Assembly: GCA_031835245.1 (NCBI GenBank) | Contig: JAVKOQ010000027.1 | Location: 267,480-331,479 of the forward strand | DNA: 64,000 nucleotides | Direction of reading: 5' to 3' | Source of the DNA: Balamuthia mandrillaris | Taxonomy: Eukaryota > Discosea > Longamoebia > Balamuthiidae | Shown here: one piece after another, positions 1 to 64,000 of the stretch | How the letters are laid out: every line of letters begins with the position of its first letter | Position numbering within the stretch: the stretch's first letter is position 1 | Notes under the pieces: model-generated | The model's database searches: none | Seen by the model: only the letters and a program-made list of their open reading frames with translations | Told to the model about the DNA's origin: nothing | Position numbers and translations under genes: made by a program

Positions 1-2428
1 GTTTCTTCACCACGGGATTGATGACTTTCTAGTGTTGCCTTTCCTACGTCCCAGCGTACTGGACCAGATCGGGATCTTTGAGTCCGAAGACAAGAAGATT
101 TTATTGAGAGCCGTCAAACTGTTACAAGACATGTCGGATTGCGAATGTATCGTATCGCCTTTTCTCTTTTGTTTTGTTTTGCTCTTTGTTTGCTCCAATG
201 TTGATACACTGTTTCCTCTTTGGATTAGTTGTGGGTACTTGGATAAGCTTTTTGGGGTTTGGAAAGTATCAACAAAACTTTGTAGATAACGCCGTCGATT
301 TGAGAGCGATCGCCTTGACTAGCCTTACTGACCTTGAGGCGCTGGGTTTCACCTCCAGCGAAATCGCTGAAGACGGAGTCAGGCTCTTGGATACTATAAA
401 GTATTATAGAGAGTACTCTTCTGCTGAAGGTATCTTATCCCTCTTTTATTTTTGTTTAATCTCAATCGTAATTGCTTTTGGCTTAAAATCTAACTTATTG
501 TTGTTATATTGACTCTGTTTGCTGCAGCAACGTACCAATGGTTAGAATCACGTGGGTTAGAACGCTATGCCTACCAGTTTGCACGTTACAACATTCCTTT
601 TTATGCGTTGCCGCTCGTCAACTTTTTCATCATTGACGAAATGGGAGTTACAAACGACGACAAGGCATTGCTTTACGCTCTGCAAACCTTGAGAGATTCT
701 CCATGCTATAGTGTCAAAGGTATTCATCTCTCCTCTCTCTCTCATTTTCTCTCTCATTTTCTCTCATTCTCATTTTCTCTCTCTTTTACATCTTAACTTC
801 ATCAACAAAGCAATGGCTTTCTGGTTGCGAGATTTGGAGCTGGAGCACTATTCTTTAGTCTTTGCAAGAAACTTAATGGTCGACTTCATCGAGTCCTTGA
901 CCATTCTCAATGACCATTACATCAACCATCTTATTCCCTCTCCACCGGATAGAGAAAAGATCAAGGCTGCTGTGCAGGAAATGAAGGAAGCTCAGTTTTA
1001 CTACTCCGCCTCAGCCTCGTTGCTTCAGGAGCTTGTCATGGATAAGTATGCTGCCTCATTTGCCAAACATGGCATATCTATTGATGTGCTTCCGATGTTG
1101 AACGAATGCAATTTGCTGGAGGTACCACTCCCATTTCTTGCTTCTCACCTTTTTTCCTTCTCATTTCTAACTCTATCTTTTTCCTCTCTTCTTTTTATCA
1201 TCAAGATGGGTTTCTACGACCCAACGGACAGAGCCACTATCCTCTCCGCTGTACAAAAGATCAAAGCAGATCTACCTTCTGGCGCGCTTCGCCTTTTCTA
1301 CTCCAACGAGCCCAACCTCTACCAAATTTCTCACCAGGAGTTGCCCTCTTACCGCAAGTTCAATACTGCCGCTGCCACTGCTGCCTCTGCTGCCTACCCA
1401 ATGTACAGTTGCCCATCATCCTCAACTCCCTTAGTATCCTCCCCTTCACCCGCAGCTGCTGCCGCTGTATGCCCTTCCCACAAATCAAACTACAGCTCTC
1501 GTTCTCCCATTTCTGGTACTGCTTTCATTCCTTCTTTTCTCTTTGTTCTTTGCCTCTTACTTTCTTATTTCAAAAAGGGTCATCCTCGTCGGCGGCAAAA
1601 CCTCAGTCTCTTCCTCGCATCGAAGACACGCGTTCAGTAGAAGAGTTGCTCTCTTTCATCAATGGCAGAAGCCCACCTTCCTCCTCTGAAACAACGGGCA
1701 ATCAACATCGTTCACGTAGATCCAAATCCCGCAAAAAACAGCGCGCTCGTCAAAAGAAAGCTGCTGCTACTAACCAACAAAGCAGTTCGGTCTCTCCTCC
1801 AACTTCTTCCTCCCTACAAGAGACTAAAAATCAACAACTCTCTTCATCACCTCCGCTATGTGCTTCTCCTCCAACAAAGGCACAAAGTTGCGCAAAGGAA
1901 TTTCTCCTCCACAACAACAATAATATAGACAACACTATCAACGAGAAGATGAAACAAGATTCGAAACACTACCGCAAAAACAATTACGACGTGCCCTCCC
2001 CCTTCCCTCTTCCATCTTCTTCCATCAAGTCCTGTTGTACAGGCGAGCAAGAGGAGCGCGCCCAGAAGAACACGAGCAAAAACAACAAACCACAACAACA
2101 ACAATCTCTCAAAAACAAAAACAACAAACCACAAAAACAGAGCAACAACATCAACGCCAACAAAACAGTTGTCGGCGAGTTTAACGCCGAAAAAGCCACA
2201 TGGAAAGAGGATGAGGGAGAGGAGGTTGAAGGGGAATTTGAAGAGCTGGACCCAGACTTGCAGGCGCAGCTGGACAAGGAGGTGGAGGAGTTTCGTCGAC
2301 GCCTGGAGAGCATGCATCGTCACAGCAGCAAAGCCCAACGAGCCAAACTGCGCTCGCCGTTCCTCTCCGAGATGATGGCCCTCTGCTCCTCCTCCCCTCC
2401 CAAATGTGCTTCTTCCTCGGCCAACTGA
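1..2428 (+). CDS. Tandem SAM-domain protein, 5' end outside window
   Basis: The exon chain is 1-146, 286-429, 528-719, 811-1121, 1206-1515, 1578-2428, with phases agreeing at every junction. The first five exons encode repeated helical units of SAM type (for example WLESRGLERYAYQFARYNIP, WLRDLELEHYSLVFARN, and LLQELVMDKYAASFAKHGIS ending IKAD). There are three clear SAM-like units and one or two partial ones. SAM domains commonly mediate protein-protein oligomerisation. The last exon is different: a basic Lys/Arg tract (SKSRKKQRARQKK), a low-complexity Asn/Gln/Ser stretch, and a conserved-looking acidic end (ELDPDLQAQLDKEVEEFRR). The VEELLSFING plus KKQRARQKK arrangement faintly recalls FAM193-type proteins, but this is only a guess. 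The start codon lies upstream of the window. The 3' end faces the convergent BPI-like gene 107 bp away. Function unknown. Confidence 0.75.
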
Positions 2429-2535
2429 TATTTTCGCTTGGAAAAATAACCTGGCAACAAAACTCACCCCATGTTTTATTGTAAAAAAAAAGAGATAATA
2501 TTATATTTTAACAATGTTCATTGTTTAAAGTGAGT

Positions 2536-4985
2536 TCAAAAGTTGGAATAAGTGGCGAGGTTTTGGTTGAGCGTGGGGTTCGGTTTCGGATTGGGGTTAG
2601 CGTGGGGATGGACAGGGACGGGGTTAGGGCTGTGGGGACGGAGAAGGCACATTTCCTCTTGTTGCGCCAAATCCTCTTCGGTGATAACGAAGGTTGGCGC
2701 GTCCTCCGCTGCTTCCTGCAGCGAGGCGAACGAAGAGACGGCGATGGGCAGCTGGTACGAAATGTTGGCGGAGACGGCCAGGAACGTGTTCTGGAAGGAG
2801 AGGGAGGCGCCGAGGAGCTGAACGCCGGCCACGTTGGAGGGAATGGCCATTCCGTGCTCCAATATGGCGTTGACTACAGGAACGGCCAAGCTTTGGAGGG
2901 CAAGGGTCAACACCGTATCCAAAGGACCCACGTAGATCTCCCCAACAGTTGATTTCTGTGCACATTCAAACAACATTATGTATAGAATGGGGTTAGAAAC
3001 AGAGAGAAGACACGAAAGAGATAACTTACGTGAAGGCTAAGTCTCAACTCGAATTTGGCTATTTTGCCGCTAACGAAAGTGCCAGTGCTGTTGGTTTGCA
3101 AAGATGCCTGAAGAGAATGTGTCAGTTTAAATGGGGCTGGAAAGAAACAAAGAACAGCATTACCATGCCAGCTACGGAAGCGTTGGCATACAAGCTAAAG
3201 GCGGGGTAGGCTGTTCCGTTTGTTGGAGAAATGACCCAAACGTTAAGAAGCATTGTTGCATTCACCGTAACCTATTAATAGGAAAGGAGATCAGCAACAG
3301 GCAACGGCCATCGAAGACAGAAGGAGAAGAGAAAACGAACGCCGGAAGGAGTGATAGAAGCGATTGGGGCACCAGGATAGGGCTCAATGGTGGCTTTCAT
3401 AGCCCAATTAGGATACATCGAATACAATCCTGGAACAATAACTGAAAGGGAAAGTGCATTAGCATCCTGAGGAGGGAATAGCCGAGAAGAAGAGCACGAG
3501 GAAGAACTTACACATCCAGGAGGAAGTGTTAAGCTGAATAGGAGAGGCCGCTGGGATGTCTTGCGGGTTGAGGGTGTAGTTGAGATAACCAGCTTGAGCA
3601 AGGCTGTAAAAGGCACTGCTGGCAACATATTCGCTAACAAAAGCTTGCGCGTGGGAGAAAGGAGTGGAGGCGATGCTGGTCGGCAATGGAGCAGCTGTTC
3701 CTGGATAGCCCTTTCCGCTGATATTGTCAAAGAAGGTGCCGTTCAAAGGAACACTAACGAAACCAGAGCCCAAAGTCTATCATGACCGACATTCAACCAC
3801 TTAGATTGAAGCAAAGCCAAAGAACAAAATAGTAATAACAAACCTCTTGCGAAAGGAGAGCGTAGTTGACAGAGAGATCGGTGCCAGGAATGGCCATGGT
3901 GATGGGAATGCCTTGGAAGGCAGCGTTGGCAACGGCGGGTACCTGGCTGCTCAAAGCCGCAGCAACGGAGTTTTCCACCACGGTCTTTATCTTATCGGCA
4001 AACAAAGACTTCAATATGTTCAAAAGAAAGCTGGAGTAGTGATCGGTTGTTAAGAAGACGGAAGTAAAAGACAGAAAGAGAAACAGGGAGAGATAGAGAA
4101 GAAAGGTACTCTAGTTTACTGCCGTGGAATTCCATGTTGAAAGAGGTGATGCTGACAGAAGACTGTCGCACAGCGATGGCAGGTCTGCCGTTGGAAACTC
4201 CCAAGCCAGCGCCCACTCCCACGTTGACTATCAACAAACAAAAACACCAAAAATAAATATGAGAATTTTTTTAGTAAAAATATGACGAGACAAGAGCAAG
4301 AAGCAATCGAGGAGGAGGAGGGAAAACGAAGAGAAGAGAGAAGAGAGAAGACAAAGCGGAGAAAGGACGAACAAGTAAGGCTGATATCGGCAGTGCCGCT
4401 GCCAGAGGGGTGAGGCCAGATGCTCGAACGTGCGTTCCAGTTGGCCGTCGCATCAGCTTTAATATTATTTCTAAGAATATTGTTTCATTGTTAGTTCTCC
4501 GGCAGGCGAAGAGAGAGAAGAGAAAGAGAGAAGGGAGGTGGATTAACTTACGACTGAACAGCGATGTCGTTGGACTGAAGACGAACACCAATCCCAGAGG
4601 CAGCAGGCAAATACGCCTTCACACGAATAGAGTTCACACCCCAGTCCACACTGAGCTCGCTTCCGGATTGGTCGGGCACGTCCAGAGTCATAGTGGGCAT
4701 CTTCTTTTGATAGCCGCCGTACACCTGGTCGATCAGATAGTTGGTGCCAAATTGGGAGAGCACCGCGCGAATGCCTGGTTGAGCGCCACCCTGAACCCCG
4801 TCCTGATCGACAAAAGGATTCTTATAGTAGCAAACGGAAGGAGAGGGACTCGGCTCATCGTTGTTGTCGATAGAAATGGGCACACGAGCAAAATTTTGGT
4901 GGTCCCCGCCGAAAGTGGCAGCCACGGAGAAGACCGCCAACAGCAAAACCACTACAAGGGTGGCACAGTAGCTCGGCACGTTCAT
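2536..4985 (-). CDS. BPI/LBP-family secreted lipid-binding protein
   Basis: Nine exons on the minus strand: 4985-4552, 4470-4373, 4227-4110, 4030-3844, 3776-3512, 3441-3341, 3271-3164, 3107-3030, 2955-2536. They sum to 1809 nt (602 aa). The N-terminus MNVPSYCATLVVVLLLAVFS is a signal peptide, so the protein probably enters the secretory pathway. The N-terminal half (WPHPSGSGTADIS, then VNVGVGAGLGV, then a long amphipathic stretch LLNILKSLFADKIKTVVENS) follows the BPI/LBP/PLUNC barrel pattern. The second barrel is seen in GEIYVGPLDTVLTLALQSLA. The tail is Pro/Asn-rich. The family binds lipids or bacterial lipopolysaccharide; in a bacteria-eating protist an antibacterial or lipid-transfer role is possible but not shown here. 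Two introns use an unusual GTTCGT donor. Confidence 0.85.
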
Positions 4986-5164
4986 CTTCGCGTTGACTCG
5001 TGTTGGTTGGTGAGCGCAGAAAAAAAAAAACAAAATAGTTGCTTTTTTTGTCGCGTAGCATTACTGTCGACTTCCAATATTAAAATTAATATAACTATTC
5101 AAAAAAAGAAAAAAGGGAGAAAGAAAAAAGAAATCGCCGAAGGTGCTATCATTTTGTTTTATTT

Positions 5165-7213
5165 TTAGTTCCTTTGTAGCATCGACAACGCGAGGGCCTC
5201 TAAATCATCCGTCGACGCATCCTCCAAAGCCTTTCTCTTCACTCCTCTTTTCTTTCCTTTCCTCTCCTCCTCCTCTTCTTCCTCTTCTTCCTCTTCTTCT
5301 CCTTGATCTTCTTCCTCTTCTTCTTCTTCCTCTTCATATTCCTCCTCCTCCTCTTCTTCCTCATCACCATAAGCAATCGTAGGGCCACCCAGCACAGCTA
5401 CAGCACCACCACCACCACCACCATCCTCCTCCGCGGCAGCCGCCAAAGCCTCTTGCCTCAGGCGTTGCTTCTCCAACCATCGCTTCTCTCGTCTCAGCTG
5501 TCTCTGCTGCTCCTTGTCTATGGCGTCCTGTGCTTTCAGCTTTTCCGCCATTTTCTGGACATACTGTTCGGCCTGTCGTTTCAGCTCTGTTGGATCTTCC
5601 TCTTGTTCCTTCACGTCCAACAGTTTCACTATTCGTTGTGCGTTGTTCTTGTTCTTGTTCTTCTTGTTTCGAGTAAATTCTTCATCTTCGTCATCGTTTT
5701 CGTCGATGTCATCGAGTATAGATCGTTTTTTGGGGACCAACAAGTCGTCTACTTCCTCCTCGTCCTCCTCGTCCACTGCGAGCAGCTTTGAGTAAGCATC
5801 CGAGAGAACCGTCGCATTCTTTCTTGTTGTGACCTTTTCTATCTTGCTCAATTGCTCCTTCTATTTCATTCATTAAAAGATAATAAGTCTGTGAGAAAAA
5901 AGTGAAACTAACGAGAAAACAGAAAAACCTAGAGAAAGAGAGAACGAGACAAAGAAACGATAAAGAACCAAAAGAGGCTAAAAAACGAGAAATAACCTTA
6001 GGAGCGAGTTCGCCACTTTGAGCTTGGAGTATCTTTTGAGTGTCGTAAGATACGTTTTTCTCTTTCTTTTTGCCGGGTCCAAAACGTACTCGCGGGGTAC
6101 TGACAAGGCCTAACGAACTCGCATAGGCCTCATAGGGAAGAGCCTTCACGTCAAACACTTCCTTGTTAGCTTGCAGTTTTATCGATCTCAGATAAGATAT
6201 GAACGCCTTTGTGTTTTTTGTAAAAAATGAAAGTAAGCACAACATTAAACCTTAAAAGGTGAGCAAAAATAACAAGGAAAACAAACCTTTTGAGCCAGGT
6301 ATTTGAGAGAAGGATCCTCCGAGAGGAAAGCCTGAAGTTGTTGTTGAATAGAAAAAGTTTGGTTGGGGTTGACCTTAATTTGGTCGATGGGTATTTTGCT
6401 GTCATGCAGAATGGAGATCATCTTTTCCTCCGATGGAAGGAGGAACAATAGGGCGTGACCTCCTTTCTTGTAACGTGCAGTACGTCCCACTCTGTGAATG
6501 TAACAGGCAACGTCCTCCGGACAATCCACCTGCAACACCCAGTCCACGTTCGGGAAGTCCAGTCCTCGTGCTGCTATGTCCGTTGCAAACAAACATGCTG
6601 TTCAAATTGCGGCAGGGATTGAGTTAATGAGATAGAAACGAAAAGGAGAACAAGAGGGAGAAAGACGAACCTGCTTTGCTTTCACAAAAACGCGTATACA
6701 CAGCCATTCGTTTGAGTTGTTTTTGTCCACCATGGAGCTCCATGACAGGAACCCCAGGTTGCAGCTTTCTGAACGCCTCAAATACGAAACGTACTTGCTT
6801 GCAGCTGGAAAGAAAGACTAGAATCTTGTTCTTGGTGTGCGTTTTGATGAAGGAGAAGAGCGTGTTCAGCTTCTCTTCCAACGGCAAAACAATCACCTTT
6901 TGCGAAAGGTTTTGTGGGGTTCGGTGCGCCGCTTCCTCATGAACAGAGATGTATTCTGGATCCTTAAGACTAAGTCTGGCCAAGTCTTTGACGGACTTGG
7001 TTTGCGTGGCGGAGAACAAGAGGGTTTGTCTCTTCTTGGGCAAATTCTCCACGATGGCGTTGAGCGTGTTGGCGAAGCCCATGTCCAACAGTCTGTCTGC
7101 TTCATCCAACACTAATTTTTTTAACGTGTTTCATCGGTTAATTCGAAACACCCAAGGGAAAAAAAAAGAGCTAATGAAAACCAGGAAGGCAACACAGCAA
7201 ACAGCAAAAAATC

Positions 7214-7255
<42 letters not shown>

Positions 7256-7896
7256 CTAAGACTTGTAATGGAGCGGTATCAAAGAGAGGCGTTTGGTCCA
7301 TGTGCTGTAAGAGCCTTCCAGGGGTGCACACCAGGATGTTCATGGAGCAAATGCGAGACTTCTCGCTGTTGAGGTCCTTGCCTCCGATGACCAATCCTGC
7401 AGAGAGGCTGTGTTGGCTGCCCACTTTTCGCAGCTCTTCAAAGATCTGAAAGGCCAGCTCTCTCGTGGGAGAAATGATGAGGGCTCCAAGTCCGTCCATG
7501 TTCGTCCATTTGAGACGGTACAGCTTCTCTATTACCTTGAATAGTTGCACATATTAAAAGAAGAACTTCAAACGAAGAAGAAGACAGAGGAAAGAGAAGA
7601 GAAAGTACAGGAATGAGGAAGGCTAGAGTTTTGCCAGAGCCGGTCTTGGCGGCAGCAAGGACGTCTCTGCCGGCAAGGCTATGAGGGAGAGTGGCCCGCT
7701 GCACGTCCGTCATGATGGTAAAGTTAGCGCTGCTGAGGCCGATGAGCGTCGGCTTGGAGAGTGGCAGCTCCTCAAAGGTGGTTGCTGCGGGCATGTGAAC
7801 CGGCTTTGAAGAGGAAGAAGAGGCTCCATCGGAGTCGTTCGTGGTGCCAGCGAAAGCCAAAGGATTGGTCTGAAGCGAAACCAAAAGGAAAGTAAG

Positions 7897-7931
<35 letters not shown>

Positions 7932-8096
7932 TAAAAAACGTACTCCGCGAGGGGGTGCTTCTTCTTCGATCCTTCTCTCCAAGGTTTTGATCTCCTGGTC
8001 CAGCACATCGCGCAGCTGCTTCCTGTCGCGCGTGCTCAAGCTCTTCTTTCTTCGCTTCTTCAGATGATGCTGCTGCTGGGGCCGTGCGTCACTCAT
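5165..8096 (-). CDS. DDX10: DEAD-box ATP-dependent RNA helicase, DDX10/Dbp4 type
   Basis: Seven exons: 8096-7944, 7869-7609, 7535-7256, 7111-6671, 6597-6287, 6206-5997, 5860-5165; total 2352 nt (783 aa). All helicase motifs are present: motif [10 protein letters not shown] (near residue 123), [18 protein letters not shown] (near 233), [16 protein letters not shown] and HRVGRTAR (near 413). [29 protein letters not shown] and FDVKALP mark the Dbp4/DDX10 subfamily, which acts in the nucleolus on U14 snoRNA and the 18S rRNA pathway. The C-terminus carries a long Glu tract encoded by CTT/CTC-rich repeats (about 5264-5360 on the plus strand) and a basic end. The start chosen gives [16 protein letters not shown]; an in-frame ATG lies further upstream, near 8241, without clear homology. 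Introns at 7255-7112 and 7943-7870 hold sense-strand (CT)n. Confidence 0.95.
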
Positions 8097-8276
8097 GGTG
8101 TCCAGTGCCTTCCTTCTTCCTTCTTCCTTCTTCTTCTCTTCCCTCTCTGCAGTGGTGGCGGCGGCCTGTTCTGCTTTTATTCTCCGCTTCCCCGTGGAGC
8201 TCAAGCCCTGCACGTGTTGTCCGCTCAGTGTCGACAAAAACATTTTCCCCCGCCAGACTCCTCAAACACGTTGTGA

Positions 8277-8470
8277 AGAGAGAGGAGAGAGCAGAGAGGA
8301 GAGAGGAGAGAGGAGAGAGGAGAGAGGAGAGAGAGAGGAGAGAGGAGAGAGGAGAGAAACGAGAGGAGGAGAGAAAGAGAGGAGAGAGGAGAGAGGAGAG
8401 AGCAGAGAGGAGAGAGCAGAGAGGAGAGAGCAGAGAGCAGAGAGGAGAGAGCAGAGAAGGGAAAAAGAGA
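8277..8470 (+). repeat. Purine-rich GAGAG(C/G) minisatellite
   Basis: About 190 bp of nearly pure GAGAGGAGA/GAGAGCAGA units on the plus strand, with strict purine/pyrimidine strand asymmetry. It lies between the DDX10 start and the CNOT4 stop, so it is in the DDX10 upstream region. The reading frames through it (Arg-Glu or Ser-Leu repeats) are artefacts of the repeat. Mirror-symmetric purine tracts of this kind can form triplex DNA; whether it affects DDX10 transcription is unknown. Confidence 0.9.
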
Positions 8471-8580
8471 GAGTTTTGGGCAAAAGATTTTTGGCCAAAA
8501 AAAAAAGAATAAATAACAAAAATCCCCAAGGTCATGGACCATCTTTTTCTTGTTTGTTTATGCGCGACGACGTTTTGTTT

Positions 8581-11500
8581 TTACTTGCCAGCGTGGTAGG
8601 CAGCTGCAGCAGCATAGCCTTGGTGTTGTGGATGGTGGTTTGCGGCAGCTTCCATGCCCGCTTTGGCCACGGCAGCAAATGGACGCATTCCATAGCCGTT
8701 GTGGTTGCTGTTATTCAGTTGTTGTTGGCTTGTGGTAGAGGAAGAGGAAGAGGAAGAGGAAGAGGAAGAAGAGGAAGATAAGCCAAAGTCAGCGAACCCA
8801 GGAGGAGGCGCTCTTTGTTGCCCAACCGAAGTGGAAGAAGAGGAAGAAGGATGAAAGCCAATAGGGGCGATGCCCGGAGGCGGGCCTTGTGGTTTCTGCT
8901 GTTGAGAGACGGAGGGGGAAGCTGATATCTGTGGCACAAAATTGTTGCTTCCCAGTTGGTGTTGTTGCTGCAAGGCAAAGGCAGCAGCGGCAGCATAGGC
9001 CTTGTTGTATTGCTGGGGTGCTGTCACCCCCCATGCGTTGGCCTGTTGTGGTGGTGGTTGTTGTTGGCTCCGATGCTGCTGTTGATGCTGCTGTTGCTGT
9101 TGCTGTTGCTGCTGCTGTTGCTGTTGTTGTTGTGCAAAGGCATAAGCATGCATGAGGTACTGGTGAGAGCGGTGGCTCCAGGGATTATCTCCAACGATGT
9201 CCCCTCCCATGCCCATTCCCATGCCGCCCATTCCCATCCCGCCCCAACCCATCGATGCCATGGCATTATTGCTTGTGCTGTGGTTGGTACTATTGCTGCT
9301 GCCGCCAGCGCTGCTTTTCGAGGAAGAAGGAGGAGAAGGAGATGGAGAGGTAGCAGTGGGAGGAGGATAAGAGGCTTGATGGGGTAGACCCCATGGTCCA
9401 GCACCGCCAAACAGAGGAGAGGAGAGCTGCTTGTAGGCACCAGGAGGAAAGCCACCCTGTTGGTGAGGATGAGCATGCGCATGTGGGTGCATAGAATGAT
9501 GAACGGAAGGATGATGAGAGAGAGGATGTCCAACACCGCTGCTGCCCCAAGCTGAGGCAGAGGATGCGGGAGTTGCGGAGGAGGAAGAAGAGGAAGGATC
9601 CATCATCATTCCCGCCACCATGTCGTGAGACAGTGAATAGGCGGAGGGTGGAGCCTTCGCAAAACTTATATTTACATTCGGGAGTAGATCTCGTAGGCTT
9701 TGTTGCAGGCTCTTTTGGTCGAGCGCGTTCTGAGTTTGAGTCTGAGGTCGAGTTTGAGGAAGGGGTTGTTGTTGCCCGGAAGGAAGATGAAGCTGGTGCG
9801 GCGGCGTCGAATAAGGAGAAATGCCCATTCGATGGAGGTCAGGCTGTTCCACAGCAGCCTCATCAGAGGTAGGTGAAAGCACTCTACCGCCGCCTGAAGC
9901 AGAAGACGGAGAGAGGGAAGCAGCAGAGGGAGAGGAAGGTTGAATCTCTCTGGTGGACAAGGCAGCAGGAGGTGAGGTTGGACCTGGTCTGTGTTGCTGT
10001 TGAGAGGAAGATATTGATCTTTTCTCATCAAACTCAGAGGTAGTAGCCTGGGCTTCTGTTCTCGCGGAGGTCTTGCTTGGGCGTTGTTGCGATTGGACGG
10101 GAGGTGTGTCTTTTGTTTTAGCGTTGGTGGAGCGTTGTTGGTTTTGCACTTGTGCTTGTGACCGTTGTTCCTGCGTTTCTCCCGATGGCAAAGAACTCAC
10201 CGACATCAAATCATATTCCTCCTGTTGAGCAAATGAAAACCTGGAGCGAGGTCGCTCAGACATTTGCGGCGATAAAGTACGAGAACTCGCACTGCCAGTG
10301 GCAACCACGGTACTGGCAGCTTCTGGTTCAGGGAGCAAGGGTGGCCAAGCGGTTTTGGTGGATGAAGATGACGGTTTTGCAGGAGTAGGAGCGGGGGTAG
10401 GGGTTTCATCTTTAAGACCCCCCTCCTCGTCTTCCACGAGCAGATCTTCCAGACCAAGTTCTGACCAAGGATCAAAGTCCAGGGCGTCGTCCGGCTCGTC
10501 GCGGCGAGGCTCGGCGACGGGCCTTCCCCAAGAGGAAGACATGACTTTGTCTACCCAAGAGGATGACGGAGAAAACGAGGAGGGAGAGGGAGAAGCGGCG
10601 CTGCCGTTGGGTGTTTGTTGCTTGTGATGCGAAGAAGAAGGCTTAGTTTTGTTTGAATCATTGGTGGGTATATCCCAGGCAGAGGTAGTTGTTCGAAGTT
10701 TGGTGCTATTACTATTACTGTTGCTGTTGTCGTTTGAAGTGGGCACAGTGCTTGAATCGGCTTCAGCCTTTGAAGCAGCAGGAGCTGCTTGTTTATTGGC
10801 GTCTTTTTTAGTTTCTCTGTTTTGTGGGGCGACTTTTTGCTTGTTGTTGTTTTCCTTCGCTTCGGCCGTTGCTGTTCCTTTTTGTGGTTTCTCTTTCTGT
10901 TGTTGTCGTTTCGTTGTTGTTTTAGAGGTTTCATTGGCCTTATTGGTTGTATTTGTAGTTGTCGCAGTTGCAGATTTGGAGGAGGTATCGGGGGTGGTAG
11001 TAGTAGGGGGCTTCTCGTCCTTCTTCTTTGCTGTGGTTCGGGACGCTGCAATAGTTTGTGTGGAAACAGCAGGCCCATTTCGCTGGATGGAAGAAGATAC
11101 GCTTGTGGTTTGGCTTTGTTGTTGTTTGTTGTTGTTGGTTGAGACGGAGTGGGGTTGCTTGAAGGAAGCATTATTGGAACGGGCACTAATGTTGTCAACG
11201 CTGTGGTGGTTGTTGAGCTTGTTGCCAGCTACCAAGGCAGGAGTTCCATAATGAAGCACGGTGGTACCACCGTGAGAGTGGAGGTGTTCAGACGGAGAGA
11301 CGCCGAGAAGAGGTGGGGGAGGACCAAGTATGGAGTCATCATTCTTGATTATTTGGGGGATAGTCGTTCCTTTCTTTGATACAGCGGGGGCAGACTGCGC
11401 CAAGGCAGCGTGGTTGCTGCTATTATTGTTAGTGGAGGTGGTGGGTGTGTTGTGGTTATTTGTTGGGGTGGAAGTTGTGGTTTTGGCAGCCCAAGAGGCG

Positions 11501-13473
11501 GTGGCTGGGAGGGCAGAGGCGACACGTTCTCGCTCTTGCAAGGAGTTTGTGCGTGTGTGTTGGTGAGGGTGGCTGTGTTTTTGAGCATTGACCATCTCAG
11601 CAGCGGCACTGGCGGATGGCCATTCCGATGCGTTGAACTTGACCACTGCAGGTGGGGAGGTAGATACCGCTGTAACGTTCCACACGCTTTTTGGGGGAAC
11701 GCGGGATGCAGTTTTCGTTTGTGCGACGTCGGGCTTGATGAGAATAGAAGAAGACGAAGAGGAGGACGAAGAGGAGGATGATTCGGAGCTGCCTTCCTGA
11801 TTCCGAGCAGGATCTCTGGGAGAGCGAGGGCTTTTTGGAGAGTTGTGCTCCGAGGGTGCTGTTTGTGTTTGTGTTTGTGTTTTAGTTTTGGTGTCTGCCG
11901 TTTGTTCTCGTTTGTTATCTTCTTCTCTACTTCCCCCACTACCGTTTATGTGGGGGAAATGATCTGGATGATTAGCAAAGCTTTGCTCTGTGTCGTGAGC
12001 CGAGGGATCTCCCTCTGAGCTACCGTTGTCGTTGGCAGCATGCTCCATCAACTCCGCCATGGCGGAACCAGGGGAATACTCCGGAGAGGCAAAGTCATCA
12101 ATAGAATCAGGGGGTGGTAGCCCTTCGTAGGGCAGTTTCCTTCTTCGTAGGCCCGAAGAGGGATGGATTTGGTGATGGAAGCTGCTTTTTCTAAAGATGA
12201 AAAGTAACTAAGGGTTAGAGATGGAGGAAAACAGAGAGGAAAAGAGCAGGCAGGAAAGGGAGGGAGAAATGCGATACCCTAATGCCATTTCTTCTTTCGT
12301 AAAACTGTCATAATCACCGCCCAATTCATGCAGATACATACAATCAGGGTTTGTGCAAGGGACATTTTTAAGAAAGTATGTGCAATATTTCGTTGTTCCG
12401 AATGAGGCTCTGTATATTTAAAAGAGTTTGATGAAACGCAAATGTAATAATGTGGCCAACAATAGTAAAGTGAGTGAACGATAGAACGATTGAAGCAAAA
12501 AGGAACGAGGATTACCTTAACGTGCGGCTCCCAAGCCATGCTCCATCCACTGCTTTAATGGCCAAAAGTGCATCCTCATCCTCGTAGTACGTTACATACG
12601 CACTAACACTTGGACCTCCGACAGAGTTCACGTTGTAGAGATTGTTCTTGTTGATTACAACCTTTTGTATCTTGCCATACTGTCCGAAAAACTCTTGTTT
12701 TCTCAAAATCTGGCACGAACTCGTGTGAGACCCCATGCAAGATTTCACAAGTGTTTTTGAAACAAAAGGGGTGAAAGGCAAAGGAAGCAGCATACCTCTT
12801 CTTTGGCATACAAAAGGGCCAAGTTTGTGATGTAAACGAGATTGCGCTGTATGACGCGCACGTTGGCAAGGTTCTTTCGCGTTGAAGCAGACAAGCCCCC
12901 ATTTGACATTCCGCCTCCGATCACTCCTCCCGAAGAGATAGAAAGAGAGGAAGTGCTATTGGAGGAGTTGGTTAGCCCAGCTTTACTTCGTTTGCGCTCT
13001 TTGTTCTTTTTCTTTTTCATCTTGGCGAGTCTGGGGAGAGGCCACAATTAGTGAAGGGTAGAAAACAAAAAAAACACCAGGACAAATGACAAGAACAAAT
13101 GACAACACGAAGAGCAAAGCAGGGAGCAGGAGGGGACAGCGGGAAGCTTACTCTTCCGGGTCAGGAGGAGTGAAGGAATAGTTTTCAGGGTCATAAGGTT
13201 TGCGGCAAGCAGGGCATTTGCCGTTAAGATTCTCTTTGATGTGATGCCAGCAGAAGCGACACATCTTTGGGCAAACAAAAATAAAAAGGGGAGTGTTAGT
13301 GAAGACAGGAAGATGGAAGACAAAAGATTTTTGGAAGTGAAGCGAAGAAAAAAAACCTGATAGCCGCACTGGCAAGGATGAAAGTGTCTGTCCGTGATGT
13401 CTAGCTCTTCCAAACAAAGCGGACAAAGCACTTCCTCCTCCGATGATGAATTCTCTGCGTCTAGAGCAGACAT
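8581..13473 (-). CDS. CNOT4: CNOT4/Not4 RING E3 ubiquitin ligase with very long low-complexity tail
   Basis: Six exons: 13473-13357, 13264-13152, 13030-12796, 12709-12516, 12409-12278, 12190-8581; total 4401 nt (1466 aa). The N-terminal C4C4 RING has cysteines at 17, 20, 34, 36, 41, 44, 56 and 59, a constant offset of three from human CNOT4 as recalled. It is followed by a basic coiled stretch (KMKKKKNKERKRSK), an RRM (FFGQYGKIQKVVINKN, SAYVTYYEDEDALLAI) and a CCCH finger (KYCTYFLKNVPC, CMYLHELG, FTKEEMA). Not4 is the ubiquitin-ligase subunit of the CCR4-NOT deadenylase complex and acts in co-translational quality control. The remaining roughly 1200 residues are one exon of Ser/Thr/Gln/Asn-rich sequence with a poly-Gln run and poly-Ser tracts, much longer than the human protein's tail. 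Confidence 0.96.
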
Positions 13474-14423
13474 ACTGTGGGTTTGTTTCTTGGAGTTGTT
13501 TTCTTAAAAAAAAAGCTGGTTTAAGAAAAATAGTAAGTAAATAATCTCTTTGAGAAACGATCATCAAAAGAGGAGGGAAAAAAAGCAGGAAATTTATCTG
13601 AGGTGAGGGGTGGAGAGCGATAGATAAAAGGATTTTGCGAAAGAATTAAAAAAAAGGTGGGGAAGCAGAGAAATAGCCTACCAAGGTTTGGTAGCGTTTA
13701 ATCAAGAGCGGACAAAAAGGGGTCACGAATGGGAAAATATCAACTGATAGCCCTGAATAAAACAAGTCTACGGATGGGTTGAGCTGTTTGTTGGTACGGA
13801 AAATAAAATATTGTTAGTCCAACATCAAAAATAAATCCTCCTCCCCCAAGCCGTCGTGTTTTTTTTCTCCCTCCCTCCCTCCCACCTCCAAACAAACGTG
13901 CGTACAAGTTGACTAACCAGCCAGGAGTAGAGGAGAGTGAGAGGTGCAGCCCGCAAAGAGGAAGGAAATCTGGTGAGGTGTGTGGTGCGGCTCAAAAGAA
14001 AAAATATTTCTTGTTTTTTTTTTTGTTGTTTGGATTTATTTTTTATTCCTCCCTTCGCAGCCCACCACACCAAAAACAGTCTGGCCCTGTGTCGACACGT
14101 CTTTTCGCGTCGACATTGGCGCAGTGGCGGGAAATGCGTGGGGCGCCCCAGCCACCGAAGCGGCTTGGGGTAAGAACACACGGGATGGTCGGTCGAACGA
14201 GAAGACGACAGTCTTGGGAGTGCAGGGAAATCTGTAAGGAGCCAACCTGCTTCATGAACTCCCTCCAGTACATCTGCTTGCAACCCTTCGGCGACCGCCT
14301 TGTTTGTGGGGTGCACCGGCGCCGGAATGCACTTACTCTCTCTCCTCTTAGCTCCTCTCCGCTCTCCTCTCCATCGAGGTAGTGAAAGCCCGTTATACTA
14401 ATAGGTTGCCAACACAACGCTGA
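13474..14423. other. Divergent CNOT4/HIBCH intergenic region
   Basis: About 950 bp between two genes transcribed away from each other, so it should hold both promoters. Reading frames across 13825-14417 overlap on both strands and show no family resemblance or consistent splice structure. I see A/T homopolymers and a CCCTCCCTCCCT run near 13867, but no motif I can name. No tRNA or known small RNA was recognised. Confidence 0.6.
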
Positions 14424-16348
14424 TTGAAATCTTCTTTTATGGGCATTATGACGTCAGCTTTAGAGAAGACAGCAAGTTTTGCAGCCGCAGCAGCAGCGAT
14501 AAAGAAGATGTTGCGCAGCGTGGTTAGGCAGAGCAGCACAAGGAGCGGCCTCCACCCATGGCCCTCGATGACGGTAGCGCTGCCGCACACGACAGCAGAT
14601 GGCGCGAGCAACGGTCACGCTGGGAGGAGAGGCTACGCTAAGCCGCCAGTAGGAAAGAAAGGAGGCAAGCCGGGCGCCGCGGAGGCCATTGACCCGGAGG
14701 AGCTCGAACGTAGGAGGCAGGCATGGAAGGAGCAGAACCTCAAGGAGTTTAACGAAATGTACCAACAGGCCCGGCAGTTGGATGCTCCCCAGCCGGAGCA
14801 AGTACGTTCCTTTTCTCCTTTGTTCCCGAAGTGGAAAAAAATCGTCAAAAAAAAAAAAAACAAGCTAACATTTATTGTGTTTGTGATGAATCGAATCGCT
14901 CGCTCACAACGATGACGACAAAAAGGAACTGAAAGATCCAGAGTCGCCTGTTTTGCTGGAGAGCTTCATCAATGGAAAGGTTGTCACGCTGAACCGACCC
15001 AAGCAGCTCAACGCACTCAACCTTGAGATGGTTGAGCTTTTGCAGCCTCGCTACAAGGTTCTCTAACTCTCTTTCTCTATTTCTATGCGACGACAAGTCA
15101 CAAGCCTAACTAGTGCTCTTCTATGTATTGGCTTTTAGGGATGGATAAAGGACCCCTGGGTCAAGTTCGTTATTTTGAAGGGCTCTGGCGGCAAAGCTTT
15201 TTGTGCTGGTGGCGACATTCGAGGTTTGTTTTCTGCTCTCTGTGCTCTGCAAGCGAACTAACTTTTGTTCAATGCAGCGATCTACGAAGCCGGTTCAAAA
15301 AGGATGAAGTTCAAGTTCCCCGAGTTCAAAGATGTCGACCTCACTCGTCGCTTCTTTGAAGAGGAATACTTTTTAAACTATCGGATAGGCATGTTCAACA
15401 AAGCTCACATCAGTTTGCTTAACGGCATTACGAGTACTTTCTCTCTCTCTCTCTCTCTCTCCCTCTCACTCTTACTGAAAAATTTATCGCTTGGTTAGTG
15501 GGAGGAGGTGTTGGCCTTTCAGTGCATGGCTCGCACCGAGTAGCAATGCAAAACACACTTTTTGCCATGCCGGAAACAGGCATCGGCTTCTTTTGCGATG
15601 TAGGCGGCAGCCACTTCCTTCCTCGACTGAAGGGTGGCTTTGAGCTGGGCATGTACTTGGCGTTGACCGGTGCCCGGCTCAAAGGTTACGATAACTTGTA
15701 AGCAATCCTGATTCCTTTAGTTTCTTTTCTCCGTCTTCGCCTTCTTTTTCTTTTCGTTTTTTTCTTCTTCCTTGTTTCTTCTTCTGTTCTCTGTCTTTTA
15801 TTAACCGAGCATTCTTTCTTCAAAAAAAATTAATAAAAGGCGTGCTGGGGTAGCCACGCATTACGTGAATGGAACCAAGATGGATGAGATGTTAACGGAA
15901 TTGACAGCCATTTGGGAGGCGAAAGACATAGATCCCATTTTGGAGGCCTACTCCCTGAAGGAGGACCCCGAGGCCAAGGACAAGAGCGAAATACTCGTCC
16001 ATGAGGATGCCATCAGACGCTGCTTCAGCAAGCCTTCTGTCGAAGAGATCTTGATGGCCTTGCAGAAGGAGGGCACCGATTGGGCTCAGAAAACGGTGCA
16101 CACCATGCTCAAAATGTCTCCCACCAGTCTTAAGGTCTATTTTTTTTTTGAAACAAATACCCTCCTCTTTCTTTCTGTCGTTTTGGGCTTACATCATAAA
16201 TTATTAGGTTGTATTCAAGCAACTACATGAAGGCAAAAAACTAAGCCTGGAAGAGTGTTTGAAAATGGAGTTCAGACTATCACAATCCTTTATGGTTAGT
16301 TATTTTCTCATATTCGCAGTTATGTAAGTAATCGTTGCAAGTGAACTT

Positions 16349-16379
<31 letters not shown>

Positions 16380-16545
16380 GCGAGGGCATGACTTCTATGA
16401 GGGCGTGAGGGCATTGCTCGTCGATAAGACCAACATGCCCAAATGGAGCCCTGCCTCCTTGGAAAAAGTGAAGGACGAAGACGTGGATAAATATTTCGGT
16501 CCGCTGAAGCGGGAATTATCTCTGGAAGAAACTCCCTTAAAATAA
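14424..16545 (+). CDS. HIBCH: 3-hydroxyisobutyryl-CoA hydrolase, mitochondrial
   Basis: Eight exons: 14424-14801, 14926-15057, 15139-15223, 15278-15433, 15499-15697, 15840-16134, 16208-16294, 16381-16545; 1497 nt (498 aa). Crotonase-fold hallmarks are in order: [31 protein letters not shown] (oxyanion hole), ITMGGGVGLS across a splice junction, [15 protein letters not shown], and the HIBCH C-terminus [21 protein letters not shown]. The enzyme hydrolyses 3-hydroxyisobutyryl-CoA in valine breakdown. The N-terminal ~120 residues are Ala/Arg/Ser-rich, fitting a mitochondrial presequence plus a charged linker. A second ATG at 14439 is possible. The introns before exons 5 and 8 contain (CT)n, the latter running into the acceptor. 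It joins MCCC2 in this window as a second branched-chain amino acid catabolism gene. Confidence 0.95.
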
Positions 16546-16635
16546 AAACACTTTTTTCCCTCTCGTTCTCATTTCTCCTTTCTTCTTTTCTTTTGTACAA
16601 AAAGAGAAACAAACAAAACAAAAACTCTGCAACGT

Positions 16636-19084
16636 TCAGTCGACGTTGTTGCTGCTCACAAAAACAAATGCTTCCATGTTTAAACATTCAAAGTCCTCTC
16701 CACTTGCCAAACACCTTTTTGCGCTCGCATTAAAACAAAGAAAGAATGGAAGAGCAAACAATAAAGCAAAGAGGTACCGGTTGTTAAACGTATCGCATGA
16801 ATGGCTGGCACCGTGCAGCAGACCTTCATCCAACCAAAGCCCCAGTTGCTCCCCTCTTCATACCAAAAAAATAGATTGCAACGATAACAGCAATGTTAGC
16901 ATTTCTTCTCATGAAGAAAGAAGCGAGAACAAACCCTCCAATGGTGATAGAATCAGGCTGACCAAGTTGAATGTAGTTGTTGGCGCCGGTCCAAAGGTAA
17001 AAGGCCTTATAAGGGTGAATCTTGAACAAAAAGCTCTCTCCAGTACCATAGTACCGCTGTGCCACTTTCCATGATTCCGAACAAAAAGCACCAAATACCT
17101 ACATTTTAGCGTTTTGTCGTTAGTGTAAGGTTCTCAAGTGAGAAGAGGGACACTGAGTACGTGATGATTTGAGTCTTCGACGATGAGAAGGGAAGGCCCA
17201 CTGTCTTTCATTTTGGCATAAAATGTGTTGAGACTGATGCCATGGCGGAACGTGCTGTACATTACTTTCCAATCGTATTCCCGCAAATACCCTGGCAAGC
17301 ACAATTGTATCTATAGAGAAGATAAAAAAAAGATTGTCGTACCGCATTACACCAAAGATGAGAGAGAAAGAGAGGGACAACACTTACACTAGCAATATCT
17401 TCGGGAGCAAGAAGACAAGAGCCATGAACAATAGGTTGGTAGAGAGCAGCTTGTAAGTTGGGTTTCAACTCAACATCGTCCGTGGTTAGTGACTGTTTTC
17501 TGCGTGAACGACGACCGCTGCTACCATTACTTCTAGGGCTTTGAGTTTGCAGCACGAACCATTCCTTTAGAGCCTTGGTTTTTCCTGATCGCTTCTTAAC
17601 TTTGGTGGCTGTTGTTGAAGTGGTGGTGATGGAGGTGGTCGTCGTAAGAGCAGAGGTAGGAGGGAGAGCCAACTTCCTGCTGGTTTGAGCGCTGTTCGGA
17701 GCTTTCTTCTTGGTTTTTCTCCACGAAGCAGGAGAAGGAAGAGAAGTTTTTCTGGAAAGAGGGGAGGAAGAACCAGAAGGAGAAGCCGAAGATGGGGTTG
17801 AGGCAGAGAGTGGAACAGAGGCAGAAGCAGCAGCAGCAGCAGAAGAAGAAGAAGAAGAAGAAGAAGAAGAAGAAGAAGAAAAGGAGGAGGAGGAGGAGGA
17901 GGAGGAGGAGGAGGAAACGGAGGACGAAGAGATTGACTTCTTTGTATGTACACCATCTTTTGGACTCGGTGCCAGCTTCTCACACAGCTCCTTTGCTCTG
18001 TAGACCGTTTGAACACCAAAAGGTTAATCCATGAAAACAAAAAACAACAACAACAACCACAACCACAACAAAAGGGCCATAGAAACCTGTGTGAGGGCAA
18101 AACAAAGAAAAGGATTTTGCCATGAGCGGCACTGCTAGGCAACAATACCGAAAGCTGAATGTAGGTGTGATCCGTTGTGATGAAGGAGAGGGCTACTGCG
18201 TCGTATTCAGCCGGCAATATGCTACAATCGACAATATTACTTGCGTCAAAGTTGAGCTGGTAGCAAAGGAAGCCGTGCCGTTGCACCAGCTCTGCCTCCC
18301 GGTCCGGGACAAATATAAAACGAGAAGACGTGGCCGTGAGAGCTCCTCTCACCTACATTGATCATCACCATCAGAAGAAAAAGAAGAACAGCGAAAAGGA
18401 GTGGAGGACGAACAAACTCAGAGCCCACTCGCTGATATACAGAAGTTTCGTGGAATACATCGTCAGAGGGCACCACGAGCTCCTGCCGTACACGTCCCCA
18501 CTGAGGACGGCACTGTGCAGTACCACCAGTACCACTTCTGCTCTTTCGAGTTCGCTCTTCCGTCTCTTCTTTCTCTGCCTCTACTTCTACTTCCTTGGGT
18601 GGAAGAAGTGAAGCAGCGGAAGTTGGAAAGGAGAAGGCGTGAGGAGGCATGTCGAGGCTAGATATTGGCACGTGGGGCGAAGAAATGGAGCCCAAGCTGG
18701 AAACAACGATGTCCTCAAAGGAGCGAGAGCGAAGCGGCGGTGTCTGTTCGTTTCCCGGCGTTGGTGGCCCAGAAGAGCTCTCCTGGCCGTCCTTGCTAGG
18801 TATCACCTGTTCTTTCACGTACATTATCTTTTTCAAACAAAACACAGACTCGTTCAGTTAACACCATAATAGATCAAACAAAGGAGAAAGGAGGAGGCAA
18901 AACGTACCAATCCCGGCCGAATGTTTGCAGCGTTCTTGTTGAGCGAGCGCAGCTCATCCACGCGCATTCCATACTTTAGAGCGATGGAAGCCAACGTGTC
19001 GCTTCGTTCCACGAGGTGAGTGGTAAGCGCTCTCTTGTCGCTCTCCAAGACTTGAGAGGGGGAAGGCAAGCCTTTGCTTTGCAT
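16636..19084 (-). CDS. OXR1: OXR1/NCOA7-like oxidation-resistance protein (LysM + TLDc)
   Basis: The downstream exons are clear: 17997-17390, 17291-17161, 17098-16935, 16855-16778, 16714-16636. The first exons (about 19084-18908, 18827-about 18380, about 18353-18149) are less certain. The N-terminus carries a LysM motif (VERSDTLASIALKYGMRVDELRSLN without a break). A GRAM-like segment follows (RFIFVPDREAELV), then a Ser/Lys-rich linker with poly-Ser encoded by a (GAA)n/(GGA)n repeat at about 17845-17915, and the TLDc domain at the end (YDWKVMYSTFRHGISLNTFY, GPSLLIVEDSNHH, FGAFCSESWKV, YYGTGESFLF, LDEGLLHGASHSCDTFNN). OXR1-family proteins protect against oxidative stress and interact with the V-ATPase. 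An alternative ATG lies at 19198. The stop is 91 bp from the convergent HIBCH stop. Confidence 0.9.
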
Positions 19085-19535
19085 GGAGGCTTTATTTTTA
19101 TTTTTTTTGTTCTTTCTTCTTCTTCCTGGTTTGTTTGATAAAAAAACCGGTGTAACCCTGCAGATGATCGCCAAATGGGTGACATTTATGAGGGACACGT
19201 GACTTGACTAAACAAAGAGCAAATTGTCCTCAAAAAGTAAATCTCGGGTGAATTAGGTGAGCAGCACTTGAGCTCCTCTTCTGCTCTAATAAATAAACGC
19301 GTCATCATCCTCATCACCAGTTTTTCTTTTTTTTTCCTTCTTCTCTTTTCTTTATTCCTAGTCTAGTCTCTTCGCTTTCAGCACACGGAGCTCCATTCAA
19401 CTTCCACCACATGGCTGCGCCTCATTGGAAAGTGGAATGAATCACCGCCGTATTTTTTGCAGCCATGTGGTGTAGACCGCTGGTAATAGGTGTGCATTGC
19501 AGATATTGGTGTTCATGCAAAAAAAGCATAAATGG
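19085..19535. other. OXR1 upstream / PEX11 downstream spacer
   Basis: About 450 bp between the OXR1 start and the PEX11 stop on the same strand. It includes an in-frame upstream ATG for OXR1 at 19198 and pyrimidine-rich stretches at 19320-19380. No other gene or motif recognised. Confidence 0.5.
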
Positions 19536-20613
19536 TCAGAAGAAGAAGAAGAAGAAGAAGAAGAAGAAGAAGAAGAAGAAGAATAACAGGCAGAAAAGAT
19601 TCAACAAACCGATACAACTGGAAATGATGCCGCCGATGGCCAAGATAGCGGGTGACACAACGTCCTTCCACTGCATGACGCCCACCTGTCAATGCCATCA
19701 CAACCACCATCTCTAAAAGTTAGTGACGCCCACTCCCTCAGCAATAGTCCAGAGAGAGAGAGAGAGAGAGAGGAGAGAGATAGGAGCAACATACGACGCC
19801 ACTAGGAAGATCAGCAACATTCTTAATAAAGTCCAGCACTATAAGCCGCCGTGCCTCCATCAGCTTTTGAAGTGCCTTCTCGGTATCAAGCTTGGCACCG
19901 GCCGTGGAAGCCAACAAAGTCGTTGTATTCGTTTGCCGCTCTTTGCCTTTCTCCTTGGAGATACCAGCAGCGCTCTCCTCCTCATCTCCCACGCTCCTCT
20001 CTCCTTCTTCTTTCTCCTGTTGTTGTCTTTGCTTCTCCGCCTTCTCTTCTTGAAGGAGGTAAGCCTGAAGTGTGGTCCTCAGCTGCCTTTCCCTCTCCAG
20101 GCTGACCATGTAGTTCAGCAGGTTCATGACGAGCGAGCAGAGCAGGCTGAAGGCCCAGGAGCAGGTAGCCCTGTAGCCGTGCTTGTTGCCATCAAAGAGG
20201 ATGACGCCGGAGGAGGAGGCCCACTTGAGGTGGTCGTGGTAGAAGTAGCTGGTCAGGCAGAGGGTCTTGAGCGCCTCCACCAGGGCCAGCAGCGTGATCT
20301 CCGGGTACTTCTTGGGCAGTACGTAGCGCAGCGTCCAGTACATGGTGCTGATCTTGCCTAACCGCAGCAGCCTTCTTGTGTTGTTGAGGGAGTCCTCCAA
20401 CTTTTTGAGGCGCTGTGGCAGCAGGACCAGCCATTGCTTGAGGGCCTCCGTTTGTGCCGCCGCCTGAGAGGAGCGGCCTTTCTGGCAGGCCCAAGCTGCT
20501 AGACGACAGACGTTGACGGCCAGACGGAAGAGCCGGTCCTTGGCGCTGGCATCGCCCACAAACTTGACGAGGTCCTCCAACTGAAAGCCGGCAGCTGTTA
20601 ATAAAAGAGCCAT
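19536..20613 (-). CDS. PEX11: Peroxisomal biogenesis factor 11-like protein with poly-Phe C-terminus
   Basis: Two exons, 20613-19795 and 19685-19536, total 969 nt (322 aa). The N-terminus (LEDLVKFVGDASAKDRLFRL, VCRLAAWA) and centre (LRLGKISTMYWTLRYVLPKK, YYFYHDHLKWA-like region, WAFSLLCSLVMNLLNYMVSL) match the PEX11 pattern. The last exon adds DVVSPAILAIGGIISSCIGL, the conserved hydrophobic C-terminal membrane segment. PEX11 proteins elongate and divide peroxisomes. A charged Glu/Lys/Gln loop precedes the last exon. The reading frame then runs through a (GAA)n microsatellite that encodes about 14 phenylalanines and stops immediately after it. The start is the ATG best matching the family; in-frame upstream sequence to 20820 exists without homology. 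Confidence 0.85.
19538..19584 (+). repeat. (GAA)n microsatellite within PEX11 coding end
   Basis: A roughly 45-bp AGAAGAAGAAG run. On the coding (minus) strand it reads TTC repeats in the Phe frame of the PEX11-like gene; the stop codon TGA (19538-19536) directly follows. Confidence 0.9.
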
Positions 20614-21013
20614 TCCGCTAGCACACTTTTGTTTCTTGGCCCGTTCTTTCTGTGTGTTAAGATGTTGTTGAATTCGCTCGCTCTCCCGCAACTCTTCAAA
20701 GGTATTGCCCAAACCTGAGGTCCTCCTGCTTCTTCTTTTATTGCGTTGTTGGTGGGTGGGTGGTGGTGGTGGCAGTGGGTTACAAAAAATGACAAACAAT
20801 AAGTAACTCTGAGTGACCAAAAGTTTTCTTCCTGTCTACCTTTTTTTTCCATTTGCCATTTCGCTTGTGTGCACAAGTTGCGCAATTCCCTTGCTCCCTC
20901 CCCGGTTTTTAGGATAATTTTCCGTTATTTTCTTTCCCCGCTTTGCTAGGTTTCGACGCCCACCCTCGACAATTTTATTTGTTGAAAAAAGAGAATGATC
21001 AGATCCTGGAGGA
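20614..21013. other. PEX11 upstream region
   Basis: About 400 bp between the PEX11 start and the mobile element. Reading frames extend upstream on the minus strand (to 20885) but lack homology; they could be 5' UTR or an extra first exon. Nothing else recognised. Confidence 0.4.
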
Positions 21014-21021
21014 ATTCAAAC

Positions 21022-22241
21022 TAAGGCGGCGCAAAGATCATAAGATCTAAGGACAACGAAAAAAGAAATCCCGACATTAGTCTTTTGGGCCAATGAGCAT
21101 GTTTCCCGCCAAAACAACCCTTCCTTCTCCCACGTCTCTGAAGGCAAAGTGGTAGGGTGGGTTGTGGGGTGGGGTGAATGGAATGGATGCTCATGCTGCT
21201 GCTGCCGCCAATAAACTTTTGGTACTCGTCAGTCGCCTTGACATTTTTCTGCTACTCGTTTTCTTTTCTTCTCTTCTCTTCTTTTCTTTCTTTTCAAAAG
21301 TAAACACACAGACATCCACGCAGCTCCACGCACCACCGTATTTCTCATTGCTACGCTTCTACTACACAAGGAGGAAACCAGCGGAAGGAGGCAGAGGTGG
21401 AAACCGAAGCGGTTCAGCCGCAAGCAGGGGCACTGCTCCGATTGAAAAGGTAGCGTTCTTTTTTCTCTGCTCGCTCACTACATTTTTTGATGATGGAAAA
21501 AAAAATTTGTTACCAACCTCTCACTAATGATTTCTTTTGTTTAAAAAAGAACAGCATCACGAACCTCTGTGCGCCAAGGTCAACCACAGACAACGGCGCC
21601 GTCTCCGAAGGGCCGCTGCTCGGCTTCGCCAGAGGATCCGCAACCTGGTGGATGACCTCCACAAGAAGCTCGTGTCTTGGTTGGTCAGGAACTTCTCCGT
21701 CATCCTTCTGCCAGAGTTCAGGAGCCAGCAGATGGTGCGGCGAGGCCACCGCCGCATTGGCTCGCGAACGGCCAGAGCCATGCTGACCTGGTCCCACTAT
21801 CGCTTCAGGCAGAGGCTCCTCAACAAGGCCCAGCAATTTCCGTCCTGTACGGTCTGCCTCTGCGATGAGGAATACACCTCCAAGACCTGCGGCAAGTGCG
21901 GCCAAGTCCACCACCAGTTGGGGGGAAACAAGACCTTTCGGTGCCCTCAACCCGAGTGTGGCTACCAGGCGGATCGAGATGCCAACGCCGCCCGAAACAT
22001 CTTGATCCGCTTTTTTACGTTGCAAGCACTTACCACCTCCTCCTCCTCCTCTGTGAGGGGGCGGTAGGCGGTAAGGTTGCTTTGGTGCCGGCACCGTTGC
22101 TTATAGCGAGTCGTAAGATAAGCCGTGATTAGGCACGCCGGAGGTGGGTTATTTTTTGTGTCTCTGTTTTTTGTTTTCCTTTTACTAATTTTGCTTTATT
22201 TTCGTTGTCCCATTGATCGGCTTGATCTTGGCGCCGCCTTA
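21022..22241 (+). mobile_element. Fanzor (eukaryotic TnpB) DNA transposon, copy A, internally deleted
   Basis: A 1220-bp element. Its left end TAAGGCGGCGCAAAGATCA and right end (inverted) TAAGGCGGCGCCAAGATCA are imperfect terminal inverted repeats of about 45 bp that also share GGACAACGAAAA. They are flanked by the direct repeat ATTCAAAC at 21014-21021 and 22242-22249, an 8-bp target-site duplication. The interior encodes the C-terminal third of a TnpB-like nuclease. Compared with copy B (41.5 kb), about 975 bp between the left leader and the RuvC-II region is missing, and about 230 bp is extra near 21150-21360. The element lies between PEX11 and the MLO-like gene. TIRs plus an 8-bp duplication resemble hAT-like cut-and-paste elements; no transposase is encoded here, so movement would need one in trans. 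Confidence 0.85.
21537..22067 (+). pseudogene. Fanzor/TnpB nuclease, C-terminal fragment
   Basis: A 176-aa open frame. After a short unrelated leader it reads QRRRLRRAAARLRQRIRNL, VDDLHKKLVSWLVRNF, then the RuvC-II region ILLPEFRSQQ with its Glu. A zinc ribbon with four Cys follows (KTCGKCGQ and FRCPQPECG), then RuvC-III DRDANAARNIL with its catalytic-type Asp. This order is diagnostic for TnpB/Fanzor and Cas12-type nucleases. The N-terminal helix-turn-helix region and RuvC-I are absent through an internal deletion, so this copy cannot be a complete nuclease. The frame itself has no internal stop, which suggests recent origin or retained use. It ends 174 bp before the right terminus. Confidence 0.85.
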
Positions 22242-22249
22242 ATTCAAAC

Positions 22250-22667
22250 AGCGCTGACGTAGGCCAACGTCAACGAACATAAAGCAAGAACATAAAAGTT
22301 CCCCAGCGAAGGAAGAACGGAAGACGTGCGTTGCGTGCCTTGACTAAAGGCGGGCCTTACGCCTTTTCGTCTTTCTCCTTTAACGCAGACGCAGTTTAGC
22401 AGTTGGTGAAACTGCAACCCGCTTTCTCCCTTTCTCCTTCGCCTCCTCTTGCCTTTTTGCTCTCTTCCTGCGTGCTCTCTCGCCTTCCTTTTGTTGGGAA
22501 GGGAGAAAAAAAAGAACAGAACCTATCAAAAAAGAGGTGAAAGAATAGAAGCGTCAGTCTTTCTATTCTTTCACTTTCTTTCTGCTCACCTGCATATATT
22601 TATTGTATGAGGTGTTTGGGTGGTTGTCGCTCGCGAGAGCTAGCCCACACAGCAAAGCAGAAGCTTG
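22250..22667. other. MLO-like gene upstream region
   Basis: About 420 bp between the right target duplication of Fanzor copy A and the MLO-like start. It is pyrimidine-rich at 22375-22495, with an A-rich stretch near 22505-22530. No gene seen; probably promoter and 5' UTR. Confidence 0.4.
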
Positions 22668-25600
22668 ATGGCGGGGGATGAGGGGGGCGTGTTCGACGTG
22701 GTTGACTCCTTTTCCAATGATGACATATGGCTGCTTCTGGTCATTGTCTACGGCATCATCATAGGTGCCAACTTCCTGTGGGAACTGCTGACGGACGTTC
22801 TCGAGCACGTACGTTCTTCACACTCCTTTTTTTAAGGATCAACACTCCGGACAAAAAGAGGATCTCTTCTTTCTCGCCTCTGACTATTTTATTTTAATAT
22901 GCGTTTCTTCTTTTCACAGATTCTCTCGAAAGAACAAACCCATCTGCTTTCTATGTTGCACAAGCTTTACAAGGAACTTACCATCATTGGTCTTATTTCG
23001 ATGGCCTTTTTCATTGTGCAGATTTCAGGACTGATCGACACTCATACAAAGGTACTGCCCTCCTCTTCTTCTTCTCTTTTTCATTTGTGTGCGTAGTCCG
23101 GACTTCATTTGCTCATCAGAAAGCGCTTCTCTCTCTTCTCGTATTTTGCTTTCTCCCTCAATTCTCCCTCATTTTTCCCATCCCATCCACTGCAGCACGT
23201 GTTTGAGTTTGTACATATCAACTTGTTCATAATGGTCATATTTTATATTTTGATGGTCGTATTCGTCGCCATCTTGAGTATTGGCATTTATCGGCGCTGG
23301 GAAAGTCTGGAGAGTGCTGATACAGGTGCTCTTTCCTTTCTCTGCTCTGCGTCTCTCCCTCCTCTCCTCCGACTAACCTTAAATTGAATGATGTAAAGAT
23401 GAGGTGGAAAGCGAGAGAGAAGCCATTTCGGAAAAGAACCGAACTCGAAATTGGGTGGTGGTGGCGCTGGACGTTTTTACCCACTATAAGGCATGGCGGT
23501 TACGGTCGGCAAGTGGCTATCACCAAGTACGAGAGCATTTCCTACAGCAGGTGGGTTGTGTTGTTTGTTTAGGAGCAGTTAATGCGTACTGACAAGCACT
23601 CGCTTGTGGTTGTAATATATAGCACAACCTACCCTCCAATTTCAAATTTCACAGCTACCTTACAAGAGCCATGAAGTCGTTGTTTGTTGAGTTAGCAGAG
23701 ATACATTGGTCTGTACTGTTCATAGTGGTCTCCATTCAGCTGGCGGTGTTACTCCCCTTTGGCTTTACTCAAGGGGAGGAGGATCTCGGCATCCCTTTGC
23801 TGGTGTTGGAGCTCCTGCTCATCGCCTTCTACTTTATCCTGTACTATAAAACCAATCGCATTTGGAACATCTTAAAACGGAACAAGCAGATCATGAAGGA
23901 GTCTAAGCAGGTCAAGCAAAAGGAAGAGCACAAGTTACAACTCGAGATGGAGCGAATAGAAAAGGTGGAGCAGAAACTGAAGAAGGAAGGTGCTGCCCCA
24001 TCAGCACCTCCTTCTGACCCTGCAGCAACAGCTTCTACCCCTACAAATAGCTCTTCCAGAGAGGGACAAGGCAGTGCCGCCTCTCTCGGGACAGAAGATG
24101 ATCCTCGCCGCAGTTCAAAAGACACTGAAGACAGCGGAGAAGAAGGCTTGGGGCGGAAGGAACTGGTAATCGGACCCACTGGACTTAAGGAATCAAGACC
24201 CACCAAGCGAGCAAAGAAGGGCAAAAAGGTGAAGGCGCGTAAGTTGTCTGCGAACAACACGAAACAGGATGGTGAGGCTTTAGAACTTGAGGAGGAAGAG
24301 CAAACACTTCCAGCCGAGGAAGCGAATGCTGCGGCACGAGGTGTTACTGCGAAGACCCACGAGAACTCGGATGAGGAATTAAATCAACCTGCGCGTCCGT
24401 TTCACACTCGTAAAAGTGAGTATGGAAAGGGAGAGGAATCAACAGTCCCTACGACAACAGATGTAGAGGCAGAGGCAAAGGCCAAGCTCCGTTCCGACAG
24501 CGAGGCTATGGGTAGCAGCAAGGAGGAAGATAAGACAGCAGACGGTGCGCCCGATCATCGGGACAGGAAAAAAAACATTAAAACCTCTCATTATGGACGC
24601 ATTACCCAATACAATGACACAAGCAGCTGTACAACCACAACCTGCCGCGATGCTAACGCCGAGAGTGAAAGCGATAGCGACTATGAATTCTCATCTTCAT
24701 CGCTCTCTATGGATGATGAAGAGCAGCAAAAGCAGCATGCTCGTGCTGATTTTGCACATTCTTCCAAGCCACCTACTCCCAACCCACAAACAGAAGCACT
24801 GGACCCCATGATTCTTGGTTGGGGAACTCCATTTACGTATCCCGCCCTCGCTGAAGCGCTTGCGCAGAACAATAATAGCAACTGGGCTACGACACGAAGT
24901 TCGTCACAAGCGATGCTTGGTCCCGCTCTTCCTCTCTACAAACAAGGCAATGCCCCTGCCCTTACTGCTTCTTATTCCTACTACTCTTCTTCGGAGGAAA
25001 GCTGGGAGAGCGAAGACTGGTCAACAGATTCAGAGGCCTCTGCTTCTTCTGGCTACAGCAGCAGTTCCAGCAATGGCTGGTATAGCACCAGCAACCGTTC
25101 CGGAGGAACCAGCGATTCGGATTACAGTGGCGACGGCGTCAGCAGCTCTGGCTTCAACCAGAGGCACGGCGAGGACACTGAGGATGAAGATGCAGGAAAG
25201 AGAGCAACAGGGCATCATCATGGCCAGCATCACCACCACCATCACCATCACCATCACCATCATCATACAGAACATCATCGGAGCAACCATAAATCCTCTG
25301 ACGCTCATCACTTTCAAATCGATTTGCAGTTCATCACTAACTTTCTGTGGCCTCTGTTTCGATGTAAACTCTCCAAAAAAGACGTGGCCCATATGCTCTG
25401 TAGACGAAATTCTGAGCACGAAAAGTTGTTCTGGTTCTCTTCCCCAAGTTTCCTCTTCTATTGTATTTCAGTGGTGCTATTCTTTCAAGCCGCTCAAATC
25501 GCCTTGATCATGGCCTTCGCTATCGGCATCATCGAAGTACACATCACGTACCGCATTGCTCCAATTTTCACCGCCCTCCCAAATATCCTCCTCTTCATGC

Positions 25601-26544
25601 CCGCCATGCTCTACAACTACGCCATCATCATCAATGTTGGAGAGTTCACCAAGCTGGATGTGGTTGAGGAAATTATGGCCAAGAGCCACAAGCCCTCTCG
25701 CAGGAGCCGAAAAAAGGATCGCAAACGCCAGAAGGAGTCTAGCAAACGCCGCTTCTTCCTCTTCCGCAGAAGAAATAAGAAGCATGCAGGAACAAACCTG
25801 GATCGCATTGGTCCTACTGCTCCTCACCACCATCACCACCCTCATCGCCATCACCACCATCATCATCGCCAAGAATCCAGTAGTCGTCAACCCTTGCCTT
25901 CCTCTTTCCTACCGCCGTATCTCCAGAATGGAAACAACAGGAACGCCAACGGCGAAGGAGCACCTCTTCCGTATCCTCTTACCGGAGAAGCTCTCATGCA
26001 TGCCATTGGTGTGCATCAGTCAATAGACAGCGCGCTATGTCCTAATCCTTGGTTCTCAACTCCTCTTCAAGCAGCTTCCTTTCTCTCCTCTACTGATGCT
26101 AAAGTTGACGAAAACGAAAATGAGCAGGAAGATGATGACACCCAAAACCAAAGCCAAAATGAGGAGGATCTCCATCATCACCATCACCACTATCGGCGGC
26201 GTCCTACTAACAGCACAACTACTCTCAAGCAAGGCCGGCAACGAAGCAGCACTTCTTCTAGTGCTACCACAACGACTAGCACCACTAGCAGCAGTAGTAG
26301 TAGTACTAGCGGCTCTCGTATTTATCACCAACAGGAAGAGGCACATCAGCATCATCGCTATTCGAAGCAACCACTGCAGCAGCATCAGCCATACAACTAT
26401 CGGCATCACCGATTGGATCACTATCTGGCCGCTGATATTGCAGCAACTACTTCTACAGCCCCAATTCCTGACGATGATTATGACAGCGGCACTGATACGG
26501 ACGACGCTGAAGTGCACCATCACCACCATCACCATCACCACTGA
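22668..26544 (+). CDS. MLO-like seven-transmembrane protein with histidine-rich tails
   Basis: Exons 22668-22808, 22920-23051, 23196-23325, 23399-23550, 23623-26544; total 3477 nt (1158 aa). Hydrophobic segments include IWLLLVIVYGIIIGANFLW, ELTIIGLISMAFFIVQISG and HVFEFVHINLFIMVIFYIL followed by RRWESLES. Further ones follow HNLPSNFKFHSYLTRAMK (VLFIVVSIQLAVLLPFGF, LGIPLLVLELLLIAFYFILY) and lie between 25435 and 25645. The HVF..H..RRW..WE and LP..F.FH.Y..R signatures fit the MLO family, known from plants and scattered protists, where members act as calcium-linked membrane proteins. A roughly 460-residue acidic Ser/Glu loop with a His run (about 25215-25268) splits the membrane domain. The C-terminus is His-rich and ends in nine His. 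No signal peptide before the first membrane segment. Function in this organism unknown. Confidence 0.8.
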
Positions 26545-27212
26545 CCAAAAGAAGATAGCCGTTTGTCATCCTTCCTAACCAAGTTGCTACCCCCTACTCT
26601 TACCAACAATAATAGAACCTGTTGCTCACTGATCCTCGTAATGCGTATTACGTTGCTGTGAAGCCCGCTGGTTGTGTTGAGTAGCGCAAACTAACTAACA
26701 AGCTTGCTTGTTGCAGGAATAGCGTATTTCTTGTGTGTGTTGTTTGGTTTTGTGGTTGACCAGGTTGTATCGCAGGAACAGCAGTGAAGAAGTTGCTTGT
26801 TGAGGCACCACCAGACGTGCGGTGCGTAAAAACCTTTGCCTACTTTCTACCTTATCGGTTGTCGTTTCACGAAAAGGGGTTTTTTTTTGGGGGGGGATGC
26901 CGCAAAGAGCAGGCAAAGGTGGCTCTCTTGCACAAGCTCAACCTTGGGAAAAAGAATATTGAGCAGATCGCTGCAATAGCATGTTTCAAACGGAAGAGGA
27001 GCAGACACTAACACATCTGCGGGAAGTAACGCCTGACAAATGCCAGTGCTACACTTGGACGACACTGCCGCATGAGGCTGGCAGGAGAAAAAAAAAAGAA
27101 CAAAAAAGAACTCACAGGAAAAACCAGTTTAATAAGGGCCTTGTAGGAGGAACTGAGCGGAGCTGTACAACAGCTTCACGCCAAAGACAGAGAGCACATT
27201 GGGCACGCGCAT
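26545..27212. other. Convergent MLO-like / ubiquitin-L40 3' spacer
   Basis: About 670 bp between two convergent genes. I see a G-run near 26889-26896 and A-rich stretches near 27089 and 27105, likely UTR sequence. No coding exon or RNA gene recognised. Confidence 0.5.
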
Positions 27213-28148
<936 letters not shown>

Positions 28149-31100
28149 ATGCTTCCAGTAAGCAAGCACGAACCTTTCAGGCTCACCTTGGTCCTCAACA
28201 ACATCTCTGGGAGGATCGCCAGCCTCACCTCCACCGTGGAGCGGTGCTACGTGGGCACGACCGATGGCCACGTGATCGTCTACCATTTGGGCATACAGCA
28301 ACAGTCCGCCGAGGAGTCTGGGTCCAATTCTGTCGGCACCGTCATTGAGCTGGCCACCGGCTTTCAGGCCAAGCTGGAAAAGAAGGCCGGCTTGGGGAGG
28401 GGCAAGAACCCTGTGCTCAGCCTCCAAGTCTTTGAACCGCTGGGTCGCCTCGTTACGCTTTGCGGTTCGTTCTGTTACCTTTCCTTTTGTTCCCCAGTGA
28501 GCTGCATGCTCATCTTTTTGTTTCGCGCGCGCGTGAAGATGGGCACATCGACGTCCTCAACTTGCAGACATTGGAGAGGGTGTCGACCATTTCTGGCGTG
28601 AAGGAGGCCCTCTGTTTCTGCTCTGAGAAGAATGGGCTTCACCTTTGCGCTGGTGCCAAAAAGAAGCTGGTCCTCTACAAGTACAATGACAGCCATTACC
28701 AGTTCATCAAGGTTGGTTGCTTCTGCTTCTGCTGCCTCCTCTGCTCCTTGGTTCTTTTTTTCTTTTCTTTAAGGACCCTCATGACCACAACAGGAAGTGC
28801 CATTACCGGAAGCGCCCAAACAAATAGAATGGGGAAGAGGAAAGATATGTGTTGGCCACAAGCACGGATACATCCTTGCTAGTGTCAACTCAGGCCAATT
28901 AGAACACCTTCCTCTTGCCTTTGACAAGCATCCTCCTCTGCTCAAGCGCTGCCGAAGAAAGATACTGCTTGTTGCCAATCATATCCTCTCATTTTCGTTG
29001 TTTTGTTTTTGTACCTGCTTCGCTTTTTCTCGTATTCTTCAGGAACCCATTTTTATGGTGCTCCTTAACTGCGTGCTACTGACCGGAACGTTTGTGGATC
29101 CCAAAGGCAGCCTTGCCACTGAAACCATCACTTGGAGCCATACCCCTTCATCGATTGGTACGCTCTTTACAAATTTCTTTCTTATGGAGAATAATAACCA
29201 ACGCTCGAACATTCTCTGTCTTCATCGGAGAACAGGGTGGCGGTTTCCCTACATTCTTGCAGCAGAGGAAGAGAACCTAGTGGTACATAGCATTTTCGGC
29301 ACAGAACGCAGTGTGCAAACATTTCCCTTTCCAGATGTTTCGCAAAGGCTTTTAACCCTTAGCGACGAAGGTCCATCCACCCTTCCCCCCCCCCTCTCCC
29401 TCCCCCCCCCTCTCTCTCTCTGTCTCTCTCTCTCTCTCTCTCTGCGTACTGTGGCTGATAATTGATTACGGCTTTGTTAAGGTTCCCATCTATTGGCGGC
29501 CTCACCCACTCGCATCTATTGCCTGGTGCCTGTCCCTATTCAAACTCAGGTTTAGCATTCTTCTTTTATTCACCTTCCAACCAAGTCGCCGTTCGTCTGT
29601 CGACTCAATTTTCAACAGCAACAACTTTAACTCTTTTTCTCTCGCTAGGTCCAACAATTATTGAAGGAGTTGAGGGTGGAGGAGGCAACGACACTGTTTG
29701 TCAACGTAATGAAGGATGACAAAGACTTCAATCGCAAGTTCTCCTCGTTCCATCAGTCGGCGGGATTGGAGTACCTCCGTAATCGGCGGTTTAAAGAAGC
29801 CTTTAGCGAGTTTGAGCTCTCTGATATCGACCCTCGAGAACTCATCGCTTTCTTTCCTGATCTGCTGCCTCAAAATGCTCACTATACACCCAAAAATGCG
29901 TTAAACGTAATAGAACTTGGTATGCTTTCCTATTCCGCATCGCAACCCTTTCCTTTTCTTTTTTGAGTTTTGCGAGTAACAGGAGTGTGCTGACCTGCTG
30001 TACTTACAGTCGCACAACCGATAGCTGGTAAGACAACGAACAAGCCAGAGGAAGCAACGCGAGAAGCGCTTGAGGAACTTAAGGGGCTCCTCACACATTT
30101 TCTGGAGCAACGTTGGCGTGAATGGCTGTCCAAAGCAGGAATTAAGAAACGAACTTCGCCAGAGGGCGTACGCTACGAGCAAACACTGCATGTAGTACTC
30201 CTCAAACTGTTTGCAGATGCGTACCCACAGCGGGTACCAAGCCTGCTTGGTGAGATTGCCAATCACCGCCCTCTCATATTGGCTGCTGTACATGGCCACG
30301 GCTCGGTAGAATCCTGCATTGCGAACAGCGGGATTACAAGCACTATGTTAGAGGAATTGGAGAGCTATTTCCAAGAAAAGAAGGTTCTTGCTTCCGTCTG
30401 CTGATGTGCTATTCGATGGCTTTCTAATATACCCATTCTTTTCTTTTTGCCACAGCATTACAATGCACTTGCACTTGTGTACAGAAATTGTAGTATGTAT
30501 GATAAGGCTCTTTCCATTTGGAAGAGGTAATTTTGCCCTTGCTTTTCTTTCTAACACACCTAGCTTGTGTGGTCCTGACTTGTAGCATTGTAAACAAGCT
30601 TGGGAAATGGCAAGCTCATCGATAAAGAGCATGATGGCATTGAAGAAACAGTTTCTCTCTTACGACAAAGCACAGACCCCGACCTCGTGTTTGCCTATTC
30701 GGAGTGGGTACTCTCTCGGGACAAACGGAAAGGCTCAGCTGTATGCTCTCTCTGTCTCTCTGTCTGTCTCTTCAATATTTCTCTATTGACCTTCTTTTGA
30801 AAGATATTTACTTCAGCAGAGAGGGACACACCATTACCTCCAGATCGTGTGTTGGAGTTTTTATCTCCTTTTGGTCACGAACTACGACAGGAATACTTGG
30901 AGCACCTCATATGGGCGGAAAACAATACGGTAAGCAGATTATTCCTGGTGGCCTTTTTTTTTTTTCAAAATTCTAATGCTTTGTTTATTGTGAACGTACT
31001 TTTATTTCTTCTTTCATCGTGCTTTGCGTTGCAGGAAGAGCTCTATCACAATAAACTGGCACTTTTATACTTGGGTCAGGTGGCGGATCAAGTTGTTTTC

Positions 31101-32279
31101 CCTGTCTCTGCACATGAAAAGCCAGTTCTAGCTGGAACCGAACCTGGCGTAGTGGGCCAGGTAAGCAATGCTTTCATGTGCAAGCCAGCTTATTTTGTTG
31201 TTCCTGTGTGTATCCTATAACTTTGGCTGTCTCTTCTACACCATACAATACCCGCAGGTCCGAACGAAGCTGCTGCGGCTGCTTTCTGACTCATCCCATT
31301 ATGACGTGCCAACAATGTTGCAACGGGTAAAGGATACGCCTCTCTATGAAGAAGCGGTTATCATGCATAGCAAGGTAAGATATTCATTATTTTCTCCTTG
31401 CTGCTGTACCACGACCATCTTACTAGTATCTTTATTTATTGTTCAGCTGGCACAATACAACTCTGCGTTGATGATCCTAGTTCAATATTTAAGAGACTAC
31501 GAACGAGCGGAAGCTTATTGCCTTCGCTATCACGCTGTGGATGAAAACCTGTTCCTCTCTTTATTGCAGATATACCTTTCCAGTAACCAATCATCATCTT
31601 CTACCAGCCAACATTCAAACCACATTCCCGACAATGCTTTGCGACTATTAAACAGATATCCAATGGAACTACCGCCGACCAAGGTTTTGCCGTTGCTTCC
31701 ACCCAACCTTCCCCTATCCCAATTGTCAGAGTACTTGCGGAGAGCTTTTCAACGCACTTCCCACCTGCACAGAGACGGCCTTATTCTCAAAAATCTTCGC
31801 AAATTGGAAAACCTTAACGTAAGTCTTATTCCTCACCCATTATTCAAGAGTATAAGCAATCGCTTATGGACATGAACGCACAGGTATCCTATCAATTGGT
31901 GCAGTGGCGGCAACGTAGCACTTATCTGGATAGAGAAACCAAGTGCCCTGTATGTAAGAAGCGTATAGGCGATGTGTTCGCCTATTTTCCCAACGGCGTC
32001 ATGGTTCATTTCAAGTGTGCTCAAGACAAGCACGTGTGTCCCATAACCGGCGTAGACTTTCGCGGTGCATCATCCACTGCAGGCGGCCGTTATAGACGCG
32101 CTAATCGTCCTCCCTCTCACGCACGACTCTCCGCCAACATCACAGCAGCCTCCCACCGTAACCTTAAAAACTCTTCTTCTTCCTCCGCCTCCTCTTCCAC
32201 TGCCACTGCTGCCACCAACATAAGAAAGGATAGCAACTTCTCCAACTTTGCAGCTGGCAACAGAGCTACCAGCCTTTAG
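28149..32279 (+). CDS. VPS39: VPS39/Vam6/TGFBRAP1-family vacuolar sorting protein
   Basis: Fifteen exons: 28149-28464, 28539-28711, 28794-28970, 29043-29157, 29236-29370, 29482-29549, 29649-29919, 30010-30383, 30456-30526, 30599-30740, 30804-30929, 31035-31160, 31258-31374, 31447-31818, 31884-32279. They sum to 2979 nt (992 aa) with all phases agreeing. The N-terminal CNH propeller is seen in DGHIDVLNLQTLERVSTISG and GKICVGHKHGYILASV. SHLLAASPTRIYCLVPVP follows, then clathrin-repeat helices (LALVYRNCSMYDKALSIW, STDPDLVFAYSEWVLS). The C-terminal zinc region is CPVCKKRIGDVFAYFPNG then VHFKC. These proteins are HOPS or CORVET tethering subunits acting at late endosome/vacuole fusion; which of the two is not settled by eye. 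Exon 1 uses a GTTCGT donor. Confidence 0.9.
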
Positions 32280-32387
32280 TCTCCTGTTCCTTTGTTCGAT
32301 GCTCGGGTTGTAAACGATGATGGTAACAACGCCTTTCGGCATCTTTATTTATTCGATACTTGTAAACGCAGCACTACCACCTCCTTC

Positions 32388-33086
32388 TTATAGTATCACC
32401 CCTTCTTCCTCTTCTTCCTCTTCTTCCTCTTCTTCTTCCACCTCCTCGTCTTCGCTGCTGCTAATGATATCAGGAAGGGGAGTTCTCCAAAAGTTAAAGT
32501 CATTGAAGGCAGGGTGCTCCGCAAACAGCCACCTATCAACAGCCACACCGCTCTTGCCTTTCCTTCTGCTCTCCTCCAGATTCTGCTCTTCTTCCTCTTC
32601 CTCTTGTGCTCGTTGTTCTTCCTTTTGTGGTTGTAAAAACTCCTCTGGAGGATCTTTCTCTGCTCGAGTGCGCTTAAGAGGGTTAACAGCCCTGCGGTAG
32701 TCTTTGGCTCTCTTTTTGGGTCTGTTGTGGCTATTGTTCATGGGTTCGATTACAGTCGTTGCTTCCTCTGCCTCCACTCCCAGTGCAGGGCGCTTCTTTC
32801 TTGAAGAGGGCGCTCCTTCGTTTAAGCGAGGAGTTTGTTCTTGTGTAGTGTGGCGCCTCTTCTGTGGCACCACCAGCATGGAGGGCGAACTTGGGACACT
32901 AGCAGTGACGTTATAGTCTTGCTCCTCCGCTGCTTTCCTCTTTTTTCTCAGCGCTGACAGTGATGGTGGTGGAAGGGAGGTCGAGGAGGAGCCAAGAGTA
33001 ACAAAACTCTGCTGGCCATTCGTGGAAATGCTGATTTGTGGGTTGGTGGTTGACCCAGCTCGATGCTCCATCTCACTCGGCTCCAC
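32388..33086 (-). CDS. Hypothetical Lys/Arg- and Glu-rich protein
   Basis: A single open frame of 232 aa, starting MEPSEMEHRAGSTTNPQISI; a second ATG lies five codons on. It has several basic clusters of nuclear-localisation type (KKRKAAEE, NRPKKRAKDYRR, PLKRTR), a central short motif (WLFAEHPAFNDFNFWRTPLP) that looks conserved in style, and an acidic SSEDEEVEEEE tail encoded by a CTT/CTC microsatellite. It is convergent with the VPS39-type gene, with stops 108 bp apart, and divergent from LST8. No family recognised; a nuclear protein is a guess from composition. Confidence 0.6.
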   Translation of the reverse strand: MEPSEMEHRAGSTTNPQISISTNGQQSFVTLGSSSTSLPPPSLSALRKKRKAAEEQDYNVTASVPSSPSMLVVPQKRRHTTQEQTPRLNEGAPSSRKKRPALGVEAEEATTVIEPMNNSHNRPKKRAKDYRRAVNPLKRTRAEKDPPEEFLQPQKEEQRAQEEEEEEQNLEESRRKGKSGVAVDRWLFAEHPAFNDFNFWRTPLPDIISSSEDEEVEEEEEEEEEEEEGVIL

Positions 33087-33542
33087 TTATTTCCAAGTTT
33101 TATCGTTATGGTAGCTGTTGTTGTTGTAACCAGTGCGAAATACACGTAACAATAGTCACCTAAAGTTTAGGAGTAATGATGCGAGAAGCCGCTGCACCAT
33201 AGTCTGATGGTGTGTGGAGCGCACGCCAAGCAGGCAAGCGGGAGCCCCCTCCTTGCCTCCTCCTTCGTTGGTTTTTTCTTTCGTAGGAGTTCAAGACGAC
33301 ACGGTCTACGTGACCGCCATGCTGATGATCTGGGCTATGACGTCAGAGAGATCACAGCAGCAGAGGAGATATCCTCTTGCCTGCCAGATTTCTCCACCAG
33401 CAGCCACTCACAGAAAAGAAGAAGGGAAGCAGAAGAAGAAGAAGAAGCCTCGGCGTCCGTAGAATATATTCTCTGTTTGTGGGTGGTGGTGGTTGTTGTT
33501 GGGGGCTGGCTGCAGTTAATTGAGGGAGAGAGTAAGAACAAC
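33087..33542. other. LST8 upstream region
   Basis: About 455 bp between divergent genes. An open plus-strand frame (33207-33542) runs into the LST8 start codon, but it is Glu/Ser-rich without homology and the LST8 start fits the family well, so it is taken as 5' UTR. An alternative is an N-terminal extension of LST8. Confidence 0.4.
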
Positions 33543-33662
33543 ATGGGAGGAGTTACTTTGGCAACAGCGAGCTATGACCATACCATCAAGTTTTGGGAGG
33601 CCGCCAGCGGCATTCCTAACCGCACCATTCAGTACCACGACTCGGTAACGAAACCGCTTTTG

Positions 33663-33701
<39 letters not shown>

Positions 33702-34429
33702 TTCTGCCCCGTTTTTCCCTTCCCCCTAAGTTGACCATGAAAGTTACTTCCACCGCTTCCTCATGCAGCAAGTGAACAAGCTGGCCATCACACCGAAGAA
33801 AACGTACCTGGCAGCGGCCGGCAACCCTCACATCCGCTTTTTCGAGATTGGCACCAACAACCCTTCTCCCGTACGCATACCCCCGGAAATGTTTTTCCCT
33901 TTCTCGCCTTCCTCTGACCTTTTTATACATATTGTTTATTGTTACGTGTGTTGGAGTAGGTGACCAACTACGACGGGCATACAGGCAACGTCACAGATAT
34001 CGGCTTTCAACGAGATGGCAAATGGATGTACAGCGGCTCTGAAGATGGCACCGTAAAGATTTGGGACCTCAAGTACGTTATACCTCCCTTGCTTTTTCTT
34101 CCTGTTCGTTTTCTTCTTCTTGTTCCCTGGTTGCAGAGTGGGGGTTGTATCTCTGCTGTAACGTTGTTTGTTGTGGTTGGTACAGCGCGCCAGGCTGCCA
34201 GAGGGACTACGACTGTGGCTCTCCTGTAAATACAGTAGTTCTGCACCCCAACCAGGTTAGTGTTTGCCAACAGCCGGTATGAGACGGTTAAAAATAACTT
34301 CTGCTTATTGGTACTCATGTGTAGGCTGAGCTGATTTGTGGACTCCAAAATGGAACAATCAGCGTGTGGGACTTGGCGGAGAACAAATGCTCTCGTGAAC
34401 ATGTATTCTCTGCTCCCTCCCTCCGCCCT

Positions 34430-34471
<42 letters not shown>

Positions 34472-35153
34472 TCTCTCCTTGCGTAAATACGTGTAAGCAT
34501 ACCTCTTCACAAACCATTCCTGTTCGTACGTTGCATCAAGGTTCCTGTGGTTGGAGAAGTGGCCATACGTTCAATAAGCGTGGCGCCAGACGGTTCTCAA
34601 GTGGTCGCCGCCAACAACAAAGGCAATTGTTTTGTATGGAAGCTTGGACCAGAGGATACCTCCAAGTTTGAAGCCATAAAACAAATACAAGCCCATAAAA
34701 CTTACATTCTCAAAGCCCTTTACAGTCCAGATGCCAAGTATGTATCCTCTCCCCCAGATACACTATCTGCATTTGGCCATTTTCCTCATTAATCTGTGTT
34801 ATGCACAGATACTTGGCCACCTGTTCAGCAGATAAGACCATCAAGATATGGAACGTAAAGGATTATAAACTCAACAAAACACTTTCGGGCCATCAACGAT
34901 GGGTTTGGGACTGCGTGTTCTCTGCGGACTCGGCCTATCTCGTCAGCGGTATCTCATTCTCACCCCTTTGAAACTGTTTCCTTGATACACAGAAGACTCA
35001 TCCCTCACTCTCTTTGCGTCTTTTTGCCTTTGCCGCTAAACAGCCTCTTCGGACCATGTGGCCCGTCTTTGGGATTTGTCGAGCGGGGAAACCATCCGGC
35101 ATTACACCGGCCACACCAAAGCCATCTCCTGCGTCGCTCTTTCCGACTGTTGA
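33543..35153 (+). CDS. LST8: TOR complex subunit LST8 (WD40)
   Basis: Exons 33543-33644, 33769-33870, 33960-34072, 34186-34255, 34325-34402, 34541-34737, 34809-34948, 35044-35153; 912 nt (303 aa, close to yeast Lst8). It is made of WD40 repeats throughout: [119 protein letters not shown]8 binds the TOR kinase domain in TORC1 and TORC2 and supports nutrient signalling. Introns after exons 1 and 5 carry sense-strand (CT)n. It lies about 390 bp before TSG101 on the same strand. Confidence 0.97.
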
Positions 35154-35268
35154 GGATGCTACACACAAAACCGCCTGCCTGTTGTTGTATTTGGATGGGA
35201 GATACTGATAGAAACGAGTTTGTGTGTGGCGGACTATCCACTCTCACTATTGCAATCGAAAGAGAAAC

Positions 35269-35308
<40 letters not shown>

Positions 35309-35544
35309 GATGGGGATGTAAGAGAAACAAAGCTTCATTGTTTAAAACCCACCCGACCACTGCTTCTTCTCCCCATCCTCTTGTTGGCACCACCAAGGCC
35401 AAGAGTGGTCCGCCTGAGGGGTCTATATATAGAAAGAGAGGAGAGGAGAGGCGGAAAGCCCAACAAAGCACCCTGCCCTTCCTGTATTGTATGGAGGAGG
35501 GAGGAAGCAACTGATCAGCATCATCTTGCAGTTATTGATACTGA
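35154..35544. other. LST8-TSG101 spacer with (GA)n tract
   Basis: About 390 bp with a (GA)n microsatellite at 35276-35302. Reading frames here on both strands are repeat artefacts. The region should hold the LST8 3' UTR and the TSG101 promoter. Confidence 0.5.
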
Positions 35545-37158
35545 ATGAAGGCTATTGCGTCTTCTCCGTTCTCTGCCGTGTTACAGAGAGTACTCCAATC
35601 GGTGGGTGGCACCCATGCTGTCCTCTCTTGCTTCGTTCCCTCCTTGATCTGACCTTTGGTTTTTGTTCCCTCTGCTTGACCTTGTTTGTTGTTTGTTGGG
35701 GTTGGTGTGCATGCAGTACGAGGCTGAGGGTGTGGTCCAAGCTGACATCGAGGAGGCACTGAAAGCCTTCCCCTCGTTGTTTCCCAAGGAGGACACGTTC
35801 GGTACTTGTTCATAGCCTCATCAAAACCATTGCCTCACCAGCCACTAACAAAGGGCTTTTACAGTGAGCAACGACGGCCAGTCTTCGCTGCTTGTCTCTC
35901 TGAAAGGGACGGTGCCGATCACCTTCCGCAACAACCAGTACAACATACCCATTGAAGTATGGCTTCCCAAAGAGTACCCCCAAAAACCACCGCTTTGCTT
36001 TGTTAGGCCAACAAGCAGTACGTCTTCCTAATATCTCCTACATATGTGGTGTTCCTTTTACTGAACCCTCTCTTTCTCTTTCGTCGTTTCTCTTTCGTCG
36101 TTTCTCTTTCCCACTCTCTTCTCAATGGACAGCAATGGCCATACGAGAAAAGCATAGGCACGTTGACTCGGCTGGGCAATGTTATATGCCTTACCTTCAC
36201 CAATGGCAACACCAAAGACAGCCCGGCAACCTCATCTCACTACTATCTCAACTACAAGAAATCTTTAGCCAGGACCCTCCTGTTTATGCCAAACCACAAC
36301 CACAGAATGTTATTATGCAGCAACAGCCTGCTGCTGCCGCCGTAGCTGTTGGGCACACTTTTGTTCAGGTTTGTTCTTCTCAAATGTGTTTGATCTGTGC
36401 TGTAACATGTGCTAAGGACTTTCACAAACAATCAGCACACACCAATCAAAGAAGATGAAAATCAGTTGTTAAACAAAAAGTTGGTGGCACATGCCGCTTC
36501 TTTAGCCAGCCAAATAGAAGCAGATAACGCCAAGATGCTGTTGATTTATGAACGGCTTTCAGACGGCGCACAGTGGCTTACTCACTGTAAAGAGCAAGTA
36601 TTGCAAACTAAAGTATGACACCTTGAGTTTTTTTGTATTGTATTCATATACCTATGCTTATGGTTGTATGGCAGAAAAAACTGGAAGAGATTCTTTTGGT
36701 TACAATGCAACAAGATGAAAAGTTAAGCCACTGGCTTTCAACCCAAGACCACGCTTTACAAGCTGACAAAGCATTTGTCCCTACAGATGCCTTATCTTTG
36801 CAGTACGTTCTCCATTAACTTTAACTAGTTTTGCTTACTGCTTCTTTTCTTTCCAATCGGGCTTAACTCTTCTTCACGCACAGAATCTACCAAGCGGTAG
36901 CAGAAGACGCTGCTATCGAAGATGTGCTGTACTACTATGATAAGGCTTTACACCAAGGAAAGATAAGCCTGGACTTCTTTTTAAAGGTTTGTTTGTTTGT
37001 TTGTTTTTTCCCTAAGATATTTTTGTTTTTTGTTGTTGTTAGGGCGGTAAGCTAACGGCGCATAAACACAGATGACTCGCTCATTGTGCTGTGAACAATT
37101 TCAAAAAAGAGCCATTGCAGCAAAGATTTTTCAGCATCAACAAAATAACAAATCCTAG
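35545..37158 (+). CDS. TSG101: ESCRT-I subunit TSG101 (UEV domain)
   Basis: Exons 35545-35601, 35717-35801, 35865-36017, 36133-36368, 36436-36612, 36675-36802, 36884-36986, 37072-37158; 1026 nt (341 aa, slightly shorter than human). The N-terminal UEV domain reads SLFPKEDTF, GTVPITFRNNQYNIPIEVWL, YPQKPPLCFVRPTS, HVDSAGQCYMPYLHQW. It is ubiquitin-E2-like without the catalytic Cys and binds ubiquitin and late-domain motifs. A short Pro/Gln/Ala linker follows, then a coiled coil (about residues 190-285), then the C-terminal steadiness box (YQAVAEDAAIEDVLYYYDKA, ISLDFFLK, CCEQFQKRAIAAKI). TSG101 sorts ubiquitinated cargo into multivesicular bodies. Confidence 0.93.
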
Positions 37159-37225
37159 GCAGCAGCAGTCCTTTTGCTGGAGTCCTTTTGCCTTAGTGTA
37201 CCTGGCGGAGCTTCAGCCTCTTTTT

Positions 37226-37231
37226 TTCGAA

Positions 37232-37264
<33 letters not shown>

Positions 37265-37278
37265 CAGAGAGAGAGACA
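37226..37278 (+). repeat. (GA)n microsatellite between TSG101 and RhoGAP stops
   Basis: GAGAGAGAGAAAGAGAGAGA-type repeat of about 50 bp in the convergent spacer. It lies outside introns and, unlike the intronic tracts, has no consistent sense orientation. Confidence 0.85.
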
Positions 37279-37359
37279 ACAAAAGGAATCCTTTTGTTGC
37301 TGTGGGCTTCTTGATAATCTTCCGTTTGTTTTACAGCAAACATCAAAACAAGGATAAAG

Positions 37360-38592
37360 TTATGTATCGCTATTTTGCCAATCATCCTCAAGGTCATCAG
37401 CAGCAGTGCCAGAGGAGGCGCTTTGGCGGCGCAGCTGCGATGGGGATAAAAGCTCGCAGTCTTCAGCCAGCCCATTAAATAGGCGATGGCAGTGCTCAAT
37501 GCATTTTTGTACAAGGTTAATAAAGAGAGGAGTGGCGAGAAGGACTTCTGAGTGAGAGGCCTTCGCCAGGTATATGAGGTTTGGGGCAAACACGATAGCG
37601 AGGTTCGTCGAGTCCATCCTGTTGGATGGCACTTGGGCCACTTCCTCCAAGAACGAGAACAAGTGTCGTAAGGTGACCCGATTGGCGAGCGGCAGACCTG
37701 TCAACAGGGCTCTGGTCTCCTTGAGCCAAGTTTCCTCATCTTTTGTTTGTCTGAAGGAAGCTATTTGTGTTTTGTAACCCCGCTCAACAAAACAACCCAA
37801 GCAAGGCTGGGGGAAGGAAAACAAAAATTCGTACTTTCAACTTGAAGGAACTGTTGGCAGGAGGAATGAGGGAATAGTGGCTCTGGCAGCTCTCGCAAAT
37901 AAAGCTTCAGCAGGTCTGCTATCAAATAAGGGTCTTCTACTGCCTCCAACTGAACGGCCTGTCCTGAGTTGTTGCCAAACCATCTTAGCAAGCAACAGAG
38001 CGGTTAAAACAAAAAGGCGGCACTAACCAGCGTCTATCGTGGCTCTTAGTTGTTGGACTTGTGCGCGGCTTCCAGGTTGTCGGAACAGCCCCTCTGCGGT
38101 TAGTCCTTGGGAGAAGTTGAGTAGCTACTTAGGGTGAGGAGAAGGACAGAACCAAGAGAGGAGTACCTGTTTTTCTCAGAGCTGCAAAGAGTTGCTGAAG
38201 GACAAGAGGCAATCCTTCCTCCTCCTCGCCGGCGGGCACCGTGGCCACCTTGTCCAGAGGCTTTCCAAAGACAGTGGAGGAGGGAGCTCCCCACCAGTAG
38301 TAGTAAAAGGCGCTGACGGAAGCGGCGGCCGCACCACCTACCATCACTTTGATGGCAACACGTCATGCAGAGGAACGTTAAACGTTTTCTTGTTAGTGTG
38401 CAACCGACCCCTCCCTTTTCTTTTCTTTTCTTTTCTTTTGAAGGAAATGGCAAGGAGGAGGAGGCTTGATGGGGCCTCCCCTGCCTGCCTGCCTGCTTGC
38501 CTTCTCACTTGAGATAGAGAGGAAGTTGCTTTTACAAAAAGGGAGGGAGGGAGGGAGGGAGGTAAGGTACCAGCAGAAGCGAATAGAGCCAT
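37360..38592 (-). CDS. Small RhoGAP-domain protein with hydrophobic N-terminus
   Basis: Exons 38592-38571, 38346-38167, 38105-38028, 37963-37835, 37760-37360; 810 nt (269 aa). Nearly the whole protein is a RhoGAP domain: FGKPLDKVATVPAGEEEEGL, LTAEGLFRQPGS with the arginine finger (near residue 76), QVQQLRATIDAG, ADLLKLYLRELPEPLFP, LATRVTLRHL-like (seen as LANRVTLRHLFSFLEEV), NLAIVFAPNLIY. Such domains speed GTP hydrolysis by Rho/Rac/Cdc42 GTPases. The N-terminus (MALFASAVMVGGAAAASVSA then FYYYWW) is hydrophobic and could be a signal anchor or organelle-targeting segment. The first exon is only 22 nt. It is divergent from MCCC2, with starts 247 bp apart. Confidence 0.88.
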
Positions 38593-38838
38593 AGGGGGGG
38601 GGAGCTGTGTGTGTGCCGCACAGGTTTTTTGTTTTTTTGCAACAACAACAACAACAACAACAAGGAGGAGGAAACTTGGTGGCCAAGATATTACACAACG
38701 ACGACAGCTGCTCCTTGCCCTCACCTCCTCTTGTGCAGCCGTCTACCTCAAGTTGTGCAGCAGCAGCAATTGGGCTCCCTCTTCTTCTTCTTCTGCTTTG
38801 CCCCAAACAGAAACAAAAAAAAAACAAAGAAGACACCA

Positions 38839-41247
38839 ATGAGGAGGAGCCCTGCCACCGCCATGGGAAGGCTGCTGCCGCGCCAAGCCAGCCCTGCTGC
38901 TGCTGCTGTGGCTGCGGCATTATTGCCCTCACGCAGCCCTGCTTACTGCCGTCACCTTGTTGGTGGCGCTGGCAAACCTTTGTGGTTGGGGTCATCACAT
39001 CCAAGTTGGGGGGTCTCCCGGCCTCTTGCTCTCTCTGCCTCAGGCAATGGGGGGAGGCACGGCTACCACAGCGAACGTGACTTCAACGTAATGGACGGCA
39101 CTATTGAGGCCACGCCCGAGGAAAGAAAGGCCAATTCCGAGAATATGAGCAAACTCGTAGCTGAGCTGCGCCAGCAGATAGATCTGGTCAAACAAGGTTC
39201 GTTGGTTTGCTCGCTTGCCCCCCCCCCCCACTGCTGAGCTCAGGCATGGCAACATGTTTGACTGTCGTCACACCAACATTCCCTCCGTTTTGTTGTTGTT
39301 TGAAATTGCAAAAAGGCGGAGGAGAGAAGGCTCGCCAACGACACACGTCCAAAGGCAAGCTTCTTCCCAGAGAGCGTGTGAACCGCCTTCTTGACCCAGG
39401 GTAATACCCTCCCCTCCTTTTATGTATTTTTTTTGATGAATTTTGCTTGCTGTTGGCCAACAATTCCTTCCTGTGAATGCCTTTTCTGATCCCTCCGTAG
39501 TTCGCCGTTTCTGGAGTTCTCACCACTGGCTGGACATGAACTCTACGATGAAGCAGTGCCCAGCGGTGGCATTATCACTGGCATTGGTCTTATACACGGG
39601 TATGCTTTTCGAAAATTAATTCTTCTCTCTCTCTCTCTCTCTCTTGCTAAGCTCTTGATTTTGCTTCTGTCATTAGTCAAGAATGTGTAGTAGTGGCCAA
39701 CGATGCTACTGTGAAGGGAGGCACTTACTACCCCATAACTGTAAATAAACATTTGCGCGCTCAAGAAATTGCCCAACAAAATCGATTACCTTGTGTCTAT
39801 CTCGGTTTGTAACTACCATCCCTTTCAACTTATGTCTCTCTCTCGCTCTCTTTCACTCTTTCACTCTTAACTTTTACTAACGAATGAAATATTTGGTTGT
39901 GTGGATGCAGTGGATTCTGGAGGAGCAAACTTGCCTCGTCAGGACAACGTATTCCCGGACCGCGAACATTTTGGCCGTATATTTTTCAATCAGGCTAACA
40001 TGTCAGCGATGCGAATACCCCAAGTACACCCACTCTTTAGATTTTACTGTTGTAGGTGATCCATTGACTAAAACGGACGGCATTCCATTGCAAACCAAAC
40101 AAGTAGATAGCAGTGGTGATGGGATCATGTACTGCAGGAGGAGCCTATGTTCCCGCCATGTCAGATGAGTGTGTGATTGTCAGAAAGAACGGCACGATAT
40201 TTCTGGGTGGCCCTCCTCTGGTTAAAGCCGCCACCGGCGAGGTCGTCACTGCAGAGGAACTGGGAGGTGCTGACCTGCATTGCAAAGTATCAGGCGTAAC
40301 TGATCATTATGCAAATGATGATGAGCACGCCCTTATCACTGCCCGTAATATTGTGAAGAACCTGAACATTCAGAAACCTTCACATTATCGCCCTTCCTCA
40401 CCTATCGAAGAGCCACTTTATCCTGCGGAGGAGCTTAACCAAATCGTTCCCTCTGACCTTAGAAAACCTTATGACGTGCGTTCCGTAATTGCTCGCGTTG
40501 TTGACGGCAGTCGCTTTGATGAATTCAAAGCGCTCTACGGACAAACTTTGGTGACAGGTACTCATGCTGTGCATTGCGTGCCACAACACTACCACTAACG
40601 CAACCAACGTGATAGGCTTTGCAAATCTATATGGCCACAAGATTGGAATAGTGGCCAACAACGGCATTTTGTTCAGTGAATCGGCCAAAAAGGGCGCCCA
40701 CTTTATTGAGCTCTGCAATCAGAGGGGCATTCCTCTCCTCTTCCTGCAAAACATTACAGGCTTCATGGTGGGTAAGAGCTTCGAGGCAGGAGGCATCGCT
40801 AAGGATGGTGCCAAGATGGTGATGGCGGTGGCGTGCGCCCAAGTGCCGAAGCTCACCCTGATCATAGGGGGCAGCTTTGGCGCTGGCAACTACGGCATGT
40901 GTGGACGAGCCTACAGCCCGCGCTTCCTATGGATGTGGCCCAATGCTCGCATCTCTGTGATGGGAGGACAGCAGGCAGCTAGTGTATTGGCACAGGTACG
41001 CAGGGACGGCCCCCAAGGCAAGGACTGGCCTGCTGAGGCCGAGCAAAAGTTCAAGCAAGGGATCGAGGCCCAATACGAGCGGGAGGGACACCCTTATTAC
41101 TCCTCTGCTCGTCTATGGGACGATGGCATCATCGCGCCCACCGAGACTCGTGCAGTGCTTGGCCTTGCCTTGACTGCCACTTTGAACGCGCCAGTGCCTT
41201 CTCCTCTCTCTCCTTCACAACTGCCTTTTGGTGTATTCCGTATGTAG
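38839..41247 (+). CDS. MCCC2: Methylcrotonoyl-CoA carboxylase beta subunit, mitochondrial
   Basis: Exons 38839-39196, 39316-39400, 39501-39599, 39677-39804, 39911-40023, 40107-40557, 40616-41247; 1866 nt (621 aa). The Arg/Ala-rich N-terminus ([20 protein letters not shown]) is a mitochondrial presequence. Carboxyltransferase signatures follow: [135 protein letters not shown]. The [12 protein letters not shown] and [12 protein letters not shown] stretches mark MCCC2 rather than PCCB. The enzyme carboxylates 3-methylcrotonyl-CoA in leucine breakdown. Exon 1 uses a GTTCGT donor; one intron has sense-strand (CT)n. Confidence 0.97.
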
Positions 41248-41385
41248 TCCTGGTAGTTGCAAATGACCCATCCCCGATTTGTCTTGACTGCCACAACACT
41301 TTTCAGCAGAAAAAAACTATTGCCCTCATCTATTGATTGCCATCTTAAATTCTCTCTTCACCTTCACTCTTTCGTCCTATTATTA

Positions 41386-41535
41386 ATGGACATCGGCAGC
41401 ACCATTGCCAAGGTTGCGACTAGCCTGGACGCTGCCTTTCAGCGTGAGGTCCAAATCCAAGCGGAGCAATGGAAGGACTTCAGGCAACCACTGCTCCTTG
41501 CGACCAGTAATCCTGAGGCGGCGCAAAGATCATAA
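41386..41535 (+). pseudogene. Short ORF running into Fanzor copy B left end
   Basis: An ATG opens a frame (MDIGSTIAKVATSLDAAFQR, then EVQIQAEQWKDF) that stays open for about 43 codons and then enters the Fanzor terminal repeat at 41514, stopping soon after. Composition looks like real coding sequence. No continuation is seen on the other side of the element, where the Ku80 3' end lies. It may be the start of a gene cut by the insertion. No family recognised. Confidence 0.35.
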
Positions 41536-41842
41536 TATCTAAGGACAACAAAAAAAGAAACCACGAATTAGTCTTTTGGGCCAATGAGCATGTTTCCCGC
41601 CAAAACAACCCTTTTCCCTCAGCATCAGGCAGGGGTGGAAACTGAAGCGGTTCAGCAGCAGGCAGGGGCACTGCTCCGATTGAAAAGGTAGCGTTCTTTT
41701 TTCTCTGCTCACTCCACTACATCTTTTGATGATGGAAAAAAAATTGTTACCAACCACTCACAAATGATTTCTTTTGTTTACAAAAGAACAGCATCACGAA
41801 CCTCTGTACGCCTGTTCCACAACGCTACTGGAAGCTGGCCTG

Positions 41843-43081
41843 AATGGCAAGTTGCCCACAGTGCGGAAAACAGTTTACTACCTCTCACGGGTTGGCCATC
41901 CACTTCGGAAGGGGTCGCGCCACTACTTCTGCTACTTCCACTGCTACTCGGAAAAGAAGAGCGGAAAACGCCCCGGCAGCACCTCACTCAAGGGCATAGA
42001 AGCGTGGAAGGCCGCAGGCTCCACTCGCCCAGCCCTTTTGGAACCAGTTTTCCAGCGAAATCGTGAGAAGCTTGATACGCCCGGAAGCCTTGTCCCTGGA
42101 AGAAACCTTTGCCCGTGGTTCAGGATGGTTCACCGCCTGCAAGCACATTCCAAACGGAGAAACGGTGTTGGAGGAGGAAGAGGAGAAGGAGAAGGAGGAA
42201 AAAGAGGAAGAGGAGAAGGAAGAGGAAGAAGAGGAAAAAAACCAGAAAGGCTTGTTAGACCTCATCGAGGGACTCATTCCGTCTCGCCCAGACGTACAGC
42301 TCACCAAAAAAGGCAAGAGAGCAGAAACCGGTAGTGGGGCGATTGGAGAAGATCCGCCTTTATCTGCGCTCGGAACAAAAGAAGACGCTGGCCAAGTGGT
42401 TCGGCACTGCACGATGGACCTACAACAAGGCCGTGGAGTTCCATCGTGAACATAAAAGAATGCCTATGAAGGAGATGAAGGAACAAGTCAGGGAAAAATT
42501 CCTGAATAACGGCAATTTCAACGGAGAGGACAAGAGCCTTGCGAGACTGGCTCTTGTCCACCAGATGAACGGCATAGAGCACCTCCGACGGAGAGCTCAT
42601 GGGCGAGAGCCAAGCCCGTGAGCACCGAAGGAGAGAGGCAGGCATCATCGCCTTGGATCCAGGAGTGCGCACTTTCATGACCACCTACAACGGCTGCGGG
42701 GAGGTCACCGAGTGGGGCAACGCGGACATCAACGAGACAGGCAAGCTGTGCCACCGCCTGGATCGCATGCAGAGTAAGGGCACCAAGGGCAACCACAGAC
42801 AACGGCGCCGTCTCCGAAGGGCCGCTGCTCGGCTTCGCCATAGGATCCGCCACCTGGTGGATGACCTCCACAAGAAGCTCGTGTCTTGGTTGGTAAGGAA
42901 CTTCTCCCTCATCCTTCTGTCAGAGTTCAGGAGCCAGCAGAACGACGGATGGATGGATTTTTTTTTGGGACCCTACTCTCTACCCCAGACTTCTGAGAAA
43001 GAAACAACCACAAGCTGCTCGCTGCAAGTGGTAGAGTGGGGTTGGGATTCGTATGCTCAGAAGGTGGGACATACCTCTTGA
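41843..43081 (+). pseudogene. Fanzor/TnpB nuclease, N-terminal and RuvC-I part, frameshifted
   Basis: Four consecutive frames together outline the protein. At 41843, MASCPQCGKQFTTSHGLAIH is a C2H2-like finger that runs into a stop near 41998. At 42063-42449 lies a Glu/Lys repeat and linker. At 42334-42621 is the TnpB DNA-binding region EQKKTLAKWFGTARWTYNKA plus VEFHREHKRMPMKE. At 42599-43081, RuvC-I reads IIALDPGVRTFMTTYNGCGE with its catalytic-type Asp, followed by the arginine-rich helix shared with copy A and RuvC-II (ILLSEFRSQQ) with its Glu. Homology stops near 42944. The segment between the DNA-binding region and RuvC-I is deleted. The zinc ribbon and RuvC-III are missing. Confidence 0.8.
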
Positions 43082-43430
43082 CGGGATACTCCTCTTCCTT
43101 CTCGACGGGATGCTCCTCCTGATCCTCCTGACGAGATGCTCCTCCTCCTTCTTCTTGATGGGATGCTCCTCTGCCTTCTCGACGGGATGCTCCTCCTCCT
43201 TGACGAGATGCTGCACTCCTTCTTCTTGACAGGATGCTCCTCCTCCTTCTTGACGGGATGCTCCTCTTGCTCGACGGGATGCTGCCCCTCCTCCTCACCA
43301 CCTTGCTCCTCTTCCTTCTTGATGAGATGCTCCTCTTCTTGACGGACGCTCCTCTTCCTTCTTGACGGGATGCTCAGCCTTCTCTTCGACAGGATGCTCC
43401 TCCTTTTCCATGGGATGCTGCCCCTCCTCT
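43079..43430 (+). repeat. Degenerate GACGGGATGCTCCTC minisatellite
   Basis: About 15 or more imperfect units of 15-24 bp built on TTGACGGGATGCTCCTCCTT. On the minus strand it could read as Glu/His/Pro/Lys repeats (EEHPVKKEEE type). It sits inside Fanzor copy B between forward and inverted pieces. Confidence 0.8.
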
Positions 43431-43616
43431 AAGACGTTGTGCTATCAATCCTCCTCAACAGGACACTGTCCCTTCCCAACTCTCCGTGCTGGAGTGCCAC
43501 AACTGAAGGGATGCTCCTCTCCTTGATGGGATGCTTTCCTTTCTCCTACTGCTCGTCTGGACGTCAGCTGCCCCTTGATGTCCTCCTGCAGGCCAGTATA
43601 TCCATACTGCCAACCC

Positions 43617-43705
43617 GTGAGAGGTAGTAAACTGTTTTCCGCACTGTGGGCAACTTGCCATTCAGGCCAGCTTCCAGTAGCGTTGTGGAACAGGCGTACA
43701 GAGGT
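43617..43705 (-). mobile_element. Inverted Fanzor leader/zinc-finger fragment
   Basis: Reverse complement of about 41808-41900: the two copies share the run from AACCTCTGTACGCCTGTTCC to the SCPQCGKQFTTSHGL-encoding segment. On the minus strand the finger frame continues further (to about 43455) than in the forward copy, without a stop near the start. Confidence 0.75.
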
Positions 43706-43737
43706 TAGTATATATCTTTTGTGGTCGGAATAGCCAG

Positions 43738-43803
43738 TCTCAGCATCCAAGCCAGGGAGTGGAACCACAACAGCTCCATCCGCCAACTCTACTTTGGGGA
43801 GGT
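43738..43803 (+). pseudogene. Fanzor central-domain fragment
   Basis: Plus-strand translation SIQAREWNHNSSIRQLYFGE, matching copy C's central domain. It is joined directly to the right terminal region of copy B. Confidence 0.75.
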
Positions 43804-43897
43804 GGGTTATTTATTTCCTCTGTTTTTTTCCCTTTTAGCTTTATTTTTTCATTGTCCCATTTGATCGGCTTGATCTTAGGCATTCAAGTGCTGCCTA

Positions 43898-46800
43898 CTA
43901 CTCAATCATACTAAATAAGTCATCTACCGAGGCTTTTTTCTCTTCTATTTCGGTTGCCAGCTGTGAATGTGTTGCGGTTCCTTGTATAAACTGTGTTCAA
44001 CGACAATGAGCCCAAATATAGTTTTCAAGAACAAAGAAAACATTACCTCTTTTGCCTCATCAAAAGTAACTGCACTATCTTCGGTTTCTGTGTTCATAAT
44101 TAAGGATATGCCTGAGTCCACGATTGCCCTCCAGAAGGGTTGGCCTTTGTACTTTTCCTGTAACTGAAACAAAAAGTCGTTGAATTGTTGCCCTTCTTCT
44201 TCCAAGATACAACCTTCTCGTAAAGCTTGGAGACACTCCAGAGCCTTAGGAAAGAGTTGATAGCCTAAACTATCATCAACCAGCTGAACAATTCGTTCTT
44301 TCATTTGGCCAATAGCTGCAAAGCACAGTTGTGAATAGATTGTGCTCCGAAAAGGAGAAACAAACCTTTATCCACTAGGTCAATGTCCCGGCGGGCAATC
44401 ATATCCTTGAAGTCTTTTGCTGGCTTCACTGAACCAACGTCCATGCAACCTGCTGACATCAATGTTTCCCTACGAATCCAAAGTTAACAAAGGTTGATGC
44501 GCTTTGCTGGAAAAGAGACTGTACATTGATAGGATAGCAGACTCGGAGGACTGGGAAGATTTTGGCTTATCTTTTTTAACAAAATCCGTCGGGACATAGC
44601 TTTCTAACTGTACGTTCTCTGATTCCAAGCGCTCTTTCCAGAATCGCCGCTGCTCCTTTTGAGGGGTCTCTGACGTTGCAATCGTAAGAGAAAGGCTAGT
44701 ATTGGGTTATGTTTGCTGGTACTTACCAGATTTTGCAAACGTAAATTGGTTTGAAAACTCTTCAAAACTACGTTTTGCTCCTCTAAGCAACTCTTCATCC
44801 GGCTTGATGTAGCTTTCTAGAATAGGATCAAGCTTAGGTAGCGGCCTGTCTGGGTAGAAGGCTCGGAATTGGACACATTGGTACAAATGTTGCAAAGTAG
44901 GATTGTATGTATATTTGGGTTTTAAGGCTTCCATCGGTTCTCTGTCAAATAACAACAGAATCCATGTAAGTTTCCAGCCAGACGATAGGTTGAAAGCAAA
45001 AAAAGAAACAACAAGAAAGAATGATACGAAGAGAAATGACAACAAAGAAAGGGTGAAAGAAGAGAGAAAAAAGACAAGAAAGAAAAGACAAGAAACAGCA
45101 AGAAACGACAGAAAGAAGACAGATACCCTTCTTCATCTTTAGCTGCGGTAATTAAGTCTAACGAGCAAATAAGATCCTCAGCTGCCTTAAGTTGTTGTGA
45201 GGTTGGAACAAGAGACTTGCGGCTTCGTCCAAATATGTCGGTTGCGTTTTCTTCTTTAATATCATCGGAAACGGCCAGGGAAGCAAAAGGATATTGACGG
45301 ATATCTTCGGCAAATGGTAATGTGGCAAAAAAGAGACACTCAAAATCGGGCTTAATATGAGGCAATAGACAACCCAAGTAGGGAAGTGCTTTTGCTCGCT
45401 TAACATAACGCACAATCGCGGCACTGTTTGTTTCGGCTAGGGCATGGACCAAAGAAGAGAGTGCCACAGCTGCATCGTTGTCACCTGGTTCAGCAACCAT
45501 ACATTCCACATTTCCCATAAAGTGCTGTCCTGGCAATTTGAAGAGGGTAAGCTAGGACAAAAAATACAACAAGGGTGATGATAAGGGCGGTACTTGGCAC
45601 TTTGTTGGCACTTGTAAATCCTACTAGCTTGAGGCATTTGTCAGCTTCATATTTTAACACGGATTCATCAACTTCAGAAAAAGGGACCTGTTATCACAAT
45701 GGACAGCGTTTTTGTTGTTAATCCACGAGTGGTTCAATAATACCATACCATAACAGCAGCATCACAAACAGGTTTGGACGTACTAAAGTCTTGCCATACT
45801 TGTATCCTTTCACTCGTTCGTCTGGCGATATTTCCACATCCGGGTCAGCAAGGCTATGATAGGTTCGCTCCAGCCTGACTTCCATTCCCTGCGGATTGGC
45901 CGCTATTTTACAAACTCAATACAGAGTCGCAAGAGAAAGAACTCTGCGAGATGAAGAACGTACACATTTGTGACACTGCAGACACCTTCTTCAGAGTTGG
46001 AAACTTTCGCTCCATGGTTTTGCAGTAGCTCCATACCTCAAAGAGAGAGTGTTCATGTCAATAGGGCTTGCAAGAATGAAGCAACAAGAGAGAGAGAGAG
46101 AGAGAGAGAGAGCCAAACAGGTATTCGGACGCGAGAACTAATCTCAAGGTCGCCACGAAACACTGTACGTTGTAAGACGCTATGCGAACGAAAGTAGCTC
46201 ATCATCTCCAAAGCCTGGCTTACTGGTACTACTACTCCTTCCACTTTTTCTGCAAACTGTCTGAGCAGCAACTCGTTTTCCCGCTTAATGTACACACACA
46301 GAGTTAAGAAAAGAAAGTCCAACTCAAATGAAGGCATAGCATTAAATACCTTCCTCCTAAGCTGTTCATCCTTACGTTCACTCTCCTCTTCCTCCTCTTC
46401 TTCTTCAGCTCTCAAGTCTTCTACTTCTGCGAAGTTTACACCACTGTTATCAGCAACATAATGGGTTGCGCTTTAGCAAAGAGAGAGAGAGAGAGAGAGA
46501 ATGAGAAAGACGAACGGTTGCTGCCAATACATACATAATGTTTAAACGAGCGTCCATACGCTGAAACTGTTCCACGATGGTATCAAAGTCCTCCCCATTG
46601 ACCGGAGACCCCGCGTCCGTCACCAAAAAGATGCGCTGTTGGAACCGTTTGCCTGCCGTTTTGTGGAGCAGTAAGTCCATGCCTACTATCAACGCATCAA
46701 TGACTGATATGTTAAGCATTATCAGTAACCAAAACCACTCCAGAAGTGAATAGCGAAGGAAAGAGCACACACAATCTCCTTCGGCCTTTTCTGGAGAGAC

Positions 46801-47192
46801 ACCGTCCAATTTATGGAGAAGCTCAAGGCTTGGTGGGCCTATCTCTTGCAGCACCGAGATGTGTTGGTAGCCATCCTCTGACAAACGGTTGTTTGTTTCT
46901 GTGATGAAAAGTTGCAGCGAACGTGCGTTTATCCAGCCAGCGTAGTTAGTTCTGTCCACCACACATCAACAAAGGAAGGGCGTCAAACGAACGAACCTTC
47001 TGTGCCAAACAAGACGATGCCCACCTCGTCGCTCTTTCCAAAAAGTAGCTTTTGCTGGACGAGCAGGGTGACAGCCTTTATGGCAGCCTCCAATGGTGGT
47101 GGTGCCTCTCCTTCTTCCTTACTGCCCAAGGCAGAAGTGCTGCCCATGGAACGGCCCACGTCCAATATAATAACCACCGCTTCCTTGGACAT
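43898..47192 (-). CDS. XRCC5: Ku80 DNA end-binding protein
   Basis: Fourteen exons: 47192-46993, 46951-46773, 46703-46535, 46443-46350, 46283-46119, 46036-45964, 45902-45784, 45687-45601, 45551-45127, 44941-44727, 44669-44525, 44469-44366, 44315-44047, 43990-43898; 2337 nt (778 aa). The N-terminal vWA domain begins AVVIILDVGRSMG and includes FLVTDAGSP. The Ku core includes GYKYGKTLVPFSEVDESVLK, VALSSLVHALAETNSAAIVR, FFATLPFAEDIRQYPFASL and the bridge to TYNPTLQHLYQCVQFRAFYP. The C-terminal helical domain is CLQALREGCILEEEGQQFND to FWRAIVDSGISLI. The last exon ends SVDDLFSMIE, resembling the VDDLLDMI tail that binds DNA-PKcs in vertebrates. Ku70/Ku80 binds broken DNA ends and starts non-homologous end joining. 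Exon 1 uses a GTTCGT donor; two introns contain sense-strand (CT)n. Confidence 0.96.
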
Positions 47193-47200
47193 GCTACTGT

Positions 47201-47202
<2 letters not shown>

Positions 47203-47235
<33 letters not shown>
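47203..47235 (+). repeat. (CT)n microsatellite upstream of Ku80
   Basis: A roughly 33-bp CT repeat 11 bp upstream of the Ku80 start codon, thus in its 5' UTR or promoter, in antisense orientation relative to the intronic tracts. Confidence 0.85.
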
Positions 47236-47239
<4 letters not shown>

Positions 47240-47312
47240 CTCTACCTTAGAGTTCTTTGCTTTCTTGCTCTTTGTTTGTTTTCTGTATTTTTCTAAATTT
47301 TGCTTGGAAAAA

Positions 47313-48036
47313 TGGTCTGTGGTTGCCCTTGGTGCCCTTACTCTGCATGCGATCCAGGCGGTGTTACAGCTTGCCTGTCTCGTTGATGCCCGCGTTGCCC
47401 CACTCGGTGACCTCCCCGCAGCCGTTGTAGGTGGTCATGAAAGTGCGCACTCCTGGATCCAAGGCGATGATGCCTGCCTCTCTCCTTCGGTGCTCACGGG
47501 CTCGGCTCTCGCCCATGAGCTTCAAAGGCTGAGGCCCACAGAGGTAGTAATGGCCCAGTCGAGTGCCTTTCACCAGACGAACGGCATAGAGCACCTCCGA
47601 CGGAACTTGTAGTTCTTGCCCCTCGCTTTGATTGGCGCCTCCCCGAAGAAGAGTTGGCGGATGGAGCTGTTGTGGTTCCACTCCCTGGCTTGGATGCTAA
47701 GAGACTGACTCTTGTCCTTCCGACCATGAAACTTCATCTTGAATCCAGTCCTGCCCGCCGCCAAGCTGGTTTTCACGCCGTTGAAGAAATCATCGACGGC
47801 GTCACTGCGAATGTATCGAGTAGTTTCCAATGCCCACGCAAGGCTCTTGTCCTCTTGCCGTTATTCGGGAATTTCTTCCTGACTTGTTCCTTCATAGGCA
47901 TTCCTTTATGTTCACGATGGAACTCCACGGCCTTGTTGTAGGTCCATCGTACTGCGCTGAACCACTTGGCCAGCGTCTTCTTTTGTTCCAAGGCGGCCCC
48001 TACCCAGTTTAATGTTTCTTTGAAGTCCATTACAAA
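47313..48036 (-). pseudogene. Fanzor/TnpB copy C, central fragment without ends
   Basis: Read on the minus strand from 48030 downward. EQKKTLAKWFSAVRWTYNKA with VEFHREHKGMPMKEQVR is the DNA-binding region. Then come TTRYIRSDAVDDFFNGVKTS, FKMKFHGRKDKSQSLSIQAR and EWNHNSSIRQLFFGEAP (the TnpB central wedge region). A short out-of-frame stretch follows, then LGHYYLCGPQPLKLMGESRA and RuvC-I IIALDPGVRTFMTTYNGCGE. It stops at the point homologous to 42800 in copy B. Two or three frameshifts separate the pieces. No terminal repeats or target duplication are seen, so this is a transferred fragment. It holds the central domain that copies A and B lack. Confidence 0.8.
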
Positions 48037-48252
48037 AATGGCTTCTTGATCAATGTCCTTTAATTTGTTCTTTTGTCAACGTGCTCCAAATGAGTACCCC
48101 AGTACCTCCTCACGTCAAGACGTGCAGCACGTGTGCACAAACGGTGCTGTGTTTGGTCGACACAAATAAGGAAATCGTACGTTTCTACTTTTACGTAGGG
48201 TCATGCTGTAGTTTCAAACCACCAATCAAAAATCAAACAGGAGTACTCCTAA

Positions 48253-51200
48253 ATGAACGGCCGCTGTGAAATAGTCCAGCAAGACGAGGAGAAAGAGGAG
48301 CCCGTTGAATACACGGAAGCAGTTGAGGAACGGGCAGTTATAGAAGCACTGGAGGGGGTGAGCCAACAGTCAAATGGAAAAAGTAAAAGGGAGGCAGAGC
48401 GCCAGGCCGACGAAGGAACAAGAGAGGAGCAAATAGAATCAAAGCGGCGCAATGCAAGTGCTGCAGTTTGGTTTGGCTACTGCTTTCCTCCTCCTTTTTC
48501 TTTTTTTTTTCTAACGTGGCACATGTTTTGGTGATTGCTGAACGTTAGCACAAGGATGGAGTCAGCCCTCTCTGGTGTAGAGAGAAGGAACAGTGGGAAC
48601 TCCCAAGCATTCCTTGCGGAGAAACCCTCTCTGGAGGCAATTCGCTTCTCTGCGAACAAGTATTGCAAGGCTGGCACGGGTCTGTTTGCTAGTTGGTACT
48701 TTGGGGAGGAGGCCTTGGAGGAAGTACTTACAAAAATCAACACCTGTCAAGTTGCACAGCCCCAGTCTCGGTTCTTCCTTGGGCTTGTGCAAGCAACCAT
48801 GATGGGTACGTCAAAACGTTGTGCAAAGCCAGCTGCCCTCTGCTGTTCATTTAATTAACGCCAATTTGGGGCACAGGGAAAACGAGGCTCATTCTTGAAC
48901 TATCAAAGAAGACTCCGCTCATCTTGATACGCCTGGACAATACCAATGCTGCCTACCTCTCTTTGCGGCGGTTCGTTGGTGATGAAGCTCAAAAAATTAA
49001 AGTTGAAACCCACTTCGAGGACTGGCAACTGTGCAACAGGAATATCTTCAACTACATTCGACTCTTTTTCCTATCGTACCTGATCTATGCTCAAGATTGG
49101 AAAAGTATGATTCATTCGTCCTTTTGTCAGTTTTTTTTTTTAATATTATTTTTCTCACACACAAACAGAAACGTTCCAGGATAAATTATTCGGTCAAGAT
49201 CTCACTAATCTCACCGACGAAATAGATCTCTTCAACGCGTCCTTGCTCAACGGAGGACAGATGTATGTCGATTGGGTATTTCAAAGGGAGGTGGAAAGCA
49301 TTCGTGAAGGTGATCCAACGATTGTTTCGCAGAGCATTCTGAAACGCCACCAAGAGCTGTCGGGCTACTTAAATGCACCAACTTTTGCCATAGACGAGTG
49401 CCATAAGCTGTTTAGAGGTTACGATACCCGGGGCCTGCTCTTCCATTCTGACTACAAAGATCACAAACCCCAAACGGTCCTCGAATGGCAGCGCCATGAG
49501 CGCTTTGAAGTGCCATCAAATAGCTACCCCTACAAACAGATCACTACCCTCTTTTCGGGTTTTCGGTGGGTGCTGGAGGAATATCTGGTTCGAGGCGAAG
49601 CTTTCCAGACCTCTATCTTTGCCTCCACTTTCTTCTCGGTATGGGAGCCCCTCCTGGACACACGCCTAAATGCGAGAGATAAGCCTTACATCAGGAGAAT
49701 AATTCTTAAACAACGGCTCGAACTCGAACATCTGAAGCTGGTGCTCTCTCAGGTCCTCCAAGGTTTGCAACAATCAAGCGACCCACTTGATGACCCAGAA
49801 ATCAATGACATCCTGATGCAATGGTGTGGACGTCCGGGATTCTTCTTCGACTTTTTACTACTGACGTTCTTGGAGGTCGCCAAAGTCAACAAAAGCCTTA
49901 GTCTGTTGGCCAAAATTAGTAAATCCCACCAAGAAGCCCAGTCAAACCTCGTTGGATCCATGCTGAACAACGCGCTCGACAGTCTTAAGAAGACTAAGGA
50001 CCTCAAAACGGATCACTTAGATTTGCCTGTCTCCAGCAAGGAACTCCACCACTTCCTCATTTTCAGCTCTCGTCTGTGTGGGGGCAACATCTTCTGCCCT
50101 GCTTCCAGTGATCTTTCTGAACTCGTCGCAGCAGGATTTGTACTTGTAAAGGGGGGGGAAAAATGCGGAAAAATAGGACTCTGCCACGCAAGAGCACTGA
50201 ATTGATTGACAGTCAGGAGAGGGAACAGGTCCTACGTCGATGGGTGGATCTGGCCATGAAGGAACGTCTTAGACTGGGGACCCTAAACGGTAATCGTTCG
50301 TGGAAGCCCGCTTTGCAAGCTGTGCAAAAAGAGGCAAAGATCCCCGAGGGTTTTGTCAAAGGGGACAAGCTAAATCAGTTTCTGGAGGAAGCGTTCAAGT
50401 TGGCGGTGGAAAAGTATGGGCACCTGAACACTACCACAGTCAAGATTCCTTCTCCCAGGGTGAACCAAAAGGAGGAGGACGACAGAGGGGCAGAGGATCA
50501 GTGTAACTCGGTAGCGGATTCGCCCCGCCGAGAGGAAGGGACAAGTGTTGTGCCCAAGGGGAAGATTGATTCGGACTCAGTCAGTGCAGACGGCGTTAAG
50601 GAGCGAACCAATAGTCAAGTGGCGCGGCTGTTTGATTGTATTAGCCGTGTTTCTCACGAGTGTGGTAAGCTCTCCGAGGCAGGCGTACTCTCACTCGCAG
50701 TGATTGTACGATTCAGGGACCTGATTGAATCCCTCGACAAGGAGATCAATAATCTTATGGTGGAAAAAGGAAGTGCAAATAGTACCAAAGGCGGCCTTAC
50801 TCTGGGTTCCCAACGGTCTTACGCGGAGGTGGTCGGATCCGCTCCGCGGTGTGATATGATTACTGCGGAAAGGAATTTCCCTCCAACGGCAACTACGGTC
50901 AGCGCGCCAAGCTTGGAATACTGGAAGGAAGAAATGGCAAAGGAACAAGGGATATGTTGGCAGGATAACTCCAACATATACAGGAGGACGTGGACCAAAG
51001 ATACAGTAACCGACCCGAACTATTGGTCTACAGTAAAACCAAAGTATGGCTTTGCCAGTCCCTACTCCAAGGTAGGGGCGGTGGAGGGCAGATCGATTGT
51101 GGTGAGCGGTAAGGACCTTAAGAAGGAAAAGGTAAGTGAGAGGATCTTCGAGCTGGGGCTCAAGCACGTCGGAGTGTGGAAAGTAGGAGAGAAGAATGGC

Positions 51201-54200
51201 ACGCAGCATTGGGGAGTTACTTTGGAGACGGCCCAGGCTGCCGAAGACATTATTGCGGAAAGAGCCAGGCTGTATGCTTTTACCCGCTGGTGGGTGGGCA
51301 AAGCCCGAATTGAAGAAGCCAAGAATGAAGGTAAACCGCTGTGGAAGCCTAAAGAGCAAAGAAAGATGGAGAAGAAGAAGGAAAAGGAGGAGAATGTTGG
51401 AACAGTGGCCTTGGACAGCTCTTTGGAACTCTCAAGCATCGCGCTGGCTGAGGAGGTGTATCATGGTGCTGCCAACTGGTCTGACATTGTGGAGGAGGAA
51501 GGAGAGGAGACCCAATGACTTCAGTAGCGTTTGTCAACTCTAGGGGCTGGGGACAAGAGGAATTGGTCAGCTGTTGGGCTGACAGTAAGCAATTTGACAT
51601 TATTGGAGTGTGCGAACATAGGAGGATGGTTGCCCCTCGATTGGAGGGGTATCGGTGGATGGGTGGAGGGGCTGCTCCAGGGAGGAGTGGCTATGGAAGG
51701 GGTGGCGCAGGTTTCTTTGTTCGAGAGGGCTTCAAGGGGAACATCGGAGAAAGGAAAGAGTGGCGAACACCCAACTCCACTTGGGTGGAACTGGCGGGAC
51801 AGGGTTGCATCTTTATAATCGGTATAGTGTATCTCCCTCCAGGAGGTACCGTGGACAACTTTAAGGTCACCTTGGCTGCGATTGAGAAAAGAATCCTGGA
51901 CGTGGTCAAGGAAGGAAGACCCCTGATTATTGGAGGTGATTGGAACGCCAGGGTTGGAAAGGGATGGAATGGTAGAGGTGAATCTACTTACAACACGAGA
52001 GGAAAGGTGTTGGTGGAGGCTTTCAAAAGGCTGGCCCTCTCGTTGCCTCAGCTCGAAGAGGAAGCGCCAGTATTTACATGGAGAGCGGGAAAACGAAAGA
52101 GCATTGTGGACTATGTGGTAGCATGGAGATGGACGGGCAAGGTAGTTGGTGACAGATGGCAAGCTTGGACCGATCATCGACCACTGGTAGTCGAGTTGAA
52201 GGACCCAGCAGATAATTGTGGCGGGGTTTGGATGGAACGATGGAAGTGGAAGTCCTACTCGGAGGAAGATCGCAAGAGGAGGTGGAGGGAGTACAAACGC
52301 GGGGGCAAGCGTTTCTTCAAAGGAGAGGAATGGAAGGCCATGGTCAAGAAAACACGGGAGGGAGCAGCTACTGTTGAAGATCTTTGGAGCAAGTGGAAAA
52401 AAGGATTGTGGGATTGTGCAATGAGATGGTTTGGTAGAGAAAGGAGACTGATAGGAGCAACAACAAGCAGGGCAAGGAAGCCATGGTGGACAGCAGAGTT
52501 AACATCCTTGAACAAGCAGGTAGTGATAGCCCATGCTCAGTGGCTAAGAGAAGGAAAGAATGATGGAAAGGCCAGAGAGGAATTTGTGGAACTCAGGAAA
52601 AGGTTTGTGAAGTTGTGGAGAGCCAACAAATGGGACTGGATGAAGTGGAAAAGACAAGAGAACATCAAGGAAATGCAGAAATGGATCGGCAACATGTGGA
52701 GGATAGTGGCAAAGCGTAGAGCAGAGCCCAAAGCAGTTAGGGAGCACCACGGTAGCACGGCCGCCTTCAAGGAACATTGGGCAAAGCTGGGAAGGAAGGA
52801 TTCTTCCATTGGGAGCTTGCATCGAGAGGAAGCAGGTCCAGAAGGACTGCCTTGGTCTGGTAGTAACTGGCTTAAGAAGGAGAGTTTTAATCTTGCATGG
52901 AGGAAAAGATTGAGGGTGGGCAAAGCAGCTGGGGTGGACAATATTGATGGGGAAATGATGAAGTTTGGAGGCAAACATGTGCAAGATGCAACTTGGACGC
53001 TGATCAAGGTCATTGAGAACCAAGGCATATTCCCCAAGGAGTGGAAACAGGGGGTGGTTATTCCCTTGCATAAGGCAGGAGATCCCCAGAATCCAGCAAA
53101 CTATAGAGGTATTACTCTCCTATGCAATGCAGCCAAGGTGTTTGAAGGAGCTATCTTGGTACAATTGAACATACAAGCAAGAGAGCAAGGGTGGATAAGT
53201 AATTGCCAGGGTGGATTTAGAAAAGGAAGGGGAGTCATGGATCAGGTGTGGCGGTTGAAGAAATGCCTGAGGAAGAGAAGCAAAGAACGTACCTATATTG
53301 CTCTGTTGGATATCAGCAAGGCATATGACATGCTTGACCATGACATACTGGCAAGGACATTACGCAAAAGAGGAGCAGAAGAGGCAGCAGTGGGTATCAT
53401 TACAGAGTGGTACCATGGTATGACGAGTGTTATTCGCATGAATGGGCAGCTTTCAGAGGAATTTCTGGTGGAAAGAGGAGTTAAGCAAGGAGGAGTTTTG
53501 TCTCCATTCTTGTTCAATGTATACATTGATGTGGGGGCAAGAAAGCTACAAGCTGCAGAGGAGAAGGAAAGAGGAGATAAAGCAAGGAATGTTTGCTTGT
53601 TGTTTGCAGATGACTTGGCAGTGGTGGCCAGCGACCCATTTGAGCTTCAGAGAAGATTGAATGTAGCAGTGGAGGCAGTGAATGCTCTGGGACTTCAGTT
53701 CAATGCAAAGAAATCAGTGGTGCTAGTACAAGGAAAGAAGGCTCATTTTCAAGAGTGGAGACTGAAGGGGGAGGCTGTGAAACGGGTGAAGGAGGCCAAG
53801 TACCTGGGACTGTGGTTTGAAGAAAGTGGGGAATGGACAACTCATGCCAAGGAGAGGATCACCAAGGCCAAGCAAGCCCTCTACAGCCTTAGGCAGCGGG
53901 GAGCCATTGCCCAAGGCCTTGGTACACGCACTGCCCAGATTGCTGCAGAGGCTATTGTCAAGTCTACCTTGTCATATGGATTATGTATGACAGAGCTTTC
54001 CAAATCATGGTGGAAGAAGATCGAAGCAGTGTGGAATGAGACAGCAAGAAGTGTATTGCAAGTTCATCGAAGGACTGTGGCGGGGGTTTGTAGAGCAGAA
54101 TTGGGCTGGTTGACCATCAAGGCCTACTGTGAGTTGGAAAGACAAGCGGTAATTCATCATGCTGAGAGGCAAGATGGCCACTTTGAGCTACTTGAAGAGG

Positions 54201-56014
54201 TAAGCCAAGCAAGTGAAGAGGAAGGGGAGAAGAATGAAGGTGAGGGAGGTGACGGGATGACTGTTGTTGAAAAGAAAGCCAAGAGGATGAGGGCCTTAAC
54301 TCGAGTAGCCAAGATGGAGTATGCAGCTGAAGGAGAAAGAGGAACAAGAGCATGGCTATGGCATAACTTCTTGACAAATGGAAGATGTTTGGTTGGACAA
54401 CAACGGTGCTTAGTGATTACCAACCCAAGGAAAGAACGTTTGATGAATGCTATTCGCTGTGGTGGACTGCCTATTGGAAAAAAGTGGGGATCCATTCAGC
54501 AGTCTGAGGTGGATAGCAAGTGCCCTGCATGTGATGCTGAGGAAGAAACAGCAGAACACTTCCTGTTAAGGTGTCCTAACCTTTGGGAAGATCGCTTTAG
54601 AATCTGGAGTGTGGACAATGGAAGTGAAGAACAAGTCAGAAAGCTGATTATTGAAGACTGTACAACAAAGCTCCTGTCAAGTGGAAAGAAATGTAACAGA
54701 GCTCAAGAGATGGAACAATGTAAGCAAAGTTGTAAACGAGTCTGGAGATTATGGGCAGCAAGAGCAAGTTGGAAGCATGGAAGTTCTTCTGCATTTTATC
54801 AGTCTTTGGAAGTAATGTAAGCAAGGAAAAGAGGAAAAAGGAAAGGGAAAGAAAAGGATAGCTAGATGATACAAAGTTGGTCTGAAATCTCATTAAACAC
54901 CTTTCACTTGTGAATTGAGTAACAATTGGGAAGGCATTGAGGATGAGGGAGTAAGAAAAGTAAGAGTACACTATGTATGTACAAGGCTTACTTTTTATGT
55001 ATAGATTGGTGTTGCTCTCAGAGCAAATAAACTTTTTATTACTACTACTACTACTTGTAAAGGAATACCTAAGTCAAGGCAAGAGCATTGGAATCATCCA
55101 AGAGCCACTGGTGAAGTCTTTTCTCTTGCAGAGAGCACAACTAAACGACGCTCATTCAGTTTGTGATGAATTCATTGCACAACGGCTGAGGAGAGCTCAT
55201 GGCTCCAGTTTCGGCAATGAAGCAGAGTATGCTGTAGCAAATCAGATTTTGCACTATAGTCAGAGGCCCCTTAAACAACTACTCGCAGACTGGGGGTGTG
55301 ATTGGGAAGGAGTATCTGAGGACATGATTGTGCTTGCAAAGACCTCTGTTGCACTGGGCATAGATTCCACGGACCTCTTTACAGATGCTTCCCTGGTTAG
55401 AGTTACTCGGCCACGTGATGCTATAGTGCTACCAGATGCCTTGTTCTTTGCTACAGATGGACACATGCTCTGCCTTGTCTTTATACAAATCAAGTGTGTG
55501 TCAAACAAACTATCTAACGAAGAATTTGATGGCGCCATTTGCAGCACAAGTATGTTCACTTCGTTTCCTTACCAGAAATGTTACTGACTTAATTGTTTTC
55601 AGGCATTGATAAGTTTTTCACAAAGTCCAGTCAGCCAACAGGTGTGCCACTTTTTTCCACCTTTGTAAACCCTCTGACTTTCCTTCCTTTTTCAATCTAT
55701 TAGACCAATCCAGGAGATTTGTGACAAACTGGAAGAGTTTTGCAGAGAACAATAAGATTGACTTTGTACGAGTGATTGTTTGCACAGCAGGCTGGACTGG
55801 CCCTCAAGCATCAGCTATTAATTTACACAACACACAGTGCAGGAGAGAGCCCATCCTATTGGCTGCACCTAGTGCAAGGGAGGCCATTTTTGGCTCTTGC
55901 TGTGCTAGAGTATTGGGCCAGCTTGTTTCAGAACCCAAGGGCCATCATGAAGGTGGAGCTTCACAGCCCAAAGAAAGTTGGCAACTGAGTGCAAAGTTCC
56001 TTTATCAAACCTAG
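48253..56014 (+). CDS. P-loop RHS/Crinkler-like protein, split by a LINE
   Basis: Exons 48253-about 48452 (uncertain first exon, MNGRCEIVQQDEEKEEPVEY), 48549-48805, 48877-49104, 49169-50152, then after the inserted element 55064-55549, 55603-55641, 55704-56014. A nucleotide-binding loop spans a splice site (LVQATMMGKTRLILELSK) and a Walker B-like FAIDECHKL follows. Downstream is a long helical region (PYKQITTLFSGFRWVLEEYL, LVSEPLV-type motif IIQEPLVKSFLL). This arrangement resembles RHS (retrotransposon hot spot) and Crinkler-family proteins, which combine a P-loop ATPase with variable C-terminal domains; that placement is by eye. Removing the insertion restores an open frame (GFVLVK then EYLSQGK). 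The product made from this allele would be truncated within a few residues of the insertion. Confidence 0.65.
50141..50152 (+). repeat. Left target-site duplication of LINE
   Basis: TACTTGTAAAGG, repeated exactly at 55052-55063 on the far side of the element. Confidence 0.85.
50163..51518 (+). CDS. LINE ORF1 protein
   Basis: 451 aa with no internal stop. The N-terminal third has helices (EREQVLRRWVDLAMKERLRL, LNQFLEEAFKLAVEKYGHL), then a charged, probably disordered centre (NQKEEDDRGAEDQ). A region with RRTWTKDTVTDPNYWS and VVSGKDLKKEKVSERIFELG, GVTLETAQAAEDIIAERARL follows, perhaps an RNA-recognition-like fold. The tail is Lys/Glu-rich. No zinc knuckle is evident, unlike many LINE ORF1 proteins. 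ORF1 proteins bind element RNA. The stop overlaps the ORF2 start (ATGA at 51515-51518), pointing to coupled re-initiation. Confidence 0.8.
   Translation: MRKNRTLPRKSTELIDSQEREQVLRRWVDLAMKERLRLGTLNGNRSWKPALQAVQKEAKIPEGFVKGDKLNQFLEEAFKLAVEKYGHLNTTTVKIPSPRVNQKEEDDRGAEDQCNSVADSPRREEGTSVVPKGKIDSDSVSADGVKERTNSQVARLFDCISRVSHECGKLSEAGVLSLAVIVRFRDLIESLDKEINNLMVEKGSANSTKGGLTLGSQRSYAEVVGSAPRCDMITAERNFPPTATTVSAPSLEYWKEEMAKEQGICWQDNSNIYRRTWTKDTVTDPNYWSTVKPKYGFASPYSKVGAVEGRSIVVSGKDLKKEKVSERIFELGLKHVGVWKVGEKNGTQHWGVTLETAQAAEDIIAERARLYAFTRWWVGKARIEEAKNEGKPLWKPKEQRKMEKKKEKEENVGTVALDSSLELSSIALAEEVYHGAANWSDIVEEEGEETQ
51515..54820 (+). CDS. LINE ORF2: APE endonuclease-reverse transcriptase
   Basis: 1101 aa. Residues about 1-235 form an APE-type endonuclease: VCEHRRM, GIVYLPPGG, IIGGDWNARVG (near 138) and TDHRPLVVEL (near 219) with catalytic-type Asp/His. 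RT spans about 470-780: WKQGVVIPLHKAGDPQNPAN, YRGITLLCNAAKVFE, GGFRKGRGVMDQV, LLDISKAYDMLDHD, GVKQGGVLSPFLFNVYID and the catalytic LLFADDLAVV (near 695). The thumb is followed by a C-terminal zinc motif CPACDAEEETAEHFLLRCPN (near 1003). The protein would nick target DNA and prime reverse transcription there. All catalytic motifs are present with no stop or frameshift. Confidence 0.95.
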   Translation: MTSVAFVNSRGWGQEELVSCWADSKQFDIIGVCEHRRMVAPRLEGYRWMGGGAAPGRSGYGRGGAGFFVREGFKGNIGERKEWRTPNSTWVELAGQGCIFIIGIVYLPPGGTVDNFKVTLAAIEKRILDVVKEGRPLIIGGDWNARVGKGWNGRGESTYNTRGKVLVEAFKRLALSLPQLEEEAPVFTWRAGKRKSIVDYVVAWRWTGKVVGDRWQAWTDHRPLVVELKDPADNCGGVWMERWKWKSYSEEDRKRRWREYKRGGKRFFKGEEWKAMVKKTREGAATVEDLWSKWKKGLWDCAMRWFGRERRLIGATTSRARKPWWTAELTSLNKQVVIAHAQWLREGKNDGKAREEFVELRKRFVKLWRANKWDWMKWKRQENIKEMQKWIGNMWRIVAKRRAEPKAVREHHGSTAAFKEHWAKLGRKDSSIGSLHREEAGPEGLPWSGSNWLKKESFNLAWRKRLRVGKAAGVDNIDGEMMKFGGKHVQDATWTLIKVIENQGIFPKEWKQGVVIPLHKAGDPQNPANYRGITLLCNAAKVFEGAILVQLNIQAREQGWISNCQGGFRKGRGVMDQVWRLKKCLRKRSKERTYIALLDISKAYDMLDHDILARTLRKRGAEEAAVGIITEWYHGMTSVIRMNGQLSEEFLVERGVKQGGVLSPFLFNVYIDVGARKLQAAEEKERGDKARNVCLLFADDLAVVASDPFELQRRLNVAVEAVNALGLQFNAKKSVVLVQGKKAHFQEWRLKGEAVKRVKEAKYLGLWFEESGEWTTHAKERITKAKQALYSLRQRGAIAQGLGTRTAQIAAEAIVKSTLSYGLCMTELSKSWWKKIEAVWNETARSVLQVHRRTVAGVCRAELGWLTIKAYCELERQAVIHHAERQDGHFELLEEVSQASEEEGEKNEGEGGDGMTVVEKKAKRMRALTRVAKMEYAAEGERGTRAWLWHNFLTNGRCLVGQQRCLVITNPRKERLMNAIRCGGLPIGKKWGSIQQSEVDSKCPACDAEEETAEHFLLRCPNLWEDRFRIWSVDNGSEEQVRKLIIEDCTTKLLSSGKKCNRAQEMEQCKQSCKRVWRLWAARASWKHGSSSAFYQSLEVM
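55052..55063 (+). repeat. Right target-site duplication of LINE
   Basis: TACTTGTAAAGG directly after the (TAC)n tail; the host gene frame resumes here as LVKEYLSQGK. Confidence 0.8.
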
Positions 56015-56097
56015 AGCATATTAAACCTTTTAAGAAAAATTAACCTTCAATAGCATGCCTTGAAATCATAAAAACATATGAGTTAAGAGGGGGAGTA

Positions 56098-56270
56098 TGT
56101 TGGTAAAATCACCAATACTTATCTCAAGACTCCTCATGTTGAATCCATCCCGGACCCTCTGCTCTCCTTTCTTTTGTATCCTCCATCCTTCCTTTCTCCC
56201 TTTTTCCCTTTCTCTCAGTGAACTTTGAAGCAACATCAGATTCACTCTTGTTGTCCTTTCTATTCTTGAG
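56098..56270 (-). repeat. Retroelement terminal-repeat copy, minus orientation
   Basis: Begins TGTTGGTAAAATCACCAATA and is the reverse complement, with about 90% identity by eye, of 56524-56671. A third copy lies at 59680-59815. TG...CA ends suit an LTR. It starts about 85 bp after the split P-loop gene's stop. Confidence 0.65.
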
Positions 56271-56272
56271 GT

Positions 56273-56410
56273 TCATCTCTCTGTAGTTTGCTGAGTTTTG
56301 AGGATCTCCTGCCTTATCAAGGGGATAACCACCCCTAGTTTCCATTCATTGGGAAATATGCCTTGGTGCTCAATGGCCTTGATCAGGATCCAAGTTGCAT
56401 CTTGCATCAA
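56273..56410 (-). mobile_element. LINE RT fragment
   Basis: Minus-strand frame QDATWILIKAIEHQGIFPNE then WKLGVVIPL matches ORF2 of the intact LINE at about 52980-53110, with small indels. Decayed copy. Confidence 0.8.
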
Positions 56411-56420
56411 GCTATATGAG

Positions 56421-56671
56421 CCTGTTTTTGAAAGTTTGTTGGTTGAATCCAACCTCAAGAATAAAAGAGTCAATGACGAGACAAGAAGTGTATTCAAGAG
56501 AATAGAGGAAGGACAACGGGAGTGAATCTCTGACGTTGCTTCAAAGTACACCGAGAGAAAAGGGAAAAGGGAGAAGGGAAGGATGGAGGATACAAAAGAA
56601 AGGAGAGCTGAGGGTCCGGGACGGATCCAACATGAGGAGTCTTGAGATAAGTGTTGGTGATTTTACCAACA
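56421..56671 (+). mobile_element. Gypsy-type polyprotein end plus terminal repeat
   Basis: The plus-strand frame LVESNLKNKRVNDETRSVFK then RIEEGQRE reaches a stop at 56522-56524. It is followed immediately by the terminal-repeat sequence ending TTTTACCAACA at 56671. The same polyprotein end (LVESNLKDKRVSDETKRVFK) occurs on the minus strand at 59810-59880, also followed by the repeat, so the order pol-LTR is seen twice. Confidence 0.65.
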
Positions 56672-56689
56672 AGTTAGCAATAAAGTTAT

Positions 56690-57650
56690 AGGGAGTAGAG
56701 AAAAAAGCAAGCAAGTCTTCATTATACAAACCCAGCTTTCTGTCACTAAGGAGGATACCAATGCTTTTATCTATTGATGGAGTTCAACTGATCCAAGTGG
56801 CAGTGGCAATTAAGCTGGTTATTGCTGTGATAAGGCCAGTAGGAGAACAACCTGACAGACACCAACTTGATGGATGTAGGGAAAACACCTTTAATAGAAT
56901 GAAAGAAAGATTGTTGTTAAAAAGTAAGCATTGTATATTAGTAGCCACTATTAGTGCCTACTAATAGGCCTCTTATAGTAGAGGAAAGGATCAGGACTAT
57001 CTTGTGGGAAGGAAGTTTGACACTTCCTGACTCAGAAAGCTTGTAGCAGAAAATGTCCTTGAATTCAAGGGCTAGCTCTATAGCTGTACTTTCTGTTTGA
57101 TATTTAAGTCTCTGTTGTTTATGAGCTTTCTTAACCTGTTTTTATCTCTTCCTCTGTGAGAAGCTCCACCATGATCTCCAGAGGACAGTTGAGCACATTG
57201 GTCTCCTGTGCTATCAATAGCTTCATCCAACAAACACTTCTACTCAAAGAAGTAAAAATGACTAATATACATTATGGGAATATGTTAAGAAGTGCCACTG
57301 GCCATGAAGTGAGCTGAAGGGTTATGTTACTCTTCATTTTGGATGCTTACTTGCAAGAACATCAAGGCAACTATTGCTGACACAAAGAGCTAGTCTGGAT
57401 GCCAAAGCCAAGCTCCAGCCTAGAACATTGTTATCATGAATACACATTGCTGCTGAAGATGACATTGTGACGTCTTGGGTCTCCTTTGTGACTAAGGTGC
57501 ACACTCAGTAATCATCAGATTTATACAGCAAGCCTTTCACAGGTTTGCTCTCAGTGAGAAGCAACAAACGGCATCATGCTTCCAAAATGTCCCAGCTGAT
57601 GAGAAAATTGTAAAGCATCAGAAAAGCAAAAATGTCATTGTTCTTGCTGT
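56690..57650. other. Decayed sequence without recognisable gene
   Basis: About 960 bp with frequent stops in all frames. Short frames (56761-56964) have no family resemblance. Composition matches the surrounding retroelement debris rather than the host genes. Confidence 0.45.
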
Positions 57651-57659
57651 GATCACTAG

Positions 57660-57795
57660 TCAACATGTTTCGTTTCTAAGCACTCTCTTATCCAGTGCTC
57701 TCTTGACTTGCAGTTGTAGCAAAAGGGTCGCCTTTTCCTCTTATCACTGCCCAAACTGCTGTCATGGTTATGCTTCTTCCTAGACCAATGGTCCA
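57660..57795 (-). mobile_element. Gag-type CCHC zinc-knuckle fragment
   Basis: The minus-strand frame reads DKRKRRPFCYNCKSREHWIR then EC, a CX2CX4HX4C knuckle preceded by a basic stretch, as in retrotransposon Gag proteins. It is separate from the gypsy gag at 62.3-63.2 kb and of different sequence. No further domains can be joined to it. Confidence 0.6.
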
Positions 57796-58129
57796 ACCCA
57801 AGGTAGTGGCTGGTTTTGATATTGATTGTCTCATAGAGAGTATTGAGTGTGGTGGCTTCTATGATTAATCAATATGTGGGGCAAAAGAAAGATGAATCAC
57901 TCCTTTTGATAAAAAAAAATGTTGGTTAGTCCAACTTAATAGAAGAAAGGAAGTTATTTTGCTAATATATGTCTTGTTTCTTTGCCATTTCTTCCTTTCA
58001 GTATTCCAAGCTTGGTGTGCTGACTGCAGTTACCATTGGAGGCAAATTCCTTTCCATAGTAATCTGCTAACACCACAGAGCTGATCCAACTACCTCTGTA
58101 TCAGACAAATAATGGGATCTTCCTTTTTC

Positions 58130-58505
58130 TTTCACTATAAGATTATTGATCTCCTGGTCAAGAGATTCAATCAGGTCCCTGAATCAGTGAGAGTATGCCT
58201 GCCTTGGAGAGCATACCACACTCACAAGAAACACTGCTAAAATGATCAAACAGCTGCACCACTTGACTTTTGGTTTGCTCCTTAACATCATTTGCACTGA
58301 TTGAGTCTGAATCAATTATCCTCTTAGGCACAGCACTAGTCCCTTTCTCTTAGCAGGGCGAATCTACTGCCAAGTTATGTTGATCCTCTGCACCTCTGTC
58401 ATTCTCCTCCTTTTGCTTAATCCAAGGAGGAATTTTTGCTATGGTAGTGTTTAGGTGCCTATACTGTTCCATTGCCAACTTGAACCCTTGCAAAGCAGAC
58501 TTCCA
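58130..58505 (-). mobile_element. LINE ORF1 fragment
   Basis: Reverse complement of the intact ORF1 region around 50385-50755 with many substitutions and indels; shared runs include the parts encoding VEKYGHLNTT and RFRDLIESLDKEINNL. Confidence 0.8.
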
Positions 58506-58519
58506 TAAACATTCCTTTA

Positions 58520-58890
58520 TGGTCTAATCCTTGTAGTAGTAATAGTGGTAATAAGAAGTTTATTTGCTCTGGGAGCCCTTCTTGTATAGTAGTAACAATA
58601 AGTTTATTTGCTCTAAAAGCAACACCACACTATATATATATATATATACGTAATAAGTAAACATTGTATACTTAGTATACTCTTACTTCTCTTACTTTCT
58701 CATTCTCAATGCCTTCTTATTTGTTTTTTTTAATTCACAAGTGAAAGGTTCAGGTGTGGTCTTTGGTCATTAGTACTTGTGTCTGTCTGTCTAACTTCAT
58801 ATCATCTAGCTATCCTTTTCTCTCTCCTTTCCTTTTATTTTCCCCTTTTCCTCACAACACCCTCAAATCACACACTTTGGTCCACACCTC
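58520..58890 (-). mobile_element. Two nested LINE 3' tails
   Basis: On the minus strand, TTGCTCTCAGAGCAAATAAA-like sequence followed by a TACTA-type tail occurs twice (about 58525-58565 and 58585-58625). The longer 3' UTR homologous to 54820-55040 extends to about 58870. A (TA)n run lies at 58632-58650. This is the hallmark of two independent 3'-end insertions of the same LINE family. Confidence 0.7.
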
Positions 58891-59680
58891 TTTTCTTGTT
58901 AACCCAGAGTTGCTTACATGACATCGCTTTCTTGATTTGCAGGGTTTATCCCCATTAACATTTTTTTAAAGCAAACTCTTAGTAGCAAAAAAGGTTCAAC
59001 CTTACCACAAAGAGCAACAATGATAAGTAAGGTGCTCAACATTGGGATGAATTATCCCTTGTAAAACTTCATCATCTCATTGAAAAGGAACACATAGACA
59101 TGTCCATCTTTGAGTACTACAAGGCAACAATTACTAACACCATCACACACAGACAATCAGTTGAACACCCTCACTTGCATCATGAACAAAATCACAGACT
59201 GCCTTGAGTGCATCAAGCTCAACCAAGTGCTCTTAGCCCAACACCAACAACATACCAAGCCTGAAAAGGTCAATGAAGAGAGCCTTTTCATCAACAGTCC
59301 AGCCCACATAGCAGACACTCCCTACCATGCAGCGACCTATCTTTTCCAGAGAGCACATTGTTCTCCCCTTCAGCACAACCTACCTCTCTGGACTCTCCTT
59401 CATTTTCCTCTAAAATCCTGACTGGTCTACCCACTTCCAACCCTGAATGTGACGGCAACTTGAAACCCTTCCTGGGAATAACCTTCAAATTGTCAACCTG
59501 CATTCCAACATGTGGAACATGACTCTGGCAAAGTACATACAAGGGTCTAAGACCACTTCCAGCTGGGTACAAAACTAAATAGTCATACCTTGCTTGCCAT
59601 GGCATCAGGCCAGAGATGTCTACACCACCCACTTCAGCAGCACAGAACTTCAAACCCATCTCCATTACAACTTCTTTAAG
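58870..59680. other. Mixed retroelement debris
   Basis: 58870-58960 (plus) repeats part of the gypsy RT end seen at 60990-61080 (minus). The rest holds a 103-aa plus-strand frame (59110-59421) and a minus-strand frame (59291-59713) with no recognised family; both are probably decayed polyprotein. Confidence 0.4.
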
Positions 59681-60361
59681 ACTCCTCATGTTGGATCTGT
59701 CCTGGACCCTCAACTCTCTTTTCTTTTGTATCCATCATCCTTTCTTTCTCCCTTTTCTGCTTTCTCTCGGTGTACTTTGAAGCAACGTCAGAGATTCACT
59801 CTCATTGTCATTCCTCTATTCTCTTAAATACTCTTTTTGTCTCATCACTAACTCTTTTATCCTTGAGGTTGGATTCAACCAACATGCTGTCCAGGAAGAA
59901 GTATGCACCACCATGATTGCAGTGGACAACTGTGTAAGGGCCAGAGTATTCAGGAAGAGACTTGGGAGACCTGGGAGGCTTGCGTGGCATGACTTTGGAG
60001 CCAGTGGAAAATTTGCAAAGTTATCATCCTTAAGATAACAAAGCTGCAGAAAGCCATGTTAAGCTGGCCTGCAACTCCCTTAACAAGCTCATTAACAGTG
60101 GTTGGTCTCACTGGCACACCTTTCTTCCTGCTGCCCAATATGCAATTAACTAATGTGTCACCCATCATCACAAGTCTTCACCTTTTCCATTGTTCTTTGG
60201 TCGCCCAGCTACAATTCTACAAGACTATCTTCTTCCTCCTTTCAGCTTCCTATCAAAACTCTCCTCTTGAAAAACACCAAGTAAATGCATGATATTGTCT
60301 TCTCAGCATCAGCATTTTCTACTCAAAAGCACAGCTCCAATTAAGGCTGAACATGATTCTT

Positions 60362-60676
60362 CTAAGCTGAGATGAAGTGATGCTCAAAGCCAGAGAGTGT
60401 CTTGAGAGCTCTGATGAACTCAGTGCTGTTGTCTAACTGAAGGATATCAGGGAGACCAAAATCAGAGACGACTTGATAGAGGGTGCAGGCCACATCTTTG
60501 GCAGTCTTAGTGTGAACTAGGAGGAGAGAAGTGAACCAGGTAGTGATGTCTATGGGGTCTTTCTGCTCCGTGATGTCCTTTTGTATGGAACAGCTACAGG
60601 AGGCATTTCTGTTCAGAGGTGGAAGGGAGGGTACTAGGGTGCATTGGGCAAGGTTGAGAGCCTTGCTCCTGAACAT
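60362..60676 (-). pseudogene. Gypsy integrase fragment
   Basis: Open frame with SIQKDITEQKDPIDITTWFT and LPDILQLDNSTEFIRAL. LDNSTEF is the position of the second catalytic Asp (normally DNGTEF); the third acidic residue is not reached. Confidence 0.65.
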
Positions 60677-61881
60677 GATGTACCAATGCTAATTGTTAGG
60701 TTCGATCTGGTAAGGGATGCGATGGATCCTAGAGAGAAAGCACAGGTGGGTTGGATAAGATGTACTTGAGGGCGTTAAAGGGGTCCTGGCAGTCTTGGTT
60801 CTAATGGGACTAGATGTCCTTGATGTACCAGAGGGCGTTAAGGGGTTGAATGGAGTCCTGCAGCAGTGAGAGTGTGGATAACACAGATAAGGTGCTCGAT
60901 ATGTTCTTCTACACTTTGGGAAATGACAGCTAGATCATCAATGTAATGGGAAGTGAACTTGGCAATAGCAGCAGTTGTTGATGGGGGATAAACCCTGCAG
61001 ATCAAGAAAGGGACAGCACATAAGTGACTCTGGGTTTATTCACAAGAAAAGAGGTGTGGACCAAAGTGTGCTTTGAGTGTGTCACGAGGAAAAAGGGAAA
61101 ATAAAAAGGGGTAATAGAATTTGGGGTATCCAGGGAAAGTGTCCACAGGAAGTCATAATGACACGAATTGTTGGTTTTCCAACACAGTGACAATATTCAT
61201 GAGGTGCTGGAAGTGTTGTGCAATGATTTTGATGCCAAAAATGGCGACAACATGTAACAATGACCATTACTTGTGAATGAAGTTTTGACACAGTCTTTAG
61301 GAGCACTGGGGCATTGCATGTAAGACCAGATAAGGTCAAGGGCAGAGGTGATGAAAAAGCCTTGCACTTTGGAGATAATGCTGCAGATAGTAGGGATTGG
61401 GTATGTAAGGTCCAAGAGGAACTTGTTTAGGAGGCACAGGTTGATGCAGACATGTCACTGGGTAATGTTGCTGTCAGCATCCTTCTTGGGCATGACGGTG
61501 AGAAGAGAGTTCCAGGGACTGTCAAGTGAGGCGAGCATGAAGACACTGGTATGCAGCAGTTCTGCCACTTGCAGATTGATTATGAGCATTAAATGGTGCA
61601 GGATAGGGTATTGGTGGCGAAAGACAGGAGGGTGATCTCCAGTGTCCAGATGGAGAAACACTTCAGGAAGAATACAGGAAGGTCCTGTCAGTGAAGTCTC
61701 ATTCTCCTGGAGGTATTTCTTGATGGCTTCCAGAATATGCTTGTGGATGTGTTCCTTGACAGCTTTCACCAAACATTGATGTTGGCATCAGGTGATGTCA
61801 TGGTCCTTGGAGCAGGGTAGTGGTTCCTCAGGGTAGTCAATTGCAATGTCTATTATACCCATGCCGGACTTGTGCATGAAG

Positions 61882-62154
61882 TCATGGCCCAGGATGATCG
61901 ATTGACTGTCTGGTTGAGAACATGTGATGGAAATGGCGTTTGCTGAAGCCTGGCTCTGTTTCAGCAGCACATGTAGTGGTGGTTTCACAGTGTTCAAGTT
62001 TGACCATGTAGTTGGCTTGCTTGGTTTTGGCACAAACTAAGTCAACAATAGAAGAGTCCATAAAGGAGTGGCTGGCGCCAGAGTCTATGACAGCAGTAAC
62101 CCGATGGCCATTGATGGTCATCAAAGCACAGATAGGGTCGTTGGGTCCAGGCAT
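61882..62154 (-). pseudogene. Gypsy aspartic protease fragment
   Basis: A 90-aa open frame with PICALMTINGHRVTAVIDSG and ASHSFMDSSIVDL. DSGA is the catalytic Asp triad of retropepsins, within the usual hydrophobic frame. Confidence 0.7.
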
Positions 62155-63329
62155 ATTGTTAGTGATGGTGATAAAGTTGAGAGCCTATTGCGACTCATAG
62201 AACTTGTCATATTCCTCTTCATTGTTGATAGAGTCTTACTGCTCAGCAGCAGGAGCAGGTGTGTTGCTCTGTTATTACATGGAAGCCATGGAGTTGAGGG
62301 ACCGTGATCTGGGAAATGACTGGCATGCTGATAGTTGTGCACATATTTGTTGCAGCAGTGTTGACATGGGGTTGCATATTGCAAGAGCAGACGATGAGGC
62401 TGATGTTGCAGACATTGCTTGAGAAGACTGCCATTGTAGCCTGCAGGCCTTTTTTTGGCACTGATCTTCCATATGATGATTACATGTTTTGCAGTGTGCA
62501 CAAACAGCACCTATTGTGTGGGGTAATGGTGATTGCTGTTGAGGTGATTTGCTATGACCTTTATCTGTTGAAGAAGGTTGGGGAAACTCTAACTCAATGA
62601 GAACTGCAGCTGAAAGCAGCAATGACATTTTGTGGCTTATTGCAAGGAGTCTATTGCTTGTACTTCAACTTGATGTGGGGAAGAAGGGCTCATCCAAAGA
62701 AAAAGGCTTTGAGGTAATCGTAGAAGGTGTCAGGAAGATGATTACAAAGTACAGAGTACCAATCAATGAGTTGATGAACACTTTCACCAGGCTTCTGTCA
62801 AAACGACATGATGGCCTCTATCATTGTGGCCTCAATGTGTGAAAGTAGTGCTGATGGAAGAGGTCTTGAGTGATGTTCCATAGTTGGTCTTGTAGAGTGC
62901 TAATGGCCCAAAGACGTTTGTCTTCAACAAGGGTGGTGATAAGGGCTTGCATCCATCTATCCTCAGGGTAGTTATAGGTGTTAAGGTGATACTCCAGTTC
63001 CATGGTATGAAGAGCAGGGTCCTGGCGCTTGCTGACGTCAAACTTAGGTAGTCTGGGGGGAAGGCAAGGCATTTTCTTCTAAGTAGAAGGGGAAGGAGTA
63101 GTTGTGTTGTTCTGTGTTTCTGGAACAGAGGCAATGTGTGTGCTGTTGAAAGCAGTTGTGTTGTTGACAGAAATATCAACAGGAGAGGGTGAACTCAAAT
63201 GAGGTGACTGTATGGGAAAGATCTGTAGAACAGGCAAGGGAGAAAAGACAGCAGCAGCAGTACTGTTGAATGTGGAAGGCCTAGTGTGGTTGAGGTGAAT
63301 GTTGACAAAGTGGTCTATACACTGTTGTG

Positions 63330-63830
63330 TTTACTCACCACTTTCTTCAAACCACAGTCCTAGCTACTTTACCTCCTTAACACATTTCATAGCTTCTCCA
63401 CTCTTGAAAGTGAGCCTTTTTTCCTTATAGTAGCACCACTAATTTCTTTGCATTGAACTGAAGTCCCAGAGCATTCACTGTCTCCACTGCCACATTTAAA
63501 AGGATCAACAGCCACCACAAATCATCTTCAAACATTCCTTGCTTTATCTCCTCTTTCCTTCTCCTCTGTTACTTGTAGCTTTCTTGCCATCACATCAATA
63601 TACACATTGAACAAGAAGGGATACAAAACTCCTCCCTCTTTTTACCAGAAATTCCTTAGAGAGCTGCCTATCTATGCAAATAACACTTATCATACCATGG
63701 TACCACTCTGCAATGATGCTCGCTGCTGCTTCTTCTGCTCCTTTTTTGTGTGATGTCCTTGCAAGGACAAAGTGGGACATCTCATCATAGCTCCCATCCT
63801 CTTTAACTATTAGCACACCTTCAGAGACTC
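63330..63830 (-). mobile_element. LINE RT fragment
   Basis: The minus-strand frames include KKGAEEAAASIIAEWYHGMI and DRQLSKEFLVKRG, aligned with ORF2 of the intact LINE around 53360-53490. Homology continues with stops to about 63330 (matching up to about 53830). 63181-63329 and 63831-64000 show nothing recognisable. Confidence 0.8.
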
Positions 63831-64000
63831 AGGTACATCTCACTCTTTCATCTCTTCAGCAGTAGCAGAAAAATATCTCTACCCAGCATACTGTGAACAC
63901 CATCACACCTTCATCTCCCACATCCACAACATGGAGATCATGTTAGGTAGCAGGTCCACCACTCATGTTACCTGCTGTGCAGCACATATTCAATCAACTG

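Follow-up and report, generated by a model that had tools for sequence, protein, structure and literature searches.

Fanzor2 nucleases were first reported from IS607-type elements only, in the sections of PMC3627910 that deal with them. The same sections describe MuDR-like elements which carry Fanzor1 and make a 9-bp duplication, and report an OrfB helix-turn-helix for some TnpB and Fanzor2 proteins which was not determinable in Fanzor1. A further type, 'Fanzor2*', is presented in excerpts of PMC10711439: Fanzor2 proteins residing in transposons with terminal inverted repeats (TIRs), in the alga Chloropicon primus and in molluscs, and considered intermediates towards Fanzor1. According to these excerpts, a DPG motif combined with a shifted catalytic glutamate (E-alt) is the fingerprint of the Fanzor lineage.

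As outlined for TnpB systems in portions of PMC11870625, the guide is taken from the flank past the right end of the element and a TAM precedes the target; the joined site left after excision is cut and then restored from the sister which still carries the element. Two Fanzor2 enzymes use G-ended three-base TAMs, CCG and TAG (passages in PMC10432273). For an IS607 TnpB with the TAM GGG, the fixed base flanking the right end belongs to the scaffold, and the prediction for Fanzor2* assigns the entire duplication to it (excerpts of PMC10711439).

Here we describe a TIR element of the amoeba Balamuthia mandrillaris. The window, which is the whole stretch of 64,000 nucleotides analysed (contig JAVKOQ010000027.1, positions 267,480 to 331,479), contains this element at 21022–22241. 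It measures 1220 bp and its inverted ends of about 43 bp (left, 21022–21064, forward strand; right, 22199–22241, reverse strand), placed by end pattern search, end alignment and window scan, are 81% identical over 43 columns. The exact 8-bp repeat ATTCAAAC, read in the sequence and recovered by the scan, flanks the element at 21014–21021 and 22242–22249, as the earlier note had seen. The scan required 10-nt inverted ends separated by 0.5–5 kb and bordered by an identical 8-nt repeat on both flanks. It returned three placements in the window against none in 20 shuffled windows: the element itself and two inside an inverted pair of worn copies, at 42.7 and 47.4 kb. Since no shuffled window gave a placement and the 18-nt end recurs genome-wide, the arrangement is not a product of chance. 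Two further copies in the window were located by genome search and comparison with a long copy, L020 (C and L numbers denote contigs and loci). One, worn and rearranged, lies at 41514–43877 on the forward strand, and the NCBI protein P0037 maps to it; the other is a fragment at 47317–47988 on the reverse strand, equivalent to L020 1169–1866.

Relative to L020, the window copy consists of positions 1–558 and 1848–2516 joined with a 5-bp overlap, the junction lying at 21571–21575 (this and the following features are on the forward strand). Its 5′ non-coding part (21065–21570) is, with the end included, 96.6% identical to L020 1–558. The missing 1.29 kb or so (L020 559–1847) comprises the start, a C2H2-like finger, the helix-turn-helix and RuvC-I; an internal deletion in a non-autonomous copy had been proposed from the window alone, and the comparison bears it out. 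The frame at 21531–22064 (178 codons) matches the Pfam domain PF07282 (Cas12f1/TnpB C-terminal domain) at 1.3e-17, the last third of the NCBIfam TnpB model at 2e-24 (86.6 bits, with a model cut-off of 100) and the solved TnpB-like protein L79 (9b0l) at 1.2e-19. Fanzor sequence is confined to 21571–22064, the earlier portion of the frame being the 5′ non-coding end of the element. Hand counting from the translation places the E-alt codon at 21867–21869 (the first E of CDEEYTSKTC), the C4 zinc ribbon at 21888–21959 and the RuvC-III aspartate codon at 21978–21980 (within ADRDANAARN); both catalytic residues are invariant in the alignment, and the ribbon has a Pfam match and alignment support. The earlier note had listed RuvC-II, zinc ribbon and RuvC-III in this frame. 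The last two stand, whereas the canonical RuvC-II place is occupied by a proline and E-alt is found instead. The C-terminal frame is indeed open, as had been stated. However, its first ATG is at QQM, well within the domain, and RuvC-I is absent, so that it reads as a leftover and not as a gene. The stop codon and 3′ non-coding end (22065–22241) occupy the place predicted, by position only, for the Fanzor reRNA scaffold. The window element is a real, somewhat worn member of a Fanzor2* family, shortened by internal deletion.

The delimitation of the element by its ends is supported across the genome, where, with 2 mismatches allowed, the 18-nt end occurs 268 times and the reversed pattern twice. 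Searching with the window element gave at least 46 pieces (40 of 296 candidates scored). The matches form two groups, a 5′ and a 3′ block, which in longer copies are separated by extra DNA; long copies measure about 2.5 kb. A complete nuclease frame, which the earlier note thought might be found in other copies, is present from ATG to stop in 14 of the 20 loci compared (568–591 aa). The remaining six have a shifted C-terminus (one), an internal deletion (one) or early-frameshifting 4-base insertions (four); a frame start was seen in L011 as well, a copy with a deletion that is not among the 20 loci. At the protein level, at least 108 stretches were found (101 of 246 candidates scored). Twenty-five of these matches span 400 or more of the 411 residues, and all but one of them are free of internal stops, which does not prove an intact start, as the copy C114/L009 illustrates. 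The 14 open frames have a mean nucleotide identity of 98.1% and a pN/pS of 0.30, or 0.24 without singletons, in a set selected for open frames and with no transition-bias model. This ratio indicates that the nuclease protein is under constraint between copies. The nearest public proteins carry the NCBI name 'Transposase' [Balamuthia mandrillaris], and the only gene recognised in the long copies is the Fanzor2-type nuclease.

Some loci are reduced to 24–58 bp of both ends (L081 112–135, L104 111–146, L096 and C7:275837–275876). The 10-bp repeat is retained in L081 and, over the stretch read, in L104; these near-complete losses suggest excision scars or abortive repair. Identical left flanks occur on separate contigs in L108, L110 and L116, and also in L086 and L100, whose insides differ, suggesting duplicated stretches or haplotype contigs. 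A single scan of viral contigs with close-relative patterns found no relatives.

The long protein begins with MASCPQCGKKFATSHGLAIHFGRVH, in which a C-x2-C-x12-H-x4-H spacing can be seen directly. This probable C2H2 finger stays below the Pfam cut-off (E 0.016 in L016), and in L070, where one residue beside the cysteines is changed, only a weaker model responds (0.071). An acidic linker, the OrfB helix-turn-helix (PF12323, 7.5e-10 in L016) and the TNB domain (2.4e-16) follow. DPG, E-alt and the closing RD motif are all present in each of the 14 full frames. Across 40 aligned relatives, D373-P374-G375 (RuvC-I), E513 and R549-D550 are invariant; E513 lies seven residues before the first cysteine of the zinc ribbon, and an invariant proline (P461 of L016) holds the place of the canonical RuvC-II glutamate. 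The long copies thus have the Fanzor features of a RuvC-I DPG and a shifted RuvC-II glutamate, the RuvC-I of the window copy being deleted. Among the 120 relatives listed of 863, three of which are Balamuthia's own, DPG is found in 120 and an E-alt-like motif in 118; an N-terminal C2H2-like finger is found in one of the 120, again from Balamuthia. Compared with solved chains, the family profile hits L79 at 1.4e-47; the label Fanzor appears on none of the 20 chains retrieved. We take L79 (PDB 9b0l) to be a mimivirus Fanzor2. The PF12323 helix-turn-helix and the L79 match together make Fanzor2 look like the best filing for this nuclease. The Fanzor cargo announced by the earlier note is real, and by sequence nearer to Fanzor2 than its general 'Fanzor' implied.

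Of 24 copies read at both ends, nine lack a flank repeat and 15 carry one that reaches 8 bp or more. With a strict anchor, according to which the first 7 bases to the right of the element must recur to its left, 14 copies remain, and their duplications are 10 bp long in nine, 9 bp in three, 11 bp in one and 8 bp in the window copy alone. The left flank of the latter reads GAATTCAAAC at 21012–21021, so its 8-bp repeat is probably a 10-bp duplication, GAATTCAAAC, minus two bases beside the right end. The nine repeat-less copies are L009, L013, L016, L017, L020, L085, L086, L107 and L109, eight of which retain a CRG on the left; crossovers between copies would explain them. From the 8-bp repeat, a hAT-like carrier had been suggested in the earlier note, and the genome does contain nine hAT dimerisation-domain matches. 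However, the 13 other anchored copies duplicate 9–11 bp, and eight of the nine hAT loci, fetched with 1.5 kb on each side of the matched domain, showed no such ends at up to 4 mismatches in 18. Duplications of mostly 9–10 bp give no support for hAT, and we regard a carrier of this type as very improbable.

MULE/MuDR elements make duplications of 9–11 bp, a range that includes 13 of the 14 anchored copies. The genome has 72 weak MULE-domain matches. We scanned 30 of these loci together with 1.5 kb of sequence to either side and found no paired ends of this kind; a single end-like site, with 4 mismatches in 18, is present in L037 and another in L049, and such a scan may miss farther or more diverged ends. 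The linked transposase envisaged by the earlier note was found at none of these 30 MULE and eight hAT loci. We infer that the mover is a transposase acting in trans, MULE-like by its 9–10-bp duplications. A 4.9-kb pair of ends on C290 was considered as an autonomous candidate. We regard its two ends as unrelated, because a 1.2-kb piece from between them is single-copy in the genome and the frames there resemble host sequence. Separately, genes with weak MULE domains (frames up to 959 aa) lie about 1,290 bases from many contig ends, for instance about 1.29 kb from the start of C473, C321, C612, C138, C725, C361, C521 and others, as would a subtelomeric gene family or an end-seeking element.

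The insertion sites share a motif on one side only. In 11 of the 14 anchored copies, C[A/G] stands immediately to the left of the duplication (background 0.1055, binomial p 4.8e-9), and the first base of the duplication is G, likewise in 11 of 14. At the mirror place to the right, the complementary pair occurs in one of 14 (Fisher p 0.0003). We further compared 45 left ends (two with identical flanks dropped), 28 right ends and 13 others, the others being nine left-type ends whose inside is lost or different and four that are not left ends. Of the left ends, 35 of 45 have CRG with its G 8–11 bases from the end, compared with 4 of 28 right ends and 9 of the 13 others. A G directly follows 24 of the 28 right ends. 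Exact patterns searched genome-wide gave 43 places for CRG-N9-end and 34 for CRG-N8-end against 7 for CYG-N9-end, with no hit for the reversed controls; CRG and CYG are reverse complements as sets, hence equal in strand-averaged background. Two of the seven CYG places coincide with places in the set of 34, and because several flanks recur two or three times, copies in duplicated stretches are counted repeatedly. In duplications of 9 and of 10 bp alike, the motif sits at the beginning, and it is the spacing to the left end that shifts by one base. This constant position means that the motif is fixed to the join with the right end. In the window copy, AGG and not CRG stands at this place. The new observation here is this one-sided C[A/G]G next to the beginning of the duplication, at the position expected of a TAM.

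C[A/G]G could be the nuclease's own recognition motif. Each copy would produce a guide RNA from its right end, with the duplication and the right flank as the guide, and in the empty site the matching stretch would directly follow C[A/G]G, acting as TAM. With the right-flanking G counted as scaffold, the predicted TAM is C[A/G]G. After excision, the nuclease would cut the empty site and repair from an element-bearing copy would restore the element, such that copies at TAM sites would be retained. The window copy, having lost start, helix-turn-helix and RuvC-I, is expected to be unable to cut. With its right end still present, the most it could do is supply a guide to proteins made by other copies. 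The fixed distance of the motif to the right-end join, with a variable one to the left end, is what a TAM must show and counts for this reading, as do the G-ended TAMs of the two Fanzor2 enzymes and of the IS607 TnpB. Against it stand the nine copies of 24 without duplication, the AGG of the window copy and the failure to find a transposase at the loci scanned. The 3′ end lends it no support either: its fold (22030–22260) is at shuffle level (z 0.06, with 98 of 200 shuffles equally good). An alignment of 11 copies has one variable site in about 95 columns, and a 19-copy profile finds the 3′ end not clearly more conserved than the rest, missing ends blurring the outermost columns. Were the Fanzor2* view of the scaffold applied, 9–10 variable bases would lie within the scaffold, and the start of the guide would differ between the two views. 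Overall, we give roughly an even chance to a TIR family with the Fanzor2-type nuclease as sole recognised gene, moved in trans, with a right-end guide and C[A/G]G as TAM. We are more tentative, and on balance doubtful, about its extension, in which the insertion-site signature is written by the passenger nuclease: RNA-guided retention would build up copies, and deleted copies would persist as guide-only elements served in trans. If this were true, only copies with C[A/G]G beside the guide target in the empty site could be restored after excision, and a cut-and-paste element with no recognised mobility gene would gain copies by RNA-guided retention.

Alternatively, C[A/G]G could reflect the target preference of the transposase, one end being joined at a fixed motif and the other 9–10 bp away, with use as a TAM optional. 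The ends whose inside is lost or different bear on both readings: CRG persists in 9 of the 13 other ends (nine left-type, four not true left ends), which fits a preference of the transposase as well as a TAM and to that extent counts against the latter. In addition, the TAM of IS200/605 elements is also the preferred site of their transposase, as stated in portions of PMC11870625. A transposase which joins the right end at CR^G would give the same site pattern as a TAM, and the motif at lost-inside ends does not discriminate between the two. On the other hand, paired-end DDE transposases generally give two-sided site preferences, and here the motif is one-sided, its mirror place showing no more than background (1 of 14). 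We hold a preference of the transposase to be a serious competitor, if a less probable one than the combination of right-end guide and TAM.

Two other explanations concern the cargo. The Fanzor could be a neutral passenger that contributes nothing to how the element spreads. Deleted or broken copies are common, and clean duplications flank some of the short ones (L084, L115), although their deletions may postdate insertion. The pN/pS of 0.24–0.30 among the 14 open frames, as well as the 24 of 25 near-complete matches without internal stop, argue against neutrality and make it improbable. An ordinary IS607 element, composed of the serine recombinase TnpA and Fanzor2, might also be considered, since the same genome has such elements (L075–L077) and their Fanzors are about 42–58% identical to the nuclease of the TIR family. 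However, a tblastn search of 16 copies with the genome's own TnpA gave a single match at E 3.7, and the family has TIRs and duplications, which IS607 lacks. This explanation is the least credible of those considered. A TIR family with a right-end guide and a C[A/G]G TAM, at roughly even odds, is the reading we prefer.

The resident IS607-type elements L075–L077 encode a serine recombinase TnpA (Resolvase match at 4e-18 in L076). In a 64-row tree with no Fanzor1 rows, midpoint-rooted and subject to long-branch effects, the TIR family forms a long separate branch and L075 joins P0003 (91/93); a recent local capture from the resident L075 is unsupported by this grouping. A tnpA fossil within the TIR family was also considered and set aside, tblastn being negative and a pairwise test at shuffle level. 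An N-terminal 'PFW...SWF' peptide, present in 35 of 117 relatives, looks in the IS607 relatives like the +1 frame of tnpA. A profile of these 35 relatives scores 8.5 and 12.4 bits, whereas the highest score among 200 shuffles is 1.3, a signal which is only suggestive of such a fossil. In L075, L076 and L077, the long Fanzor frame extends back over tnpA in another frame. Only in L075 is the remaining tnpA stretch open throughout in the Fanzor frame, and recoding leaves it open by chance in 4–15% of cases; overlapping genes or a mere open frame are both possible. For the IS607-type Fanzor2 element in L077 (190–2564, i.e. C73:134189–136563), an empty site exists at C318:37261–38890. The element's left join has CAG followed by GTAAGT, and at its right end ATCAG is followed by T, with approximate borders; these ends look like those of spliceosomal introns. 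Scattered short stretches, about 50 bp for the L075 type and about 110 bp for the L077 type, terminate at the IS607-type right end (e.g. C728:2320–2370, C196:72219–72269 and C5:513727–513777).

These findings bear on why eukaryotic transposons keep Fanzors. Within one genome, a Fanzor2-type nuclease occupies many near-identical TIR copies and coexists with IS607 elements that bring a Fanzor2 of their own. From the insertion sites a specific TAM can be predicted, C[A/G]G, with the G that flanks the right end assigned to the scaffold. If the motif belongs to the nuclease and not to the transposase, it would constitute genomic evidence for RNA-guided retention in a eukaryote. In the open-licence literature we found no publication on a Fanzor in Balamuthia, two papers, both cited here, came up on Fanzor2 with target-site duplications, and the matches listed there for Balamuthia transposable elements contain nothing on this family.

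Judged by its sequence, the family fits a new lineage of the already described Fanzor2* kind, having TIRs and target-site duplications and not being IS607. As with the Fanzor2* of Chloropicon primus and molluscs, at least in the excerpts of PMC10711439, a Fanzor2 resides in a TIR transposon which duplicates its target. In contrast to these described cases, the Balamuthia family has an amoeba as host, a 9–10-bp duplication, an N-terminal C2H2-like finger and a one-sided C[A/G]G. The IS607-type Fanzor2 elements L075–L077 and L79, the best solved match, share the nuclease fingerprint and domains; the IS607-type elements possess a TnpA serine recombinase and no TIR, and the TIR family sits on its own long branch. 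Lastly, the MuDR-like elements of Rhizopus, Phycomyces and Mucor, as described in sections of PMC3627910, resemble the Balamuthia family in their TIRs, their 9-bp duplications and the absence of a transposase of their own, but their cargo is Fanzor1 and that of Balamuthia is Fanzor2.
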